From Kribbella pratensis (GTDB lineage: Bacteria; Actinomycetota; Actinomycetes; Propionibacteriales; Kribbellaceae), in assembly GCF_004365355.1 (NCBI RefSeq), contig NZ_SODP01000004.1, forward strand, positions 186,001 to 250,000: a DNA stretch of 64,000 bases. Reading direction: 5' to 3'. Both the position numbers and the translations under genes were made by a program. Shown piece after piece: positions 1-64,000 of the stretch. The stretch's first letter is position 1. Every line of letters starts with the position of its first letter. The notes beneath the pieces are model-generated. The model was not told the origin of the DNA, did no database searches, and saw nothing but the letters and a program-made list of their open reading frames with translations.

Positions 1-1897
1 AGTTGAAGATATCCGGGTGGGCCTTCTCCACCTCGTCGAACAGCACCACGGAGAACGGCTTGCGGCGGACCTTCTCGGTCAGCTGGCCACCCTCTTCGTA
101 GCCGACGTACCCGGGAGGCGAACCGAACAGCCGGGAGGCCGTGTGCTTCTCCGAGTACTCCGACATGTCGAGGCTGATCAGCGCGTTCTCGTCGCCGAAC
201 AGGAACTCGGTCAGTGCCTTCGACAGCTCGGTCTTACCGACACCGGACGGGCCGGCGAAGATGAACGAGCCGCTCGGGCGACGCGGGTCCTTCAGCCCGG
301 CGCGGGTCCGCCGGATCGAACGGGACAGCGCCTTGACCGCGTCCTCCTGGCCGATGTAGCGCTTGTGGAGTTCCTTCTCCATGTCGAGCAGCCGGGACGA
401 CTCTTCCTCGGTCAGCTTGAACACGGGGATGCCCGTCGCGGTGCTCAGCACCTCGGCGATCAGCTCCTCGTCGACCTCGGCGACGACATCCATGTCGCCG
501 GCCTTCCACTGCTTCTCCCGCTCGGACTTCGCGTTGATGAGCTTCTTCTCGTCGTCACGCAGCCGCGCGGCGCGCTCGAAGTCCTGCGCGTCGATCGCCG
601 ACTCCTTCTCCCGGCGAACGGTCGCGATCTTCTCGTCGAACTCGCGCAGGTCCGGCGGAGCCGTCATCCGGCGGATCCGCAACCGGGCCCCGGCCTCGTC
701 GATCAGGTCGATCGCCTTGTCCGGCAGGAACCGGTCCGAGATGTAGCGGTCGGCCATCTGCGCGGCGTTCACCAGCGCGGCATCGGTGATCGTCACCCGG
801 TGGTGCGCCTCGTACCGGTCGCGGAGGCCCTTGAGGATCTCGATCGTGTGGGCGATCGAGGGCTCGGCCACCTGGATCGGCTGGAACCGGCGCTCGAGCG
901 CGGCGTCCTTCTCGACGTACTTGCGGTACTCGTCGAGGGTGGTCGCGCCGATCGTCTGCAGCTCACCACGGGCGAGCATCGGCTTCAGGATGCTCGCGGC
1001 GTCGATCGCGCCCTCGGCCGCGCCGGCCCCGACGAGGGTGTGGATCTCGTCGATGAACAGCACGATGTCGCCGCGGGTGCGGATCTCCTTGAGCACCTTC
1101 TTCAGGCGTTCCTCGAAGTCACCGCGGTAGCGCGAACCGGCTACCAGGGCGCCCAGGTCGAGGGAGTAGATCTGCTTGTCCTTCAGCGTCTCCGGGACGT
1201 CACCACGGACGATCTGCTGGGCCAGACCTTCCACGATGGCGGTCTTGCCGACACCCGGCTCACCGATCAGGACAGGGTTGTTCTTGGTCCGCCGGGACAG
1301 CACCTGCATGACCCGCTCGATCTCGGTCTCGCGCCCGATCACCGGGTCGAGCTTCGCCTCACGAGCGGACTGGGTGTAGTTCCGGCCGAACTGGTCGAGC
1401 ACCAGGGAGCTGCTGGGGGCGCCCTCGGTGGGCGCGCCGGCAGTCGAGGTCTCCTTGCCCTGGTAACCGCTCAGCAGCTGGATGACCTGCTGCCGGACCT
1501 TGTTCAGGTCCGCACCGAGCTTGACCAGGACCTGCGCGGCGACACCCTCACCCTCGCGGATGAGGCCGAGCAGGATGTGCTCGGTGCCGATGTAGTTGTG
1601 GCCCAGCTGCAGGGCCTCGCGCAGGGAGAGCTCCAGCACCTTCTTGGCGCGGGGGGTGAACGGGATGTGCCCGCTCGGGGCCTGCTGCCCCTGGCCGATG
1701 ATCTCCTCGACCTGGGAACGAACGGCCTCGAGCGAGATACCCAGGCTCTCGAGAGCCTTGGCGGCGACCCCTTCACCCTCGTGGATCAGGCCGAGCAGGA
1801 TGTGCTCGGTCCCGATGTAGTTGTGGCTGAGCATCCTGGCCTCTTCCTGAGCCAGGACGACTACCCGACGGGCGCGGTCCGTAAATCGTTCAAACAT
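1..1897 (-). CDS. clpC: ATP-dependent Clp protease ATPase subunit ClpC (3' end outside window)
   Basis: This is the AAA+ unfoldase that feeds substrates to the ClpP peptidase. About 632 N-terminal residues are present; the gene runs off the left edge. Two Clp_N repeats fill residues 1–145, each with the [13 protein letters not shown] signature. The first AAA+ module has Walker A GEPGVGKT near residue 212, a UVR-type coiled segment lies near 425–460, and the second module has GPSGVGKTE near 548. The ATG at 1897 ([10 protein letters not shown]) follows an AAGGAG Shine-Dalgarno, and the N-terminus matches ClpC of other actinobacteria. It is transcribed alone, with lsr2 behind it on the same strand. 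A ClgR-like site lies about 200 bp upstream. Confidence 0.97.
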
Positions 1898-2098
1898 CGC
1901 CAAAGCGCTCCTTGCCTCAGAGGAGTCGGACGTGCCGTGGTGGCCGACCCCCGTACATGCATGCTAGTCCCCGGTGCCGACAGGCTCGCTCTCGGCGAAC
2001 ATCCGATCACGCGTCCGTCGACTTCCCGGGTGGCATCACAAGGGGACAACCGCACTGATCACCAGCGTGTTCCCGCGTGGACCCGATCAGACAGCATG

Positions 2099-2113
2099 TT
2101 CGCCACCAGCGAA
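2099..2113. promoter_or_regulatory. Candidate ClgR operator upstream of clpC
   Basis: TTCGC-N5-GCGAA is a perfect inverted repeat in the 341-bp gap between lsr2 and clpC. ClgR, the activator of clp genes in Corynebacterium and Streptomyces, binds a CGC-N5-GCG palindrome of this kind. The rest of the gap (1898–2238) shows only the lsr2 hairpin and no coding signal. Confidence 0.5.
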
Positions 2114-2190
2114 TTTCCCCAACTAGCTGCCCGGTCAGTCATCAGCCCCGACACGCCGTGTCCCACTCTGTGAAACAACCGGAATGCGGA

Positions 2191-2224
2191 CGGTCCCGGC
2201 GCCCAATGAAGGGGGCCGGGACCG
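2191..2224 (-). terminator. Hairpin terminator after lsr2
   Basis: A 10-bp perfect stem (2191–2200 with 2215–2224) sits just past the lsr2 stop. There is no U-tract on the minus strand, which is common for actinobacterial hairpin terminators. Confidence 0.5.
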
Positions 2225-2238
2225 GCGGTCCGGAAAAG

Positions 2239-2568
2239 TTACTTGGCTTCGTTGTACGCCGCGCGCACCTCGGCGGAGATCCGGCCCCGCTCGCTGACCT
2301 CGTAGCCGTTCTCCTTGGCCCAGGCCCGGATGTCGGCGGAGTCCGACGCCGAGCGGCCGCGGCCCCGCGTGCGGCCCGCGCCACCGCGGCGGCCGGAGAC
2401 CCGGCGCCCCGAGCCGACATAGGCGGCCAGTGCGTCACGCAGTTTCGCGGCGTTCTTCTTGGACAGGTCGATCTCGTACGTCGTTCCGTCCAGCCCGAAG
2501 GTGACGGTCTCGTCGGCCTTACCGCCGTCGAGATCGTCCTCGAGAACCACCTGAACCCTTTGCGCCAT
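2239..2568 (-). CDS. lsr2: Nucleoid-associated protein Lsr2
   Basis: Lsr2 is the actinobacterial xenogeneic silencer: it bridges AT-rich DNA and represses acquired genes. The product is 109 aa, the usual length. The N-terminal dimerisation part (MAQRVQVVLEDDLDGG, then TYEIDLSKKNAAKLRDAL) is followed by a basic linker and a C-terminal DNA-binding domain with the AT-hook-like RGR in SERGRIS. Upstream in-frame starts exist, but MAQ matches the family N-terminus and has AAAGG about 10 bp before it. The 228-bp leader up to lysS is AT-richer than its surroundings and holds a small inverted repeat (TTTGT/ACAAA, 2632–2646). Confidence 0.95.
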   Translation of the reverse strand: MAQRVQVVLEDDLDGGKADETVTFGLDGTTYEIDLSKKNAAKLRDALAAYVGSGRRVSGRRGGAGRTRGRGRSASDSADIRAWAKENGYEVSERGRISAEVRAAYNEAK

Positions 2569-2796
2569 CGATGACAACCTTTCCGCGCCCGCCATCGGGC
2601 ACAATCCCCCTGCCGAATTGTTTGCACCTGATTTGTACCGCACAAACCGGGTTCGTGTCATTCATCGACGCCGCGCAGCGATCGTAACTATGAGTATTCA
2701 ACCCGTCCGAAACCGGCTGGACCAGAATCAATTGACCCCGGATTTGCCGAACGAGTCCGTTGTGCTATGCAACGATCTGCGGGGGGATTCGGAGCG

Positions 2797-4317
2797 TCAT
2801 TCCGGCCGCAGCAACGGGAAGAGAATCGTCTCCCGGATACCGGTCCCGGTGAGAAGCATCACCAAGCGGTCCAGGCCCATCCCCATGCCACCGGCCGGCG
2901 GCATCCCGAATTCCATCGCCCGGAGGAAGTCCTCGTCCAGCTCCATCGCTTCCGGATCGCCGGCCGCGGCCAGCAACGACTGCGACACCAGGCGATCGCG
3001 CTGGATCACCGGGTCGTTCAGCTCGGAGTACGCCACCCCGAGCTCGACCCCGTTGAAGAACAGGTCCCAGGCCTCGACCAGGCCCGGAATTTCCCGGTGC
3101 GGCTTGGCCAGCGGCCGCGCCGACTCCGGATAGTCGCGGACAAAGGTGGGCTGGATCAGCGTGTGCTCGCAGAGCTTCTCGAACAAGTCGACCGCGATCT
3201 CACCGGCATTCCGGCCCGGCTGCAGCTCGACGTCGTGCTGCTCGGCCAACTTGGTCAGAGTGGCCAGGTCGGTGGTCACGTCGACGCTCTCGCCGACGGC
3301 TTCGGAGAGCAACCCGAAAAGCGTCGCGTGCTGGAACGGCTGCTCGATGTCGATCGTCGAACCGTCGCGCCCAGTGATCGTCGTACGACCGATCGCACGG
3401 CCCGCGTTCCGGATCAGCTCCTGGATGAGTTCGGCCATCGAGTCGTAATCGCCGTACGCCTGATAGGCCTCGATCATCGAGAATTCCGCCGAGTGGGTGG
3501 AGTCCAGCCCCTCGTTGCGGAACGTGCGGCCGATCTCGTAGACCCGGTCGACGCCGCCGATCATCGCGCGCTTGAGATCGAGCTCGAGCGCGATCCGCAG
3601 CTTCATCTCCTGGTCGAACGCGTTCAGGTGGGTGCTGAACGGACGGGCCGCGGCGCCGCCGTTGGTCAGCTGCAGCACCGGCGTCTCGACCTCGACGAAG
3701 CCGTGCTCGTCGTACGTCGCGCGCAGCGACTTCAGCACGGCCGCCTTCGCGCGGACCATCTCGCGGGCCTCGGGCCGGACGATCAGGTCGACGTACCGCA
3801 TCCGGACGCGGGCCTCTTCGCTGAGCGGCTTGTGCTCGTTCGGCAGCGGGCGCAGCGTCTTGGCGGCCATCTGCCACGCGGTCACCTGCACCGACAGCTC
3901 ACCGCGCCGGCTGGTGATCACCTCACCCTGAACAGCCAGCAGGTCGCCGATGTCGACGAGCTGCTTGAACCGGGCCAGCTCCTCCTCGCCCAGGTCGGCC
4001 AGCGACAGCATCACCTGCAGCTCGGTCCCGTCGCCCTCCCGGAGCCGGACGAAACACAGCTTGCCGGTGTTGCGCAGGAAGATCACCCGGCCGACCACCG
4101 AGACCTGCTCCCCGGTCCGGGTGTCGGGCGCCAGGTCCTGGCCGTCGTACTTCGCCCGCAGGTCCTTCAGCAGGTGCGTCCGCGGTACCGAGATCGGGTA
4201 CGGCGGGACGCCTTCGGCCAGCAAACGGTCACGCTTCTCCCGGCGAACCCGCATCTGCTCGGGCAGGTCATCCTGTCCGCTGTCGGGGTTCACCGGGTCC
4301 ACGTGCGTATCAGTCAT
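2797..4317 (-). CDS. lysS: Lysyl-tRNA synthetase, class II
   Basis: It charges tRNA-Lys. At 506 aa it has the family's normal length. The OB-fold anticodon-binding domain spans about residues 60–165 (SVVGRVIFLRNTGKLCFVRL). The class II catalytic core follows: motif 2 is FRNEGLDSTHSAEFSMIEAY and motif 3 is GMGMGLDRLVMLLTG near the C-terminus. The ATG at 4317 (MTDTHVDPVN) is only 9 bp from the MFS gene stop on the same strand, so the two may be co-transcribed. No LysX-type membrane domain is fused. Confidence 0.96.
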   Translation of the reverse strand: MTDTHVDPVNPDSGQDDLPEQMRVRREKRDRLLAEGVPPYPISVPRTHLLKDLRAKYDGQDLAPDTRTGEQVSVVGRVIFLRNTGKLCFVRLREGDGTELQVMLSLADLGEEELARFKQLVDIGDLLAVQGEVITSRRGELSVQVTAWQMAAKTLRPLPNEHKPLSEEARVRMRYVDLIVRPEAREMVRAKAAVLKSLRATYDEHGFVEVETPVLQLTNGGAAARPFSTHLNAFDQEMKLRIALELDLKRAMIGGVDRVYEIGRTFRNEGLDSTHSAEFSMIEAYQAYGDYDSMAELIQELIRNAGRAIGRTTITGRDGSTIDIEQPFQHATLFGLLSEAVGESVDVTTDLATLTKLAEQHDVELQPGRNAGEIAVDLFEKLCEHTLIQPTFVRDYPESARPLAKPHREIPGLVEAWDLFFNGVELGVAYSELNDPVIQRDRLVSQSLLAAAGDPEAMELDEDFLRAMEFGMPPAGGMGMGLDRLVMLLTGTGIRETILFPLLRPE

Positions 4318-4326
4318 GGCTTAAGG

Positions 4327-5550
4327 CTAGTGACTGACCGCCTCCAGCTCCGAATCCTTTGTTCCGTCCTCGACCCTGGCGAGGAGCACGCCGACCGCCA
4401 CCGAGGCCACCGCGCACGCCACCCCGCCGGTCACGAACGTCCCGCGGGGACCGAGCAGCGCACCCGCCAGACCGCCCAGCAACATGGCCAGGATGCTGAA
4501 GGACCGGACCGTCCCGTTCAGGGCGGCGATCACCGAGCCGCGGACCGCCTCGGCCGAGCGCATCACAAGGAGCGCACTGGTCGCCGCGTTCAGCAACCCG
4601 CTACCGACGCCGATCGCGGTGGCCCCGATCATCAGTGTCACGAAGTTCCCGGCCAGGCCCATCAGCACGCTGGACCCGCCGATCGCAGCCATTCCGGCGA
4701 CGACCGCCATGGACCGCGCCCGGTCGTCACGCAGCCGGCCGCTGTACCAGGCGCCGAGGATGGCACCGGCGCCGGTCGCCGCGCCTGCTGCGCCGTACAA
4801 GCCCGGGCCGAGGCCGAGCTCGCCGGTGATCAGGAAGACCTCCACGACATTCACCGCTTCACCGGCAACCACGAACACCCAGAGCGCCGGCACCAGGATC
4901 CGCAGTACGTCGTCGCCGAAGATGGCTCGCAGCCCGGCCGACACCCCGCCACGCTGGTCGGCGGTGGCCGGCTCCGGGCGGCGGCGGGTCTGGACCAGCC
5001 GGGCGACGAGGACGAGGACCAGGAAGGTCCCGGCGTCGACGAGCAGCGCACCACGCGTCCCGGCGGCACCGACCAGCACCCCGCCGGCCGCCGAGCCTGC
5101 CAGCGTCGCGACGCCGATCAGGGCCTGACTCGTCCCGGTGGTCCGGCCAACGAGTTCCTCGCCGACGATCCGCGGAATCAACGCTCCCCACGCAGGACCG
5201 GCGACGGCCTGTCCTACTTGGAGGACGCAGACCAGGAGCAGCGTGTGGACCAGGTCGTGCACGAAGGCGAGGCCGACACCGGCCACGACCTGCAGCAGAC
5301 CCGACCAGACCAGGACCGTGCGGGAATCGAACCCGTCCACGATCCGCCCGGCGAACGGGATCATCGCGACCGTCGGCACGGCGAACGCGAGCAGCAGGGC
5401 CGTGATCGCGGCCGGGCCGTGGCCGTCGGACACGCGCAGCATCAACGCGATCAGGGCGATCGAGTCACCTGCGTAGGAGAGCGCACGGGCCGGCAGCACC
5501 AGGCGGATGTCGCGGTGCGACCAGATCGAAGTCTGAAGGGTTTGCTTCAT
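4327..5550 (-). CDS. MFS transporter
   Basis: A 407-aa integral membrane protein with about 12 hydrophobic segments and the MFS layout, including a PFAGRIVDGFDSRTVL loop that matches the family's 2–3 loop. It most resembles drug/metabolite exporters of the MFS_3/enterobactin-exporter type; no substrate can be read from the sequence. It is divergent from the ArsR-type regulator at 5609. The 58-bp shared region holds TGCTTCAT repeats, one of which covers this gene's start codon, so control by the neighbouring regulator is likely. Confidence 0.85.
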   Translation of the reverse strand: MKQTLQTSIWSHRDIRLVLPARALSYAGDSIALIALMLRVSDGHGPAAITALLLAFAVPTVAMIPFAGRIVDGFDSRTVLVWSGLLQVVAGVGLAFVHDLVHTLLLVCVLQVGQAVAGPAWGALIPRIVGEELVGRTTGTSQALIGVATLAGSAAGGVLVGAAGTRGALLVDAGTFLVLVLVARLVQTRRRPEPATADQRGGVSAGLRAIFGDDVLRILVPALWVFVVAGEAVNVVEVFLITGELGLGPGLYGAAGAATGAGAILGAWYSGRLRDDRARSMAVVAGMAAIGGSSVLMGLAGNFVTLMIGATAIGVGSGLLNAATSALLVMRSAEAVRGSVIAALNGTVRSFSILAMLLGGLAGALLGPRGTFVTGGVACAVASVAVGVLLARVEDGTKDSELEAVSH

Positions 5551-5572
5551 AGATGTGAAGTTAATGCTTCAT
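5543..5572. promoter_or_regulatory. Candidate operator between the MFS gene and its regulator
   Basis: TGCTTCAT occurs at 5543–5550 and again at 5565–5572. The inverted half TGAAG at 5556–5560 forms TGAAG-N6-CTTCA with the second copy. The first copy spans the MFS start codon, so a bound repressor would block transcription or initiation. Confidence 0.5.
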
Positions 5573-5608
5573 ATTCCGATTCGTCAAGGGGTTCGCTACG
5601 CTGACGTC

Positions 5609-6178
5609 GTGGCCAAGCAGAAGCCCGTCGTGGTGATCTCCGATCCGCAGGCGATCCGCGCCCTGGCCCACCCGGCCCGGCAGCGGGTGATCGACGAGCT
5701 CTACAACGGCAAGGTGCTGACCGCGACCGAGTGCGCCGAGATCGCCGGCCTCACGCCGTCCGCGATGAGCTACCACCTGCGGGCGCTGGAGAAGTGGGGC
5801 ATCATCGAGCGCGCCGAGGAGTCCGCAGACGGCCGGGAGCGGCCGTGGCGGTCGAAGGCCGCGAGTCTCCGGATCGACTCCACCAGCGCGGGAGCAGGGC
5901 GGCTGGCGGGCCACGCGATCATGCGCACCGCGATGAACGGCGTCCTCGAGCAGTTCCAGGACCTGTCCGAGGACGACCCGTGGGACGACGTCAGCACGCT
6001 GAGCCGGTCCCGGTTGTGGCTGACCCATGAGGAGGCCGTCCGCTTCAGCAAGGAGCTGAACGACGTGGTCGACCGCTTCAAGAAGAAGCGCACCCAGACC
6101 GACCACCCGGCCGGCGCCCGGCAGATCAGTTCGCTGTACGCCGTCGTACCGATCGACAAGGCGCCCGAAGAGAGCTGA
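5609..6178 (+). CDS. ArsR-type winged-helix transcriptional regulator
   Basis: About 189 aa. The N-terminal winged helix (IRALAHPARQRVIDEL, then a recognition region around LTPSAMSYHLRALEKWGII) is typical of ArsR/DUF5937-type regulators. The C-terminal half is acidic and alpha-helical and may bind a ligand. I chose the GTG at 5609 (VAKQKPVVV) because the earlier in-frame ATG at 5555 falls inside the repeat operator and lacks a ribosome site. It is divergent from the MFS pump and is probably its repressor; that role is inferred from position. Confidence 0.8.
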   Translation: MAKQKPVVVISDPQAIRALAHPARQRVIDELYNGKVLTATECAEIAGLTPSAMSYHLRALEKWGIIERAEESADGRERPWRSKAASLRIDSTSAGAGRLAGHAIMRTAMNGVLEQFQDLSEDDPWDDVSTLSRSRLWLTHEEAVRFSKELNDVVDRFKKKRTQTDHPAGARQISSLYAVVPIDKAPEES

Positions 6179-6207
6179 ACCGTTAGCTACACAACGACGT
6201 ATCCAGG

Positions 6208-6230
6208 AGTACCTTCGAACTAGAGGTACT
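6208..6230. promoter_or_regulatory. Inverted repeat overlapping the ribosome site of the NfeD gene
   Basis: AGTACCT (6208–6214) and AGGTACT (6224–6230) are perfect 7-bp arms around a 9-bp spacer. The right arm contains the GAGG ribosome site for the gene starting at 6235. It could be a protein operator or an RNA hairpin that hides the ribosome site. Confidence 0.4.
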
Positions 6231-6234
6231 TGTG

Positions 6235-6681
6235 ATGCAGTCCTGGGTGCTATGGGTGATCGTCGCCGCCGTCCTCGGCACGGCTGAGTTGATGGCAGCG
6301 ACCTTCGACCTGCTCCTGCTCGCCATCGCGGCGCTCGCCGCGGGTGCGATCGCCGGGATCGGGCTCGGGATCGGCTTCCAGGTACTCGCCTTCGCAGTCA
6401 CGGCCGCCACGCTGGCAATCCTGGTCCGGCCGGTGGCACGCCGGCATCTGACCGGGCACCCGCATCTGCGCACCGGGGTGGCCGCCCTGATCGGACGGGA
6501 GGCCGTGGTGCTCGCTCCGTGCGACCGCGACGCCGGCCGCGTCCGGATCGGCGGGGAGGAGTGGAGCGCCCGTTCGTACGACCCCGACCTGCACATCCCC
6601 GCGGGCACCCGGGTCGACGTTTTCGCCATCGAGGGGGCCACCGCCCTCGTCCACCCTCAGGAGGAGCCATGGCCGAACTGA
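6235..6681 (+). CDS. NfeD-like membrane protein
   Basis: 148 aa. Two or three hydrophobic segments fill the first 70 residues, followed by a small beta-rich OB-fold (LIGREAVVLAP…VRIGGEEWSARS…GTRVDVFAIEG) typical of NfeD C-terminal domains. NfeD proteins are encoded next to stomatin-type SPFH proteins and are thought to work with them in membrane microdomain organisation. The next gene is exactly such a partner and overlaps this one by 13 bp. ATG 6235 has GAGG 8 bp upstream; GTG 6232 is the alternative. Confidence 0.88.
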   Translation: MQSWVLWVIVAAVLGTAELMAATFDLLLLAIAALAAGAIAGIGLGIGFQVLAFAVTAATLAILVRPVARRHLTGHPHLRTGVAALIGREAVVLAPCDRDAGRVRIGGEEWSARSYDPDLHIPAGTRVDVFAIEGATALVHPQEEPWPN

Positions 6682-7559
6682 TCATCGGAATCGTCGTCGC
6701 ACTGCTCGCGGTCGTGCTGGTACTGCGGACCGTCCGGATCGTCCCGCAGGCACGGGCGAGCAACGTCGAGCGCCTCGGCCGGTACCTGCGCACGCTGGAG
6801 CCCGGACTGAACGTCGTGATCCCGTTCGTCGACCGCCCCCGGCAGCTGATCGATCTGCGCGAGCAGGTGATCTCGTTCGAGCCGCGCTCGGTGATCACCG
6901 AGGACAACCTGGTCGTCGACATCGACACAGTGCTCTATGTGCAGGTCACCGATCCCCGCGCGGCGGCGTACGAGATCGCCAACTTCGAGCAGGCGATCGA
7001 GCAGCTCACCGTCACCACACTGCGCAACGTGATCGGCAGCCTGGACCTCGAGAAGGTGCTGACGTCCCGCGAGCACATCAATTCCCAGCTCCGCGGCGTA
7101 CTGGACGAGGCGTCCGGCAAATGGGGCATCCGGGTGAACCGGGTCGAGCTGAAGGCGATCGACCCGCCGCCGTCGATCAAGGAGTCGATGGAGAAGCAGA
7201 TGCGGGCGGACCGGGAGAAGCGGGCCGCGATCCTCACGGCAGAGGGCGTGCGGCAGTCCCGGATCCTGACCGCCGAGGGCGAGCGGCAGGCGGCGATCCT
7301 GCGGGCCGAGGGCCAGGCGAAGGCGATCGACACGGTGTTCGAGGCGATCCACCGCAACGACCCGGATCCCAAGCTGCTCGCGTACCAGTACCTGCAGATG
7401 CTCCCCGAACTCGCCAAGGGCCCCGGCAACACGTTCTGGGTCATCCCGTCCGAGGTCACCACCGCACTGCAGAACGTCACCAAGGCGTTCAGCGGGGAGC
7501 CGGCGCCCCCGGCGATCCCGTCGGAGAACGGCCACAACCCTGAAATCCCCCGGGCATAG
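6669..7559 (+). CDS. Stomatin/SPFH (band 7) family protein
   Basis: 296 aa. One N-terminal membrane anchor (residues 2–20) is followed by the SPFH domain (ARASNVERLGRYLRTLEPGLNVVIPFVD) and a charged helical region with repeated ILTAEG/ILRAEG units near residues 185–215, which matches the coiled coil that drives oligomerisation in this family. The proline-rich tail is probably disordered. It forms a translationally coupled pair with the NfeD gene. The family scaffolds membrane domains; no specific client can be deduced. Confidence 0.92.
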   Translation: MAELIIGIVVALLAVVLVLRTVRIVPQARASNVERLGRYLRTLEPGLNVVIPFVDRPRQLIDLREQVISFEPRSVITEDNLVVDIDTVLYVQVTDPRAAAYEIANFEQAIEQLTVTTLRNVIGSLDLEKVLTSREHINSQLRGVLDEASGKWGIRVNRVELKAIDPPPSIKESMEKQMRADREKRAAILTAEGVRQSRILTAEGERQAAILRAEGQAKAIDTVFEAIHRNDPDPKLLAYQYLQMLPELAKGPGNTFWVIPSEVTTALQNVTKAFSGEPAPPAIPSENGHNPEIPRA

Positions 7560-7605
7560 TTGCCCCGTCACCAAACCGGTTGTCGCTCGATGTCACTATG
7601 GGCAC

Positions 7606-8265
7606 ATGGGGGAACCTCTGTTGCTCGCGCAGGCGATCGCCATCCCGACCGGGGTGGCGGTCCTCGCTTACCTGGTGGTCGGACTCGTCATCGGCATCGA
7701 GAGCATCGGTGTGCCGCTGCCGGGTGAGACCACCCTGGTGGCGGCCGCGCTGCTCGCCTCACAGCACCATCTGCGGATCGAGTTCGTGATCCTGGCGGCG
7801 GCCACCGGCGCCATCATCGGCGACTCGATCGGGTACTTCGTCGGCCGCAAGGCGGGCCGCCGGTTGTTCGAACGGCTCGGCCGGCGGTTCCACCACTTCT
7901 CCGAGGACCGGATCGCCCGCGCCGAGAAGTACTTCCACAAGTACGGCGTCTGGACGGTGTTCTTCGGGCGGTTCGTCGCCCTGCTGCGGATCTTCGCGGG
8001 CCCGATGGCCGGCATGCTGCGGATGCACTACCCGCGCTTCCTGGCCGCCAACGCCGCCGGCGGTATCGCCTGGTCGGTCACCATCGGCGTCGTCGCCTAC
8101 AAGGTCGGCGACAACGCCGACAAGATCTTCGGCCGGGTGTCGCTGTGGGCGCTGGCCGGGATCGCGGTCGTCGTGGTGACGCTGTACGTCGTCCACAAGG
8201 TCCGCACGCGGCGCAAGCACACCGACGTACTGGAGCCGGCTCCGGCCGAGTCAGCGGACGTGTAG
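7606..8265 (+). CDS. DedA-family membrane protein
   Basis: 219 aa with five to six membrane segments. It carries the DedA signatures: an ESIGVPLPGETTL segment near residues 32–44, GDSIGYFVGRKAG near 72–84, and FFGRFVALLRIFAGPMAGMLRM near 122–143. DedA proteins are linked to undecaprenyl-phosphate or phospholipid translocation and membrane homeostasis. It is monocistronic, 46 bp after the stomatin gene, and its 3' end overlaps the convergent lipoprotein gene by 15 bp. Confidence 0.92.
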   Translation: MGEPLLLAQAIAIPTGVAVLAYLVVGLVIGIESIGVPLPGETTLVAAALLASQHHLRIEFVILAAATGAIIGDSIGYFVGRKAGRRLFERLGRRFHHFSEDRIARAEKYFHKYGVWTVFFGRFVALLRIFAGPMAGMLRMHYPRFLAANAAGGIAWSVTIGVVAYKVGDNADKIFGRVSLWALAGIAVVVVTLYVVHKVRTRRKHTDVLEPAPAESADV

Positions 8266-9558
8266 CTGCAGGCCCGGGGTGGTGACACCCTGCATCGGAC
8301 GGCCGAACATCATCGCGCCCGGGACCACGAACCGGTAGACGAAGTCGCCCGGCTGCCCGGCCTTGAACGCCAGTGCGGTCTGCCCCTGGCGCATCGCCAT
8401 CGCCTTGAGGTTCGCCCAGGTGCGGGTCTGCCGGTTCCAGGCCTGCAGCATGACGACCGTGTTCAGGGCCGGCTTGACCGTCGCCGAGATGGTCACCATC
8501 GAGCCGGCTTTCTTGGCCGTGTCCCCACCGGCGAACCCGGCCGACGCGAGCCGGACGACACTCTTCGTGTACGCCGGTTTGCTGGTCGAGGTCCCGGTGA
8601 TCATGCCGGCCTTCGTGTACACCGGCACGGTGATCTTGTACGGCCGGCTCCCGGTGGTCGGCACGCCGATGTCGTAGTACCCGCCGGCCGTCGTGGCACC
8701 ACGCGCCGCCGGGGTCCACCGCGAGCCCGGCGTGACCTGCGTGAGGACCACGATCGGCACCCCGGCCGGTGTCGCCCGTTGACTCGTGCACGGGCTGTCC
8801 AGGTCACAGCCGACCTGGTGCAGGATGACCCGCCCGCGGACCCGGATCGGCACGCTGAACTGCGCCAGCGGTGGCACCGCTCCGCTGATCGAGCTGGTCA
8901 GGCCGAGGACCTGCCCACCGATCCGCGTGCTCCACTCGTTCGTCGTCCGGAGCTGGAAGGCGTACGGCGGCTTGATGCTCTTGATCACCTGCCGGTTCGA
9001 CGTCGTCGCCGGGCCGATCACCTTCAGCAGCTGACCGGGCCGTCCGACCATCGGCACGTACCGCTGCGTCTTCGTGCCCTTGACGTCCAGCGGGTCGTTC
9101 GGGGTGAAGTCCTGCGGCGCGACCGGCACCGACCATCTGATCAGCACCCCGCGCCCTTGCGGAGCCACCGCGGCCGCGCTCGGCCGCACCGGGCCGTCGG
9201 TGTCGAACACCGGCGACTTGGCGAGCTTGCTGGTCACGCCGCCCTGCGAGGTCCCGGTCGCCACTGCGACCTTGTAGTTCCCGTCTGGCGGGAACGCCGA
9301 GGTCGGGATCTCCCAGTGGTTCGGGTCACCGGCCGGGATGTACTTCACGTACGACGGGCTCTCGCTCAGCACACCCTCGATCGTGATCCGGTTCGGCTGG
9401 TTGGTGTCCTTCCAGGTCACCAGCACCGCCGCCCGGCCCTTGGGCGCCCAGGCCACCGCCACATCGCTCGGCGCCGGATCCGAGGCACACGCGGTCAGCG
9501 AGGTCGCACCCACGACCACTGCCAGCGCCACGGCGAGCATCCGCCGCACTCGAACCAC
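8251..9558 (-). CDS. Secreted lipoprotein with fibronectin-III-like domains
   Basis: 435 aa. The N-terminus is a lipoprotein signal: VRVRRM, a hydrophobic stretch, and lipobox LTAC with the cysteine near residue 24. The mature part looks all-beta. Several repeats have the feel of Fn3/Ig-like modules (ISWxxP-type strands near residues 35–120 and 130–250), and the C-terminal half resembles the beta domains often attached to secreted actinobacterial proteins. No catalytic motif is visible and I cannot name a function. GTG 9558 supplies the positively charged n-region. Confidence 0.75.
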   Translation of the reverse strand: MVRVRRMLAVALAVVVGATSLTACASDPAPSDVAVAWAPKGRAAVLVTWKDTNQPNRITIEGVLSESPSYVKYIPAGDPNHWEIPTSAFPPDGNYKVAVATGTSQGGVTSKLAKSPVFDTDGPVRPSAAAVAPQGRGVLIRWSVPVAPQDFTPNDPLDVKGTKTQRYVPMVGRPGQLLKVIGPATTSNRQVIKSIKPPYAFQLRTTNEWSTRIGGQVLGLTSSISGAVPPLAQFSVPIRVRGRVILHQVGCDLDSPCTSQRATPAGVPIVVLTQVTPGSRWTPAARGATTAGGYYDIGVPTTGSRPYKITVPVYTKAGMITGTSTSKPAYTKSVVRLASAGFAGGDTAKKAGSMVTISATVKPALNTVVMLQAWNRQTRTWANLKAMAMRQGQTALAFKAGQPGDFVYRFVVPGAMMFGRPMQGVTTPGLQLHVR

Positions 9559-9697
9559 CTCGTCTCAGCTGCCTCACTGTGCCAGTGTCACGACCGACCG
9601 GTGAACCATACCCAGTCCGCGGTACCCAATCCGCACGGCCGTTGCCGGATCGGTATCACGCTCCTACCGTGAGAGGAGCCACAGAGGGGGGAACACG

Positions 9698-10258
9698 ATG
9701 GCGTTCATCGACACACCGACGGAACCGGAGTTCTTCGAGGCGAACCGGGCACCGGCCGGGCACGTGCCCAACTTCGTCCGGACCTTCGCCGCACGCCCAG
9801 CCGTCTACGACGCCTGGAAGCAACTGAACGGCGCGATCAAGGAGTCCATGGACCTGCGCCGCTACGAACTGGCCACGCTGGCCGCCGCGACCGCGCTGAA
9901 GTCGAGCTACTGCAGCCTCGCCCACGGGCAGGTGCTGGCCGACAAGTTCTACACAGCCGAGGAGGTGGCGGCACTCGTCGACGAGCCGCCGAACAACCCG
10001 GTCGACGAGGCAGTGATGGCCTTCGCGCGGAAGGTCGCGCTGGGAGCCGACACGGTCACCCAGGCAGACGTCGACGGACTGAAAGCGGTCGGCCTGACCG
10101 ATGCCGACGTACTCGACGTTGCCCTGGCCGCCGCAGCGCGTGCGTTCTTCTCCAAGACGTTGGACGCCACCGGCACGCAGCCCGACTCGGTCTTCAACAA
10201 CCTGCCCGACACCCTCCGCACGGCGCTGACCGTCGGCCGCCCGATCTACTCGGGGTGA
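9698..10258 (+). CDS. AhpD-like / carboxymuconolactone decarboxylase family protein
   Basis: 186 aa, all-helical, of the CMD/alkylhydroperoxidase-D fold. The active-site region reads SSYCSLAHGQVL (about residues 69–80). The H and the second Cys of the family CxxC…H pattern are present, while the first Cys position is Ser. ATG 9698 follows a GAGGGGGGAA-type ribosome site. Its 3' end overlaps the convergent multicopper oxidase gene by 13 bp. Members act as peroxidase or detoxification enzymes; with one Cys missing, a classical CxxC peroxidase cycle is doubtful. Confidence 0.8.
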   Translation: MAFIDTPTEPEFFEANRAPAGHVPNFVRTFAARPAVYDAWKQLNGAIKESMDLRRYELATLAAATALKSSYCSLAHGQVLADKFYTAEEVAALVDEPPNNPVDEAVMAFARKVALGADTVTQADVDGLKAVGLTDADVLDVALAAAARAFFSKTLDATGTQPDSVFNNLPDTLRTALTVGRPIYSG

Positions 10259-11685
10259 TTGTTCGGTCCGCCGCCGAGGTGGAACTTCGTGCTGACACCG
10301 TTGTACATGAGGTGCGTGATCAGGCCCTGTGACGCGTGCGGCAGGTTGTGGCAGTGGTCCATCCAGATGCCCGGGTTGTTCGCGACGAAGGCCACCTCGT
10401 AGGTCTCCTTGTCCTCGACGTTGAGGGAGTCCGTCCACCACGGGCTCCCGGTCGCCTTCACCCCGTTCCGACCGAGTACGACGAGGTGATGGCCGTGCAG
10501 GTGCATCGGATGGACCTGACCCGACGTGTTCTTGATCGTCATCCGGACGATGTCGCCCTCGCTCACCACGAACATCGGCACGTCCGGGTACTGGTGGCCG
10601 TTGATCGTCCACCACCGCAGCCCGGGCTTCCCGTCGAAGAAGCCGATCGTCCGGCCGATGTCGTACCGGAACACCCGGGTCGCCCTCGCCGGATCGAACC
10701 CGATCGCCTTCGTTGACCCGTACGTCAGCAGATCCACCCGGTCCTTCGGCTCGGTCCCGCTCGGCGCGTCACCGTTCCCGATCACCAGCGTCGTCGGTCC
10801 GCCGCCGAGTGCGATGCGCACCGGCTGGTTCGTGCGGATCTCCAGATCGACCCGCCCGCCGGCCGTCACGAGCACCTTCTTCCCGCTCACCTCGGTCGGC
10901 GCGTTGACGTCGGTCCCGTCGACCGCGACCACCTTGTACGGCGCGCCGTCGACCCAGATCGCCATCGGCCCGTTGTCGGTGTTGATCAACCGCACGCGTG
11001 CCGTCGGTCCCGGTGCCTTCACCCGCCGTTCGCCGTACTCGCCGTTGACGGTGCGGACCTTGTCGTAGGTGTGCACGACGGCGATCACGTCATCCGCTGC
11101 GGGCTGGACGATCAGCACGCCGTACAAACCCTTCTGCACCTGCTCGTGCGCGATCTGGTGCGAGTGGTACCAGTACGTGCCGACGTCCTTCGCCACGAAG
11201 CGGTACACGTACGACTGCCCCGGGCGGACGGCGTCCTGGGTGACACCCGCGACACCGTCCTCGGCATTCGGTACGTCGACACCGTGCCAGTGCAGCGTGA
11301 TCCCGTCGGCCACGTTGTCGTTGTGCAACGTGACCTGGATCAGATCGCCTTGTTTTGCGACGATCCGCGGCCCGGGCGACGTGTGGTTCAGCGTGTAGCC
11401 GTCCGTCTGACCCCGGCCGGGAATGTCGAAGCGCTCCTTGCGGGCGACCAGATCCACCGCGACATCGGGCTTCTGCTCGGGCGGTCCGGTCAGTTCGCTG
11501 ACGTCGACGCCGTGATGCAGATGCTCCGACACCGGGCCGCCGCCGAAGTCGGCGTACCCCATCGACATCGGCGACAGGTCGTTCGGGACCAGGCTGCGGG
11601 TCCAGAAGAACACGATCGGGGTCAGTACGACGATTGTCGCGAGCAACGCGATCAGAACCCGGCGCGGCGGCGGCCGCAGCTTCAC
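10246..11685 (-). CDS. Membrane-anchored multicopper oxidase
   Basis: 479 aa. A single N-terminal membrane segment (residues 9–27) anchors an extracytoplasmic enzyme. All four copper motifs are present: HWHGVDVP, YWYHSHQ, HPMHLHGHH, and HCHNLPHASQGL near the C-terminus. The axial position of the type-1 copper, five residues after the last His, is Leu, which suggests a high-potential, laccase-like site. Two cupredoxin blocks are recognisable at the ends, with a beta domain between. GTG 11685 is the only plausible start near the signal anchor. The DUF6220-like membrane gene lies 29 bp upstream on the same strand and is probably co-transcribed. Confidence 0.93.
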   Translation of the reverse strand: MKLRPPPRRVLIALLATIVVLTPIVFFWTRSLVPNDLSPMSMGYADFGGGPVSEHLHHGVDVSELTGPPEQKPDVAVDLVARKERFDIPGRGQTDGYTLNHTSPGPRIVAKQGDLIQVTLHNDNVADGITLHWHGVDVPNAEDGVAGVTQDAVRPGQSYVYRFVAKDVGTYWYHSHQIAHEQVQKGLYGVLIVQPAADDVIAVVHTYDKVRTVNGEYGERRVKAPGPTARVRLINTDNGPMAIWVDGAPYKVVAVDGTDVNAPTEVSGKKVLVTAGGRVDLEIRTNQPVRIALGGGPTTLVIGNGDAPSGTEPKDRVDLLTYGSTKAIGFDPARATRVFRYDIGRTIGFFDGKPGLRWWTINGHQYPDVPMFVVSEGDIVRMTIKNTSGQVHPMHLHGHHLVVLGRNGVKATGSPWWTDSLNVEDKETYEVAFVANNPGIWMDHCHNLPHASQGLITHLMYNGVSTKFHLGGGPNNHPE

Positions 11686-11714
11686 GGCCGCCGCCCGTCA
11701 GTTGCCAAAGGCAT

Positions 11715-12146
11715 CTAAGCGGTCGCCTCGGTCGTGGCCGCCGGCGTGGGAGCACCGGCAGCGCGTCTCGCCGCCATCCCGGCAACGGCAAGCAGCACCA
11801 GCGCATTCGCACCGTGCAGCGCACCGACCACCGGCGCGGCGAACGCCGCGAAGGCGAAAGCGATCTGCAGCACGACCAGGCCGAACACGTACAGCGCCCA
11901 TTTGACGCCGCCCTGGACGTGGGCGAAGAACGAGACGATCAGCAACAGCAACGCGAACAACGGGATGGCCGTCGACCCGACGATGCTGTGGACGTTGTGC
12001 CCCCAGTTGCCGTCGTAGTTCTTGTCGATCACCAGACCGTCGTCCACGTCCTTCAGCGCCGTGAACCAGCCGACCGCGATGGCCATCGCCTGAACCACGA
12101 CACCGATGGCGATCAGACCTGCGAGTACCCGATAGACAGCTCTCAT
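11715..12146 (-). CDS. Small four-helix membrane protein (DUF6220-like)
   Basis: 143 aa with four hydrophobic helices. Histidines sit near helix ends (HNVHS near residue 50, FFAH near 75, LHGAN near 110), an arrangement seen in haem- or metal-binding membrane proteins. It resembles the DUF6220 family as I remember it; I am not certain. ATG 12146 is preceded by a strong GGGGGG ribosome site. It leads the probable two-gene operon with the multicopper oxidase, so a role in electron transfer to, or copper supply for, that enzyme is a reasonable guess. Confidence 0.7.
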   Translation of the reverse strand: MRAVYRVLAGLIAIGVVVQAMAIAVGWFTALKDVDDGLVIDKNYDGNWGHNVHSIVGSTAIPLFALLLLIVSFFAHVQGGVKWALYVFGLVVLQIAFAFAAFAAPVVGALHGANALVLLAVAGMAARRAAGAPTPAATTEATA

Positions 12147-12214
12147 GGTTTCCCCCCAAAGTAGCTGGACTCATCGTGATCCAGATCACCTCGAGGGCAC
12201 AAGGGGTTAAAGGG

Positions 12215-12979
12215 TCAGCCGTGGTTCCGGGCGTACGCCTGGTACAGACCGTGCAGCGTCAGCAACGGTTCGTCGCGGACCGGCGTGGTCAGCTGGCCGA
12301 CCAGCAGCGGAGCCAGCGCGCCGGTGAGGACGACCGGACTGTCCGCGTTCAGAGACTGTTCGGTCCGGATCCGTGCGACCAGGCCGTCGACCAGCGCGGC
12401 GAAGCCGTGAATCGCACCGGATTGCAGTGCCTCGACCGTGTTCTTCGCTACCACCGATCGCGGCCGGACCAGCTCGACGCGGCGCAGCTGCGCGGCGGCA
12501 GACCCGAGCGCGTCGGTCGCGGTTTCGATGCCTGGGGCAATCACTCCGCCGATGAAGGCGCCGGCCGGGTTGACCACGTCGATCGTGATCGCCGTACCGA
12601 CATCGACGACCAGGCAGGGCGCGCCGTACGTGTGCACCGCCGCGAGCGCGTTCGCGATCCGGTCCGTGCCGACCTCGCGCGGGTTGTCGACGAGCACCGG
12701 CAGTCCGGTCTTCACGCCCGGCTCGACAACGACGCTCGGCACGTCCCGGTAGTACCGCGCGACGACGTCCCGCAACTCGTGCAGAACGTGCGGTTCGGCG
12801 GAACACACGGCGATCCCGGACACCGGCGACTCACCGGCGAGCAGGCCCTGCAACAGCACGGCCCACTCGTCCGCCGTACGCCGTGGGTCCGTGCCGACCC
12901 ACCAATGCCGCTTGACCGTGCCTTCGAACACCAGGCCGACCAGCGTCCTGGTGTTCTCGACGGCGACGGCCAGCAACAT
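12215..12979 (-). CDS. coaX: Type III pantothenate kinase, N-terminal phosphate motif altered
   Basis: 254 aa, CoaX family (ASKHA fold), the enzyme that phosphorylates pantothenate as the first step to CoA. The core is well conserved: ENPREVGTDRI-like segment (here DNPREVGTDRIANA), VVDVGTAITIDVV, GGVIAPGI, and SVVAKNTVEALQSG. The first motif, normally D-x-G/R-N-T, reads AVENT: codon 6 is GCC (Ala) where the family has Asp, and codon 8 is GAG. That Asp is an active-site residue in characterised CoaX, so catalysis may be impaired. The gene overlaps the nadC stop by ATGA and is therefore translationally coupled. Confidence 0.88.
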   Translation of the reverse strand: MLLAVAVENTRTLVGLVFEGTVKRHWWVGTDPRRTADEWAVLLQGLLAGESPVSGIAVCSAEPHVLHELRDVVARYYRDVPSVVVEPGVKTGLPVLVDNPREVGTDRIANALAAVHTYGAPCLVVDVGTAITIDVVNPAGAFIGGVIAPGIETATDALGSAAAQLRRVELVRPRSVVAKNTVEALQSGAIHGFAALVDGLVARIRTEQSLNADSPVVLTGALAPLLVGQLTTPVRDEPLLTLHGLYQAYARNHG

Positions 12980-13833
12980 CAGGCCTCCCGGAGGTCCAGG
13001 GCGATATCGAGCACGGGAGCCGAGTGGGTCAGCGCACCGACCGCGAGGAAGTCGACCCCGGTCTCGGCGACCGCCCGGGCCTTGTCCAGCGTCAGTCCGC
13101 CCGAGGCCTCGAGCCGCGCGCGGCCGCCGACCTTCTCCACGGCTTCGCGCAGCAGCGGGATGTCCATGTTGTCGAGCAGGATCAGCTCGGCGCCGGACTC
13201 CACGGCGATCAACGCGTCGTCGACCGAGTCGACCTCAACCTCGATGGAGATATCCGGGTACGCCTTGCGCACCAGCCGGTACGCCTCCGCGACGCCGCCG
13301 GCCGCGATCACGTGGTTGTCCTTGATGAGCGCCGCATCCGAGAGCCCCATCCGGTGGTTCTTCCCGCCGCCGCAGCGGACGGCGTACTTCTCCAGGGTGC
13401 GCAGCAGGGGCATCGTCTTGCGGGTGTCGCGGATGACCGCGCCGGTGCCCGCGACTGCGTCAACCCAGCGCCGGGTCAGTGTGGCGACACCGCTCAGGTG
13501 GCACAGCAGGTTCAGTGCGGTGCGCTCGGCGGTGAGCAGCTGACGGGTCTTGCCGCGGATCGTCATCAGGATGGCGCCGGCCCGCACGGACGCGCCGTCC
13601 CGAACGGAGTACTCGATCTCGAGCTCGTCCGGTGCGGCGACCAGCCGCAGGACGAGCTCGGCGATCTCCAGCCCGGCCACCACTCCGTCGGTGCGCGCGA
13701 CCAGCTCGGCGACCGAGATCTGGTCCGGATCGATGGTGGCCGTGGTGGTCACGTCGACGCCCCCGGCGAGGTCCTCCTCGATGGTTGCCCGCACGAGGTC
13801 AACGACCCACTCCCGGTCGACTGTCTCATCCAT
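12979..13833 (-). CDS. nadC: Nicotinate-nucleotide pyrophosphorylase (quinolinate phosphoribosyltransferase)
   Basis: 284 aa. It converts quinolinate and PRPP into nicotinate mononucleotide in NAD synthesis. Visible family motifs are TERTALNLLCHLSGVATLT (about 102–120), RDTRKTMPLLRTLEKYAV, GGGKNHRMGLSDAALIKDNH, and EVEVDSVDDA followed by LLDNM and LEASGG in the C-terminal barrel. ATG 13833 gives the normal length. It is coupled to coaX downstream. nadA and nadB, often found upstream in actinobacteria, are absent; a 131-bp gap separates nadC from panC. Confidence 0.95.
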   Translation of the reverse strand: MDETVDREWVVDLVRATIEEDLAGGVDVTTTATIDPDQISVAELVARTDGVVAGLEIAELVLRLVAAPDELEIEYSVRDGASVRAGAILMTIRGKTRQLLTAERTALNLLCHLSGVATLTRRWVDAVAGTGAVIRDTRKTMPLLRTLEKYAVRCGGGKNHRMGLSDAALIKDNHVIAAGGVAEAYRLVRKAYPDISIEVEVDSVDDALIAVESGAELILLDNMDIPLLREAVEKVGGRARLEASGGLTLDKARAVAETGVDFLAVGALTHSAPVLDIALDLREA

Positions 13834-13964
13834 GCCGGTGATTCTCCTCGGAAACGTGGGGAACGAACGTGGCCTGCGGCACAGCCCGCTCGGCCAGGCA
13901 GCCGGGTTCAGGCGCGGCCGACCGTTGGGGGACCGCGGTCATTCGGCGACCGTATCAACCGATT

Positions 13965-14792
13965 TCATCGAAGGGTGATGGAAATGTTGTCAATGAGACG
14001 GGTCAGACCGACCCGGGCGGCGATCAGCATGCGCGCCTCCCCCGGCCCGATGACAGGACCCAGATCGGGCGCGCGGAGGGCCAGGTAGTCGATCTTCACC
14101 GACGGAACAGCCTCCAACTCGGCCTGGGCGGCGGTCATCACCGCATCCGGGCCGTTCATCCCGGCCTTCGCACCGGCGCTCAGCGCGCGGTACAGCACCA
14201 GCGCCTCGTCACGCTCGGTCTCGCTCAGGTACCGGTTGCGTGAGGACATCGCGAGCCCGTCCGGCTCGCGCACGGTCGGCACCGGCACGATGTCGACGTC
14301 CATGTCCAGGTCGCACACCATCTCGCGGATCAGCGTCAGCTGCTGGTAGTCCTTCTCACCGAACAGCGCCAGATCGGGCGCGGTCAGGTGCAGCAGCTTC
14401 GACACCACGGTCAGTACGCCGGAGAAGTGCCCGGGCCGAAACACCCCTTCCAGCTCGTCGGCCAGCGGCCCCGGGTGCACGGTGATCGACGGCTCGTTCG
14501 GGTACAGCTCGTCGCGCGACGGGTTGAAGACCAGGTCGACACCCTCGTTCTTCGCGATCGCCAGGTCGCTGGCCAGCGTCCGCGGGTACCGGTCGAAGTC
14601 CTCCGACGGCCCGAACTGCAACGGGTTCACGAAGATCGTCAGCACCACGCTGCCGTCCGGTCCGACCCGCTCGCGAGCCTCGGCCAGCAACGCCGCGTGG
14701 CCCTCGTGCAGGGCGCCCATCGTCATCACGACCGCCCGGGGCCGGATCGCGGCCGCTGCTCGCAGTTCGGCCTTGGTCTGGGTGAGTCTCAT
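13965..14792 (-). CDS. panC: Pantothenate synthetase
   Basis: 275 aa. It condenses pantoate and beta-alanine with ATP to give pantothenate. The hallmark motifs are [15 protein letters not shown] (ATP-binding HxGH as HEGH), [38 protein letters not shown], and the KMSKS-like [14 protein letters not shown] 14792 overlaps the upstream DUF2520 gene by ATGA. Together with coaX downstream this puts two steps of CoA synthesis in one transcription unit. Confidence 0.96.
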
Positions 14793-15673
14793 CGCGGTGT
14801 CTCCCCTGTCCGATCCTGCCCTGGGACCCCTGCCCGGTGCCCGTCCAGCACCTGCGTGAACCGGCGGGCCGTCTCCGCGTCCAGCCGCCCGTCCGCCTCC
14901 ACGATCTCCACCGTCGCGCGGGCCAGCTCGGCGTACGTCGTCGCCGTGCGGTCCCGCAGTACCTGTAGTCCCTGTAGTGCTGTCAGATGTGCTGCCACCG
15001 TGTCGACGTCGCCGCGGGCGATCGGCCCGGTGAGCGCATGATGACCGGATCGCAGCGTGTTGTCGAGGGTTGCGGCCAGCAACGGCTGTAGCGTCGCCAC
15101 CGGATCGGCCACGCCGGCCTCCCGCAGTACGCCGATCGCCTGGGAGACCAACGTGGTCAGGTGGTTCGCACCGTGCACCAGACCGGCGTGGTACAGCGCT
15201 CGCTGCTCGTCGGCTACCCACTGCACCTGTGCACCCAGCGACTTCACCAATCGCTCGACAACCGGCCTGGCCGCGTCGGGAGCGGTTGCGGTGAACATGA
15301 CGTCGTCCAGCTGCACCGGACCGCCGGGAAAGGTCATCGAGGGGTGCAAGGCGACCGGTGTCGCAGCCAGACCTTCGAGTGGGCTCAGCCCGTGCGCGCC
15401 GGACAGGTGTACGACGTACTGCGCGCCGGTCAACGGCAGCGTGTGCGCCACGTCCCGGATCAGGTCGTCCGGTACGGCGACCAGTACGACGTCGGCGCGC
15501 TGGGTGACCTCGTCGGCGGTCAGCACCGGCACAGCGGGCAGTAGCTGGGCAACGCGGTCCCGGGACGCGTCCGAACGCGCCGTCACTCCGACCAACCGAT
15601 ACCCGGCTGCCGCCAAGGCTGCTCCCACGGCGGTCCCGGCCCGGCCGGCTCCGATCAAGCCGATCCGTTCCAT
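14789..15673 (-). CDS. Rossmann-fold/DUF2520 oxidoreductase-like protein (PanE-like)
   Basis: 294 aa. The N-terminal Rossmann domain has [16 protein letters not shown] at its start and [12 protein letters not shown] near residue 65. The helical C-terminal DUF2520 domain contains the characteristic [15 protein letters not shown] (about 161–175). This family is regularly encoded next to panC in actinobacteria and resembles ketopantoate reductase in overall layout; supply of pantoate is plausible but not shown. ATG 15673 follows a GAGAAGAGAG region; GTG 15676 is the alternative. It is the first gene of the panC unit and divergent from the 2H phosphoesterase gene. Confidence 0.88.
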
Positions 15674-15755
15674 CACTCACTCTCTTCTCGTTCCAGTCCC
15701 GCGGCGGGGTACCAGACGATCTACTTGTCAGAGTAGGTGATGAGAGCATGGCTCG

Positions 15756-16310
15756 GTGAGCGATGCGTGGGCAGCACGGAGCGGATTGACGGCGATTCTG
15801 ATCACAGTGCCCGAGCTGGCGGCGTATACCGATCGTTGGCGTTCGGTGTCACGGTCGACAGCTCGACCCCAGGTGCCACTGACGGAGCTGATCCCACCGC
15901 ATGTGACTGTGCTGGTTCCGTGGGTTGCCGAGCCCAGCGACGCCGACATTGCTCGCCTACGGTCCGCTGTTTCGTCCATCGAGCCTTTTGAGCTCAGCTT
16001 CCCGACCGCTGGTCAGTTCCCGAACGGCACGGCCTGGCTGAAGCCGGAACCGTTCGACACCGTCCGCTCTTTACTTCACAGCGTGTTCGCAGCCTTCCCG
16101 GAGTGCCCGCCGTACGGCGGTGAGTTCCCGGACGTGCATCCGCATCTGACGATCTCGTCGTCCACGCAGGGCGGCCCGGCCGTGGTCGCCGAGGCGCAGG
16201 CCGCTCTGGCCGCGACACCGGCCCCGACTATCCAGCTGACTGAGCTGGGACTGTGGCGTGAGGACACGGACGGGGCATGGCACCAGTTCGGCGCCGTACC
16301 GCTCGGATGA
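15756..16310 (+). CDS. 2'-5' RNA ligase / 2H phosphoesterase family protein
   Basis: 184 aa with the two catalytic HxT/S motifs of the 2H superfamily, PPHVTVLVP (about residues 48–56) and HPHLTISSS (about 131–139), about 80 residues apart as expected. Family members hydrolyse 2',3'-cyclic phosphates or 2'-5' linkages, so RNA end processing is likely; the natural substrate is unknown. GTG 15756 is the first reasonable start. The stop overlaps the start of the MidA-type methyltransferase by ATGA, so both are made from one message. Confidence 0.85.
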
Positions 16311-17182
16311 GCTTCCGAGCAGCTTGGCAGCAGGCCCTCTACGGCCCCGACGGCTTCTACCGCCGGGAGCGCCCGGCCGCCCATTTCCGTACGTCGGTGC
16401 ACGCGTCGACGCTCTTCGGGCAGGCCATCGCCCGCCTCGCTCATCTGCTCGATTTGGACGAGGTCGTGGACATCGGCGCCGGGTCCGGCGAACTGGGCAA
16501 GGTACTCCGCGCCGACGGCCTCACCGTCCTGGACATCGAACTGGACGACGAGCTCCCCGAGCGCCTGTCCGGGTTGGTGATCGCCAACGAGTGGCTCGAC
16601 AACATCCCGTGCGAGGTCGTCGAGTGGGACGACGAAGGCATGCCGCGTTACCTGCTCGCCGACGCCACTCCAGGGCCCGTTGTCAAAGGCAACGATCTGG
16701 CCTGGCTCGACCGCTGGTGGCCCGGTACGCCGGGTGATCGGGCTGAAATCGGAGCCGCTCGTGACGAGTCCTGGGCCGGCGTGATCGACCGCCTTGCGCC
16801 GGGGAGTGTCGCCGTTGCGATCGACTACGGTCACCTGAGAGCAGCCAGGCCGCCGTACGGGACACTGACCGGCTTCCGCAACGGCCGTGAGTGCGACCCG
16901 GTACCGGACGGCACCTGCGACATCACCGCCCACGTAGCCCTGGACTCCCTCGGCGGCACGATCGTGAGCCAGCGTGACGCACTGCGAGCCTTAGGCGTCA
17001 GCGCAACCAGACCCCCGCTCGACCTGGCGCAAGCAGAGCCGATGCGCTACCTGTCCGAGCTGTCCTCGGCCGGTGAAGCAGCTGAGCTACTGGACCCGTC
17101 CGGCCTCGGCGGGTTCGGCTGGGTCTGGACCGCGAAAGGCGCCGACACCGTACGCCGGGCCTCCCGCGCCCTGTCCGCCTGA
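16307..17182 (+). CDS. MidA-type (NDUFAF7/DUF185) SAM-dependent methyltransferase
   Basis: 291 aa, shorter than the usual 350–400. Near residues 21–70 HFRTSVHASTLFGQAIARL precedes the SAM-binding VVDIGAGSGELGKVL. Further along are IANEWLDNIPCEVVEW and the C-terminal signature AIDYGH … YGTLTGFRNGRECDPVPDGTCDITAHVAL. This pattern belongs to COG1565, whose mitochondrial member NDUFAF7 dimethylates an arginine of the complex I 49-kDa subunit. A NuoD paralogue is encoded 1.8 kb away. It is coupled to the 2H gene, and its 3' 136 bp overlap the convergent PH-domain gene. Confidence 0.88.
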   Translation: MSFRAAWQQALYGPDGFYRRERPAAHFRTSVHASTLFGQAIARLAHLLDLDEVVDIGAGSGELGKVLRADGLTVLDIELDDELPERLSGLVIANEWLDNIPCEVVEWDDEGMPRYLLADATPGPVVKGNDLAWLDRWWPGTPGDRAEIGAARDESWAGVIDRLAPGSVAVAIDYGHLRAARPPYGTLTGFRNGRECDPVPDGTCDITAHVALDSLGGTIVSQRDALRALGVSATRPPLDLAQAEPMRYLSELSSAGEAAELLDPSGLGGFGWVWTAKGADTVRRASRALSA

Positions 17183-18447
17183 GCCTGCACGAGCGCGGCA
17201 GCCTCCACCTGGTCGCGGTGCAACGCAATGGCGTCCGTCGGCCCGAGCGGGGTATCCACATGCACGTTGGCCAGTCCCAGCCGGCGCTGCAGCGGTCCCT
17301 GCTCCATTCGCACGGATTGCGTCTTGTGGTGCAGCACGATCGACGTACGGCGACTCACCCAGCCTCGCGTGGTGACCATGACCTGGTCGTCCACGCCGTA
17401 CGTCAGGTAGCGCCAGCCGATCGGACGCAGCCACTTGGCCCGCTCCGGCGCCACGTGCATCTGGATACCGGCCAGATCGAATCCAGGCAGCACCCGGGAG
17501 AGCACGTAGGCCACCTCGGTACGCTCACCCACCGGCAGCAACTGCGCGCCCTCGTGGTCGTTGTCACCGTCGTCCTTCTGACCAGCCACGCCCGCGATGT
17601 CCAGCTCGACCCGCGCCCAGCCGATCAGCCGCCAGATCACCGGCTCGGTGATCAGCAGGCCCTGCACCCGCCCCGGCGGGATCGTCTGCCGCTGTACGTC
17701 GAACAGCCCACGCTTGGTCCGCAGACCGTGGCTGGTGTCGGACAGGGTGAATCCGTGGTTGCCGACGACCTGCTTCCAGATCGGCTGCACCACACCGAGC
17801 AGCAGCGGCAGACCGGCGAACAGACCGATGTGGAAGTTCAGCACCATGGTCGCGACGATCAGCCAGATCAGTGCGCCGGCACTACCCACGACGGTCGACG
17901 ACAGCAGGGTCGCACCGAGCAGGCGGGTGGTCGGGACAGTGAGCAGCGGCGGAGCCTCGGCCTGTTGCTCGCTCTCCTGCTGCTCAGCGGCCTGCTGGCC
18001 CTTCGCACGGACGAGCAGCGTCGTACGGAGCTCCTGCGCCTCGTCGTACCTGAAGTAGCTCAGCCTGCCGTCGCTCTTGCCGCCCCCGGCCACATCCATC
18101 CGCAGCTCGGCCATGCCGAACAGCCGCGCCACGAACGGCTGCGCGACGTCGATCGCCTGGATCCGGTCGAACCGGATGATCCTGGTACGCCGGAACAGGA
18201 AGCCGCTGTCCACGCGGACCGCATCGCCGGTGAGCTGCCACTTGGTGAACCACCAGGACAGTGCGCCGAGAGCGATGCCCCCGACCAGGACGGCGGCCAG
18301 GCCGATGCCGGCGAACGTCAGGTTCTGCCGCAGACCCTCGTTGTTGACCAGCGCGACGGCCGCGACGACGAAGTACCCCCAGCCCTTGACGAACGGGGTC
18401 AGTGGGTGGAGCCGCTGCCCTACCACCTCAGCGGTTTGCTGTGTCAT
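17047..18447 (-). CDS. PH-domain (YdbT-like, bPH2) membrane protein
   Basis: 466 aa. It has paired hydrophobic segments near residues 20–65 and again near 180–215, and three repeats of the bPH2 pattern: after the first pair (RRTRIIRFDRIQAIDVAQPFVARLFGMAELRMD), in the middle (DVQRQTIPPGRVQGLLITEPVIWRLIGWARVELD), and at the end (RRTSIVLHHKTQSVRMEQGPLQRRLGLANVHVD). The proline/serine-rich tail is disordered. I prefer ATG 18447, which has AGGA upstream, to GTG 18471. The partner YdbS-like gene lies just upstream. In Bacillus, YdbS/YdbT act in resistance to cell-surface stress. The last 136 bp overlap the methyltransferase gene on the other strand. Confidence 0.87.
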   Translation of the reverse strand: MTQQTAEVVGQRLHPLTPFVKGWGYFVVAAVALVNNEGLRQNLTFAGIGLAAVLVGGIALGALSWWFTKWQLTGDAVRVDSGFLFRRTRIIRFDRIQAIDVAQPFVARLFGMAELRMDVAGGGKSDGRLSYFRYDEAQELRTTLLVRAKGQQAAEQQESEQQAEAPPLLTVPTTRLLGATLLSSTVVGSAGALIWLIVATMVLNFHIGLFAGLPLLLGVVQPIWKQVVGNHGFTLSDTSHGLRTKRGLFDVQRQTIPPGRVQGLLITEPVIWRLIGWARVELDIAGVAGQKDDGDNDHEGAQLLPVGERTEVAYVLSRVLPGFDLAGIQMHVAPERAKWLRPIGWRYLTYGVDDQVMVTTRGWVSRRTSIVLHHKTQSVRMEQGPLQRRLGLANVHVDTPLGPTDAIALHRDQVEAAALVQAQADRAREARRTVSAPFAVQTQPNPPRPDGSSSSAASPAEDSSDR

Positions 18448-18458
18448 CGGTTCCTGGG

Positions 18459-18947
18459 TCACAGGCCCCACGCCTGCGCCTGACCGAGAGCGGACAGCCG
18501 GTCACGCAACCGACCGGCCTCGTCGGGGTGCAGCCCCGGGATCTTCGCGTCAGTCGCCGGCGTGGCGGTGTGCAGCTCCACGGTGGCCATCCCGTACGCA
18601 CGCTCCAGCGGGCCGGCCGTCACGTCGACGAACTGCATCCGGCCGTACGGCACGACAACCAGCTCGCGGAACATGATCCCGTGGCTGACCAGCAGCTCGT
18701 CCTCGCGTTCGGCGTACCTCCAGGACCGCTGGTTGCGCCCGATCAGGATCCACGCCCAGGCGAGCGCGAGCGCGATCACCACCACCGCGAGCACGCCGTA
18801 CAGCCAGCCCAGCGTCAGTCCGAGCGCGAGCAGCGCGACGATCGCAGCCAGTCCCGCCACGATCGACGCGTTCAGCCGACGGAGCGTCGCCAGCTTGGGC
18901 GAGACCCGCGTCCAACTGACATCCGAGGGTGCGAAGAGGTCATCCAC
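18459..18947 (-). CDS. PH-domain (YdbS-like, bPH2) membrane protein
   Basis: 162 aa with two membrane segments (about residues 28–70) and one bPH2 module, ending in the family pattern [35 protein letters not shown]. It pairs with the longer YdbT-like protein whose start lies 11 bp past its stop. The start is GTG 18947. The divergent nuoD-like gene starts only 26 bp away, so both promoters must overlap coding sequence or act through very short leaders. Confidence 0.88.
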
Positions 18948-18973
18948 GTACCCAGCCTGTCACGATAGGGGGC

Positions 18974-20167
18974 ATGAGCACGGAAAGAGTCGTCGGAGTC
19001 GGGACCGGAGCTGCCGGATTCGACCCTGCTTATGAGCGTGGTGGAGCCGGATCGGACCTGCCGACCACCGACATGGTGCTCAACATCGGTCCGCAGCACC
19101 CGGCCACCCACGGGGTACTGCGGTTGCGGCTCACGCTCGACGGCGAACGGATCGTGAGCTGCGAGCCGATCATCGGCTACATGCACCGCGGCGCCGAGAA
19201 GCTGTTCGAGGTCCGCGACTACCGGCAGATCATCGTGCTGGCGAACCGGCACGACTGGCTGTCGGCGTTCGCGAACGAACTCGGCGTCGTGATCGCGGTC
19301 GAGCGGATGATGGGACTCGAGGTGCCGGACCGGGCGGTCTGGCTGCGGACCCTGCTGGCGGAGCTGAACCGGGTGCTGAACCACCTGATGTTCCTCGGCT
19401 CGTACCCGCTCGAGCTCGGCGCGATCACGCCGGTGTTCTACGCGTTCCGCGAGCGCGAGACGATCCAGGCGGTGATGGAGGAGCTGTCCGGCGGCCGGAT
19501 GCACTACATGTTCAACCGGGTCGGCGGACTCAAGGAGGACCTCCCGTACGGCTGGCTCGGTCGCGCGGCCGCCGCCTCCGCCGCGGTCCGCAAGCGCCTG
19601 CCCGATATCGAGGAGATCATCCTCGGCAACGAGATCTTCCGGGCCCGCACGATCGGCATCGGCAAACTCGCCCCCGAGCTCATCGCGCAGTACGGCGTCT
19701 CCGGCCCGATCGCCCGCGCGTCAGGTGTCGACGCCGACCTCCGCCGCGACGAGCCCTACCTCGCGTACGGCGACCTGCAGGACGTACTCCGCGTGGTCAC
19801 CCGCCCCGAAGGCGACTGCTACGCGCGCTTCTCCGTGCTGCTCGAACAGGTGAAGGTCTCGCTCGACCTGGTCGACGCCTGCCTCGACAAGCTGTCTGCG
19901 ATGCCGGCCGGACCGGTGAACGTACGGCTGCCGAAGATCCTCAAGGTCCCGGAGGGCCAGACGTATGCCTGGACCGAGAGCCCGCTCGGCATCAACGGCT
20001 ACTACCTGGTCTCGCGCGGCGACAAGACGCCGTGGCGCTTGAAGCTCCGCTCGGCCAGCTTCAACAACATCTCCGCACTCCCGGCGCTGCTGCCCGGCAC
20101 GATGATCCCCGACATGATCGCGATCCTCGGCAGCATGTTCTTCGTCGTCGGCGATATCGACAAGTAG
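18974..20167 (+). CDS. Stand-alone NADH-quinone oxidoreductase subunit D paralogue (NuoD2-like)
   Basis: 397 aa, homologous over its whole length to NuoD/49-kDa. Conserved parts include [60 protein letters not shown] and the C-terminal GDIDK. Aligned without gaps to bovine NDUFS2, quinone-site His59 is kept (His46) and Arg85 is kept (Arg72), but Tyr108 is Trp95 and Asp160 is Glu147. No other nuo gene is nearby. ATG 18974 has an AGGGGG ribosome site. It may be an alternative complex I subunit or have left quinone chemistry altogether. Confidence 0.92.
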
Positions 20168-20171
20168 CGCG

Positions 20172-20888
20172 TCAGAACTCGCGCCCGGCCACCGGCGGCC
20201 GGTGTGCGCCCGCGATCAGTTGCACGAGACTGGCGACCGGCAGCGGCTTGCCCGGGTCGGCGTGCCCGGCGGCGCGCTGCTTCGCCGTACTCGCCTTCGA
20301 CAGGTACGGCGTCACGTACGCCGCCGTCTCCGGCTCGAACCGCCAGCTCTCGCTCAGCGGACCGACGTCGACCACGTCGAACCCCAGCGTCTGGATCAGG
20401 GTCGTGGCTGCGGCCTTCGCGTCCGCGTCGTCGCCGGCGATCGGCAACGCACTGCGATCGGTCGCATCGGCGGGCCGGGCAAGCGTGACGATGTTCCGGG
20501 CGCTGATGTTGTTGAACGCCTTCACGGTGTGGGCCTCGGGCAAGTGTTCCTGCAACAGCTGCGCCGTCGTCACCAGCTCGCGGTCGAGCCGATCGATCCG
20601 GCCGTCGCGGTGCGGGTAGTAGTTCATCGTGTCCAGCACGACCTTGCCCGCGAACGGTTCGACCGGCAGTTCGGCGTACCGACCGAGCGGGATGGTCACG
20701 AGGACCCAGTCACCGGCACGGGCAGCCTCCTCGACGGTTGCGGCGCGGACGCCGAGGTCGCGGACCTTGTCGGCAAGGCTCTCCGGGCCGCGGGAGTTCG
20801 CCATCACCACGTCGAGGCCCGCGTCGACCGCGAGCCAGGCGACCACCGAGCCGATGTTCCCGCTGCCGATGATTCCGAGTGTCGACAT
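20172..20888 (-). CDS. NADPH:F420 reductase-like / NAD(P)-binding oxidoreductase
   Basis: 238 aa with an N-terminal Rossmann motif GIIGSGNIGSVVAWL and the Fno/COG2085 features NSRGPESL (residues 31–38, NADP phosphate region), VLDTMNYY near 86, and VKAFNNI near 122. The family includes F420-dependent NADP reductases, though many members are of unknown specificity. An FO synthase gene at the right end shows the strain makes F420. ATG 20888 follows a GGAGC site and lies 4 bp behind the inositol monophosphatase stop, indicating an operon. Confidence 0.78.
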   Translation of the reverse strand: MSTLGIIGSGNIGSVVAWLAVDAGLDVVMANSRGPESLADKVRDLGVRAATVEEAARAGDWVLVTIPLGRYAELPVEPFAGKVVLDTMNYYPHRDGRIDRLDRELVTTAQLLQEHLPEAHTVKAFNNISARNIVTLARPADATDRSALPIAGDDADAKAAATTLIQTLGFDVVDVGPLSESWRFEPETAAYVTPYLSKASTAKQRAAGHADPGKPLPVASLVQLIAGAHRPPVAGREF

Positions 20889-20892
20889 CGCC

Positions 20893-21675
20893 CTAGCTCC
20901 TTGCTGCCCTCAGCAATTCCTGTAGCGGTTCGCGGATGCCGTCGGCGACGGCGAACACGCCGCGGGACTCGGGCGCATGCTCGGTGCCGTCGAGATCGAG
21001 GACGGTGACGCCGGCCTCGCGGCAGATCGCCACGCCGGCCATCGTGTCCCACGGCTTGTTGGAGAACATGATCAGCGCGTCGAAGAACCCGTTCGCCGTC
21101 CAGGTGAGCGCGGTCGCCGCCGTACCGATCATCCGCAGCCGCTGCACGCGCGGGTACAGGCGCTGGGTGAGGGCGATTCGATCGGCGTTCACCGCGTCGG
21201 CATTCGGCCCGACGGCATAGTCGCCCACGGCAACCAATGCTTCGGTCAGGTCGGTGCACTCACTGCCCCGGATCGGCTTCCCGTTGCAGGTGGCACCGAG
21301 CCCCTCCGCGGCGACGTACGTCGTACCGAGTGCCGGGTGATCGATCACGCCGGCAACGGCCCGTCCTTCGTGGATCAGGCCGAGCGAGATCGCCCAGAGC
21401 GGTACGCCGTGGATGAAGTTGACCGTGCCGTCGACCGGGTCGAGGACCCAGCGCGTGCCGTCGGTCGCGCCGCCCTCCTCCTCGCCGAGCACCCCGATCT
21501 CCGGGGTCTCCCGCTCGAGAAACGCCCGCACCTCCCGCTCCACGGCGAAGTCCACCTCGGAGGCCATGTCCCGGTCCCCCTTGGACGTCAACTCCCCGAC
21601 CGCCTGCGATTGCGTCACCACCCGCCCCCGCGCCACCGCAGCCTCAGCAACCTTCAGCAACTTCGCAAGATCCAC
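20893..21675 (-). CDS. Inositol monophosphatase family protein
   Basis: 260 aa. The metal-dependent phosphatase motifs are all present: GEEEGG (about 69–74), WVLDPVDGTVNFIHG (about 81–95), and WDTMAGVAICREAG (about 214–227). This makes it an active member of the IMPase/SuhB group, acting on inositol-1-phosphate or related sugar phosphates such as histidinol phosphate. GTG 21675 gives a standard N-terminus. It is followed closely by the F420-reductase-like gene. Confidence 0.92.
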   Translation of the reverse strand: MDLAKLLKVAEAAVARGRVVTQSQAVGELTSKGDRDMASEVDFAVEREVRAFLERETPEIGVLGEEEGGATDGTRWVLDPVDGTVNFIHGVPLWAISLGLIHEGRAVAGVIDHPALGTTYVAAEGLGATCNGKPIRGSECTDLTEALVAVGDYAVGPNADAVNADRIALTQRLYPRVQRLRMIGTAATALTWTANGFFDALIMFSNKPWDTMAGVAICREAGVTVLDLDGTEHAPESRGVFAVADGIREPLQELLRAARS

Positions 21676-21722
21676 ACCCCGAACCTACGCGATGCACCCC
21701 ACCCCACCCCACCCGCAGACGT

Positions 21723-22115
21723 TCAGGCGGTGTCCAGGGCGCGGCGACGGCGCCACGCGGCGGCCGCGGCCAGGCCGCCGATCGCCAAGGCACCGACCGC
21801 CGCTGCCTGGCCGATCTTGATCGGGCAGCCCGAGGCGCAGTCGGGGATTGCGTATGGCTGGCCGGGGTTCAGTTCATGCGTTTCGTCGGCTGAGACGTAC
21901 GCCTCTGTGGCCGGGAACGGGAAGCCCTCCGGGTTCAGCAGCCGGTACCAGTACAGGTCGTCCCACGCTTTGCGCCGGCATGTCACGTTCACCGACGGCG
22001 ACTCGTACGGCGTCGGTCCCAGTTGCCCGATCGGCAAATGGTCCTCGTTGTAGACCGTGACATGGCCGTTCGGATCGTTCATCGTCACAGCCGGGTAGTT
22101 CGCATCGAGCCCCAT
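21723..22115 (-). CDS. Small protein with C-terminal membrane anchor, function unknown
   Basis: 130 aa from the ATG at 22115. The first 105 residues are polar and aromatic (AWDDLYWYRLLNPEGFPF) with three cysteines at about 54, 103 and 107. A C-terminal hydrophobic segment (AAAVGALAIGGLAAAAAW) followed by RRRR looks like a tail anchor or sorting-type end. No family is recognised. The start is uncertain, since the frame stays open upstream into the next gene. It could be co-transcribed with the coiled-coil gene 22 bp upstream. Confidence 0.5.
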   Translation of the reverse strand: MGLDANYPAVTMNDPNGHVTVYNEDHLPIGQLGPTPYESPSVNVTCRRKAWDDLYWYRLLNPEGFPFPATEAYVSADETHELNPGQPYAIPDCASGCPIKIGQAAAVGALAIGGLAAAAAWRRRRALDTA

Positions 22116-22137
22116 GACCGCAGTATGGGCGCAGGAC

Positions 22138-22578
22138 TCAGGATGCGGCCAGACCTCGGAGCCTGAGGTCCACGACGGTCGGCGCGTCGGCCTGGGAGTG
22201 CTTGTCGCCGGCGGCAACGACAGTGGCGACCTCTTCGTCGATCTTGTCCAGGCGCTGGTCGATCTTGTCCAGCCGGCGCTGCATCAGGTCGACGAACTCC
22301 GCGTTCTCGACCACGCGGGCGCTGGTGATCCGCGAGTACTCCTGCGCGACCTGCGCGCGCTCGTCCGAATGGGCCAGCCGCTCGACCAGCAACTGGTGGC
22401 GGAACAGGACAGCGCCGGCGATCGCGACCAGAGCTGCACCGACCGCGGCCGCCCGGAGAATCCAGGCATTCTGCGAGAAGAGCGCGACACTCACGCCCAG
22501 GCAGACAACGATCAGAGATGCGTTGGCAACGGTGAGAACGGTGGTCCTGGTTCGACGGCGGCTACCCCTTGACCCCAT
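22138..22578 (-). CDS. Small membrane protein with C-terminal coiled coil, function unknown
   Basis: 146 aa. A basic N-terminus is followed by two hydrophobic helices (about residues 13–58) and a charged helical part. That part contains a heptad-like duplication, RRLDKIDQRLDKIDEEV, near residue 110, which predicts a short coiled coil. I chose ATG 22578 because it lies 11 bp past the DUF3180 stop; further upstream the frame would overlap that gene. No family name can be given. Confidence 0.6.
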   Translation of the reverse strand: MGSRGSRRRTRTTVLTVANASLIVVCLGVSVALFSQNAWILRAAAVGAALVAIAGAVLFRHQLLVERLAHSDERAQVAQEYSRITSARVVENAEFVDLMQRRLDKIDQRLDKIDEEVATVVAAGDKHSQADAPTVVDLRLRGLAAS

Positions 22579-22589
22579 GGACCGACATG

Positions 22590-23111
22590 TTAGGGGGTCT
22601 CGTCGGGGTCCTCGGGAATGCGACACGCGCGTTCGAGCAACAATCCGGCCGTGACGACCAGCACAGAGATCACCGCCGCCGCAGCGGCCATGATCACACG
22701 GTTACGAGGACCGGAAGAGCCCATCGCTTGCAGGAACCTTAACGCGAACCCTGCGTAAACCCCGGTACACAACGCGCCGACGAAAGCGCTGGCCTTCCCG
22801 ATCATCAACAGGAACACCGCACGGGACGGTTCCATCCGCTCCCGGCGGACCTGGATCCGCTGGTGGGTGTTGCGGGCGGCGGCGAACAGCAGCGCGGCCA
22901 GGAAGGCCCAGGCGATCAGCGTCAGCCACGACACCGCCGGCGCGACCCCGCCGCCGGACTCGATCGCCTGCACCACCGTGACGCCGATCGCGAGCCCGAG
23001 GACGGCGATCGCGATCAGCAGCCGGCGTGACGTCGGCCGCACCGAGCCCGGACGTGGCGGCTCCTGCTTGTCCCGGGGTGCCTGCCCCGGCTCGGGACCG
23101 CCGGACACCAC
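22590..23111 (-). CDS. DUF3180 membrane protein
   Basis: 173 aa with four membrane helices and a conserved cluster RRERMEPSRAVFLLMIGKASAFVGALCTGVYAGF, typical of DUF3180, the actinobacterial protein found immediately after folK. The start GTG at 23111 overlaps the folK TAG by one base. Its role is unknown; its fixed place at the end of the folate operon is the main clue. Confidence 0.88.
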   Translation of the reverse strand: MVSGGPEPGQAPRDKQEPPRPGSVRPTSRRLLIAIAVLGLAIGVTVVQAIESGGGVAPAVSWLTLIAWAFLAALLFAAARNTHQRIQVRRERMEPSRAVFLLMIGKASAFVGALCTGVYAGFALRFLQAMGSSGPRNRVIMAAAAAVISVLVVTAGLLLERACRIPEDPDETP

Positions 23112-23668
23112 TACTGCAGCTCTATGTCGAGCTTGGTCACGCCGTCGGTCCCGACCTTGGCCAGCAGCTCGGAGACCGGGCCGTGGCCCGGCAGGACGGC
23201 GTCCCGCTCGATGTCGAGCCAGGGCGCGAGCACGAACGCCCGCTCGTGCGCCCGCGGGTGCGGGATCGTCAGCTCCTCGGTCTCGATCGTCTTCTGCCCG
23301 TAGGTGATCAGGTCGACGTCGAGGGTCCGCGGCGCGCCCGGCACGCTGCGCTCCCGGCCGAACGCCTGCTCGATCGCCTGGGCGCGCTCGAGCAGCAGGT
23401 CGACGGCCAGCGTGGTGTCGGCGAGCAGGACGATGTTCAGGTACGGGCCGGACTCCTCCGGGCCGCCGATCGGCTGGGTCTCGTACACCGGCGAGACCTC
23501 GACCACGACGACGTCCGGGGTGTCCCGCAGCGCATCAACCGCGCCCTGCAGGTTCGCCTCACGGTCGCCGAGGTTGCTGCCGAGCGACAGGATCAGCTGG
23601 CGGATCGGCTTCAGACCACCGCTCAGGGTGTCCGCGTCGATGACGTGGGGACTAGGGGTCTCAGTCAC
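23111..23668 (-). CDS. folK: 2-amino-4-hydroxy-6-hydroxymethyldihydropteridine pyrophosphokinase
   Basis: 185 aa. HPPK activates the pterin for condensation with p-aminobenzoate. The motifs LSLGSNLGDREANL (about 27–40), ERAQAIEQAFGRER, and the signature TLDVDLITYG with PHPRAHERAFVL are intact. ATG 23668 overlaps the folB stop by 4 bp, and the next gene overlaps its own stop, so this is a tightly coupled folate operon. Confidence 0.95.
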   Translation of the reverse strand: MTETPSPHVIDADTLSGGLKPIRQLILSLGSNLGDREANLQGAVDALRDTPDVVVVEVSPVYETQPIGGPEESGPYLNIVLLADTTLAVDLLLERAQAIEQAFGRERSVPGAPRTLDVDLITYGQKTIETEELTIPHPRAHERAFVLAPWLDIERDAVLPGHGPVSELLAKVGTDGVTKLDIELQ

Positions 23669-24057
23669 GAGGATTCTCCGGCTCTGCGCTGCACGGTCAG
23701 GACAACGTCGTCGAACGGCACCGAGATCGGCGCCGAGGGTTTGTGGATGGTGACCGCCGTCGCTGTCACCCGCTTGTCGGCGAGGCAGAGATCGGCGATG
23801 CGCTGGGCGAGGGTCTCGATCAGATCCACCGGGTCGGTCTCGATCGCCCGGTGCACCTGCTCGGCCACCACCCCGTAGTTCACAGTGTCGGCCAGGTCGT
23901 CGGAGGCCGCGGCGGACCGGGTGTCCAGCTCCAGCCGGACGTCCACGACGAACTCCTGCCCGTCGGCCCGCTCGTGCTCGAACACCCCGTGACGCCCGAA
24001 ACCACGGATGCCCCGGATCTCGATCACATCAGGAGGAAATACAACGGGACCGCTCAT
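23665..24057 (-). CDS. folB: Dihydroneopterin aldolase
   Basis: 130 aa. It cleaves dihydroneopterin to the hydroxymethyl pterin used by FolK. Family hallmarks are the N-terminal IRGIRGFGRHGVFEHER, the DTVNYGVVAEQV stretch near 60, and LIETLAQRIADLCL followed by TIHKPSAPI. The ATG at 24057 overlaps the stop of the SnoaL-like gene by ATGA; longer versions would run into that gene. Confidence 0.94.
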   Translation of the reverse strand: MSGPVVFPPDVIEIRGIRGFGRHGVFEHERADGQEFVVDVRLELDTRSAAASDDLADTVNYGVVAEQVHRAIETDPVDLIETLAQRIADLCLADKRVTATAVTIHKPSAPISVPFDDVVLTVQRRAGESS

Positions 24058-24530
24058 TCCGCCTCCTCCTGTCGGCCCCCAGACGACGACAGTACCGGGG
24101 AGGCATGGTGGATCCACAACCGCCAGCCGGTGGAAGTTCGACGGAAAACGTTGGTGGCGAGCGCCTTGCCACCCGCGAAGCCGTCCTCGGGGGCACCCTC
24201 ACCCGAGGACAGGACATTCTCCGTACACGTGACGTATGCCACGTCTTCATCCACCCGGACCTGCACATCGGTCAGGAAGAACTGGATGTACGGCGTGTTC
24301 GCGAAGATCATCGCCCACGCCCGCATCATCTCGGCGTACCCGGAGATCGCCGCGTTGCCCGGGTGGATGCAGACCGGATCCGGCTCCGGCAGCCAGACGG
24401 CCGCCATCAGGTCCAGGTCGCCGGCCTCGAACGCGTTGTAGAACGCGGTGTTCGCATTCAGTACGACGTCCTCGACGGTGGCACCGCGCGCACCATCGCC
24501 ACCGGTGCCCTGCCGCGGTCCGTCCGTCAT
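24054..24530 (-). CDS. NTF2/SnoaL-like protein in the folate operon
   Basis: 158 aa. The central part (VLNANTAFYNAFEAGDLDLMAAVW … VCIHPGN … WAMIFANTPYIQFFLTDVQV … WRLWIHHASP) is a cone-shaped NTF2-like fold of the SnoaL-like/DUF3225 kind. Homologues are found between folP and folB in many actinobacteria. The fold often serves as a small-molecule pocket, but no catalytic residues can be assigned. I chose ATG 24530 for its ATGA overlap with the folP stop; ATG 24542 is the alternative. Confidence 0.82.
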   Translation of the reverse strand: MTDGPRQGTGGDGARGATVEDVVLNANTAFYNAFEAGDLDLMAAVWLPEPDPVCIHPGNAAISGYAEMMRAWAMIFANTPYIQFFLTDVQVRVDEDVAYVTCTENVLSSGEGAPEDGFAGGKALATNVFRRTSTGWRLWIHHASPVLSSSGGRQEEAE

Positions 24531-25384
24531 ACCGTTCCCCATCTCTTCGCCACTCTGACCGCGTCCGCGTTCGGTGCCACCGCGTGCGCCCTGACACACC
24601 AGGCACCCGCTGCGGCGGCCAGGGCGGTCACGGCCACGCTCGCGTCGTCTCGTCGTACGGCCGGTCTGGGTTCGCCGGTCTGCTCGTCGGCGAGCAGCCT
24701 ACCGAGGAACGTCTTCCGGGACGCACCGATCAGTAACGGTCTTTCCAGGACGGCGAATTCCCGCAGCCGGCGCAGGATCTCCCAGTTGTGGTTCGCGTTC
24801 TTGGCGAAACCGAGCCCCGGGTCGAGCGCGACCCGGTTCAGGTCGATGCCGGCCTGCCGCAGTACCTCGAGCCGCTCGCCCAGCTCGGCGATCACCTCGG
24901 CGACGACATCGTCGTACTCGGCCCGGTTCTGCATGTCGATCGAGTGCCCGCGCCAGTGCATGCACAGATACGGCGTTCTGCGCTCGGCCACCAGCGGGAG
25001 CATGTCCGGATCGGCCTGGCCGCCGGACACGTCGTTGATCATCGTGGCGCCCGCGTCGAGCATCAGCTCCGCGACGCCGGCCCGCATCGTGTCGACGGAG
25101 ATGATCGCGCCTTCGGCCGCGAGGGTCTCGATCACCGGGAGGACGCGGCGAATCTCCTCCTCGGGCGACGGCCGGACTGCGCCCGGCCGCGTCGACTCAC
25201 CGCCGACGTCCAGAAGATCGGCGCCTTCGGCCAGCAACTCACGTCCGTGCTTGATCGCCGCGGCCGGCTCGAACCACTCACCGCCGTCCGAGAACGAGTC
25301 CGGCGTCACGTTCACGACGCCCATGACGAGACACCGGTCGACCACCGGCAGCCCGTCCACGTGAACCCGCTCGAGATCCTTCAC
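24527..25384 (-). CDS. folP: Dihydropteroate synthase
   Basis: 285 aa. It joins the pterin to p-aminobenzoate and is the sulphonamide target. All family motifs are visible: MGVVNVTPDSFSDGG (about 21–35), DVGGESTRPGA (about 59–69), SVDTMRAGVAE, INDVSGG, and the C-terminal RVALDPGLGFAKN, LIGASRKTF and RAHAV. GTG 25384 begins VKDLERVHV. It is the first gene of the folP–folK transcription unit. Confidence 0.96.
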   Translation of the reverse strand: MKDLERVHVDGLPVVDRCLVMGVVNVTPDSFSDGGEWFEPAAAIKHGRELLAEGADLLDVGGESTRPGAVRPSPEEEIRRVLPVIETLAAEGAIISVDTMRAGVAELMLDAGATMINDVSGGQADPDMLPLVAERRTPYLCMHWRGHSIDMQNRAEYDDVVAEVIAELGERLEVLRQAGIDLNRVALDPGLGFAKNANHNWEILRRLREFAVLERPLLIGASRKTFLGRLLADEQTGEPRPAVRRDDASVAVTALAAAAGAWCVRAHAVAPNADAVRVAKRWGTV

Positions 25385-25427
25385 CAGACCACCGTAGTGG
25401 CCCGCACCCCCAGTCTGTCGCCTGGGC

Positions 25428-26564
25428 TCAGTTGGCGAGGATCAGCCGGGACTGGGTGGACTGCAGAACCTCGGCGATGGGCTGCGAGTAGGACTCGTTG
25501 GTCTGGCCGGACTTCTCCAGGCACTGGCCGTTGAGCAGGGCCGCGCCGCTGGTGATCCCCTGGGCGTAGTTGCCGGTCATGTTGGCGCCGCCGGAGTCGC
25601 CCGCCTCCACGCAGGCGGTGTGCTGGAACAGCCCGCGGACGATGCGGTTGTTGCCGTAGTTCACCGTGACGTTCCGCGCGACGATCCGCCCGCAGGTCCA
25701 GCCGGTGCTCTTGCCGGACTTGCACAGCGTCGATCCGATGGTGGCGTCCGCGAGCCCCTTGACCGCGACGTTGCCGGCGCCCCAGCCCTCGACGTACCCC
25801 TGCTGGTCCCAGCCCTCGATCACGCCGACCGAGCCGAAGTCGTTGCCGGGGAAGCTCGAGGTGTACGTGTTGCCGAGGACGTAGCCGTTCCGGGAGAACG
25901 ACGGCTTGCCCGCCGTGCAGTGCCCGGCGGTGAGGAAGATCCGGGTGCCCTTGCGGGTCCGGGCGTTGAAGCCGAGCGAGCATACATACCCGGTGTTCTT
26001 GTCGACCTGGACGCCGCCGCGAAGGCTGAAGTCGTCCGCGGTCGGGCGGATCGTCCCCGTCACCTGGCGGACCGTGACCCGCTCGCCGTTCGCCATCGCG
26101 CGGGACAGGAAGCGGTTGGTGATCGAGTCGTGCGCGTCCTTCGGCACCGAGACGACCACGGTCCCCGAGACGGGATCGACGTACCACGACCGCACCTTGC
26201 CGGCGCTCGACGTCATGGCCAGCTTGTTCAGCTCACCCTGCACGGCGTTCAGCTGGCTAGCGGTGAACCGGACCAGGCGCGGGATCGCGCCGATCTGACG
26301 GACCAGCTCGGCCGTCGCGACATCCGACACGGCGACGATCAGCTCGCCGGAGTTGTCGTAGTAGCTGCCCACCACACCCGAATCGGACCCGAGCCGCGAC
26401 TCCAAGGTCTCCGCCACCAGCGGGTCCTCGGTCTGCTTGGGGGAACTCTTCTGAGTAGTCCTGCTCCGCGTGTCCGCGGTGGCCCAGTTCGCTGCGACCA
26501 GCCCGCCGGCCGTCAGGACGACGACCCCGGCAAGTGCGGCGCCGACCCGGAAACGCCCCGACAT
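25428..26564 (-). CDS. Secreted S1-family serine protease with prodomain
   Basis: 378 aa. A signal peptide (residues 1–30, cut near TADTRS) precedes a propeptide of about 160 residues. The mature chymotrypsin-like domain has the catalytic His in LTAGHC, the Asp in GNDFGSV and the Ser in GDSGG. The overall plan is that of alpha-lytic/streptogrisin proteases. ATG 26564 has the strong ribosome site GAGGAGGACAGG. It interrupts the usual folE–folP order. Its leader carries a 7-bp inverted repeat (26582–26588 with 26604–26610). Confidence 0.92.
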   Translation of the reverse strand: MSGRFRVGAALAGVVVLTAGGLVAANWATADTRSRTTQKSSPKQTEDPLVAETLESRLGSDSGVVGSYYDNSGELIVAVSDVATAELVRQIGAIPRLVRFTASQLNAVQGELNKLAMTSSAGKVRSWYVDPVSGTVVVSVPKDAHDSITNRFLSRAMANGERVTVRQVTGTIRPTADDFSLRGGVQVDKNTGYVCSLGFNARTRKGTRIFLTAGHCTAGKPSFSRNGYVLGNTYTSSFPGNDFGSVGVIEGWDQQGYVEGWGAGNVAVKGLADATIGSTLCKSGKSTGWTCGRIVARNVTVNYGNNRIVRGLFQHTACVEAGDSGGANMTGNYAQGITSGAALLNGQCLEKSGQTNESYSQPIAEVLQSTQSRLILAN

Positions 26565-26697
26565 CCTGTCCTCCTCACACCGGCACTCTGGTCCCCGTTG
26601 GCCGAGTGCCACTACGGAAAGTAAACGCTCAGCGACAGAATGTCCATAGTCCCGGACTCTCAAACTCCAACGAGGGCCAGGGGCCGGGGGCTACGCC

Positions 26698-27270
26698 TCA
26701 GCCGACGATCAGGCTCATCGCCTCCGCGCGCGTGACGGGATTGCGCAGCTGGCCACGAACCGCGGAGGTGATCGTCTTCGCGCCCGGTTTCCGGACACCG
26801 CGCATGGTCATGCAGAGGTGCTCGCACTCGATCACCACGATCACGCCGCGCGGCTCGAGGATCTCGACCAGCGATTCGGCGACCTGGGTGGTCAGCCGTT
26901 CCTGGATCTGCGGTCGTTTCGCGTACACGTCGACCAGTCGGGCCAGTTTCGACAGCCCGGTGATGCGTCCGTCCCGGCTCGGGATGTACCCGACGTGCGC
27001 GACGCCGGTGAACGGGACGAGGTGATGCTCACAGATGCTCCAGACCTCGATGTCCTTCACCAGGACCATCTCGTCGTGCTCGAGCGCGAACGTGGTCGTC
27101 AGGACGTCCTCGGCGGTCTGGCCGAGCCCGGCGGTGATCTCGGCGTACGACCGCGCCACCCGGTCCGGTGTGTCCCGCAGGCCCTCGCGGTCCGGGTCCT
27201 CCCCGATCGCGAACAGCAGCTCGCGGATGGCGTTCGCCGCCCGCTCGTGGTCGAAATTCGGTGAAGTCAT
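26698..27270 (-). CDS. folE: GTP cyclohydrolase I
   Basis: 190 aa. It makes dihydroneopterin triphosphate from GTP, the first step of folate synthesis. Zinc ligands are in [10 protein letters not shown] (Cys79, His82) and in [17 protein letters not shown] (about 149–165). The N-terminal helix and [20 protein letters not shown] are standard. It lies 69 bp downstream of ftsH, behind a strong terminator, and is separated from the other fol genes by the S1 protease. Confidence 0.96.
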
Positions 27271-27301
27271 CCGGCCACTGTAAATTTCGACGCCACAAAC
27301 A

Positions 27302-27334
27302 GCGACGCCGCCACCCGGTGGGTGGCGGCGTCGC
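27302..27334 (-). terminator. Strong hairpin terminator after ftsH
   Basis: A perfect 15-bp stem with a 3-nt loop lies 6 bp past the ftsH stop on the minus strand. It isolates folE from ftsH. Confidence 0.8.
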
Positions 27335-27339
27335 AGGTG

Positions 27340-29379
27340 TCACTGCTTGTTCGGCGGGGTCGGCCCGCTGCCGTAGTCCGTCGGCCGGATGGCCTCGTCC
27401 GGACCGACCGAACCGCCCGGCAGCACGTCGTGGAGCGAACCGTTCTGCTCGGCGCGGCCGTTGCTGCCGGTCGGCATCACCGGCGGCTGGTCCGACGGCA
27501 CCCGGGTGGACGAGCCGGTCCAGGCCGGCCGGCGCTCCCGCATGATCACCGGCTCGAAGATCCGGGCGATCTGGTGCTTGTCCAGCGTCTCCTTCTCGAG
27601 CAGCTCCTCGACCAGGTGGTCCAGCACCGCGCGGTTGTCGACCAGGATGTCGAAGGCCTCCTGATGCGCGTTCAGGATCAGCTTGCCGACCTCCTCGTCG
27701 ACCGCGGCCGCGATCTCCTCGGAGTAGTTCCGCTGGCTGCCGAAGTCGCGGCCCAGGAACGGCTCGCTGCCGTCCTGGCCGAACTTGATCGCGCCGAGCC
27801 GCTCGGTCATGCCGTACTGCGTGACCATCGCCCGGGCCAGCGCCGACGCCTTCTCGATGTCGTTGCTCGCGCCGGTGGTCGGGTCGTGGAAGACCATCTC
27901 CTCGGCGGCGCGGCCACCGAGCATGTAGGCCAGCTTGTCCAGCATCTCCGACCGGGTGGTCGAGTACTTGTCCTCGTCCGGCATCACCATCGTGTAGCCG
28001 AGCGCGCGGCCACGCGGCAGGATCGTCACCTTCTGCACCGGGTCGGAGTGCGGCAGCGCGGCGGCGACCAGGGCGTGCCCGCCCTCGTGGTACGCCGTGA
28101 GCACCTTCTCCTTGTCCGACATCAGCCGGGTCCGGCGCTGCGGGCCGGCGATGACGCGGTCGATCGCCTCGTCCAGCGCGCGGTTGTCGATGATCTGCGC
28201 GTTCGACCGCGCGGTCAGCAGGGCCGCCTCGTTCAGCACGTTGGCCAGGTCGGCACCGGTCATACCCGGCGTCCGGCGGGCGACGGCGACCAGGTCGACG
28301 TCGGGCGCCATCGGCTTGCCGCGGGAGTGCACCTTGAGGATCTTCTCCCGGCCGGGCAGGTCCGGCGCGTCGACGGCGATCTGCCGGTCGAAGCGGCCGG
28401 GCCGCAGCAGTGCCGGGTCGAGGACGTCGGGCCGGTTGGTGGCCGCGATCAGGATCACACCGCCGCGGACGTCGAAGCCGTCCATCTCGACCAGCAACTG
28501 GTTCAGCGTCTGCTCGCGCTCGTCGTGTCCACCGCCGAGGCCCGCGCCACGGTGCCGGCCGACGGCGTCGATCTCGTCGATGAACACGATCGCCGGGGCG
28601 TTCGTCTTGGCCTGCTCGAACAGGTCGCGGACGCGGGAGGCGCCGACACCGACGAACATCTCGACGAAGTCCGAACCGGAGATCGAGTAGAACGGCACGC
28701 CGGCCTCACCGGCGACTGCGCGGGCCAGCAGGGTCTTACCGGTACCGGGCGGGCCGTAGAGCAGGACGCCCTTCGGGATCTTCGCTCCGACCGCCTGGAA
28801 CTTGCCGGGCTCCTGCAGGAACTCCTTGATCTCGCCGAGCTCCTCGACCGCCTCGTCGACGCCGGCCACATCGGCGAACGTCGTCTTCGGGGTGTCCTTG
28901 GTGATCAGCTTGGCCTTCGACTTGGCGAAGCTCATCACCCGGGAGCCGCCGCCCTGCATCGAGTTCATCAGGAAGATGAACACGACCGCGATCAGCAGGA
29001 ACGGGATCAGCGTGGAGAACACCTGGCCGATGAAGCTCGGCTTCGGGTTCTCGACGTCGTACCGCTCGATCTTGCCGTCCTGGAACAGGGACTGCAGGTC
29101 GGCGCCGAGGGTCTCGGCCTGGCCGTCGACCCAGTGCGCCCGGAGCTTGGTGCCGTCGGTCTTCTCGACCCGGATCTCCTGGTCCGGATCGATCAGCGTC
29201 ACCGACTTGATCGTCTTGTCGCTCGACGACTTGGCCTGCTGGATCAGTTGCACGACCTGGCCGGTGGCCTCGGTCTTGTACCCGGTCGAGCCGGTCAGGA
29301 GCTGCCCGATCACCAGTACGCCCAGGAAGGCGACGACGATCCAGAACAGGGGTCCGCGGAAGATGCGCTTCACGTCCAT
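27340..29379 (-). CDS. ftsH: ATP-dependent zinc metalloprotease FtsH
   Basis: 679 aa. This membrane AAA protease degrades damaged membrane and regulatory proteins. Two membrane segments (about 11–29 and 115–137) flank the extracytoplasmic domain. The AAA module has Walker A GPPGTGKT and Walker [12 protein letters not shown], with the second region of homology at [20 protein letters not shown]. The zinc site is HEGGH in YHEGGHALV. The C-terminal 70 residues are a disordered Pro/Ser/Gly tail. ATG 29379 is preceded by an in-frame stop; the nearest GGAGG is unusually far upstream (about 24 bp), so GTG 29373 or weak initiation is possible. Confidence 0.97.
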
Positions 29380-29554
29380 GATCGAGGCCTAAGCCCCGTC
29401 CCTCCTAGCTCGGCAGGCCCGGGTATGGCGGGCTTGTGACGGTAATACCAGTCCAAGTGTCTCGTGTCGCACAAGACAACACAGCACGAGGGTCACCAAA
29501 GGACAGTACGACCCGTTGTACAGGCCGTCACCAAGTCTGCCTTGTGGGAGCCGG

Positions 29555-30106
<552 letters not shown>

Positions 30107-30111
30107 GGCCC

Positions 30112-31128
30112 TCAGCCTGTCACATCAGGACCGAGGATGATGAATCCGCCCTTGCGGATCGCCCGGATCCCCTGTGGTAGGTCGATCCAGCGCTGGCCGC
30201 GCCAGTCGGTCACCAGCGCGTCGACGGACGCGACGTGTCCCGCGGTGAGGTCCGTGGCCCGACAGCCGGCTTCCAGCGCGGCCTGCCGCAGCACCCGCGT
30301 GCGGATCGCAGCGGGCTCGTCGGTCAGTACGCCGATGTCCGCGCGCACCTCGCCCTCGGCGCGACTCAGTGCGGTCTCGGCAACATCCGCAGCCAGCAGA
30401 TCGAGCGCATCGGCGTCCGCCCGCAGCAGTCCCGCCGTACGGGCCAGCGCCTCGACCACACCAGGCCCCAGGGCTTCCTCCAGCACCGGCAGCACCTCGT
30501 GCCGCACCCGCACCCGTGTGTACTGCGGATCGTCGTTGTGCGGGTCGTGCCACGGCCGAAGCCCCGACGCGATACACGCCGCCGCCGTAGTGGCCCGCGG
30601 TACTTCTAGAAACGGCCGCCGGAGCAGTCCGACCGCCGGGGCCATCCCAGCCAGCGACCGCGCCCCCGATCCGCGCCCGAGCCCGAGCAGGACAGTCTCG
30701 GCCTGGTCATCACGGGTGTGGGCCAGCAGTACGACGTCCGCTGCCAGCTCATCCGCCGCGTCCCGCAGGGCGTCGTACCGTGCAGCCCGCGCCGCAGCCT
30801 CCGGACCGCCGTCGCTGCCGACCTCCACCGCACGCACCTGGACAGGCTCGAGCCCGAGCGTCCTGCACTGCTCCGCTGCGGTCTCAGCAACGTGTGCGGA
30901 GTCCGGCTGCAGACCGTGGTCGACGACGATCGCTCCGGCCCGCAGACCGAGCTTCGGCGCCTCGAAGGCGGTCGCGGCGGCAAGGGCGAGCGAATCCGTG
31001 CCGCCGGAGCAGGCGACCAGCACAGTGGTCCCCTGAGGCAGCTCGGCGAGCGTCGCCCGCACCGCCTCCCGGGCGCGGGCTATGGCCGGGTGCAGCTTCC
31101 CGCGTCTGCGCTCGACCAGCTCCTCCAT
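30112..31128 (-). CDS. tilS: tRNA(Ile)-lysidine synthetase
   Basis: 338 aa. It converts C34 of tRNA-Ile(CAU) to lysidine, so that AUA is read correctly. The PP-loop ATP site is ACSGGTDSLAL (about 39–49). HTRDDQAETVLLGLGRGSG and RPFLEVPR match the family, and the TilS substrate-binding part lies after residue 220. I chose ATG 31128, which gives the conserved N-terminus; longer versions overlap the DUF2342 gene. It lies 16 bp after that gene and 5 bp before hpt. Confidence 0.94.
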   Translation of the reverse strand: MEELVERRRGKLHPAIARAREAVRATLAELPQGTTVLVACSGGTDSLALAAATAFEAPKLGLRAGAIVVDHGLQPDSAHVAETAAEQCRTLGLEPVQVRAVEVGSDGGPEAAARAARYDALRDAADELAADVVLLAHTRDDQAETVLLGLGRGSGARSLAGMAPAVGLLRRPFLEVPRATTAAACIASGLRPWHDPHNDDPQYTRVRVRHEVLPVLEEALGPGVVEALARTAGLLRADADALDLLAADVAETALSRAEGEVRADIGVLTDEPAAIRTRVLRQAALEAGCRATDLTAGHVASVDALVTDWRGQRWIDLPQGIRAIRKGGFIILGPDVTG

Positions 31129-31144
31129 AGCGAACCCAGCCGAC

Positions 31145-32239
31145 TCAGCCGTGGAGTCGGGCGACCCAGGCATCGGGGTTCGCGATCTCGGTCTTGGTCG
31201 GCAGCGTGTTGGGGCCGGTCCAGACCCGGTTGAAGCCCTCCATACCGACCTGGTCGACCACGCGGCGTACGAACGCCGCACCGTCCTTGTACTGACGCAG
31301 CTTCGCGTCGAGCCCGAGCAGCCGCTTCAGCAGCTGGTCCACCGGGTTGCCGCTCTGCCGGCGCGATGTGAACTTGGACCGGATGTTCTCGACCGTCGGA
31401 ATGACCGTCGGCCCGACCCCGTCCATCACGAAGTCCGCGTGACCCTCCAGCAACGACATGACCGCGGTCAGCCGGTCCAGCACCGCACGCTGCTCCGGCG
31501 ACTGCATCAGGTCCACCAGGCTCAGCTCAGCCTCGCCACGGACCGACCGCCCCAGCCGCTGCACAGCCTCCCGGAACATCGCGGCGTACGCCGACGCGTC
31601 CAGCTCAGCCTGGTCGAGGAACAGGGCGATCTCGGACCGCAGGTGGTCCCGCAGCCACGGAACGGCGGTGAACTGCACCCGGTGCGTCTCCTCGTGCAGA
31701 CACACCCACAGCCGGAAGTCCCGCGGTACGACGTCGAGCTCGGACTCCACGTGCATGACGTTGGGAGCCACGAGAAGCAGCCGACCGGTCAGGTGCGGCC
31801 GATCCGGGTCGGGCTCCGCCGGGTAGAACGGGTCGAACTGGCCGAGCACCCGGGACGACAGGAACGCCAGCAGCGCGCCGGCCTCGATACCCGTCACCCG
31901 TGAGCCGACCGCGGACGACAGACCGGGCATCCGGTCCGCCTTCTCCCGCAGCTTGTCCGCCAGCGGTTGCAGCACGGTCCGGAAGCCGTCCGCGTTCGCC
32001 TGCACCCAGCCGGGCCGGTCGACGATCACCACCGGCGCCGTGGCCGACGTGGCCTGCAGCCCGGTGAACTCGCGGACATGGCCCTCGGACTCGGCCGCGA
32101 ACTGACGCAGGTCCGCGACCACCTGGTCCGCCTGCGCGCGGCTGACCGCCGGGCCCGGGCGCAGCAGCTTCCGCGCCACACCGGTCGCCAGCTGCCAGTC
32201 GACCATCTCGGTCGTGGTCTCGCCTTCAGCCGTACTCAT
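31145..32239 (-). CDS. Zinc-dependent metalloprotease of the DUF2342 family
   Basis: 364 aa. The zinc-binding HEETH motif is near residue 181 (CLHEETHRVQF), and a third ligand is probably the Glu in SLLEGHADFVMD near 266. DUF2342 proteins are almost confined to actinobacteria and lie between dacB and tilS, as here; some databases link them to F420 synthesis, without proof that I know of. There is no signal peptide, so it acts in the cytoplasm. ATG 32239 begins MSTAEGETTTEMVDW. Confidence 0.9.
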   Translation of the reverse strand: MSTAEGETTTEMVDWQLATGVARKLLRPGPAVSRAQADQVVADLRQFAAESEGHVREFTGLQATSATAPVVIVDRPGWVQANADGFRTVLQPLADKLREKADRMPGLSSAVGSRVTGIEAGALLAFLSSRVLGQFDPFYPAEPDPDRPHLTGRLLLVAPNVMHVESELDVVPRDFRLWVCLHEETHRVQFTAVPWLRDHLRSEIALFLDQAELDASAYAAMFREAVQRLGRSVRGEAELSLVDLMQSPEQRAVLDRLTAVMSLLEGHADFVMDGVGPTVIPTVENIRSKFTSRRQSGNPVDQLLKRLLGLDAKLRQYKDGAAFVRRVVDQVGMEGFNRVWTGPNTLPTKTEIANPDAWVARLHG

Positions 32240-32278
32240 ATAACGACCCTAGTGCTATGTCCCAACATGCGCTGCTGA

Positions 32279-33637
32279 TCAGCAGCCGCAGTTGGCCAAG
32301 GCTGCGGTGGTTCGATCGAGGGCGGCGCGGGCGTCCAGCGTCTTCGGGACCGGAACACTGTCACTGGCGACTGCGAACACCAGCAGCGTGCCGGAGCGGT
32401 CCCGGGCGTACCCGGCCAGGCTGTGGACACCGGTCAGCGTCCCGGTCTTCGCATGGACCAGTCCGGTCCCGGTGCCGGTGCCGACGGTCGTGAATCGCTC
32501 CCGGAGGCTCCCGTTGAAGCCCGCGATCGGGAGTCCGGTCAGGAGATGCCGCAGCTCCGGGTGGTCCTTGGAGACCGCCACCCGGACCGCTCCGGCCAGC
32601 AGGTCGAGCGGGACCTTGTTCGCCCGGGTCAGACCGCTGCCGTCGTAGATGCGAGCCTTGCTGACGTCGAGGCCAAGCTTGGTGAGCGTGGCCCGCACAC
32701 CCTTGACCCCACCGACGTACGAACCGCCGTTGCCGGTCGCGATGCCTACCTGCCGCAGCAGGACCTCGGCTCCGTCGTTGTCGCTGTGCTGGTTGATGTA
32801 CTCGACGATCTGCCCGAGCGTCGGCGATTTCACCAGCGCCAGCGGGGCGACGCCGGCCTGGGCCGTCGCAGCCTTGACGGTCGGGGCCACAGTGATCCCG
32901 TAGGTGCCCAGCAGCTTCGAGAACGAGGTGGCGGCGGCCTGTGCCGGCGAGGGCGCGCGCTTGGCCATGCCCGGCGAGATGCGGCCTTCGTTCACCCACA
33001 GCGCCGTCGTCGGCGCGGCGATCCCTTCCGGGACATAGTTGGCCTCCCAGTTCGCGTTGACCGCCGGGCCGGTGAACAGCGACGCGTCGTACCCGAGGGA
33101 GACCCTGGTGACGCCCTGCGCCTTCAACGCCTTCGCGGTGCCGGCAGCGAGCGTCTGGAGGGTCGCACGGGCCGGGTAGTCCGGCGCCTGCTTCGCAGCG
33201 AGCAGCGGGTCACCGCCGCCGACCAGGACGATCGAGCCCTTGCCGGCGCTCACGACCTTGGTGGTGAACGTGTGCTCCGGCCCGAGCGTCGCCAGCGCCG
33301 AGACCGTGGTCAGGAGCTTCAGAGTCGAGGCAGGCGTGTACGGCGTCGCCGCGCCGACCGAGAACACCGGCTTGCCGCGCGAGGCGTCGTACACGTAGAC
33401 ACCGTGGTGCGGGCCGAGCGACGGGTCCTTCAGGACGGCAGCGAGCGCCCTGCCGACCCCGGCCGCCGTCGGAGCGGCGCCCTCGGTGGTCAAGGGAGCC
33501 AGGACGGGCGGTGCCTGCTCGGTGGTCTGGACTGATCCGGGTACGGCGCGTGCGCTGCTCACCAGGCCGGCGCACAGGCTCGTGCACAGCGCCGTGGTGA
33601 GCAGCGTGACGAATGCCGCACGGGCAGGTCGTGCCAC
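32279..33637 (-). CDS. dacB: D-alanyl-D-alanine carboxypeptidase/endopeptidase (PBP4)
   Basis: 452 aa with a signal peptide (residues 1–31). All penicillin-binding motifs are present: SxxK as STLK (serine near 104), SxN as SDN (near 292), and KTG in HAKTGTLTG (near 395). The insert between the first two motifs is large, as usual for class C PBP4. It trims D-Ala from peptidoglycan stems outside the cell. It is divergent from ppa, with 50 bp between the starts. Confidence 0.95.
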
Positions 33638-33687
33638 CTGGCTGCTCCTGTCATCGGGTCGGTCGGAACCGTGACAGTATCTGCCGT

Positions 33688-34176
33688 ATGGAGTTCGACG
33701 TCTTCATCGAGATCCCCAAGGGCACCCGCAACAAGTACGAGCTGGACCACAAGACCGGGCGGCTCCGGCTGGACCGGACACTGTTCACGGCCACCCAGTA
33801 TCCGTCCGACTACGGGTTCATCGAGGACACCCTCGGTCAGGACGGCGACCCGCTGGACGCGCTGGTCCTGCTGCCCGAGCCGACCTTCCCCGGCTGCCTG
33901 ATCAAGGCCCGGGCGATCGGCATGTTCCGGATGACGGACGAGAAGGGCCCGGACGACAAGGTGCTCTGCGTCCCGGCCGGTGACCCGCGCCAGGAGCACC
34001 TGCGCGACATCCACCACGTGCCGGAGTTCGACCGGCTCGAGATCCAGCACTTCTTCGAGGTCTACAAGGACCTCGAGCCCGGCAAGTCCGTCGAAGGCGC
34101 GACCTGGGTCGGCCGCGCCGAGGCCGAGGCCGAGATCACCGCGTCCTTCCAGCGCCTGAAGACCGAAGGCCACTAG
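33688..34176 (+). CDS. ppa: Inorganic pyrophosphatase
   Basis: 162 aa, family I soluble pyrophosphatase. The metal-binding signature [10 protein letters not shown] is near residues 52–61. The N-terminal [24 protein letters not shown] and [12 protein letters not shown] are also standard. It removes the pyrophosphate released by biosynthesis. ATG 33688 was chosen for the conserved [12 protein letters not shown] start. Confidence 0.97.
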
Positions 34177-34201
34177 CCCGCGCACCTGACCGGCTCAGGG
34201 G

Positions 34202-34633
34202 TCAGTCCGCGGATAGGCGGCTGAGTAGGGCGAGGAGGGTTTTGCGCTCCGCTGCCGTCAAAGGCTCCAGCAGGTCCGCCTCGGCGGCGTAGATGAGTTG
34301 GTCCATCGCGTCCAGCTGCTTCTCGCCGGCCGGGGTGATGGCGACGATCTTGCGGCGCCGGTCGGCCGGGTCGACCCGCCGCGCCAGGAACTTCAGCTCC
34401 TCGAGCTCGTCGAGCAGCGTGACCAGATCGCTGCGGTCGAAGCCGATCCGGTCGGCAAGCGTCGCCTGAGCAGCCTCGCCGTCGTCGGCCAGGCTCGCGA
34501 GCACGTGATAGTGCTGCGTCCGGACACCGGCCTGCGTCATGTGCTGCCGGACGAGGCGCTGGGCATGCTGGCTCGACCGTCCGAGCGCCCACAGCACCCG
34601 GTCGGCCAGCCGATGCGTCGGCGCCTTCTTCAC
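34202..34633 (-). CDS. MarR-family transcriptional regulator
   Basis: 143 aa with the MarR winged helix: LASLADDGEAAQATLADRIGFDRSDLVTLLDELEELKFLARRVDPADRRRKIVAITPAG covers the recognition helix and the DR-rich wing. The start is GTG 34633. It is divergent from the quinone-reductase-like gene, and a 9-bp inverted repeat lies between them. It probably represses that gene and its own, and responds to a small phenolic or oxidant; that is inferred. Confidence 0.88.
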   Translation of the reverse strand: MKKAPTHRLADRVLWALGRSSQHAQRLVRQHMTQAGVRTQHYHVLASLADDGEAAQATLADRIGFDRSDLVTLLDELEELKFLARRVDPADRRRKIVAITPAGEKQLDAMDQLIYAAEADLLEPLTAAERKTLLALLSRLSAD

Positions 34634-34668
34634 GCCCCAACTCTATTGGCATCGTTCAGTCATGGCGT

Positions 34669-34707
34669 TATCGTGGGAGTCTCCTATTATTTCAAAACCC
34701 CACGATA
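34669..34707. promoter_or_regulatory. Candidate MarR operator
   Basis: TATCGTGGG (34669–34677) and CCCACGATA (34699–34707) are perfect inverted 9-bp arms separated by 21 bp, in the 87-bp region between the divergent MarR and oxidoreductase genes. The region is AT-richer than its surroundings. Confidence 0.55.
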
Positions 34708-34720
34708 TGGAGATCCCACA

Positions 34721-35683
34721 ATGCGCGCAGTGCGCTTCCACCGCCACGGCGGCCCCGAAGTCCTCCAGCTCGAGGAGGTCGCCGTACCTGAACCGGCCGC
34801 CGGTCAGGTCCTGATCGAGGCCGAGGCGATCGGCGCGAACGCGATCGACGCCGTACTCCGCCGCGGCGGCTCGCCCTGGGACCGTCCACTCCCGGGCACC
34901 CTCACCGGCGACGTCGTCGGCCGGATCGTCAAGCTCGGGCCGGACACCCCGCCCGGCGTGGCCGTCGGTCAGCGCGTCTCGGCGCTCACCGTGGACGCCT
35001 TCGCCGACTATGCCGTTGCCGACGCCGCCTTCCTCGCGTCGATCCCGGACGACGCCGACGCGGGCGAAGCCTCGATGATGTCGCTGACCGCGCCGCTCGC
35101 GCTTCGCGTGCTCGAGTCCGGTCACATCCCGGCGGGCGGCACGGTCCTGATCCAGTCCGCCGCCGGCACCATCGGCCACCTCGCCACCCAGCTGGCCCGC
35201 TTCTACGACCCGAAGACGATCATCGGTACGGCGTCCAGCCCGCAGAAGCTCGACTTCGTCCGCGAGCTCGGCGCCGAGCCCGTCGACATCAGCGACCCCG
35301 ACTGGGCGGCCAAGGTCCGCGCCCTCGCGCCGGACGGCGTCGACGCCGTCCTCGACGCGGTCGGCGGCACGGTCTTCGAGCAGGGCCTCGAACTGGTGAA
35401 GCCGCTCGGCAGGATGGTTTCGTACGGCGCCATCACCACCGAGGTCCCCGCCGTACCGGTGCTCGGACTCCAACTCCGCATCCTCACCGGCGTCTCCCTC
35501 TACGGCTGGCAGCAGGCTCGGCCGGACGAAGCCCGCGCCGACATCGCCGAGGTCATCCGCCGATGGCAGACCGGTGAGCTCCGCCCGGTCGTCCACGCCA
35601 CCTACCCGCTGACCGAGGTCGCCCGGATCCACGAGACCCTCGACGCCCGCGCCAACCTCGGACGACTCATCGCCATCCCCTGA
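34721..35683 (+). CDS. NADP-dependent quinone reductase-like oxidoreductase (MDR superfamily)
   Basis: 320 aa of the zinc-free MDR/QOR type. GroES-like N-terminal half with PEVLQLEEVAVPEPAAGQVLIEAEAIGANAID; Rossmann half with VLIQSAAGTIGHLATQLAR (the AxxGxxG-type nucleotide motif) near residue 147, then DAVLDAVGG. No zinc-ligand cysteines are seen. ATG 34721 follows a weak GGAG site. It is divergent from and likely regulated by the MarR protein, so detoxification of quinones or enones is plausible. Confidence 0.88.
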   Translation: MRAVRFHRHGGPEVLQLEEVAVPEPAAGQVLIEAEAIGANAIDAVLRRGGSPWDRPLPGTLTGDVVGRIVKLGPDTPPGVAVGQRVSALTVDAFADYAVADAAFLASIPDDADAGEASMMSLTAPLALRVLESGHIPAGGTVLIQSAAGTIGHLATQLARFYDPKTIIGTASSPQKLDFVRELGAEPVDISDPDWAAKVRALAPDGVDAVLDAVGGTVFEQGLELVKPLGRMVSYGAITTEVPAVPVLGLQLRILTGVSLYGWQQARPDEARADIAEVIRRWQTGELRPVVHATYPLTEVARIHETLDARANLGRLIAIP

Positions 35684-35702
35684 GGCGCTCTAGAATCACC
35701 GG

Positions 35703-36593
35703 GTGGAGTTGCGGCAGATGCGGTACTTCGTGGGCGTCGCGGAGGAGCTGCATTTCGGCAAGGCCGCCGAGCGCCTGTACATCTCCACCCCGACCCTGAG
35801 TCAGCAGATCAAGCAGCTCGAACGCGAGATCGGCGCCACCCTGCTGATCCGTCACAGCCGCGGCGTCGAGCTCACCCCGGCCGGCCAGGTGTTCCTGGCC
35901 CGCGCCCGCGAGACGATCCAGGCGGCCGGCCTGGCGCTGAAGGACACGCGCCGGGCCGCCGGGCTGGACGAACCGGTCCTGCGACTCGGCCTGCTGAACG
36001 GCATCCCCGGCTGGTTGCCCGCCGCGCTCGAACAGCTCGCCACCGAACGCTTCCCGAACAGCACCGTCACCCTCGAGGCCGGCACCACCACCGACCAGGT
36101 CCGGATGCTCACTGCCGGCGAGATCGACCTCGGCCTGGTCCGCACCCCATTGACGTTGCCTCCGGCAATCACCTCCGAACACCTCGCGGCCGAGGAGCTC
36201 GGCGTGCTGCTGACCGCCACCCACCCGCTGGCCGCGAGACCCGAGCTCACACCGGACGACCTGGCCGGCCTCGAGCTGATCTGGATCCCGCGGGACTCGG
36301 CCCCCGAGTTCCACGACGACGCGCTGCGGGCCATCGGCCCCGGAGTACGGCTCAGCGACATCAGCATGAGCCACTCGCAACTCCGCTCGGCCCTGCTCGT
36401 CCGACGGTCGGCGATCAGCCTCGGGTCCCGTCGAGCCGCGACCGCGGACGTCGTCTGGCGGCCGATCTCAGGCCGTCCACTGGTGGCCCGGTACGCCGCC
36501 GTCTGGCGCACCGACTCGCGCAATCCGGTGCTGCAGGCAATGGTCGTTAGCCCCGGCCTAACGGTCGTTAGCCAGCACGTCGTGGCGGACTGA
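35703..36593 (+). CDS. LysR-family transcriptional regulator
   Basis: 296 aa. The N-terminal winged helix (MRYFVGVAEELHFGKAAERLYISTPTLSQQIKQLEREIGATLLIRHSRGVELTPAG) is classical LysR. The effector domain continues to the end with two alpha/beta lobes (LRLGLLNGIPGWLP … EIDLGLVRTP). The start is GTG 35703. The SDR gene follows 46 bp later on the same strand and may be its target; LysR genes are more often divergent from their targets. Confidence 0.93.
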   Translation: MELRQMRYFVGVAEELHFGKAAERLYISTPTLSQQIKQLEREIGATLLIRHSRGVELTPAGQVFLARARETIQAAGLALKDTRRAAGLDEPVLRLGLLNGIPGWLPAALEQLATERFPNSTVTLEAGTTTDQVRMLTAGEIDLGLVRTPLTLPPAITSEHLAAEELGVLLTATHPLAARPELTPDDLAGLELIWIPRDSAPEFHDDALRAIGPGVRLSDISMSHSQLRSALLVRRSAISLGSRRAATADVVWRPISGRPLVARYAAVWRTDSRNPVLQAMVVSPGLTVVSQHVVAD

Positions 36594-36639
36594 CTCCCGC
36601 AGTGGTTGGCTCGAAACGTCAACCACCGAAGGAGATTCA

Positions 36640-37347
36640 GTGCAGGAACACGTAGTGATCGTCGGCGGCAGCTCCGGCATGGGATACGCGCTCGCCGCGG
36701 AACTCATTGCCCAAGGCAGCGAAGTCACGATCGCCGGCCGCTCACCCGGCAAGCTCGACGCCGTACGCCGGGAGCTCGGCGTACGGACTGTTGCCATGGA
36801 CATCGGGATCGAGGCGGACATCGAGCGGCTCTTCGCCGCCACCGGCACCGTGAGCCATATCGTCACGACGGCCGCGGACGTCGGCGGCGCCTACCAGCCG
36901 ATCAGCGAGTACGACGTGGACGCGGCCCGATCCGCGGTCGACTCCAAGTTGCTCGGACCGCTGCTGCTCGCCAAACACGGCGCACCGGTGCTCGAACCCG
37001 GCGGCTCGATCGTGTTCACCTCGGGCATCGCGGCGTACCGTCCCGGGCCGCGCGCATCGTTGCTCGCGGCACTCAACGGCGCGCTGGCGTCACTGGCCGC
37101 AGCGCTCGCGGTCGAGCTCGCGCCGCTCCGGGTCAACGTGGTGTCCCCCGGCTGGGTCGACACCCCGATCTGGCAGGACGTCGCCGGCGACGCGGCGCCC
37201 GCGACCCTGGCCGCGATGGCGGCGCGCCTCCCGGTCGGCCGCATCGGCCGGACCCAGGACATCGCGGCCGCCATCATCGCCCTGCTACGCAATGGTTTCA
37301 TCACCGGCACCGTTCTCCACGCCGACGGCGGACACCGGCTGGTCTAG
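36640..37347 (+). CDS. Short-chain dehydrogenase/reductase-like protein lacking the catalytic Tyr/Lys
   Basis: 235 aa. The cofactor motif GGSSGMGYAL and the RVNVVSPGWVDTPIW and GTVLHADGGHRLV ends are normal for SDRs. In the active-site stretch (FTSGIAAYRPGPRASLLAALNGAL, about residues 125–148) the serine is present. At the position 13 residues on, where the catalytic Tyr stands, there is Leu, and the Lys four further on is Leu as well. It belongs to a recognisable SDR subgroup with RPGPxxS instead of YxxxK. GTG 36640 has a GGAG ribosome site. It lies behind the LysR gene. Confidence 0.85.
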   Translation: MQEHVVIVGGSSGMGYALAAELIAQGSEVTIAGRSPGKLDAVRRELGVRTVAMDIGIEADIERLFAATGTVSHIVTTAADVGGAYQPISEYDVDAARSAVDSKLLGPLLLAKHGAPVLEPGGSIVFTSGIAAYRPGPRASLLAALNGALASLAAALAVELAPLRVNVVSPGWVDTPIWQDVAGDAAPATLAAMAARLPVGRIGRTQDIAAAIIALLRNGFITGTVLHADGGHRLV

Positions 37348-37360
37348 GCAGACAGAAGCG

Positions 37361-38788
37361 TCAGGGACGGCCGAAGAAGTTCGGCGGGATCCAGTAGTAG
37401 ACGCTGGCGATCTGAACCGGCTTCCCGGTCCGCGGCGCGTGGATCATCTGCCCGTTGCCGATGTACATCGCGACGTGGTGGATGGTCGCCGGGTCGTTCG
37501 GGTCGGTGGCCCAGAAGATCAGGTCGCCGGGCCGCAGGTCGTCCTCGTTGATGTGCTGGATCTGCTCGTACTGCGCTGCGCTGTAGTGCGGAAGCTGGAC
37601 GCCCGCACGCTCCCAGGCGCCCATCACCAGTCCCGAGCAGTCCCACCGCGACGGACCGGTCGCACCCCACAGGTACATGTCGCCGAGCTGCTTCAGCGCG
37701 AAGTTGATCGCGTCCCGCGCGCTGCCGCCCGAGCTGTGCCCACCGCCGTTGCCACCGTTGCCACCGTTGCCGTCGTTGCCCGGCTTCGGTTTGTGGTGCT
37801 TCGGCGGCTTCTTCCCGTGGTTCTGCTTCTGCTCTTCCTTCTCCTGGCGTGCCTCCTCGGCCGCCTCGCGGGCCCGCTCGGCCGCCTCCGCGCGGCGTTC
37901 CGCGGCCTCACGGGCGGCGATCCGGCGCTTCAGCTCGGCGGCCTTCTTCGCGGCCAGGGCGGCGGCTCGTTGTCGCGCAAGCTCCTCGAGCCCTCGCTGC
38001 CGCTGGGCAGCAACCTTCACCGAGGTGTTCTGCAGTACGGCGAGCTGCGCGATCGACTTCGTGCGCTGCACCCCGATCGCGGTCACGGCCGCGGACTGAG
38101 CCGCCTCCGCGTCCTCGGCCGCCTTCTTCGCGGCGGCCGCCTCGTCGGTCGCCTTCTTCACCTTGACGACCGCCTGGTCGGCCTGCACCTTGAACAGGTT
38201 GGTCATCACCTGGGTGGCCGAGAACCGCAGGTACGAACCCTGCATCGCGGCCGACACCGAGCGGGCCGCGCCGGCGGAGTCGAGCAGGTCCTGCGGACCG
38301 TTCGCGGTGAACAGCGGCGCGATCTTCGCCACGTCGCCGCCACCCTGGTACGACGCGGCGGCGAACCGGCCGATCTGCGCCCGCTGGGTGGCGAGCGTCT
38401 GCTCGGCCTCCTTCGCGCGGGCCGCGGCGGCGGTGGCCTCGGCCTGGGCCTGCTGCAGCCGGTAGACGGCGCCGTTGTACGCCTCGTCGGCGATGCCGGA
38501 CTGGATGCCGAGCTGCTCGAGCCGCGCGTTCGCCGCGGCGAGCTGGCGCTCGATCGTCGCAACCTGGCCGGCCTTCGAGGCGGCGGCCTGCTTGGCCCGC
38601 TCGACCGCGGCCTTGGACGGGATCACCGGCGGCTTCGGCTTGGCAGCCTCGGCCGGGAGCGTGGGCATGGCCATCGTGGCGGCCAAGCAGATCGCGAGCA
38701 CCCCGGACAGCAGGGCCTTACCTGCCCGACCGGTCTTCCCAGTGCTCGCGACCCGCTCGCCGGACGTGGCCCTGAGGGGCGTCCGCAT
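37361..38788 (-). CDS. Secreted NlpC/P60 peptidoglycan hydrolase (RipA-like)
   Basis: 475 aa. A signal peptide (about 1–48, cut after PAEAA) leads to a long alanine/arginine/glutamate-rich coiled coil (about 60–330), a glycine-rich linker (NGGNGGNGG), and a C-terminal NlpC/P60 domain. Catalytic Cys is in RWDCSGLV and His in IHHVAMYIG, with a further His in MIHAP. It cleaves D-Glu–mDAP bonds in peptidoglycan, and the coiled coil probably interacts with its regulators. ATG 38788 has AAGGA 9 bp upstream. Its leader is highly structured. Confidence 0.93.
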   Translation of the reverse strand: MRTPLRATSGERVASTGKTGRAGKALLSGVLAICLAATMAMPTLPAEAAKPKPPVIPSKAAVERAKQAAASKAGQVATIERQLAAANARLEQLGIQSGIADEAYNGAVYRLQQAQAEATAAAARAKEAEQTLATQRAQIGRFAAASYQGGGDVAKIAPLFTANGPQDLLDSAGAARSVSAAMQGSYLRFSATQVMTNLFKVQADQAVVKVKKATDEAAAAKKAAEDAEAAQSAAVTAIGVQRTKSIAQLAVLQNTSVKVAAQRQRGLEELARQRAAALAAKKAAELKRRIAAREAAERRAEAAERAREAAEEARQEKEEQKQNHGKKPPKHHKPKPGNDGNGGNGGNGGGHSSGGSARDAINFALKQLGDMYLWGATGPSRWDCSGLVMGAWERAGVQLPHYSAAQYEQIQHINEDDLRPGDLIFWATDPNDPATIHHVAMYIGNGQMIHAPRTGKPVQIASVYYWIPPNFFGRP

Positions 38789-38809
38789 CGGGATCGTTCC
38801 TTCCGCCGG

Positions 38810-38858
38810 TCACGAACCCCTTCCCCAGGGTTCGTGAACTTTTGGTCCTCCTGGACCA
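38810..38858 (-). promoter_or_regulatory. Two-hairpin leader of the NlpC/P60 gene
   Basis: Two perfect hairpins lie just upstream of the start: TCACGAACCC/GGGTTCGTGA (arms 38810–38819 and 38828–38837, 8-nt loop) and TGGTCC/GGACCA (arms 38843–38848 and 38853–38858, 4-nt loop). They lie in the transcribed leader if the promoter is further upstream. They do not fit the c-di-AMP (ydaO) riboswitch consensus known for such genes. Confidence 0.5.
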
Positions 38859-38945
38859 CATACGTGACACTAGTTGCCTAGAGCCCCATTGGGAACAGCT
38901 TTCACACAAGTATCTTTGTTTCACCCGTGTGTCGACTTGACAAAC

Positions 38946-38957
38946 TACAAGCTTGTA
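38946..38957. repeat. 12-bp perfect palindrome in the NlpC/P60 upstream region
   Basis: TACAAGCTTGTA is a perfect palindrome about 160 bp upstream of the NlpC/P60 start, in a locally AT-rich stretch. It could be an operator; no known regulator consensus fits. Confidence 0.4.
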
Positions 38958-38987
38958 ATTCCGCGAAGTCCCAGGTCGGCGCACGAA

Positions 38988-39017
38988 AACGCCCTCCGGC
39001 CGGAGCCGGAGGGCGTT
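38988..39017 (-). terminator. Rho-independent terminator after the endonuclease/phosphatase gene
   Basis: A perfect 13-bp stem with a 4-nt loop (arms 38988–39000 and 39005–39017) is followed on the minus strand by a short T-run. Confidence 0.75.
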
Positions 39018-39036
39018 CAGGTGACGCGTCAGGGGT

Positions 39037-39849
39037 TCAGCGGAGGGCGAACGAGGCGACCACCGGGAGGTGGTCCGAAGCCGGCGTCACAGGTACGTCG
39101 GCCGTCACCGGGCGCAGGCCCGCGCTGTGCAGCTGGAAGTCGATCCGCTTGGTCGGGTTGCCCGCCTCGATCGTGTAGCCCGGGCCGACACCGACCTCGG
39201 TCCACGTGTCGTCGTACACGGCGGTCAGGGTCTTGATCTCCGGCGCGGTCGGCGTCGCGTTCAGGTCGCCGACGAGCAGCGTCGGGGTCTTCGAGTTGCC
39301 GAGCAGCTCGACCACCTTCTGCGCCTGCTCCAGCCGTTCGGCGTTGTTGTTGCTGGTCAGGTGCGTGTTCGCGAACCGTAGGTCGGCCCCACGAACCTTG
39401 ATCTTCGCGACCGCGAGACCGCGCTGCTCGCCGGTCGGATACAGCGGCAACAGCGTGTTCTCGAAGTCCTTGATCGGGTACTTCGACAGGATCGCGGTCC
39501 CGTACTGACGCCGCGGCTCGCCCGGGTTCACCGGCGGCAGGTCGAGGTTGGCGGCGTACGCGTAGTGCATGTTCAGCCGCGCGGCGAACCAGGCCGGCTG
39601 GTCGACCCAGTTGCTCCGCACATCCCAGTGCCGGTCGACCTCCTGGAGCCCGACCACGTCGGCCCCGGACTGCTCGATCAGTACGGCGATCCGCTCGAGA
39701 TCGAGCACACCGTCGATCCCCGCACCGTGATGGATGTTGTACGTCATCACCGTCAACGGCCGCTCCGGCCGCCCGGCGTCCGGTTGCGCGGCGGCAACGG
39801 TCGGCACCGCCATCAGTAACCCCACCAGGACCGTTAGCAATTTACGCAT
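39037..39849 (-). CDS. Secreted endonuclease/exonuclease/phosphatase-family protein
   Basis: 270 aa. A signal peptide (residues 1–22, AAAQP) precedes the EEP fold. The metal and catalytic motifs are present: MTYNIHHGAG (N in the first), LQEVDRHW (Glu), THLTSN, GDLNATPTAPE (Asp/Asn) and the C-terminal SDHLPVVA (Asp/His). Substrates in this family range from phospholipids and phosphoinositides to DNA; being secreted suggests a lipid or extracellular nucleic acid. ATG 39849 (MRKLLTV) has GGAAGGA upstream; the earlier in-frame start would add 12 residues without such a site. Confidence 0.9.
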   Translation of the reverse strand: MRKLLTVLVGLLMAVPTVAAAQPDAGRPERPLTVMTYNIHHGAGIDGVLDLERIAVLIEQSGADVVGLQEVDRHWDVRSNWVDQPAWFAARLNMHYAYAANLDLPPVNPGEPRRQYGTAILSKYPIKDFENTLLPLYPTGEQRGLAVAKIKVRGADLRFANTHLTSNNNAERLEQAQKVVELLGNSKTPTLLVGDLNATPTAPEIKTLTAVYDDTWTEVGVGPGYTIEAGNPTKRIDFQLHSAGLRPVTADVPVTPASDHLPVVASFALR

Positions 39850-39868
39850 GCACCCATCCTTCCGGAAA

Positions 39869-39905
39869 ACCGGCGACACCCGCACAACGAACGAGTGTCG
39901 CCGGT
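39869..39905 (-). terminator. Hairpin terminator after the YCF48-like gene
   Basis: ACCGGCGACAC (39869–39879) pairs perfectly with 39895–39905 (11 bp, 15-nt loop), 9 bp past the stop, with TTTTCC following on the minus strand. Confidence 0.7.
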
Positions 39906-39913
39906 CTGAACGG

Positions 39914-40987
39914 TCAGTGCACCAGGCGGCCGACCGCGCCCTTCGCGCCTGAGGCCCAGCAGCCGGCCTGGGAGCCGTGGCCGGCGCACTCGACGCTGTC
40001 GAAGCTGCCGTCGTAGAACTGCTTCCAGCTACGCCCGCCGTCGAAGCTCACGTCGCTCCCGGACGGGCCGACCGCGACGACGGTCGACGGCGACCACGGC
40101 ACGAAGTGCGACCCGCTGCGGTACCCCTTCGGCGCCTTGTCCGCGGGCACGAGCTTCCAGGTGCGGCCACCGTCGTACGTGATCGAGGCCGCCTTGACCG
40201 CGTCGGTCGGCTTCTCGAAGTCACCGCCGACCGCGACGCCGAACAGCGGGTTGCGGAAGGCGAGGCTGAAGATGCCGGCCGCCTGGCCACTGGCCATCGG
40301 CGAGTCCGAGACCCGCCAGTGCCGCCCGCCGTCGCTCGTCCGGAACACCCGCGGCCGGTCGCCGCCGCCGGTCGCGAACCACGCGGTCCGTCCGGGTCCC
40401 GCGACCAGGCAGGTCCCGCTGGCCGCGAACGCGAACTCGCCGGGCAGCGCGGCCGGCATACCGGCGTTCGACTGCACCTTCCACGACTGCCCGCCGTCCG
40501 ACGTCGCCGCGATCCGGAACTTCCCGTCGACCGGGTCGCTCATCGCCAGCCCGTGCTTGTCGTCGTTGAAGGCGAAGCAGTCGTAGAACGCGTTCACGTC
40601 GGTGTTGCGGAACGTCTCGGTCCAGTGCTTGCCGCCGTCGACGGTCCGGTACACGCGCGAGTCCTCACCGACCCCGATCGACAGCGCGACCGCCCGCTTC
40701 GCGTCGAACGCCTCGACATCGCGGAACTGCAACGCCTCCGCACCCGCCGGGCTGACGTTCTGCCAGTGCTTCCCGCCGTCGACGGTTCGCAGTACCGTCC
40801 CCGCGGTCCCACCCACCCAGGCGACGTCCTTGCTGACCGCCGCGAGCCCGCGGAACTGCGCCGTACTTCCGGTCGGCGTCAGCTCCCAGCGGTACGACGG
40901 CCCGCCGTGCGCCTGGGCGGGGATGACCTGGGACGACATCAACAACAGACCTCCTGCCGCGAGAGCGGCCACACGCAGGATTCTCAT
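39914..40987 (-). CDS. Secreted YCF48/HCF136-like beta-propeller protein
   Basis: 357 aa with a signal peptide (about 1–26). The rest is made of repeats with the T-x-DGG-x-x-W signature (RTVDGGKHWQNV, RTVDGGKHWTET, ATSDGGQSWKV, RTSDGGRHWRV, YDGGRTWKL, SFDGGRSWKQF), six in all, as in sialidase/BNR and YCF48 propellers. No catalytic neuraminidase residues are obvious. In plants and cyanobacteria YCF48 is an assembly factor; secreted bacterial versions are of unknown role. The two conserved cysteine pairs may be disulphides. Confidence 0.88.
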   Translation of the reverse strand: MRILRVAALAAGGLLLMSSQVIPAQAHGGPSYRWELTPTGSTAQFRGLAAVSKDVAWVGGTAGTVLRTVDGGKHWQNVSPAGAEALQFRDVEAFDAKRAVALSIGVGEDSRVYRTVDGGKHWTETFRNTDVNAFYDCFAFNDDKHGLAMSDPVDGKFRIAATSDGGQSWKVQSNAGMPAALPGEFAFAASGTCLVAGPGRTAWFATGGGDRPRVFRTSDGGRHWRVSDSPMASGQAAGIFSLAFRNPLFGVAVGGDFEKPTDAVKAASITYDGGRTWKLVPADKAPKGYRSGSHFVPWSPSTVVAVGPSGSDVSFDGGRSWKQFYDGSFDSVECAGHGSQAGCWASGAKGAVGRLVH

Positions 40988-41008
40988 GCGCGAGAACCTA
41001 GCCCAACA

Positions 41009-42280
41009 TCAAACCACCGTCAGCTGGAACGACTGCGTCGCGGCGCCGTTGCAGGTGAGTTGGACGAGTTGCGTGCTGTCGGCGGTGGAGCCGCCGGGGA
41101 CCGTGAGGCATTTGCTGCTGAAGCGGCTGACGAAGTGGAAATAGCCGCTGCCTTCGGAGACGGCCTGCCATTGCTGGTTGTTGCCGTTGCTGTATGTCCA
41201 CAACTGCAGGCCGGCGTTGTCGGCCGCGGACACCCCGGTCACATCGATCACCTTGGTGGCGTCGTTGCGGTTGTTGACGCGCGTGAATCCACCGGACGTC
41301 GGCTGGAACTGGAACTGCTGCGCCTGCGTGCCGTTGCAGGTGTACTGCTGGATGACGGTCCCGTTGGCGACTCCGGCCGCGCGGGCGTCGACGCACTTTC
41401 CGTTGCCCTTGTTGGCGAGCTGGTACCACGCGGTCAGCGACGGCTGGTCGACCGGCGGCGTCGTACCGCCACCACCGAGCCATTTCAACGCGTCCATCAT
41501 GAACTGGTTCTGTGCCGGGCTGTCGAACGTCGACGAGAGCCGGGTGTTGGTCTCGTAATTCATCGCGTTGTGGCCGAAGTTCGCGTAGATCATCTTGTAG
41601 TTCTTGTTGGTCCAGATGATCGGGTAGTAGCCCGACGTCCAGATGTTGCCCTGCTGGTTGCCGACCGGGAAGCTGGACGGGTCGATCGAGGCCAGGACCT
41701 GAATATCGGGGTTGTTCCGCAGGTCGTTCTGCCAGCTGTACCACTCGCTCACCGACGAGCGGAACGTCGCTCCGGTGTTCACCAGTGAGGGATGCGAGCG
41801 GTTCTCGGTCCTCAGCGTGACCGCGCTCGGTCCCCAGGTGTTCGACTCGAACCGGCCGGTGCCGAGCAAAGTGTTGTTGAACCACGGCCAACCGCCACTC
41901 GCGTCGTTGTACGCCGACACGTGGAAGCCGAAGAACGCACCGCCGTGATCCATGTAGTTCTTGAACCCGTTGCGTTGCGCGTCGCTGTGTGGCGAATCGT
42001 CGAGGAACATCACCACCTGGTACTGCGATGCGCTCAAGTTGTTGAGCTGGTCCCAGTTGTTGGTCGATGTGTACGAGAAGCCGTTCTGCGCACCGAACTG
42101 CGGGAAGCGCTGATTCGCTTCCTTCTCGAAGTCGATGTGCGCGGCGTCGTAGGTGCCGCTGTAGAAGGCGAGCACGTTGAACGTCGCCTCGACCTTGGCG
42201 ACCGCAGTGGAGGTGAGCCCGCTGATCAGCAGCACCAGTGCGAGCAGGAAGGCGGGCAGGCGAAATCGATCGGAAAGCAT
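41009..42280 (-). CDS. Secreted ThuA-domain protein with C-terminal ricin-type lectin domain
   Basis: 423 aa. A signal peptide (1–28) is followed by a ThuA-like glutamine-amidotransferase fold (about 33–265: VLAFYSGTYDAAHIDFEKEANQ, VVMFLDDSPHSDAQRNGFKNYMDHGGAFFGFHVSAYN). A TTPPVDQP linker leads to a ricin-B (CBM13) domain with three QxW/F units near 320, 366 and 415. Secreted ThuA proteins of actinobacteria are tied to carbohydrate use. ATG 42280 has AAAGG. A palindrome, TGAAATTTCA, lies about 30 bp upstream. Confidence 0.9.
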   Translation of the reverse strand: MLSDRFRLPAFLLALVLLISGLTSTAVAKVEATFNVLAFYSGTYDAAHIDFEKEANQRFPQFGAQNGFSYTSTNNWDQLNNLSASQYQVVMFLDDSPHSDAQRNGFKNYMDHGGAFFGFHVSAYNDASGGWPWFNNTLLGTGRFESNTWGPSAVTLRTENRSHPSLVNTGATFRSSVSEWYSWQNDLRNNPDIQVLASIDPSSFPVGNQQGNIWTSGYYPIIWTNKNYKMIYANFGHNAMNYETNTRLSSTFDSPAQNQFMMDALKWLGGGGTTPPVDQPSLTAWYQLANKGNGKCVDARAAGVANGTVIQQYTCNGTQAQQFQFQPTSGGFTRVNNRNDATKVIDVTGVSAADNAGLQLWTYSNGNNQQWQAVSEGSGYFHFVSRFSSKCLTVPGGSTADSTQLVQLTCNGAATQSFQLTVV

Positions 42281-42308
42281 GGGGGCGGACCTTTCCGTCA
42301 GAACTTTA

Positions 42309-42318
42309 TGAAATTTCA
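42309..42318. promoter_or_regulatory. Palindrome upstream of the ThuA–lectin gene
   Basis: TGAAATTTCA is a perfect 10-bp palindrome in the AT-rich 42-bp gap between the XRE stop and the ThuA start. GAAA/TTTC palindromes are typical of carbohydrate regulators such as XlnR-type proteins. Confidence 0.4.
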
Positions 42319-42322
42319 GAGC

Positions 42323-43189
42323 TTAAATTAACTCCCGATCTAAGCCCTGTCCAGAGTTCATCGCCTGACTGCCCAGAACACTCAGCAACTCCAGCTTCTC
42401 CGCGCTCTCGCTGCCCGGCTCCGCGGTGAACACGATCAGCGTCTGCTGCTGGTCCCGGTTGTCGATCAGCTCGCAGTACAGCTCGAGGTCCCCGACCGAC
42501 GGGTGCCGGAACCGCTTGGTCCGGCTGTGCGCGACGACGACCTCGTGCGCGTCCCAGATCTTGACGAACTCCGGGCTCAGCTTCTGCAGCGCCTTCACGA
42601 GCGAGGCGGAGTACGACTTCGGTCCGTCGATGGTCGCGGTCGTGCGCAGCATCGAGACCAGCAGCTTGCTGTGCGTCGTCAGCTCGGGTTCGGCGTACAG
42701 CGTCCGGGTCTCGGGGTGGGCGAACCAGCGATAGACCTCGCTGCGCTCCATGCCCTGGAAGTTGGTGAGCTCACCGGCGAAGGCGACGTGCGTCGGCGTC
42801 TGCGCGAGCACCTCGCCGCACCGGTTGAGCAGCATCGCCGGGGTGTCGTGCAGGCGGTCGAGGATCCGCAGCATGCCGGGGTCGACGTGGCACGCCCGCG
42901 TCGCCCGCGGCGGCGTACCGTGGCCGGCCAGCAGGAACAGGTGGTCGCGCTCCTCGAGTGTCAGCCGGAGCGCGCGGGCGATCGCGCCGAGCATCTCGAC
43001 CGACGGCTGCGGGCCGCGTCCGCCCTCGAGCCGGCTGTAGTAGTCGGCCGACATCGACGCCAGCGCGGCGACCTCCTCGCGCCGCAGACCGGGGGTACGG
43101 CGCCTGCGCCCGCGGGGCATGCCCACGTCTTCGGGTTGCAGGGCCTCCCGGCGTTTGCGCAGGAAGTCGGACAGATCGGCGTACTCCAT
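42323..43189 (-). CDS. XRE-family helix-turn-helix regulator with MmyB-type ligand domain
   Basis: 288 aa from ATG 43189. The N-terminal HTH_31/XRE domain reads LSDFLRKRREAL … GLRREEVAALASMSADYYSRLEGGRGPQPSVEMLGAIARAL. The second half is the MmyB-like PAS-type ligand-binding domain (LNRCGEVLAQTPTHVAFAG, YRWFAHPETRTLY, ELTTHSKLLVSML). The family commonly controls an adjacent oxidoreductase, here the divergent SDR starting at 43289. GTG 43204 is an alternative start. Confidence 0.92.
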   Translation of the reverse strand: MEYADLSDFLRKRREALQPEDVGMPRGRRRRTPGLRREEVAALASMSADYYSRLEGGRGPQPSVEMLGAIARALRLTLEERDHLFLLAGHGTPPRATRACHVDPGMLRILDRLHDTPAMLLNRCGEVLAQTPTHVAFAGELTNFQGMERSEVYRWFAHPETRTLYAEPELTTHSKLLVSMLRTTATIDGPKSYSASLVKALQKLSPEFVKIWDAHEVVVAHSRTKRFRHPSVGDLELYCELIDNRDQQQTLIVFTAEPGSESAEKLELLSVLGSQAMNSGQGLDRELI

Positions 43190-43288
43190 GACTCCAGTGT
43201 CCACGCCGCTCAGCCGTTATCCACTGCTTGCGGAGCAGTGGCTGAGCGCGGCCTGGTTGCCGTCGGCATCCGGTCGCAGGCTGGAGAC

Positions 43289-44029
43289 ATGAAAACCACA
43301 GGGAACACGATCTTCATGACCGGCGGTACGTCGGGTATCGGCCTCGAGCTCGCCCGCCGGTTCCGCGACCTCGGCAACACCGTGATCATCAGCGGCCGCC
43401 GCCAGGAGCTGCTCGACACGATCGCCGCCGAGGACGGCATCGAGGGTATCTACCTCGACGTCGCCGACCCCGCCTCGATCACGGCCGCCTTCGAGAAGGT
43501 GACCGGCGCTCACGACGTCAACGTGCTCGTCACGATGGCCGGCATCATGCAGATCGAGGACCTCCGCGACCCAGGTCACCTGCCGACCGCGGAGCAGACC
43601 ATCGACATCAACCTGCTCGGCACGATCCGCGCTGTCGCCACCTTCACACCGTACCTGCTGAAGCAGACCGACCCGGTGATCCTGACCGTTTCGTCCGGTC
43701 TCGCCTCGGTGCCGCTGACGATCACCCCGACGTACAGCGCCACGAAGGCCGCGATCCACAGCTACACCCAGAGCCTGCGGATCCAGCTCGCGGACACCGG
43801 CATCCAGGTGATCGAGCTCGTCCCGCCGGCGGTGCAGACCACGCTGATGAACCAGGAGAACGACGAGCGCGCGATGCCTCTCGACGAGTACCTCGACGAG
43901 ACGATGCGCATCCTCCAGGACCAGCCCGACGCCGAAGAGGTCCTCGTGGACCGGGTCCGCTTCCTCCGCCACGCCGAACGCGAGAACCGCTACGAAAACG
44001 TCCTCGGCGTCCTGAACTCAGTCCACTAA
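43289..44029 (+). CDS. Short-chain dehydrogenase (DltE-like)
   Basis: 246 aa. The cofactor motif [17 protein letters not shown] and the catalytic S…YxxxK ([24 protein letters not shown]) are intact, unlike the SDR at 36640. It is close to the DltE-like group used with XRE/MmyB regulators. The ATG at 43289 follows GGAGA. It is divergent from the regulator (100 bp) and convergent with the thiamine-binding-like gene, overlapping it by 12 bp. Confidence 0.92.
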
Positions 44030-44317
44030 TGCCTGCTCGATGCGCTCGACCTTCGCGGTGAGCTGGCCGGTGTACCCGGGCCGGATGTCGGCCTTGAGGA
44101 CGAGGCTCACGCGGGGCGAGACGGCGGCGACCGCGTCGACGGCCTGTTTCACGACGGCCATCACCTCGTCCCACTCGCCCTCGATGTTCGTGAACATCGC
44201 GTTGGTCTCGTTGGGAAGACCGGAGGCGCGGACGACGCGGACGGCCTCGGCCACCGCCTCGCTCACCCCTCCGGTCTCGTCACCGGCCGACGGGCTGATG
44301 CTGAAAGCGACGATCAT
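44018..44317 (-). CDS. Thiamine-binding/MTH1187 family protein (DUF77)
   Basis: 99 aa with the DUF77 layout: [61 protein letters not shown]. This family forms a small tetramer, and some members bind thiamine or related ligands. Its first codon overlaps the stop of the DHA2 pump gene, so they are co-transcribed. A link between the pump and a thiamine-like ligand is possible but unproven. Confidence 0.88.
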
Positions 44318-45882
44318 GCGTCCAGTTTGTCAGGCTCCTCGGCAGCGCGGCGCTCGGCTCCAGATGTGGTCAGCAGCGCCTTCTCCTTGATGAACAGGAC
44401 CGCGACCAGAGCGAGGATCGCGAACGGGACCGACATCATGAACAGGTCGGCCGTCGCGTCGCCGTACGCGTTCTCGACGACCGTGCGGACCTGCTCCGGC
44501 AGGTCCTTGATGTTCGGTACGGCGCTGCCGCCCGACGAGGCCCCGCCCGGGTTCAGCGTCTCGGTGACCTTGTTCGCGAGGATCGCGCCGAGCACGCTGA
44601 CGCCGATGGTGCCGCCCATGCTGCGGAAGAAGCTCACCGCCGAGGTGGCGGCACCCAGCTCCCGAGCCGGTACGTCGTTCTGCGCGGCCAGCACCAGGTT
44701 CTGCATGACCAGACCGATGCCGACACCGAGCACGAGCATGAACCCCCACAGCATGTACTTCGACGTCTGAGCGTCGATCGTGCCGAACAGCGCCAGCCCG
44801 ATCGGCAGCAGCACGCTGCCCACGATCAGGTAGATCTTCCACCGGCCGTACTTCGTGATCAGCCCACCGGCGATCGTCGACGCGACCATCATGCCGATGA
44901 TCAGCGGCAGGCTCATCAGGCCGGCCTTGGTCGGCGAGTAGCCCTGCGCGATCTGGAAGTACTGGGCGAGGAACACCGAGCCGCCGAACATCGACACACC
45001 GACCAGCGCGCTGGCGATGATCGACAGCGTCACCGTCCGGTTGCGGAAAAGGTCCATCGGGATGATCGGCTCAGGGTGCCGGCGCTCGACCAGCACGGCG
45101 GCCACGAGCACGACCAGCGCCGCGCCGACCAGTCCGAAGCTCCAGCCGGAGACCCAGTCGAACTTGTTGCCGGCGAACGAGGACCAGACCAGCAACGTAC
45201 TCACGCCGCCCATGATGAGGACCGCGCCCCACCAGTCGATCTTCACTTCCCGCCGTACGGTCGGCAGCTTCAACGTGCGCTGTAGCAGGATGATCGCCGC
45301 GAGCACGAACGGGACCCCGACGAGGAAGCAGGCCCGCCAGCCGAGCGGGGAGTCGACCAGGAAGCCGCCGAGCAACGGCCCGCCGACCGTCGCCGACGCG
45401 AAGATCGCACCGAAGATGCCCGAGTACCGGCCGAGCTCGCGCGGCGGGATGATCGCCGCCATCACGATCTGCACGAGCGCGGTCAGACCGCCGCCGCCCA
45501 GGCCCTGCAGCACGCGGCTGCCGAGCAGTACCTCGATGTTCGGCGCGAAGCCCGCGACCAGCGAACCGACCACGAAGAAGCCCAGCGACAGCTGGACGAG
45601 CAACTTGTTGTTGTAGAGGTCGGCCAGCTTGCCCCACAACGGCACGGTTGCGGTCATCGTCAGCAGCTCGAGCGTGACGACCCAGGTGTACGACGATTGG
45701 CTCGCGCCCAGGTCGTGGATGATCCGCGGCAGCGCGGTGGACACGATGGTGCCGGCCAGGATGGCCACGAACAGCCCCATCATCAGGCCGGACATCGCCT
45801 GCACGGTCTGCCGCGGGGTGAGTGCAACGGTGGCGGTGGCCTCACCCGCCGCCGGATCCGGCGTGGATGACGTCGTCGTCAT
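44314..45882 (-). CDS. DHA2-family (14-helix) MFS drug exporter
   Basis: 522 aa with about 14 membrane segments. Motif C-like [13 protein letters not shown] near residue 50 and [13 protein letters not shown] (motif A, near 80–92) are clear, as is [17 protein letters not shown]. It is a QacA/EmrB-type proton-driven multidrug exporter. Its start overlaps the stop of the tetR gene by ATGA, so regulator, pump and DUF77 gene form one operon under the repeated TTGCA operator. Confidence 0.93.
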
Positions 45883-46490
45883 GACTGACCTTTCGGGTCG
45901 AAGGCAGGATCGATGCCTTGGGCAAGTAGTTGGAAGCCTTCGCGGACGAACTCGAGGACGGGGCGGCCGGGCGCGGCCTTGTGCAGCTCCATCGCCACCC
46001 GGCAGGCCGCGCCTGCCGCGCTGACGATCAGCGCCGGACGGGTGGAGCCGGCCGGTTCGCCCATCCGTTCCGCGAGGGCGGCGGTGAGTTGCCGCTCGTC
46101 GTCGATGCTCGACAGCATCAGCTGGTACAGCAGGGTCGGGGAGCTCATGATCAGCTCACCCCGGCGGGACAGTTCGCCGTCGCTCTCCAGGTCGCGCAGG
46201 ACGTCCTGGACGGCGTACCACATCGTGGTCAGCGGCGATTCCCCGGCGGGCGCCGTCCGCATCCGGTCCAGCGCCCGCTCGAGGTGCTCGGGATTGCGCC
46301 CGAGGATCGCGTGCTCCTTGTGCGGGAAGTAGTTGAAGAAGGTCCGCACCGACACGTCAGCCGCCTCGGCGATCTCCTCGACCGTGACGTGATCCGGCCC
46401 CTTCTCCAGCGCCAGCCGCAGCGCCGCATCGGCCAGCGCCGCGCGCGTCTGCAGCTTCTTGCGCTCCCGCAACCCACCCTCAGCCCCCAC
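45879..46490 (-). CDS. TetR-family regulator of the DHA2 pump
   Basis: 203 aa from GTG 46490. The HTH (RAALADAALRLALEKGPDHVTVEEIAEAADVSVRTFFNYFPHKEHAIL) is TetR. The C-terminal domain is all helical. Upstream codons up to 46526 (TTG start) could extend it by 12 residues but run into the operator array. It leads the tetR–pump–DUF77 operon and very likely represses it through the TTGCA repeats. Confidence 0.9.
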   Translation of the reverse strand: MGAEGGLRERKKLQTRAALADAALRLALEKGPDHVTVEEIAEAADVSVRTFFNYFPHKEHAILGRNPEHLERALDRMRTAPAGESPLTTMWYAVQDVLRDLESDGELSRRGELIMSSPTLLYQLMLSSIDDERQLTAALAERMGEPAGSTRPALIVSAAGAACRVAMELHKAAPGRPVLEFVREGFQLLAQGIDPAFDPKGQS

Positions 46491-46511
46491 ACGATCGAGG
46501 GTAAGAAAAAC

Positions 46512-46558
46512 TTGCAGCCAGTGCAAACTATTAATCCTGCAACTTTGCAGGCCTGCAA
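46512..46558. promoter_or_regulatory. Array of TTGCA/TGCAA operator half-sites
   Basis: TTGCA-N5-TGCAA (46512–46526), CCTGCAA-N2-TTGCAGG (46536–46551) and the perfect 14-bp palindrome TTGCAGGCCTGCAA (46545–46558) overlap within 47 bp. They lie directly upstream of the tetR start and just before the 3' end of the fusion gene. On the minus strand a TTGCAG–N18–TTAATA promoter-like pair lies within the array. Confidence 0.65.
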
Positions 46559-46561
46559 GTA

Positions 46562-48025
46562 TCAGCCCTGGCGGCGGACGAACTGCGGGAGCCGCAGGAT
46601 GTTGTGCGGGTACGGGAGCGGGCGGTCCGCGGCTTCGGTCAGCCGGTCCATCTGGTCGTCGGTGAGTGCCCAGCCGGTTGCGCCGAGGTTGTCGGCGAGC
46701 TGCTCCGGAGTGCGCGCGCCGATGATCGGCGCGGTCAGCCCCGGCCGTTGCACGACCCAGCGCAGGGCGACCTGAGCCGGAGTACGGCGTACTTCGTCGG
46801 CCACGGCGCGCACCGCGTCGAGGACGCGCCAGGTCCGGTCGTTGTCGTGGGCGTCCCAGTCGGCCTGGTTGCCGCGGCTGCCCTCAGGCGGACCGCCGGC
46901 GTCCTTGCTGTACTTCCCGGACAGCCAGCCGCCAGCCAACGGGCTCCAAGCGATCACGCCGGCGCCCTCGGCGAGGCAGACCGGGATCAGGTCGAGCTCG
47001 GCGTCGCGGTCGAGGAGGTTGTAGAGCGGCTGCAGGCAGACGTACGGCTCCCAACCGTGCCCGCGGGACAGGTCGATCGCCTTCTGCAGCTGCCATCCGG
47101 TCAGGTTGCTCGCTCCGATGAAGCGGACCTTCCCGCTCGTCACGAGAGCGTCGAGGGTGCTCAGCGTCTCCTCGAGCGGGGTCGCGTCGTCGAAGACATG
47201 GATCTGGTACAGGTCGATGAAGTCGGTCTGCAGCCTCCTCAGACTGTCCTCGACACCCGCCAGGATGTGCTTCCGCCCGGCACCACGAACGGGCTGGCCC
47301 GGCCCGGCTTCGCCGTACACCTTGGTGGCGATCACCAGGTCGTCGCGATTCCGGTTCTTGAGCCAGCTACCGATGATCTCCTCGGAGGAGCCGGCCGAGT
47401 ACGTGTCGGCGGTGTCGATCATCGTGCCGCCGGCGGCGACGTACTCGTCCAGGATCCGGTGGGCGGTGGGTTCGTCGGTCTCACTGCCGAACGTCATGGT
47501 GCCGAGGCACAACTCGGTGACCTCGAGGCCGGTCCGGCCGAGGAAGCGCTTGTCCATGCGGTTCAACGTATCCGCAACCGGGATCCACGCCGGTACTTTT
47601 CGGCGGTACTCCGTGTACTGCACGCCGTAGCGCTGCTGTAGCACTGGCTCCTCGTAAGCCTTCACGAAAGCGGCCATCACGGCCCACGCGATCACGCCGT
47701 ACCCGAGGACCCGCCAGTCGAGGAACAGGAGAGCCTGCCCGAGGATCGCGGTGACCACGCCGACGTACATCGGGTTGCGGACGAAGCGGTAGTCGCCGCC
47801 GACCACGAGTTCCTCCGTCGGCGCGACCGGCGCCGGCGTACCGCGGCCTTCCCGGACGAAGCGGACGAAGGCTCGCAGTACGACGAACGCACCCGCGGCC
47901 ACGATCACGAAGCCGGGCCAGAACCTCGGCGCCGCCCAGCCGCTGATCCACCACGGCAGCACGCCGCCCACCACACACGGCGCCGCGAAGAAGAACACCG
48001 TGCTGCCAAGGATGGCTCTGACCAT
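46562..48025 (-). CDS. Fusion of isoprenylcysteine/phospholipid methyltransferase-like domain and aldo/keto reductase
   Basis: 487 aa in one open frame. Residues 1–155 are a four-helix membrane methyltransferase of the ICMT/PEMT fold ([16 protein letters not shown] near 76–91, [11 protein letters not shown] near 124–134). Residues 157–487 are a complete aldo/keto reductase ([21 protein letters not shown], tetrad Asp/Tyr in DTADTYSAG, Lys in IATKVYG, His in YQIHVFD; NADP site near the end). The reductase has its own plausible ATG at 47557, without a ribosome site. No stop separates the domains. It may be a true bifunctional membrane enzyme or two genes that lost the stop. Confidence 0.85.
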
Positions 48026-48036
48026 CGGGAATCCCT

Positions 48037-48042
48037 TATAAT
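48037..48042 (+). promoter_or_regulatory. Consensus −10 box (TATAAT)
   Basis: TATAAT in an AT-rich island in the 64-bp gap between the divergent fusion gene and the gene at 48090. The start of transcription would fall just before a strong hairpin. No clear −35 is visible, and the island could serve the other strand too. Confidence 0.45.
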
Positions 48043-48050
48043 TAATAGGA

Positions 48051-48082
48051 AGCCTCCGACACGGTTCCCGTGTGCGGAGGCT
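48051..48082. promoter_or_regulatory. Strong leader hairpin
   Basis: AGCCTCCG pairs with CGGAGGCT and, inside, ACACGG pairs with CCGTGT around a 3-nt loop, with one unpaired G: 14 bp in total. It sits between the TATAAT box and the ATG at 48090, and is followed by CTCTTTC on the plus strand. Confidence 0.6.
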
Positions 48083-48089
48083 CTTTCGT

Positions 48090-48632
48090 ATGACGACTCT
48101 TCTCTACAAAGCCGCCGGCGAAATCCGCGGTGACGACATCCTGCCCCTGAACGACCTGCGCGTGCACTACCCCGACCTCTACGAACGCCACTTCGCGAAG
48201 TACGCCGACCGCCCGCAGCGCGCGAGCGCCCCGGTCTATCCCCTCGACTGCACCTGGGCCGACGTCGTCTTCCTGTCACCGGTCCACCCGGCCCCGATCT
48301 TCGAAGCACTGCACGAGTCCGGCCGGATCGGCCCCGCCGTGATCAAGTACTGGACGCTCGACGCCGAGCTCCTCGACCCGGCCAGGACGTGCATCCTGCT
48401 CAAACGCCACGATCCCGCGCAGCGCCCGCAACCGCCCGAGGACTTCATCCCGTACTCCGCCGACGCCGCCGCCGCGCTCTCCACTCCGTCGGAGAAGGCG
48501 CTCCACCGCCTCCGCAACCTGAACGCAACCGAGCCGCTGTATCCCTGGGCCGACATCCCGCACATCCTGCACCGCGGCCCGATCCCCAAGCGCCTCTTCC
48601 GGACCAGCACCGGCACACCCGTGGTGAGTTGA
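48090..48632 (+). CDS. Conserved protein of unknown function
   Basis: 180 aa from ATG 48090. Not recognised with confidence. It begins [20 protein letters not shown] and has a conserved-looking stretch, [15 protein letters not shown] … [28 protein letters not shown] (about 35–80), then a C-terminal [12 protein letters not shown]. It resembles small uncharacterised 'group-specific' proteins of Bacillus as far as I recall. There is no signal or membrane segment. It has its own promoter with a leader hairpin, so it is probably regulated. GTG/ATG starts upstream fall inside the hairpin. Confidence 0.6.
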
Positions 48633-48703
48633 TCGCCAATTGGAGTTCGAGTCTGGTAAGAAATTGACTTAGGGTCGACCCACCCAATGCCGAGGAGGAT
48701 CCT

Positions 48704-50254
48704 GTGTACAAGGTCAGCCGCACCGGCAGTCGCGCGCTCAGTGCCGGCGCCGCGGTTGCCACCGCCACCCTGCTGCTCGCAGGGTGCTCAGGCAACGCGT
48801 CCCAGGGCTCCGGGTCGGCCGGCTCCGACTCCACGTTGGTCTTCGGCATCACCGCGGACCCGACCCAGATGGTCCCGTGGACCAGCACCTCCGAGCAGTC
48901 GATCCAGGTGCTCTCGCAGGTCTACTCGACCCTTCTGGACACCGACGCGGACCACAATCCGGTCGCCGGCCTGGCGGAGCTCCCGAAGATCTCCGCCGAC
49001 GGCATGACGTACACCTTCGCCCTGAAGAAGGGCCTGAAGTTCACCAACGGCTCCGCGCTCGACGCCACCGACGTCAAGTACACCTTCGACAAGATCATGG
49101 ACCCTGACTCCAAGGCCAGCTCGAGGTCGTACTTCGCCTCGGTCGCCAGTGTCCAGGCGCCGGACCCCAACACGGTCGTGGTGAAGCTGAAGAAGCCGGA
49201 CGCGTCGTTCCCCGTCGGGCTGACCGGGGTCAACACCGGCATCGTCCCGTCGGACGTCCCGGTCGACAGCTTGGAGACGAAGCCGGTCGGCTCCGGCCCC
49301 TACCAGTTCGTCGGCCGTACGCCGAACGAGTCGATCACGCTGCAGCGCAATCCGGACTTCTCCGGCGGCAAGCCCGGCGCGGCCAAGCTGGAGTTCCGCA
49401 TCATCCCCGACGACCAGTCGATGGTCTCGGCGCTGAAGACCGGATCGGTCGATGTGGCGGTCTTCGACAACCCCGTGACGGCCAAGACCGCGACGTCGGA
49501 CAAGGTCAAGGTCGACACCGTCTCCTCGCTGCAGTACCACGTGTTGCAGCTCCGGGCGGCGGCTCCGGTGCTGGCCAACGTCAACGCCCGGCTGGCGATC
49601 CAGTGCGCGATCGCCCGCAAGGAGGTGGTCGACTCCGCCGCGCTCGGTGCGGGCGACGTCACCGGCCCGATCACCTCCCCCGAGTTCAAGTCCGACCCGA
49701 ATGCCCAGCCGTGCGCGACGCAGGATCTCGCGAAGGCGAAGGACTACCTGGCCAAGGCGGGCAAGCCCGGCGGATTCGCCCTCAACCTGATCACGTCGCA
49801 GGGCCTGTACTCGACCGCGGTGAACGAGGCCCAGAACGTCCAGGCCCAGCTCGGCAAGGTCGGCATCAAGGTCAACGTTCAGACGCTGGACTCGAACACC
49901 TATGTACAGAAGTGGCTCGCGGGAGACTTCGAGGCCGCCATCGCGCAGAACGGCGGCAGCGCCGACCCGAACACCATGTACGCCCGGTACTTCACATCCA
50001 CCGGCAGCTACAACAAGGTGGCCGGCTACAGCTCGCCGGAGCTCGACAAGTTGTTCGCCGAAGGCATCGCCACCACCGACACGGCCAAGCGGCAGGCGAT
50101 CTATAAGGAGCTGTCCGAGCAGCTGGTGAACAACGCGGCGTGGGTCTGGTTGTTCACGCCGAAGGAATTCATCGCGGTCAACACCAAGGTCAAGAACTTC
50201 GAGGCGCGCAGCGACGCGAGCCTGTCGACGCTCTGGAAAGCCTCGCTGTCCTGA
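48704..50254 (+). CDS. ABC transporter substrate-binding lipoprotein, family 5 (peptide/nickel)
   Basis: 516 aa. The lipobox LLLAGC (Cys near 27) marks a surface lipoprotein. The mature protein is an SBP_bac_5 member: TLVFGITADPTQMVPW, LSQVYSTLLDTDADHNPVAGLAE, YTFALKKGLKFTNGSALDATDVKYTFDKIMDP. GTG 48704 has a GAGGAGG ribosome site. It is the first gene of the transporter operon; family 5 proteins mostly bind oligopeptides. Confidence 0.95.
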   Translation: MYKVSRTGSRALSAGAAVATATLLLAGCSGNASQGSGSAGSDSTLVFGITADPTQMVPWTSTSEQSIQVLSQVYSTLLDTDADHNPVAGLAELPKISADGMTYTFALKKGLKFTNGSALDATDVKYTFDKIMDPDSKASSRSYFASVASVQAPDPNTVVVKLKKPDASFPVGLTGVNTGIVPSDVPVDSLETKPVGSGPYQFVGRTPNESITLQRNPDFSGGKPGAAKLEFRIIPDDQSMVSALKTGSVDVAVFDNPVTAKTATSDKVKVDTVSSLQYHVLQLRAAAPVLANVNARLAIQCAIARKEVVDSAALGAGDVTGPITSPEFKSDPNAQPCATQDLAKAKDYLAKAGKPGGFALNLITSQGLYSTAVNEAQNVQAQLGKVGIKVNVQTLDSNTYVQKWLAGDFEAAIAQNGGSADPNTMYARYFTSTGSYNKVAGYSSPELDKLFAEGIATTDTAKRQAIYKELSEQLVNNAAWVWLFTPKEFIAVNTKVKNFEARSDASLSTLWKASLS

Positions 50255-51219
50255 TGATGTACCTCCGTCACCCCATTACCCGACGGGTCGGTGAGGCCGT
50301 CCTGACGCTCGTGGGTGTGTCCGTACTGACGTTCGTGCTCCTCCGCGTTGTCCCCGGCAACCAGATCACCGCGTCGTACGGAACAGCTGCCGGTGAGCTG
50401 TCGCCGGAGCAGGTCCGGTCCCTCGAGGCGTACTACGGCCTCGACAAGTCGCTGCCGGTCCAGTACTTCGACTGGCTTCGCGGGGTCCTGACCGGCAACC
50501 TCGGCGTCTCCACCACCTCGCACGTCAGCGTGGCGCAGCTGACCGCGCAGGCGTTGCCGAACACCCTCGAACTGGCCGTGCTGTCGATCCTGGTCGGTCT
50601 CCTCCTGGGTGTGCCGCTGGGCGTGCTCGCCGCGAGCCGTCCGGGCAAGACCCGGGACAACCTCACGCAGTTGAGCAGTCTGCTGGCGTTGTCCGTTCCG
50701 TCGTTCCTGCTGGCCACCGTCCTGGCCAGCTGGCTGGCCAACAACTTCGGCTGGTACCCCAACGGCGAGGGATTCCGCACACTCGTCCAGGACCCCGGCC
50801 TGAACCTGCAGCAGATGATCCTGCCGGTCCTGGTGCTCGGCATCAGCATCGCTCCGCCCGTCCTGCAGACCACGCGGACAGCGATCCTGGCCATCCGCGC
50901 CGAGGACTACGTCCGCACGGCCCGGGCCAAGGGCGTGCCCGCACGACGCCTGCAAACCAGGCACATTCTGCGCAACGCCCTGATCCCGGTGGCGACGATG
51001 ACCGGCCTGCAGTTCGGCTTCCTGCTGGGCGGCGCCCTGGTTGCCGAGCAGATCTTCGCTATCCCGGGGATCGGCCGGCAGGTCCTGCTCGGCCTCACCC
51101 AGAAGGAGTACGCCGTCGTGCAGAGCACCGTGCTGATCATCGCCACGATGTTCGTGCTGGTGAACCTGCTCACCGACCTCGTCTACCGCGTCGTCGACCC
51201 GAAGGCGCGGGTCCGATGA
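50254..51219 (+). CDS. ABC transporter permease (DppB/OppB type)
   Basis: 321 aa with six membrane segments and the EAA loop RTARAKGVPARRLQTRHILRNALIPV near residues 220–245. The start overlaps the binding-protein stop (TGATG); ATG 50257 is the alternative. It forms the channel with the next permease. Confidence 0.95.
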   Translation: MMYLRHPITRRVGEAVLTLVGVSVLTFVLLRVVPGNQITASYGTAAGELSPEQVRSLEAYYGLDKSLPVQYFDWLRGVLTGNLGVSTTSHVSVAQLTAQALPNTLELAVLSILVGLLLGVPLGVLAASRPGKTRDNLTQLSSLLALSVPSFLLATVLASWLANNFGWYPNGEGFRTLVQDPGLNLQQMILPVLVLGISIAPPVLQTTRTAILAIRAEDYVRTARAKGVPARRLQTRHILRNALIPVATMTGLQFGFLLGGALVAEQIFAIPGIGRQVLLGLTQKEYAVVQSTVLIIATMFVLVNLLTDLVYRVVDPKARVR

Positions 51220-52112
51220 GCGCGGCGACCGAGCTGAACAACGTTCCCGACGTCCCGATCGACGCGACGCGGCGCACGCGCGCGTGGCTGTCGGCGTTCC
51301 GGACCCCGGCAGGCGTCGTCGGCGTGATCCTGATGCTGATCGTGCTCGTCGTCGCATTGCTGTCGCTGTTCGGCCTCACGCCGTACGACCCGGCGCACCA
51401 GAACGTCGCAGACTCGCTCAAGTCTCCCGGCTCGGGCCACCTGTTCGGCACCGACCAGTTCGGCCGGGACATCTTCTCGCGGGTCTCCTCCGGACTGGCG
51501 AATTCGTTGCGGATAGCAATCGTCTCGGTGGCCGCGGCCGCCATCTCCGGAACTGTGCTCGGCGTTCTCGGCGGCTACTACCAGGGAATCGTCGACCGCA
51601 TCGTCGGCGTCGTCACCAACGTGCTTTTCGCCTTCCCGTCGCTGTTGCTGGCGCTCGCCCTGGCCGCGACGCTGAAGCGCAACTGGTTGACGGTCAGCCT
51701 CTCGATCGCCATCGTCTACCTGCCGATCTTCGCCCGCGTCGCGCGCGGGCCCGTACTGACGTTGCGCTCCGCCGACTACGTGCTGGCCTCGACCGCGATC
51801 GGCCGCAGCCGGTTCTCGACGCTGTTCGAGCACGTCCTGCCCAACATGCGCGGCATCCTGGTCGTCCAGATCACCCTGTCGCTGTCCTGGGCGATCCTGA
51901 CCGAGGCCTCGCTGAGCTTCCTCGGCTTCGGTACGCCGCCGCCGGCCGCGTCGCTGGGTGGGATGGTGTACGACGCCCAGACGCTGTCCAGCGTTGCGCC
52001 GTGGATGCTGCTGTTCCCGGGCATCGCGCTGATCGTGGCAGTCATCGGTCTCAACCTGCTCGGTGACAGCCTCCGCGCCGCCCTCGACCCCAGGACCGGG
52101 GGCCGTCGATGA
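51216..52112 (+). CDS. ABC transporter permease (DppC/OppC type)
   Basis: 298 aa with an N-terminal cytoplasmic stretch, then six membrane segments. FGTDQFGRDIFSRV near 76–89 and the EAA loop around STAIGRSRFSTLFEHVLPNM are family features. ATG 51216 overlaps the previous stop, and the hydrolase gene overlaps its own. Confidence 0.95.
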   Translation: MSAATELNNVPDVPIDATRRTRAWLSAFRTPAGVVGVILMLIVLVVALLSLFGLTPYDPAHQNVADSLKSPGSGHLFGTDQFGRDIFSRVSSGLANSLRIAIVSVAAAAISGTVLGVLGGYYQGIVDRIVGVVTNVLFAFPSLLLALALAATLKRNWLTVSLSIAIVYLPIFARVARGPVLTLRSADYVLASTAIGRSRFSTLFEHVLPNMRGILVVQITLSLSWAILTEASLSFLGFGTPPPAASLGGMVYDAQTLSSVAPWMLLFPGIALIVAVIGLNLLGDSLRAALDPRTGGRR

Positions 52113-53242
52113 CCGCACTCGGCGACGTCGTCGACCGGCTGCTCGGTCTCGGCGACGAGCGCCATCGGTCGGCCAGCGCGATCGTCGGAGTACGGATCGG
52201 CTCGAAGAGCCAGGTGGAGGCCGAAGGCTGGGCGGTGCTTCCGGGTCCCGGCGCCGCCGGTGTCCCGATGACTCGCGGGCTCGCCCTCGACCTTGCCTCC
52301 GTCACAAAGGTTGCCTCGACGACCACGCTCGCCATGTGTTTGGTCGCGGAAGGTCAACTGGACCTCGACGCACCGGCCCGGCGGTATCTCCCCCACTTCA
52401 TAGGCGAGGCGACCGTCGAACAGTTGCTGACGCACACAGCCGGGCTACAACCTTGGTGGCCGCTGTACTGCGAACCGGGCGACCGCGACGCTGCCCTGCA
52501 CCGTGCGCAGGCAATCCCGCTCGCCGCCGCGGCCGGCACCACGTGGAGGTACTCCGACCTCGGACTGATCCTGGCCGGACTTGTCATCGAACGCATCACG
52601 ACGCTCAACCAGGCGGAAGCCTTCCAGAAGTTGGTCGCCGAGCCGCTGGCTCTGACCGCTTCCTATGGCTCGATCCCCGCCGGGCAAGCCGTCACCAGCG
52701 CAGACAGCGACGCCTACGAGTTCCAGATGATCGCGACCGGCCGGCCGTACGCGGTTCCCTTCACCACTGAATCGTTTGACGGTTGGCGCCACCGAGTCCT
52801 CCGCGGTGAGGTCAACGACGGCAACGCCGCCCATGCGCTGGGTGGCGTCGCCGGTCACGCCGGTCTCTTCAGTACTGTCGACGATCTCCTGCGTCTGGGT
52901 GCCGCCCTGCAGAGTGGAGAGCTGTTCGGTCGTGAAGTGTTGGAGCGATTCGCACGACCGACGACTATTCAGCCTGATCAGGCGGTCGGATTTCGCCGGA
53001 CTACTCAAGGACCGCTGACGTTGCTCCACCACGGCGGATTCACCGGGACCTTCTTCGCCCTCGGGGTCGAGCGTCCCGTCGTGATCGCCGGTGGTGCCAT
53101 GCGTCTCTACGGCACCCTCGGCCCGCTGGGATCAGCAGTCCCCACGGATCGCCTGGTCACCGGCGCCGAGATCAACGCCTGCCTGCTGGACGGCGCCGTA
53201 CAACTGCTCGATCAGTCCGCGACCGCGAGTGAGGAACGATGA
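52109..53242 (+). CDS. Beta-lactamase-fold serine hydrolase inside the peptide ABC operon
   Basis: 377 aa of the class C beta-lactamase/DD-peptidase (PF00144) type. Ser-x-x-Lys is SVTK near residue 64; the second motif is YSD (near 148) in place of YxN; the third is HHGGFTG (near 309). There is no signal peptide, so it works in the cytoplasm. It overlaps the permease and ATPase genes by ATGA on both sides. It probably hydrolyses a product brought in by the transporter, such as a peptide, D-amino-acid derivative or ester. Confidence 0.88.
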   Translation: MTALGDVVDRLLGLGDERHRSASAIVGVRIGSKSQVEAEGWAVLPGPGAAGVPMTRGLALDLASVTKVASTTTLAMCLVAEGQLDLDAPARRYLPHFIGEATVEQLLTHTAGLQPWWPLYCEPGDRDAALHRAQAIPLAAAAGTTWRYSDLGLILAGLVIERITTLNQAEAFQKLVAEPLALTASYGSIPAGQAVTSADSDAYEFQMIATGRPYAVPFTTESFDGWRHRVLRGEVNDGNAAHALGGVAGHAGLFSTVDDLLRLGAALQSGELFGREVLERFARPTTIQPDQAVGFRRTTQGPLTLLHHGGFTGTFFALGVERPVVIAGGAMRLYGTLGPLGSAVPTDRLVTGAEINACLLDGAVQLLDQSATASEER

Positions 53243-54879
53243 CCATCAGCCCCGCACCGGCTCGCGAGCTGGTTCTGAAGGTGCGCGACCTGTCGGTCAC
53301 CTTCAGCACCTCGCGCGGCGAGGTGGAAGCCGTCCGCAACGTCAGCCTCGACGTCGCCGCTGGTGAGACGCTCGCGATCGTCGGGGAGTCCGGCTCCGGC
53401 AAGTCCACCCTGGTCGCGTGTGTGAACCGGTTGCTGGCCGACAACGGCCGGATCTCCGGCGGCACGATCATGCTCGACGATCTGGACCTCACCGCCGCGA
53501 GCGAGAAGCGTATGACCGCCATTCGCGGTAACCGCATCGGTCTGGTCCCGCAGGACCCGATGACGAACCTGAACCCGGTGATGAAGATCGGGGCGCAGAT
53601 CGTCGAGGCACTCGAGGTCCACGGGTTGGCCAAAGGGCAGGCCGCTCGCACCGAAGCCATCCGGCTGCTCGGAGAGGCGGGCATCAGCGATGCCGAGGCG
53701 CGCTTCAACCAGTACCCGCATGAGTTCTCCGGCGGCATGCGCCAGCGGGTGCTGATCGCGATGGCGCTCGCGTGCCGGCCCGAAGTACTGCTGGCCGACG
53801 AGCCGACCTCAGCGCTCGACGTGACCGTGCAGCGCCTCGTCCTGGATCAGATGGGGCAGCTCGCCTCCGAGCTCGGCGCCGCAGTACTGCTGATCACGCA
53901 CGACCTCGCGCTGGCCGCGGAGCGCGCCGATCGGGTCGCGGTCATGTATCGCGGCGAGATCGTCGAGACCGGTCCGGCCGCCGAACTCATCGCGGATCCG
54001 CAGCACGAGTACACCCGCCGCTTGCTCGCCGCCGCGCCGGGCATGGCCAGTGCGAAGGTCGCTTCGGTACGTCCTGCCGCCGGTGAGGCAGAGCGGGAGA
54101 ACCTGTTGGAGCTGACCGGCGCCGTCAAGAAGTACCGCATCCGTGGCCGCCATGACCCGTTCGTTGCCGTCGACAACGTCGACCTGGTCATCCCGCGTGG
54201 ACAGACCGTCGCGATCGTCGGTGAGTCCGGCTCCGGCAAGTCCACGACCGCGCGCCTCGCGCTGCGGCTCGAGGATGCCGACGGCGGCACCGTTCGCTAC
54301 CGCGGAACCGACGTCTCGGCTCTGCGGGGCAAGGAGCTGATGGCGTTCCGCCGTTCCGTCCAGCCGGTGTTCCAGAACCCGTACGGCTCGCTCGATCCGC
54401 GGTACACCATCGGACAGGTCGTTGCCGAGCCCTTGCGCGTGCACAAGATCGGCGACGCCGCTACTCGTCGGAAAGCAGTGACCGACCTGCTGGACCAGGT
54501 TGCCCTGCCGGCCTCTTTCGCCGACCGCTACCCGCACGAACTGTCGGGCGGTCAGCGGCAACGCGTCGCGATTGCGCGCGCTCTCGCGTTGAACCCGGAG
54601 CTGGTCGTCATGGACGAGGCGGTCAGCGCGCTGGACGTGCTCGTCCAGGAACAGATCCTGGACCTGATGGTCTCGCTGCAGGACGAGCTCGGACTCTCGT
54701 ACCTGTTCATCAGCCACGACCTGGCCGTCGTACGACTGGTGTCCCACCACGTCTACGTGATGAGCGCCGGACAGGTCGTCGAGTCCGGCGACCCGGACAC
54801 GATCTTCCGGTCCCCGCGCGAGGAATACACCAAGCAGCTGATCGCCGCCATCCCCGGCCACACCCTCACCGCGGCCTAG
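53239..54879 (+). CDS. Fused double ATPase of the peptide ABC transporter (DppD–DppF)
   Basis: 546 aa with two complete ATPase domains. The Walker A GESGSGKST occurs near 49 and 331. Signatures are FSGGMRQRV and LSGGQRQRV; Walker B is VLLADEP and LVVMDEA. The second Walker B has Glu followed by Ala (MDEAVSALD), a usual variant. The fusion of the two ATPases is common in actinobacterial peptide transporters. Its stop and the stop of the convergent LuxR gene share the tetranucleotide CTAG. Confidence 0.95.
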   Translation: MTISPAPARELVLKVRDLSVTFSTSRGEVEAVRNVSLDVAAGETLAIVGESGSGKSTLVACVNRLLADNGRISGGTIMLDDLDLTAASEKRMTAIRGNRIGLVPQDPMTNLNPVMKIGAQIVEALEVHGLAKGQAARTEAIRLLGEAGISDAEARFNQYPHEFSGGMRQRVLIAMALACRPEVLLADEPTSALDVTVQRLVLDQMGQLASELGAAVLLITHDLALAAERADRVAVMYRGEIVETGPAAELIADPQHEYTRRLLAAAPGMASAKVASVRPAAGEAERENLLELTGAVKKYRIRGRHDPFVAVDNVDLVIPRGQTVAIVGESGSGKSTTARLALRLEDADGGTVRYRGTDVSALRGKELMAFRRSVQPVFQNPYGSLDPRYTIGQVVAEPLRVHKIGDAATRRKAVTDLLDQVALPASFADRYPHELSGGQRQRVAIARALALNPELVVMDEAVSALDVLVQEQILDLMVSLQDELGLSYLFISHDLAVVRLVSHHVYVMSAGQVVESGDPDTIFRSPREEYTKQLIAAIPGHTLTAA

Positions 54880-55850
54880 CGGGCCAGATACCGCCGTACG
54901 TCGTCGGCGACCTGCGCGCGGCTGTCCAGCTCGTACTTGCGCAGGATCGTGCTGAGATGGGATTTCACGGTGTTGAGGCTGATCCCGAGCTCGGTGGCGA
55001 GCTGGTCGTTGTCGTAGCCCTCGACCAGCAGTAACGCCACGCCCTGCTGCGCGGGGGTGAGGGCGGTGAAGCGGCGCTCCGGGCCTTCGTCGACGTCCAG
55101 CATCATCTCGATCAGTTCGGACTGGGTCTGCTCGGCGGACCGGATCAGGGCTTCGAGGTGGACCCTGACGGCTTCGGCCATCTCGCCGGCTTCGAGCGCT
55201 TCGGCCGCCGTCGTACGCAACGAGGCGATCCGGTTCGAGAGGTACTCCATGACATGGTCGGAGGTGAGTACGTCGGGAGTGTCGTCGCCGGCCGGCAGCA
55301 GGCGCAGGGCATCGCGGTCTTCGACCTCGCGGTTCAGCACCCGGGCGACCATCTCGGCGAGCCACTCGAACGCGCGAACCGCGTTGTCGTCGTAGCTGTC
55401 CGGCTCGTAGCTCTGCATCGAGATCATCCCGTGCAGCTGGCCCCCGGGCCGGAAGAGCGGCACCGTGACGGCATCGGCCGACTGCTTGCCGGTGTCACCG
55501 CACGGTACGCCGGCATTGAGCACGGCGCCGTCGTCGTACGCGAAGCGGTAAGTCTGGCGATGCTTGAGCAGCCAGGCCGTCTGACCGTTCGGTCCGTAGG
55601 TATGCGTCGCCGGATCGTCGAACTTGCCGCCGTCGTAGCCGTACGGATAGCGCACCCGGTTCGAGCCCTGCAGGAATCCGACATAGAACGTGTCGACGCG
55701 GGCGAGCTTGCACGCAACGCCGCGGACATAGTCGTACAACCCATGATGGTCGGCGCGATCCAGCGCCTCGATCTTGTGGAACGCCTCACGCAGGATGATC
55801 GCCGTCTCGGCATCGAGCCGGAGAGCTCCCTCAGGTTTTCCGATCGGCAT
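54876..55850 (-). CDS. GAF-domain LuxR-family transcriptional regulator
   Basis: 324 aa. The N-terminal GAF sensor (about 20–175) is followed by a helical linker and a C-terminal LuxR HTH (LTPAQQGVALLLVEGYDNDQLATELGISLNTVKSHLSTILRKYELDSRAQVADDV). The HTH recognises DNA, and the GAF part may bind a small molecule. ATG 55850 has a GGGGGAG ribosome site. It converges with the peptide transporter operon and may control it; that is only positional inference. Confidence 0.9.
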   Translation of the reverse strand: MPIGKPEGALRLDAETAIILREAFHKIEALDRADHHGLYDYVRGVACKLARVDTFYVGFLQGSNRVRYPYGYDGGKFDDPATHTYGPNGQTAWLLKHRQTYRFAYDDGAVLNAGVPCGDTGKQSADAVTVPLFRPGGQLHGMISMQSYEPDSYDDNAVRAFEWLAEMVARVLNREVEDRDALRLLPAGDDTPDVLTSDHVMEYLSNRIASLRTTAAEALEAGEMAEAVRVHLEALIRSAEQTQSELIEMMLDVDEGPERRFTALTPAQQGVALLLVEGYDNDQLATELGISLNTVKSHLSTILRKYELDSRAQVADDVRRYLAR

Positions 55851-55919
55851 GTTCTCCCCCTTCCAGTATGCACCGCCTGCAGTGCCGCCCCGGACAAGTG
55901 ATCTGGTTCACTTCGGTGG

Positions 55920-55944
55920 ATATACATAGCATTCCTATGTATAT
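55920..55944. promoter_or_regulatory. MarR-type operator palindrome
   Basis: ATATACATAG and CTATGTATAT are perfect 10-bp inverted arms around a 5-bp spacer. They end 8 bp before the MarR start, in a strikingly AT-rich stretch. Together with the adjacent regulator this is a convincing autoregulatory site. Confidence 0.75.
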
Positions 55945-55952
55945 TTGGAGGT

Positions 55953-56399
55953 GTGATTGCTACGGAGCTGACTCGGCTCGGCGAGGATGTCGTCGTCGCG
56001 TCGTCACGGTTGAGCCGGATGGCGACCCGCGACGTGAACACGCTGCCGCACGCCGCGATGCGCGTTCTCGGGCGGCTGGACGAGCTGGGACAGGCCCGGA
56101 TCAGTGAGCTGGCCAAGGCCGACCGGTGTTCCCAGCCGACGATGTCCAACCTCGTCCAACGCCTGGAAGAGCAGGGTTGGGTCCGCCGTGCGGCCGACCC
56201 GGCCGACTCCCGCGCCAGCCTGATCAGCCTCACCGACGCCGGCCTCGCCGAACTGAACAGCGCCCGGCGGCAAGCCGGCGTCGCCCTGGCCTCCCGGCTT
56301 CACCAACTCTCCGCGACGGACCTCACCACCCTGGAGGCCGCGGTCGCCGTCATCCACAAACTCCTCACCCTCGAACCTCTGGAGGACACGCCCCGGTGA
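55953..56399 (+). CDS. MarR-family regulator of the adjacent MFS gene
   Basis: 148 aa. The winged helix is ARISELAKADRCSQPTMSNLVQRLEEQGWVRRAADPADSRASLISLTDAG. It starts with GTG 55953 just past the palindrome and GGAGG. The stop overlaps the GTG start of the MFS transporter, so repressor and pump are made together. The effector is unknown. Confidence 0.92.
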   Translation: MIATELTRLGEDVVVASSRLSRMATRDVNTLPHAAMRVLGRLDELGQARISELAKADRCSQPTMSNLVQRLEEQGWVRRAADPADSRASLISLTDAGLAELNSARRQAGVALASRLHQLSATDLTTLEAAVAVIHKLLTLEPLEDTPR

Positions 56400-57610
56400 G
56401 CAACTCATCGTTCCTGAAGCAGCCCAAGTCCGTCTGGGCGGTCGCGTTCGCCTGTGTGATCGCATTCATGGGCATCGGCCTGGTGGACCCGATCCTCAAG
56501 CCGATCGCCGAGCAGTTGCACGCGAGCCCGTCCCAGGTCTCGCTGCTGTTCACCAGCTACATGGCGGTCATCGGTGTCGCGATGCTGATCACCGGCGCGG
56601 TCTCGAGCCGGATCGGCGCCAAGCGCACCCTGCTGATCGGCCTGGCCATCATCGTCGTCTTCAGCGCATTGGCCGGCATGTCCAACAGCATCGGCATGAT
56701 CGTCGCCTTCCGGGCCGGCTGGGGCCTCGGCAACGCGTTGTTCATCGCGACCGCCCTCGCCACGATCGTGAACTCGGCAGCCGGCTCGGTCGCCGAGGCG
56801 ATCATCCTCTACGAGGCCGCCCTCGGCGTCGGCATCGCGGCCGGACCGCTCGTCGGCGGTGAGCTCGGCACGATCTCGTGGCGCGGCCCGTTCTTCGGCG
56901 TCGCCGTACTGATGACGATCGCGCTGGCCGCGACCGCGTTCCTCCTGCCCGCCTCGCCGCCGGAAGCCCGCCGTACGTCGATCGTCGAGCCGCTGAAGGC
57001 ACTGCGGCACCGGTCGCTGGCGACCGTGGCGATCACCGCCCTGCTGTACAACTTCGGCTTCTTCACACTGCTTGCGTTCACCCCGTTCCCGCTGGCCATG
57101 TCGGCGCGGCAGATCGGTCTGATCTTCTTCGGCTGGGGCCTGTGTCTCGCGTTCACGTCGGTGTTCGTGGCACCGCGGTTGCAGCGCCGGTTCGGCACAC
57201 TGCCGGTCGCGATGACTGTGCTGCTCCTCTTCAGCGCGGACCTCGCGGTCATGGGTCTCTTCGCCCACCACAAGGCGGTGCTGGCAATCGGCGTCGTCGT
57301 GGCCGGTTTGTTCCTGGGCATCAACAACACGCTGATCACCGAGGCCGTCATGTCGGCCGCTCCGGTCGAGCGCGGCACAGCGTCCGCGGCGTACTCCTTC
57401 GTCCGGTTCTCCGGCGGCGCGGTCGCCCCGTGGCTGGCCGGGAAGCTCGGCGAGGAGTTCAACATCCAGCTCCCGTTCTACGTCGGCGCGATCGCCGTCC
57501 TCCTGGCGGTCGGGGTCCTGGCGACCGGCTGGAAGCCCCTGTCCCACCTCCGCGTCCCCACCACCCACTCCAAGGCCGAAGCCGAAGCCCTCACCACCGC
57601 CGACGCCTGA
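56396..57610 (+). CDS. MFS transporter (DHA1-like)
   Basis: 404 aa with about 12 membrane segments. VSLLFTSYMAVIGVAMLITGAVSSRIGAKRTLLIGL (near 45–80) contains the DHA1 motif A region. GTG 56396 overlaps the marR stop by 4 bp and is preceded by GGAGG. Regulated with MarR, it is probably a drug or toxic-metabolite exporter. Confidence 0.93.
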   Translation: MSNSSFLKQPKSVWAVAFACVIAFMGIGLVDPILKPIAEQLHASPSQVSLLFTSYMAVIGVAMLITGAVSSRIGAKRTLLIGLAIIVVFSALAGMSNSIGMIVAFRAGWGLGNALFIATALATIVNSAAGSVAEAIILYEAALGVGIAAGPLVGGELGTISWRGPFFGVAVLMTIALAATAFLLPASPPEARRTSIVEPLKALRHRSLATVAITALLYNFGFFTLLAFTPFPLAMSARQIGLIFFGWGLCLAFTSVFVAPRLQRRFGTLPVAMTVLLLFSADLAVMGLFAHHKAVLAIGVVVAGLFLGINNTLITEAVMSAAPVERGTASAAYSFVRFSGGAVAPWLAGKLGEEFNIQLPFYVGAIAVLLAVGVLATGWKPLSHLRVPTTHSKAEAEALTTADA

Positions 57611-57643
57611 CCCGCGAGCAGCCAGCCACCCCCAACGGCCCGC

Positions 57644-57772
57644 CCCGCCGGAGCTTGCCGGCTCGCCGCCCCCAGACTCACCCGCCGGAGCTTGCCGATT
57701 CGCCGCCCCCAGACTCACCCGCCGGAGCTTGCCGATTCGCCGCCCCCAGACTCACCCGCCGGAGCTTGCCGG
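57644..57772. repeat. 37-bp tandem repeat, about 3.5 copies
   Basis: Units start at 57644, 57681, 57718 and 57755; each contains CGCCGGAGCTTGCCG and a C-rich half. The third copy is an exact match to the second and the first differs at two bases. The core recurs once more, isolated, at about 58138–58152. There are no spacers, so this is not CRISPR. The repeats follow the MFS stop within 34 bp. Confidence 0.85.
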
Positions 57773-57845
57773 CAAGTGACGCAGCACCTCGTCTACGGCC
57801 GCGGCCGCTACCTCGGCGGCAGGCGGTAACACTCGCGGGGGACGA

Positions 57846-57903
57846 CACACGTAGCGGTGGGCTTGAACAAGTTATTGCCTGTTCAAGCCCACCACTACGT
57901 GTG
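57846..57903. repeat. 24-bp-arm inverted repeat / long hairpin
   Basis: Arms 57846–57869 and 57880–57903 pair over 24 positions with a single mismatch, around a 10-nt loop. Far longer than ordinary terminators here, it could be a bidirectional terminator or a relic of a small mobile element. Confidence 0.85.
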
Positions 57904-57959
57904 GCAGCCCTCGGTTGTACGAGGGATACGGGCGCCGGCTGACTCGGCCTACTTGCAGG

Positions 57960-58145
57960 TCATTGGGCGAGGATCGACTGCAGGGCCTTGGTGAGGGTTG
58001 TGCGGGTAGCGGCGGGGAGCCCGGAGGTGAGGGTTGTGCGGATGGCGGCGGGGAGCTCGGAGGTGAGGTCCTGGATCTGGTCGACGACCGCGTCGTGACA
58101 CTGGTGGGCGAGGTCCTTGCCGGCGGCCGTGAGCTCGCCGGAGCT
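57960..58145 (-). pseudogene. Possible remnant of a MarR-type regulator gene (C-terminal end)
   Basis: Only the last 62 codons before a TGA at 57960 look coding: their third positions are nearly all G or C. They read LTAAGKDLAHQCHDAVVDQIQDL … LQSILAQ, which resembles the LTxxG end of MarR regulators. Two near-identical 30–36-bp units encode LPAA(I/T)RTTLT twice. Upstream the frame runs into the C-rich tract, so the front part of the gene is missing. The identification is tentative. Confidence 0.35.
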
Positions 58146-58193
58146 TGCCGGTTGCCGTCCCCGACTCCGCTCCCGGCCCGCACTCCCGTTGCC

Positions 58194-58371
58194 ACACCCG
58201 ACCCGCCCAACCCCGCCCAAACCCCGACCCGCCCAACCCCGCCCAAACCCCAACCCGCCCAACCCCGCCCAACCCCCCAACCCCGCCCGAACCCGAACCC
58301 GCCCGAACCCGAACCCGCCCCAACCCGAACCCGCCCGACCCGGCCCCGCCCGACCCGCCCCCTCCCCACCC
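58194..58371. repeat. C-rich low-complexity tract of short repeats
   Basis: About 180 bp of CCCGCCCAA, CCCGAACCCG and related short units on the plus strand, almost without G clusters there and thus G-run-rich on the minus strand. It may form G-quadruplexes, and it is the least coding-like stretch in the window. Confidence 0.8.
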
Positions 58372-58447
58372 GGACTCACGACCCCAGCCCCTGACCCGGC
58401 GGAGATCGCTTCTCCGGCGGGTCCTCGCCTTGGCTCTCGACTGGCGG

Positions 58448-58467
58448 ACCATACCAAACCGTATGGT
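58448..58467. promoter_or_regulatory. Candidate TetR operator
   Basis: ACCATAC and GTATGGT are perfect 7-bp arms around 6 bp; an overlapping CATACC-N9-GGTATG extends it to 58470. It lies 12 bp before the tetR start and resembles other TetR sites with ACC/GGT halves. Confidence 0.6.
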
Positions 58468-58478
58468 ATGTTTTTGGG

Positions 58479-59009
58479 GTGGTTACGCGGACTGAGTGGT
58501 TGGATGCGGGGCTCGAGTTGTTGGCGACCGAGGGGGCGCCGGCGATCACGATCGAGCGGTTGACCGATCAGCTCGGGGTGACGAAGGGGTCCTACTACCA
58601 CCACTTCGGGAGTGCCGGCGGTTTCAAGGCGGCGCTCATGGAGTACTTCGAGGCGCAGTACACGACCCGGCTGATCGACACGATCGACGCCGAGGACGCG
58701 AAGCCGCGGGCGAAGTTGGAGCACTTGTTGCGGTTGGTGCTGGCTGATCCGGATAGTGCGGCGTTGGAGATTGCCGTGCGGGCGTGGGCCTTGCAGGATC
58801 CCGAGGTGCGGGCCGCGCAGGAGCGGGTGGACGAGGCGCGGACGGCGTACCTGAAGGAGCTGTGTCGTGGGCTCGGCGCCGACGTTGATCCGGACCGGTA
58901 CGCGCAGTTGCTGTATCTGATTCTCATCGGGGCCGAGCAGGTGTTGCCGCCGGTCGAACGCACCGATCTGCGCGAGATCTACAACCTCACTCTCCGCCTG
59001 ATCGATTAG
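58479..59009 (+). CDS. TetR-family transcriptional regulator
   Basis: 176 aa. HTH: TRTEWLDAGLELLATEGAPAITIERLTDQLGVTKGSYYHHFGSAGGFKAALM. The C-terminal domain is helical. GTG 58479 lies just past the inverted repeat, with almost no leader. The DUF2867-type gene follows 12 bp later, so the pair is one operon under autoregulation. Confidence 0.92.
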   Translation: MVTRTEWLDAGLELLATEGAPAITIERLTDQLGVTKGSYYHHFGSAGGFKAALMEYFEAQYTTRLIDTIDAEDAKPRAKLEHLLRLVLADPDSAALEIAVRAWALQDPEVRAAQERVDEARTAYLKELCRGLGADVDPDRYAQLLYLILIGAEQVLPPVERTDLREIYNLTLRLID

Positions 59010-59021
59010 AGGGAGCGAACG

Positions 59022-59516
59022 ATGCCGACCACCCTGCATGAGCTCGACGACCTGATCCCGGTCGCGGACGAGATCGACGTGAAGACGGCGAGCGGGGACG
59101 TGACGCTCCGGGAGTTCGTCGCGGGTGCGCTGGGCCACAGTCCGTTGTGGGTCAAGGGATTGTTCGCCATGAGGATCGCAGTCGCGGCCGTACTGCGTCT
59201 CAAGACAGTCGCGCCCGACTCGCGACGGATCCGCCCCGAGACCGTGAGCTTCACGCCCGGCGAGAAGAACGCGTTCTTCACGGTCCTGCGCGGTGAAGAG
59301 GACCACTACCTGCTGCTGAAGGTCTCCGACAACCACCTGATCGGCTACCTCGCATTCATCACCGACAACCAGCGGCCGGCCAAGTTCCAGGTCGTCACCC
59401 TCGTGCAGTACCTGCGACCGGCCGGGCGGTTCTACTACAACCTGATCCGCCCGTTCCACCACCTCGTCATGCTCAGCATGTGCGGAGCCGGCAAGACGTC
59501 GCACGCCAAGCGGTGA
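59022..59516 (+). CDS. DUF2867-like protein
   Basis: 164 aa. The pattern VSFTPGEKNAFFTVLRGEEDHYLLLKVSDNHLIGYLAFITDN … VVTLVQYLRPAGRFYYNLIRPFHHLVM (about 74–156) fits DUF2867, often fused to or beside SDRs. It has a START-like small-molecule pocket by analogy. The ribosome site is GAGGGAGCG. Its last 44 bp overlap the convergent permease gene. Confidence 0.82.
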   Translation: MPTTLHELDDLIPVADEIDVKTASGDVTLREFVAGALGHSPLWVKGLFAMRIAVAAVLRLKTVAPDSRRIRPETVSFTPGEKNAFFTVLRGEEDHYLLLKVSDNHLIGYLAFITDNQRPAKFQVVTLVQYLRPAGRFYYNLIRPFHHLVMLSMCGAGKTSHAKR

Positions 59517-61299
59517 GCGCCGCCGCCGTACCGACCACGACCAACGCCGACGCGAAGATCAACCCGAGCAGCCGCCAAGGAATCGCCAACGCAGCAAGGC
59601 CATAGGGCCCCGCCGCGATCCCAGCCAGCGCGGCGGCCGCAACCAGAGCTCCGAGCAGTACGCCGACCACCACGACCGTCGCGGACTCCACCACCGCAAT
59701 CGCAACGACCTGCCCACGCGTCAGCCCGGCCATCCGCCCCAACGTGAACTCACGCCGCCGATCAGCCGTCGACATCACGACTGCGTTGACCACCGCGACG
59801 GCCGTGAAGATCCCCGCCAACCCCATCAACGCAGCGAACAACCCCGAGTTGCTCCGCTGCTGCGCCTCGCCCCGCGCCTGCGCCCACTCCTCAACAGTCT
59901 GACCCACCATCGTCGTACCAGGGGCGAGCTTGACCAGCGTCTCGGTGCGCCCACCGGCAGGCAGCAGGCTCCGCGGGATGAAGAAGTTCTCGCTGACATC
60001 AAGCGTCTCCGGCATGATCGCGACAACCTTCACAGCGATCCGTCTGTTGCCAAGAGCAACTTTGAGCACCGACCCGAGCTTGTAACCCTCCACCGCCATC
60101 CCTGGCCCGATCGCGATCGTCCGCCCGGTCAACCGATCCAGCGAACCCTTCCGCGGCCGCAGCTTGTGCGTCTGCTGGTACGCCGCCGCGTCGATCCCGA
60201 TCGCCTCGGAGTACACCGCATTCTTCCCCCGCGTGACAACGATCGGTACGGCGGTCTGCGCGGACGCGGCCACGATCCCCGGCCCCGGCGCAACCGCATG
60301 ATCGACGACGACATCCGCCGTGATCAGGCGTTCCTGCTCCACCCCGACCGCCTTCGCCAGCGAGCCGAACGTCCCCCACAGCCCCACAACCAGTCCGACG
60401 AGCACGATCAACGGCGCCGCGGTCGCCGCGCTCCGCCGTACCGCGTGCAACACGCCGGCCCGCGCCAGGTCAGCGATCAAGTTGCCACGGACAACGATCG
60501 CGGGAAGACGACCGACAAGCGGTACGACGACCGGACTCAACTGGCTCAGCGCGACCGACCCGCTGATCATTACGACCAGCCCGATCATCAACCCGGCAAC
60601 GAGATCCCGCGCCGCCTGTGCCGCGATCACCAGCACCACCGTGCCGAACGCAGCCGACAACCCCCAGAACCATCGCCACCCCGTCATCACCCGCCGTGCG
60701 GCCGACCCCTCCACGACCGCCTCGAGCGCACTGATCCGTGAAGCCCGCCAGGCCGCCGCGAGTACGCCGGCCAGCGCCGTACTCACGCCCACGATCATCG
60801 CCGCCCACACCGCACCCTGATCCCACGGCGCCGCGAACCAGCTCGGCAACATCCCCAACTGCACGAGCAGCCACGACTGCGCCCATGTAGCGACCACACC
60901 GAGAGGCAGCCCGACCACACTGCCCGCCAGCCCGAGCAGTCCAGCCTCGGTGACCACCATCAGACACAGATAGCCCCGCTGCGCCCCGACGAGCCGCAGC
61001 AGCCCGAACTCCCGCCGCCGCTGCACAGTCATGAAGCCGAACGTCGTACTGACGATGAACACGCTCAGGAAGACAGCCAGCATCACCGACATCCCCAGCA
61101 AGGTCGCGGCGCCGACGTACCCCTCCCGGACCTGGGCGCGCTGGTACACCGACAGCCCGGTCGGCAGCACGGGCCGATCCGTCGCAGCCAGCATCTGCAA
61201 CCCGGACTGCACCAGCCCGACCCCTAATGCGACCGCAACCACCGCGCCGGCGAACAACTGCCACCTGGTCCGCAGCGCTCCCACAGACAACCTCAGCAT
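59473..61299 (-). CDS. FtsX-like ABC transporter permease without a visible ATPase
   Basis: 608 aa from ATG 61299. It has eight or more membrane segments and the MacB/FtsX layout: the first helix, helices with the VQRRREFGLLRLVGAQRGYLCLMVV motif (near 92–115), and a second set near the C-terminus (STADRRREFTLGRMAGLTRGQVVAI). The end, TAWRATSCRLRTC, stops earlier than the usual TAxRATxxxPxxA tail, which suggests truncation; the convergent gene overlaps it by 44 bp. No LolD-like ATPase is adjacent. The gene may work with a distant ATPase. Confidence 0.85.
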   Translation of the reverse strand: MLRLSVGALRTRWQLFAGAVVAVALGVGLVQSGLQMLAATDRPVLPTGLSVYQRAQVREGYVGAATLLGMSVMLAVFLSVFIVSTTFGFMTVQRRREFGLLRLVGAQRGYLCLMVVTEAGLLGLAGSVVGLPLGVVATWAQSWLLVQLGMLPSWFAAPWDQGAVWAAMIVGVSTALAGVLAAAWRASRISALEAVVEGSAARRVMTGWRWFWGLSAAFGTVVLVIAAQAARDLVAGLMIGLVVMISGSVALSQLSPVVVPLVGRLPAIVVRGNLIADLARAGVLHAVRRSAATAAPLIVLVGLVVGLWGTFGSLAKAVGVEQERLITADVVVDHAVAPGPGIVAASAQTAVPIVVTRGKNAVYSEAIGIDAAAYQQTHKLRPRKGSLDRLTGRTIAIGPGMAVEGYKLGSVLKVALGNRRIAVKVVAIMPETLDVSENFFIPRSLLPAGGRTETLVKLAPGTTMVGQTVEEWAQARGEAQQRSNSGLFAALMGLAGIFTAVAVVNAVVMSTADRRREFTLGRMAGLTRGQVVAIAVVESATVVVVGVLLGALVAAAALAGIAAGPYGLAALAIPWRLLGLIFASALVVVGTAAALTAWRATSCRLRTC

Positions 61300-61369
61300 G
61301 CGCCCAGCCAACCTGCTCCGACCGCAGCAGCACTCTGGCCTCAGCACCCGATCGCAGGTAGCCCGTGCG

Positions 61370-61924
61370 CTACCTCAGCACCTGCACCAGCGCAGCGACA
61401 TCCTGCTGGTCGATCTCACGCGCACCTATCAGTGCCTGCATCAGCAACCCGTCCAGGGCAGCGACCAGCAAGGTCGCCTTCTGCGGATCCGCGGTGAACG
61501 TACGGGCGATCTCCGTCAACGGCTCCAACCACGCTCCAGCCGTTTCGCGGAGCTCCGGCCGCCGCGCGGCGTACAGATAGAGCTCGTACAGCGCGAGCGT
61601 CCGGCCACGCCGCCGTACGACGCTGTGCTCGATCAACCGCGCCAGCTCATCGGCCGGGCGCGCGCCGAGCTCGCTGCCCCGTCCGTGCAGTTCGACGGCG
61701 AGATCGTCGGCGGCCGATCGGAGGGCCGCGACGAGCAGATCGTCCAGCGTCGGGAAGTGGTAGGTGATCGAAGCGACCGACACATCGGCCGCGGCAGCCA
61801 CCGCGCGATGGCTGACACCTGCGACTCCGTCGCGTTCGATGACGGTCAAGGTCGCGCGCAGCAACTCGCTCCGCCGCTGCTCACCGCGCAGCCGCCGACC
61901 GTCCGCAACCCTCCTGACCTGCAC
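61370..61924 (-). CDS. TetR-family transcriptional regulator
   Basis: 184 aa from GTG 61924. [54 protein letters not shown]; the C-terminal half is typical TetR_C. The frame remains open upstream into fbiC, so the start is uncertain. It sits 70 bp behind the FtsX-like permease on the same strand and is divergent from fbiC. It may control either. Confidence 0.85.
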
Positions 61925-62015
61925 GAACAGCAAACTATCAGGACGTCTGTACGGATTGTTTTTGGTGCCCGGAATCGCGAGATCGACCGGTTTTCCCGTC
62001 TTAGGCTCGGATTTC

Positions 62016-64000
62016 GTGGCCAACGATTTGAGTACTGCGATGCGGCGCGCCTTGAAGCGTGCGGACGACGGCAAGACCCTCGACCCGGCGGAGGCGGAGG
62101 TGCTGCTCGGCGCGAGTGGCGACGCGCTGACCGCCCTGATGGCGACCGCGGCCCGCGTCCGCGACCAGGGCCTGGCCGACGCCGGCCGGCCCGGCGTCGT
62201 CACGTACTCGAAGAAGGTCTTCATCCCGCTCACCCGCCTCTGTCGGGACCGCTGCCACTACTGCACGTTCGCGACGACGCCGGGCCGGGTGCACGCGCCG
62301 TACCTCTCGCCGGACGAGGTGCTGGAGATCGCGCGGCAGGGCGCGGCCCTGGGCTGCAAGGAGGCGCTGTTCACGCTGGGCGATGCGCCCGAGGACCGGT
62401 GGGACGCAGCGAAGCAGTGGCTGGAGGAGGCTGGGTACGACAGCACGCTCGACTACGTACGGGCGATGGCGATCCGGGTCCTCGAGGAGACCGGCCTGCT
62501 GCCCCACCTGAACCCGGGCGTGATGTCGTGGCAGGACCTGCAGCGGTTGAAGCCGGTCGCGCCGAGCATGGGGATGATGCTCGAGACCACCTCGCGCCGG
62601 CTGTTCGAGGAGAAGGGCCAGCCGCACTTCGGGTCGCCGGACAAGGACCCCGCGATTCGGCTGCGGGTGCTGGAGGATGCCGGGCGGTCGAACGTGCCGT
62701 TCACGACCGGGCTGCTGATAGGGATCGGCGAGACACTGCCCGAGCGGGCGGACTCGATCTTCGCGCTGCGCAAGGTTGCCCGGCAGTACAACGGGATCCA
62801 GGAGGTCATCATCCAGGGGTTCCGGGTGAAGCCGGACACCGCGATGCGCAACGACGCCGACGTACCGCTGGACGAGTGGCTGGCCGCGATCGCGGTCACG
62901 CGGATCGTGCTCGGGCCGCGGGTACGGGTACAGGCGCCGCCGAACCTCGTCGACCTCGCCGAATGCCGTGCGCTGCTCGACGCCGGCGTGGACGACTTCG
63001 GTGGGGTCTCGCCGTTGACGCCTGACCACGTGAACCCGGAGCGTCCGTGGCCCCAGATCGACGACCTCGCCACGGTCACCGCCGACGCGGGATTCGTACT
63101 GCACGAGCGGCTGACGGCGCACCCGGAGTACCTGCGCGAACCGTGGTTGGACCCGCGCCTGATCTCCCACGTCGAGGCTCTGGTCGATCCCGCGACCGGT
63201 CTGGCGCGTGAAGAGGCAAAGCCCGTCGGCCTGCCGTGGCAGGAGCCGGACGGCGGCTGGGACAGCGTCGGGCGAACCGACCTCCACACGGCGATCGACA
63301 CCGAGGGCCGTCGCACCGAAACCCGCTCGGACTTCGACGCCGCCTACGGCGACTGGGACGTACTACGAGAGGACGTCGCGGCGCGACGCGCGGCAGAAGC
63401 AGCGGCAACTGTCGGAACGACGGCCGGGGCGGCAACTGCCTCACCCGAGCGGATCTCCGCGGAAGTGAAGGCAGCGCTGGCCGCCGCTGAACGGGACCCG
63501 GCCGGGCTGTCCGACGCCCAGGCACTCACCCTGATGACGGTCACCGGACCGGCGCTCGACCAGCTTGCGCGGATCGCCGATGAGTTGCGGAAGGCAACGG
63601 TCGGGGACGACGTCACCTACGTGGTGAACCGGAACATCAACTTCACCAACGTCTGCTACACCGGCTGCCGGTTCTGTGCGTTCGCCCAGCGGCGCACCGA
63701 CGCCGACGCCTACTCGCTGTCGATGGACGAGGTCGGCCAGCGCGCCGAGGAAGCCTGGGTCATCGGCGCCACCGAGGTCTGCATGCAGGGCGGTATCCAC
63801 CCCGACCTCCCCGGTACGGCGTACGCCGACCTCGTCCGCGCGGTCAAGGATCGCGTTCCGCAGATGCACGTCCACGCGTACTCCCCGATGGAGATCGTGA
63901 ACGGCTCGGTCCGCACCGGCCTGTCGATCGAGGAGTTCCTGATCTCGGTGAAGGAGGCCGGCCTGGACAGCATCCCGGGGACCGCGGCCGAGATCCTCGA
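62016..64000 (+). CDS. fbiC: 7,8-didemethyl-8-hydroxy-5-deazariboflavin (FO) synthase, bifunctional (3' end outside window)
   Basis: About 661 residues are present; the gene runs off the right edge. Two radical-SAM clusters are visible: CRDRCHYC (about 76–83, CofG half) and CYTGCRFC (about 547–554, CofH half). Between them is a loop of the fused actinobacterial FbiC type. It makes FO, the chromophore of F420, from tyrosine and a pyrimidine precursor. GTG 62016 ([11 protein letters not shown]) was chosen; ATG 62040 is possible. The 91-bp gap to the TetR start holds its promoter. Confidence 0.96.

Follow-up and report, generated by a model that had tools for sequence, protein, structure and literature searches.

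In models of complex I, the tyrosine next to cluster N2 is central to quinone binding and protonation. Passages of one review (PMC8119997) describe this residue, Tyr108 in bovine numbering, as a ligand of the quinone that is strictly conserved. The 64,000-nucleotide stretch of Kribbella pratensis DNA that was analysed here (hereafter the window) contains a gene for a NuoD-type protein with tryptophan in its place, and the question raised by the locus is which enzyme such a protein would serve. A first-pass annotation had described the gene as a NuoD paralogue standing alone, with two quinone-site residues replaced, and had offered two readings, namely a swapped-in subunit that lowers or changes quinone reduction by complex I and a hydrogenase-like relative with another role.

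Integrity and residues of the gene

The gene, here called nuoD2, is an intact open reading frame with an ATG start at 18974 and a TAG stop ending at 20167, and the sole Pfam domain of its 397-residue product is Complex1_49kDa (PF00346, 239.8 bits). Its alignment with NDUFS2 covers residues 30–397 in two stretches, as full-length homology would have it, and alignments with the PDB chains of mouse NDUFS2 and Thermus Nqo4 are gapless past residue 147. In both, the residues opposite His46, Trp95, and Glu147 are His, Tyr, and Asp, and an offset of 13 places the three at bovine positions 59, 108, and 160 (Table 1), which bears out the identification as a NuoD paralogue and the pairing of these three residues. 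Taken as a D subunit of complex I, the protein has the quinone-ligand histidine of bovine position 59 and departs from the family at the tyrosine termed strictly conserved. Two more residues of interest, Arg72 and His177, correspond to bovine Arg85 and His190, which we take to lie near cluster N2. An AlphaFold model of the protein was built on a shallow alignment (mean pLDDT 61.2) and was uninformative on Trp95. The nearest named locus is that of K. jiaozuonensis, at 99% identity; across the seven named Kribbella loci that encode the protein, identity ranges over 87–99%.

Other identities and origins were considered as well. The hydrogenase-like reading was rejected as unsupported, since the whole protein is free of CxxC motifs and lacks both of the CxxC metal-ligand motifs of the [NiFe]-hydrogenase large subunit. 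With FpoD of F420H2 dehydrogenase (NCBIfam NF040602), the protein can be aligned over its entire length, but its score of 296.1 bits is below the cut-off of 600. Recent transfer by plasmid or phage was set aside because the sole match of at least 60% in the plasmid collection was an 11.8-Mb Nonomuraea record, the weaker matches among those listed including rhizobial and Paenibacillus NuoD, and because a search for viral relatives found none.

Table 1. Positions of nuoD2, selected codons and neighbours in the window, and of the other second-set genes in the same genome (C3 and C4 are contigs of that genome)
Feature	Position	Strand	Basis and remarks
nuoD2	18974..20167	+	397 aa; open reading frame and PF00346; tree group and operonic relatives
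His46 codon	19109..19111	+	Bovine NDUFS2 His59, quinone ligand, retained; PDB alignment and column table
Arg72 codon	19187..19189	+	Bovine Arg85 in HRGxE, target of human NDUFAF7; retained; Thr in the genome's canonical NuoD
Trp95 codon	19256..19258	+	Bovine Tyr108, ligand of the quinone head group; Trp across the NuoD2 group
Glu147 codon	19412..19414	+	Bovine Asp160; Glu in canonical actinobacterial NuoD too, not distinctive
His177 codon	19502..19504	+	Bovine His190; retained; Asn in canonical NuoD
midA-like gene	16277..17182	+	MidA/NDUFAF7-family Methyltransf_28 (PF02636), COG1565/DUF185; 45.2 bits, above the cut-off of 23.3
2'-5' RNA ligase/LigT-like gene	15756..16310	+	34-base overlap with the start of midA; context only
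bPH_2 domain protein, 474 aa	17047..18471	-	Between midA and nuoD2; in 44/80 named loci; context only
bPH_2 domain protein, 162 aa	18459..18947	-	Divergent from nuoD2, with starts 26 bases apart; in 46/80 named loci; context only
nuoA2	C4:6189-6527	-	Own genome
korAB	C4:7504-10718		Own genome, beside nuoA2
nuoB2-nuoC2	C3:4114-5456		Own genome
nuoH2	C3:8294-9241		Own genome
nuoI2 to nuoN2	C3:17258-23380		Own genome

Tryptophan and tyrosine across NuoD

In a tree of 122 NuoD rows (87 with Trp and 35 with Tyr; 138 open reading frames merged to 123 by identical core, with the fragment L087 omitted), from which the column in question had been removed, a single change separates Trp from Tyr, a count that is independent of the root of this quick build, in which treekit flagged long branches, whereas the order of events depends on the root. 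The Trp rows all fall to one side of one branch of this tree and form a separate group. Because the NuoD2 group was defined as the rows with Trp, its score of 87/87 in the column table is true by definition; all of the 80 named loci, for which similarity was the sole criterion of choice, nevertheless have both the Arg and the Trp, which excludes chance as the source of the latter. The end branch of the window's NuoD2 is short (0.11), and NuoD2 evolves fast in some lineages.

At bovine positions 85, 108, 160, and 190, the 22 canonical actinobacterial rows uniformly have Thr, Tyr, Glu, and Asn, as does the genome's own canonical NuoD, encoded on contig C4. Among Trp-type rows, 67 have Arg, Trp, Glu (61 rows) or Gln (six rows), and His, and 20 long-branch rows have Arg, Trp, varied residues, and His, so that Arg72 and His177 are present in 87/87 rows where the canonical proteins have Thr and Asn in 22/22. 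The first-pass annotation had asked whether Trp and Glu mark a separate clade, and the answer was yes for Trp and no for Glu: the latter is not peculiar to NuoD2, since every canonical row has it as well, and we discarded it as a distinguishing residue. An observation on the canonical proteins themselves (L001 1498-2835 and 21 others) is that their Thr and Asn stand where mitochondrial NDUFS2 has Arg85 and His190.

Tyrosine occupies the quinone-ligand position in one Paenibacillus and one Rhizobium NuoD, and 13 further NuoD rows from the phylum of Kribbella combine Arg at 85 with Tyr at 108. Eleven of these 13 lie in fetched stretches without NuoE, NuoF, or NuoG and two in stretches with F and G; Trp is therefore not a general mark of complexes that lack the NADH module.

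A probable second complex I encoded apart from nuoD2

The description of the gene as alone was correct as regards nuo genes: a tblastn search of the 64 kb (E 0.01) that used as queries this genome's 14 canonical subunits and nine subunits of the second set, A2 not among them, returned no other. It overlooked, however, the MidA/NDUFAF7-family gene (PF02636). Outside the class to which Kribbella belongs, the Trp-type gene has an operon of its own. In 16 of 17 such loci it lies between nuoC2 and nuoH2, within a cluster of the order A2-B2-C2-D2-H2-I2-J2-K2-L2-M2-N2, a few subunits being undetected and one cluster breaking off past H2 where its contig ends; in the exceptional locus (L051), D2 adjoins a MidA-like gene. 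The same C2-D2-H2 adjacency was found in five of six further Trp-type loci, and the outside-class clusters often adjoin canonical nuoLMN genes. The first-pass annotation had named many normal operon-encoded NuoD proteins with Trp and Glu as a finding that would refute it; most operonic NuoD2 outside the class do share them, but in the operon of a second complex and not of the normal one.

Within the class, the nuo2 clusters are without D2 in all 20 loci examined and also in G128, G399, and G085. NuoE, NuoF, and NuoG are absent from 17/17 outside-class loci, from 20/20 class loci, and from the C3 stretches of the window's genome. That genome has the normal nuo operon that the first-pass annotation asked after, a canonical set on contig C4 with its own NuoD, to which NuoD2 is 35% identical. 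It also has the remaining ten nuo2 genes, and all eleven second-set subunits are open reading frames. Since nuoA2 reads toward the start of C4 and nuoB2 away from the start of C3, the A2 and B2 blocks may be one locus split by a contig break. A lone third NuoH (C1:3421994-3422959; L041 10791-12011) is 68% identical to the canonical one, and it was rejected as a member of the second cluster because it stands alone among unrelated genes. Elsewhere, on contig C2, the genome has genes resembling the small and large subunits of [NiFe]-hydrogenase (L043 8029-10926), with likely maturation genes nearby as judged by eye.

A second NuoB goes with NuoD2. Across 216 class genomes, two NuoB proteins were present in 86/91 NuoD2 carriers and 8/125 non-carriers, where genomes were counted regardless of relatedness and the counts share ancestry, and where the NuoD2 type comprised those of the matches listed that reach the C-terminus with E <= 1e-69 (rounded), plus the fragment G375. 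A NuoB2 close to that of Kribbella was likewise found in 62/74 carriers of a NuoD2 at least 57% identical, against 2/142 of the others. The genome G399 consists of 60 contigs and was rated at 100% completeness and 0% contamination. Among the matches listed for it, the single NuoD, NuoB, and NuoH all belong to type 2 and NuoF does not appear; the G399 cluster (L154, L155) runs A2-B2-C2-H2 through N2, with D2 elsewhere near MidA. The second complex may therefore be a genome's only complex I.

The four cysteines of N2 are retained in NuoB2, and both CxxCxxCxxxCP cluster motifs are present in NuoI2. The antiporter-like Glu and Lys residues that we take to matter for pumping are in place in M2 by PDB alignment and in L2 and N2 by eye in the translations. 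With these redox motifs and pump residues in place, the replacement of tyrosine by tryptophan sits in an otherwise complete-looking enzyme.

KorAB and the electron donor

Genes for KorA and KorB, recognised by their POR and TPP domains, stand no more than about 5 kb from nuoA2 or nuoB2 in 16 of the 20 nuo2 clusters of the class, two of the other four stretches stopping at a contig end, and in the window's genome they lie beside nuoA2. This proximity suggests ferredoxin as the donor, and we infer that Kor uses 2-oxoglutarate and feeds Nuo2 through ferredoxin. None of the 17 outside-class loci has KorAB, nor do the 20 kb that surround the nuo2 cluster of G399; together with the four class loci, these cases make Kor at most a lineage-specific donor. 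The conserved non-nuo genes of the outside-class operons were mostly antisense reading frames and included no donor candidate.

A second complex fed by some other donor, such as F420H2, flavodoxin, or a flavoprotein, or running in reverse, is unlikely but deserves attention. The 17 outside-class operons without KorAB nearby speak for it, as does the end-to-end alignment with FpoD in spite of its low score, whereas the association of KorAB with the 16 class clusters, and with nine of the 17 reduced clusters described below (a remnant adjoins a tenth), speaks against it. An MTHFR-like gene (PF02219; C3:16443-17201; L045 444-1199) lies directly before nuoI2; it was dropped as a candidate donor, having been found at only one of 62 loci searched, that of the window's genome.

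In passages of published work, the donor of 11-subunit complexes is termed open in an account of Desulfitobacterium, with pyruvate:ferredoxin oxidoreductase as a candidate (PMC11238625), and the acceptor of mycobacterial Kor is described as not identified (PMC2773412). The M. tuberculosis KorAB treated there belongs to the same 2-oxoacid:ferredoxin oxidoreductase family; unlike it, the KorAB of the window's genome is encoded beside nuoA2, and its substrate is presumed.

A MidA-type methyltransferase near nuoD2

The midA-like gene lies 1.8 kb upstream of nuoD2, and its product has weak relatives in the PDB (4f3n and 1zkd, both COG1565/DUF185) with which it shares the motifs NExLDxxP, IDYG, and DITAHV. 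According to passages of earlier reports, NDUFAF7 dimethylates Arg85 of NDUFS2 during assembly in human (PMC3829151), the same arginine is dimethylated in Paracoccus and not in E. coli (PMC3750175), and this HRGxE arginine stabilises N2 in a yeast (PMC8042128). NuoD2 has the arginine and the canonical NuoD of the same genome does not. Like NDUFAF7 and MidA as described in passages of PMC3829151 and PMC9006661, the window's protein belongs to PF02636, has the shared motifs, and is encoded near a gene with the target arginine; it differs in being short and divergent, and we regard it as a putative methyltransferase.

In the class sample, MidA was found in 81/91 NuoD2 carriers and 7/125 non-carriers, and 75 of the 81 pairs are on the same contig, all within 10.8 kb and 33 within 1 kb. 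In the phylum sample, where the NuoD2 type was set at E <= 1.8e-100 among the matches listed and checked in part for Trp, the figures were 72/105 carriers and 17/191 others; genomes in both tables were counted irrespective of kinship. Here both genes are on one contig in 48 of the 72 pairs, no more than 9.1 kb apart in 45 and 14–26 kb apart in three, and 24 pairs are on different contigs, including that of G081 despite its long contigs. MidA was present in 71 of the 80 named loci; in most of the nine without it, a flank runs into the end of its contig, although not in L266.

MidA went undetected in 10/91 class carriers, in one of which (G437) a MidA-like open reading frame appeared on closer look, and in 33/105 phylum carriers; given these and the 24 unlinked pairs, the methyltransferase is neither indispensable nor always linked. 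It also accompanies Tyr-type, arginine-bearing NuoD in G002, G033, and G180 and so goes at most with the arginine, not with the Trp. An improbable alternative is that MidA is a chance neighbour, both genes having been retained in the pan/fol region of the chromosome, an old synteny in which a DUF2520 gene stands alongside in many loci. Outside the class, however, MidA is on the same strand as D2 and 7.6–9.0 kb downstream of it in 16 genomes of the phylum sample; in L060, L061, and L062, the coordinates put this just past nuoN2, where the nuo2 operon ends. In family f86, moreover, MidA was present in 8/8 NuoD2 carriers and 0/10 members without NuoD2, and in family f7 three carriers had MidA and one non-carrier did not, as judged by eye among the matches listed.

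Reduced clusters and the question of decay

Twenty NuoD2 rows of the class, many of them long-branched, form one group (support 99). Of the 20 stretches fetched from these genomes or related ones, three (L316-L318) contained canonical operons only, and all 17 NuoB2-type clusters (L300-L315, L319) consist of B2-C2-I2 without A2, H2, or J2-N2, D2 being detached. A single NuoH match (PF00146) was present in 24 of 27 such genomes, in 17 of which the B2-C2-I2 cluster itself was seen and three of which (G351, G364, G308) are 70–78% complete; the extra matches in G473, G304, and G325 are fragments or much weaker (137 bits or less). Among nine nuo2-bearing controls, seven have two NuoH, G399 has one (type 2), and G062 has three including a fragment. 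In the reduced set, Arg72, Trp95, and His177 are retained in 20/20 rows and the four N2 cysteines in 14/14 NuoB2-type open reading frames, whereas His46 is kept in 15/20 and lost in 5/20 and Glu147 is kept in 4/20. Most reduced clusters also have a DUF520/YajQ gene downstream of nuoI2 on the opposite strand (e.g., L301 5990-6796).

This pattern is consistent with the N2 site having been kept while the coupling to quinone and protons was lost. Tentatively, as a possibility that we would not yet favour, the second complex I of this one branch of the class may have lost its whole membrane arm and become a ferredoxin-linked core whose acceptor is not membrane quinone, Trp95 then belonging to the electron exit from N2 instead of serving as a quinone ligand; we infer that such a module would be soluble and active.

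The scattered nuo2 set of Kribbella might instead be decaying, with NuoD2 the leftover of a complex no longer made. The operon is broken into blocks with unrelated genes between them, NuoH2 is broken in G062, and there are lineages with fast-evolving NuoD2; yet the window's genome has eleven open reading frames with the checked motifs in place, and its NuoD2 combines the short end branch with high identity across the seven Kribbella loci, so that we give this account a slim chance. In G062 itself (L334), an apparent decay of nuo2 was observed, with A2-B2-C2, a broken H2, and I2 but no J2-N2 and no KorAB in the stretch.

Discussion

The exchange of NuoD2 into the normal 14-subunit complex I, lowering or altering its quinone reduction as the first-pass annotation had proposed, is highly improbable: the shared family, a canonical operon to supply the other subunits, and the position of D2 away from nuo genes are outweighed by the second NuoB in 86/91 carriers, the operon that D2 has outside the class, the differing N2-site residues and low identity to canonical NuoD, and its presence in G399, where no canonical NuoB, NuoD, or NuoF appears among the matches listed. 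Most likely, to judge from these genomic comparisons, the window's gene is not a swapped-in copy but the NuoD2 of a second complex without NADH module.

In fuller form, the gene probably encodes the NuoD2 of an 11-subunit complex I that has Trp95 for tyrosine and would be fed by KorAB and ferredoxin and methylated by MidA. In the class of Kribbella, as the sequences show, the D gene has left the nuo2 operon and lies near a MidA/NDUFAF7-type methyltransferase gene. KorAB beside nuoA2 would oxidise 2-oxoglutarate and reduce ferredoxin, which would dock on NuoC2/NuoI2, and electrons would travel through NuoI2, by way of its two [4Fe-4S] clusters, to N2 at NuoB2/NuoD2 and on to menaquinone while H2, L2, M2, and N2 pump protons. 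MidA would dimethylate Arg72 of NuoD2 and thereby assemble or tune N2. The quinone would be held by His46, with Trp95 in the place of the usual tyrosine, in which case the second proton would come from a donor other than a tyrosine hydroxyl.

Neither the gene family nor the 11-subunit type is new. The existence of nuoD2 is known from Streptomyces, where passages of two papers (PMC3765725, PMC8388888) describe a nuo2 set (nuoA2, B2, D2, H2-N2) that likewise has no N-module genes and has nuoD2 apart. The window's gene is the likely orthologue, 76–78% identical in Streptomyces loci, and the Kribbella set is more scattered. Those passages propose that NuoL2/NuoM2 exchange into complex I; reduced forms, Trp, MidA, and Kor go unmentioned in them. 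The 11-subunit enzymes of Desulfitobacterium (PMC11238625) and Chloroflexi (PMC5736913) resemble nuo2, in the passages describing them, in having nuoABCDHIJKLMN without EFG and in the suspicion that ferredoxin comes from a 2-oxoacid oxidoreductase; unlike them, the window's NuoD2 has Trp for Tyr and a D gene detached near midA. Canonical 14-subunit NuoD/NDUFS2 shares with NuoD2 the PF00346 domain, the HRGxE motif, the histidine ligand, and an acidic residue at 160, and differs at 108; the canonical actinobacterial proteins differ further, with Thr85 and Asn190 against Arg and His. Passages retrieved in a search of the open-access literature held no statement of a lineage-wide Trp, of a MidA or Kor linkage, or of a reduced module.

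Whether the tyrosine is needed can readily be tested in a natural lineage that has tryptophan at this site and retains the redox and pump residues that were checked. From the linked MidA and the kept arginine, one would predict methylation of a bacterial complex I at the position modified in the human enzyme, for which the canonical NuoD of the same cell, with its Thr, is an internal control. The linkage to KorAB offers a donor for an 11-subunit complex I and an acceptor for actinobacterial Kor, and the reduced B2-C2-D2-I2 form, if it works, would show a Q module acting without a membrane arm.
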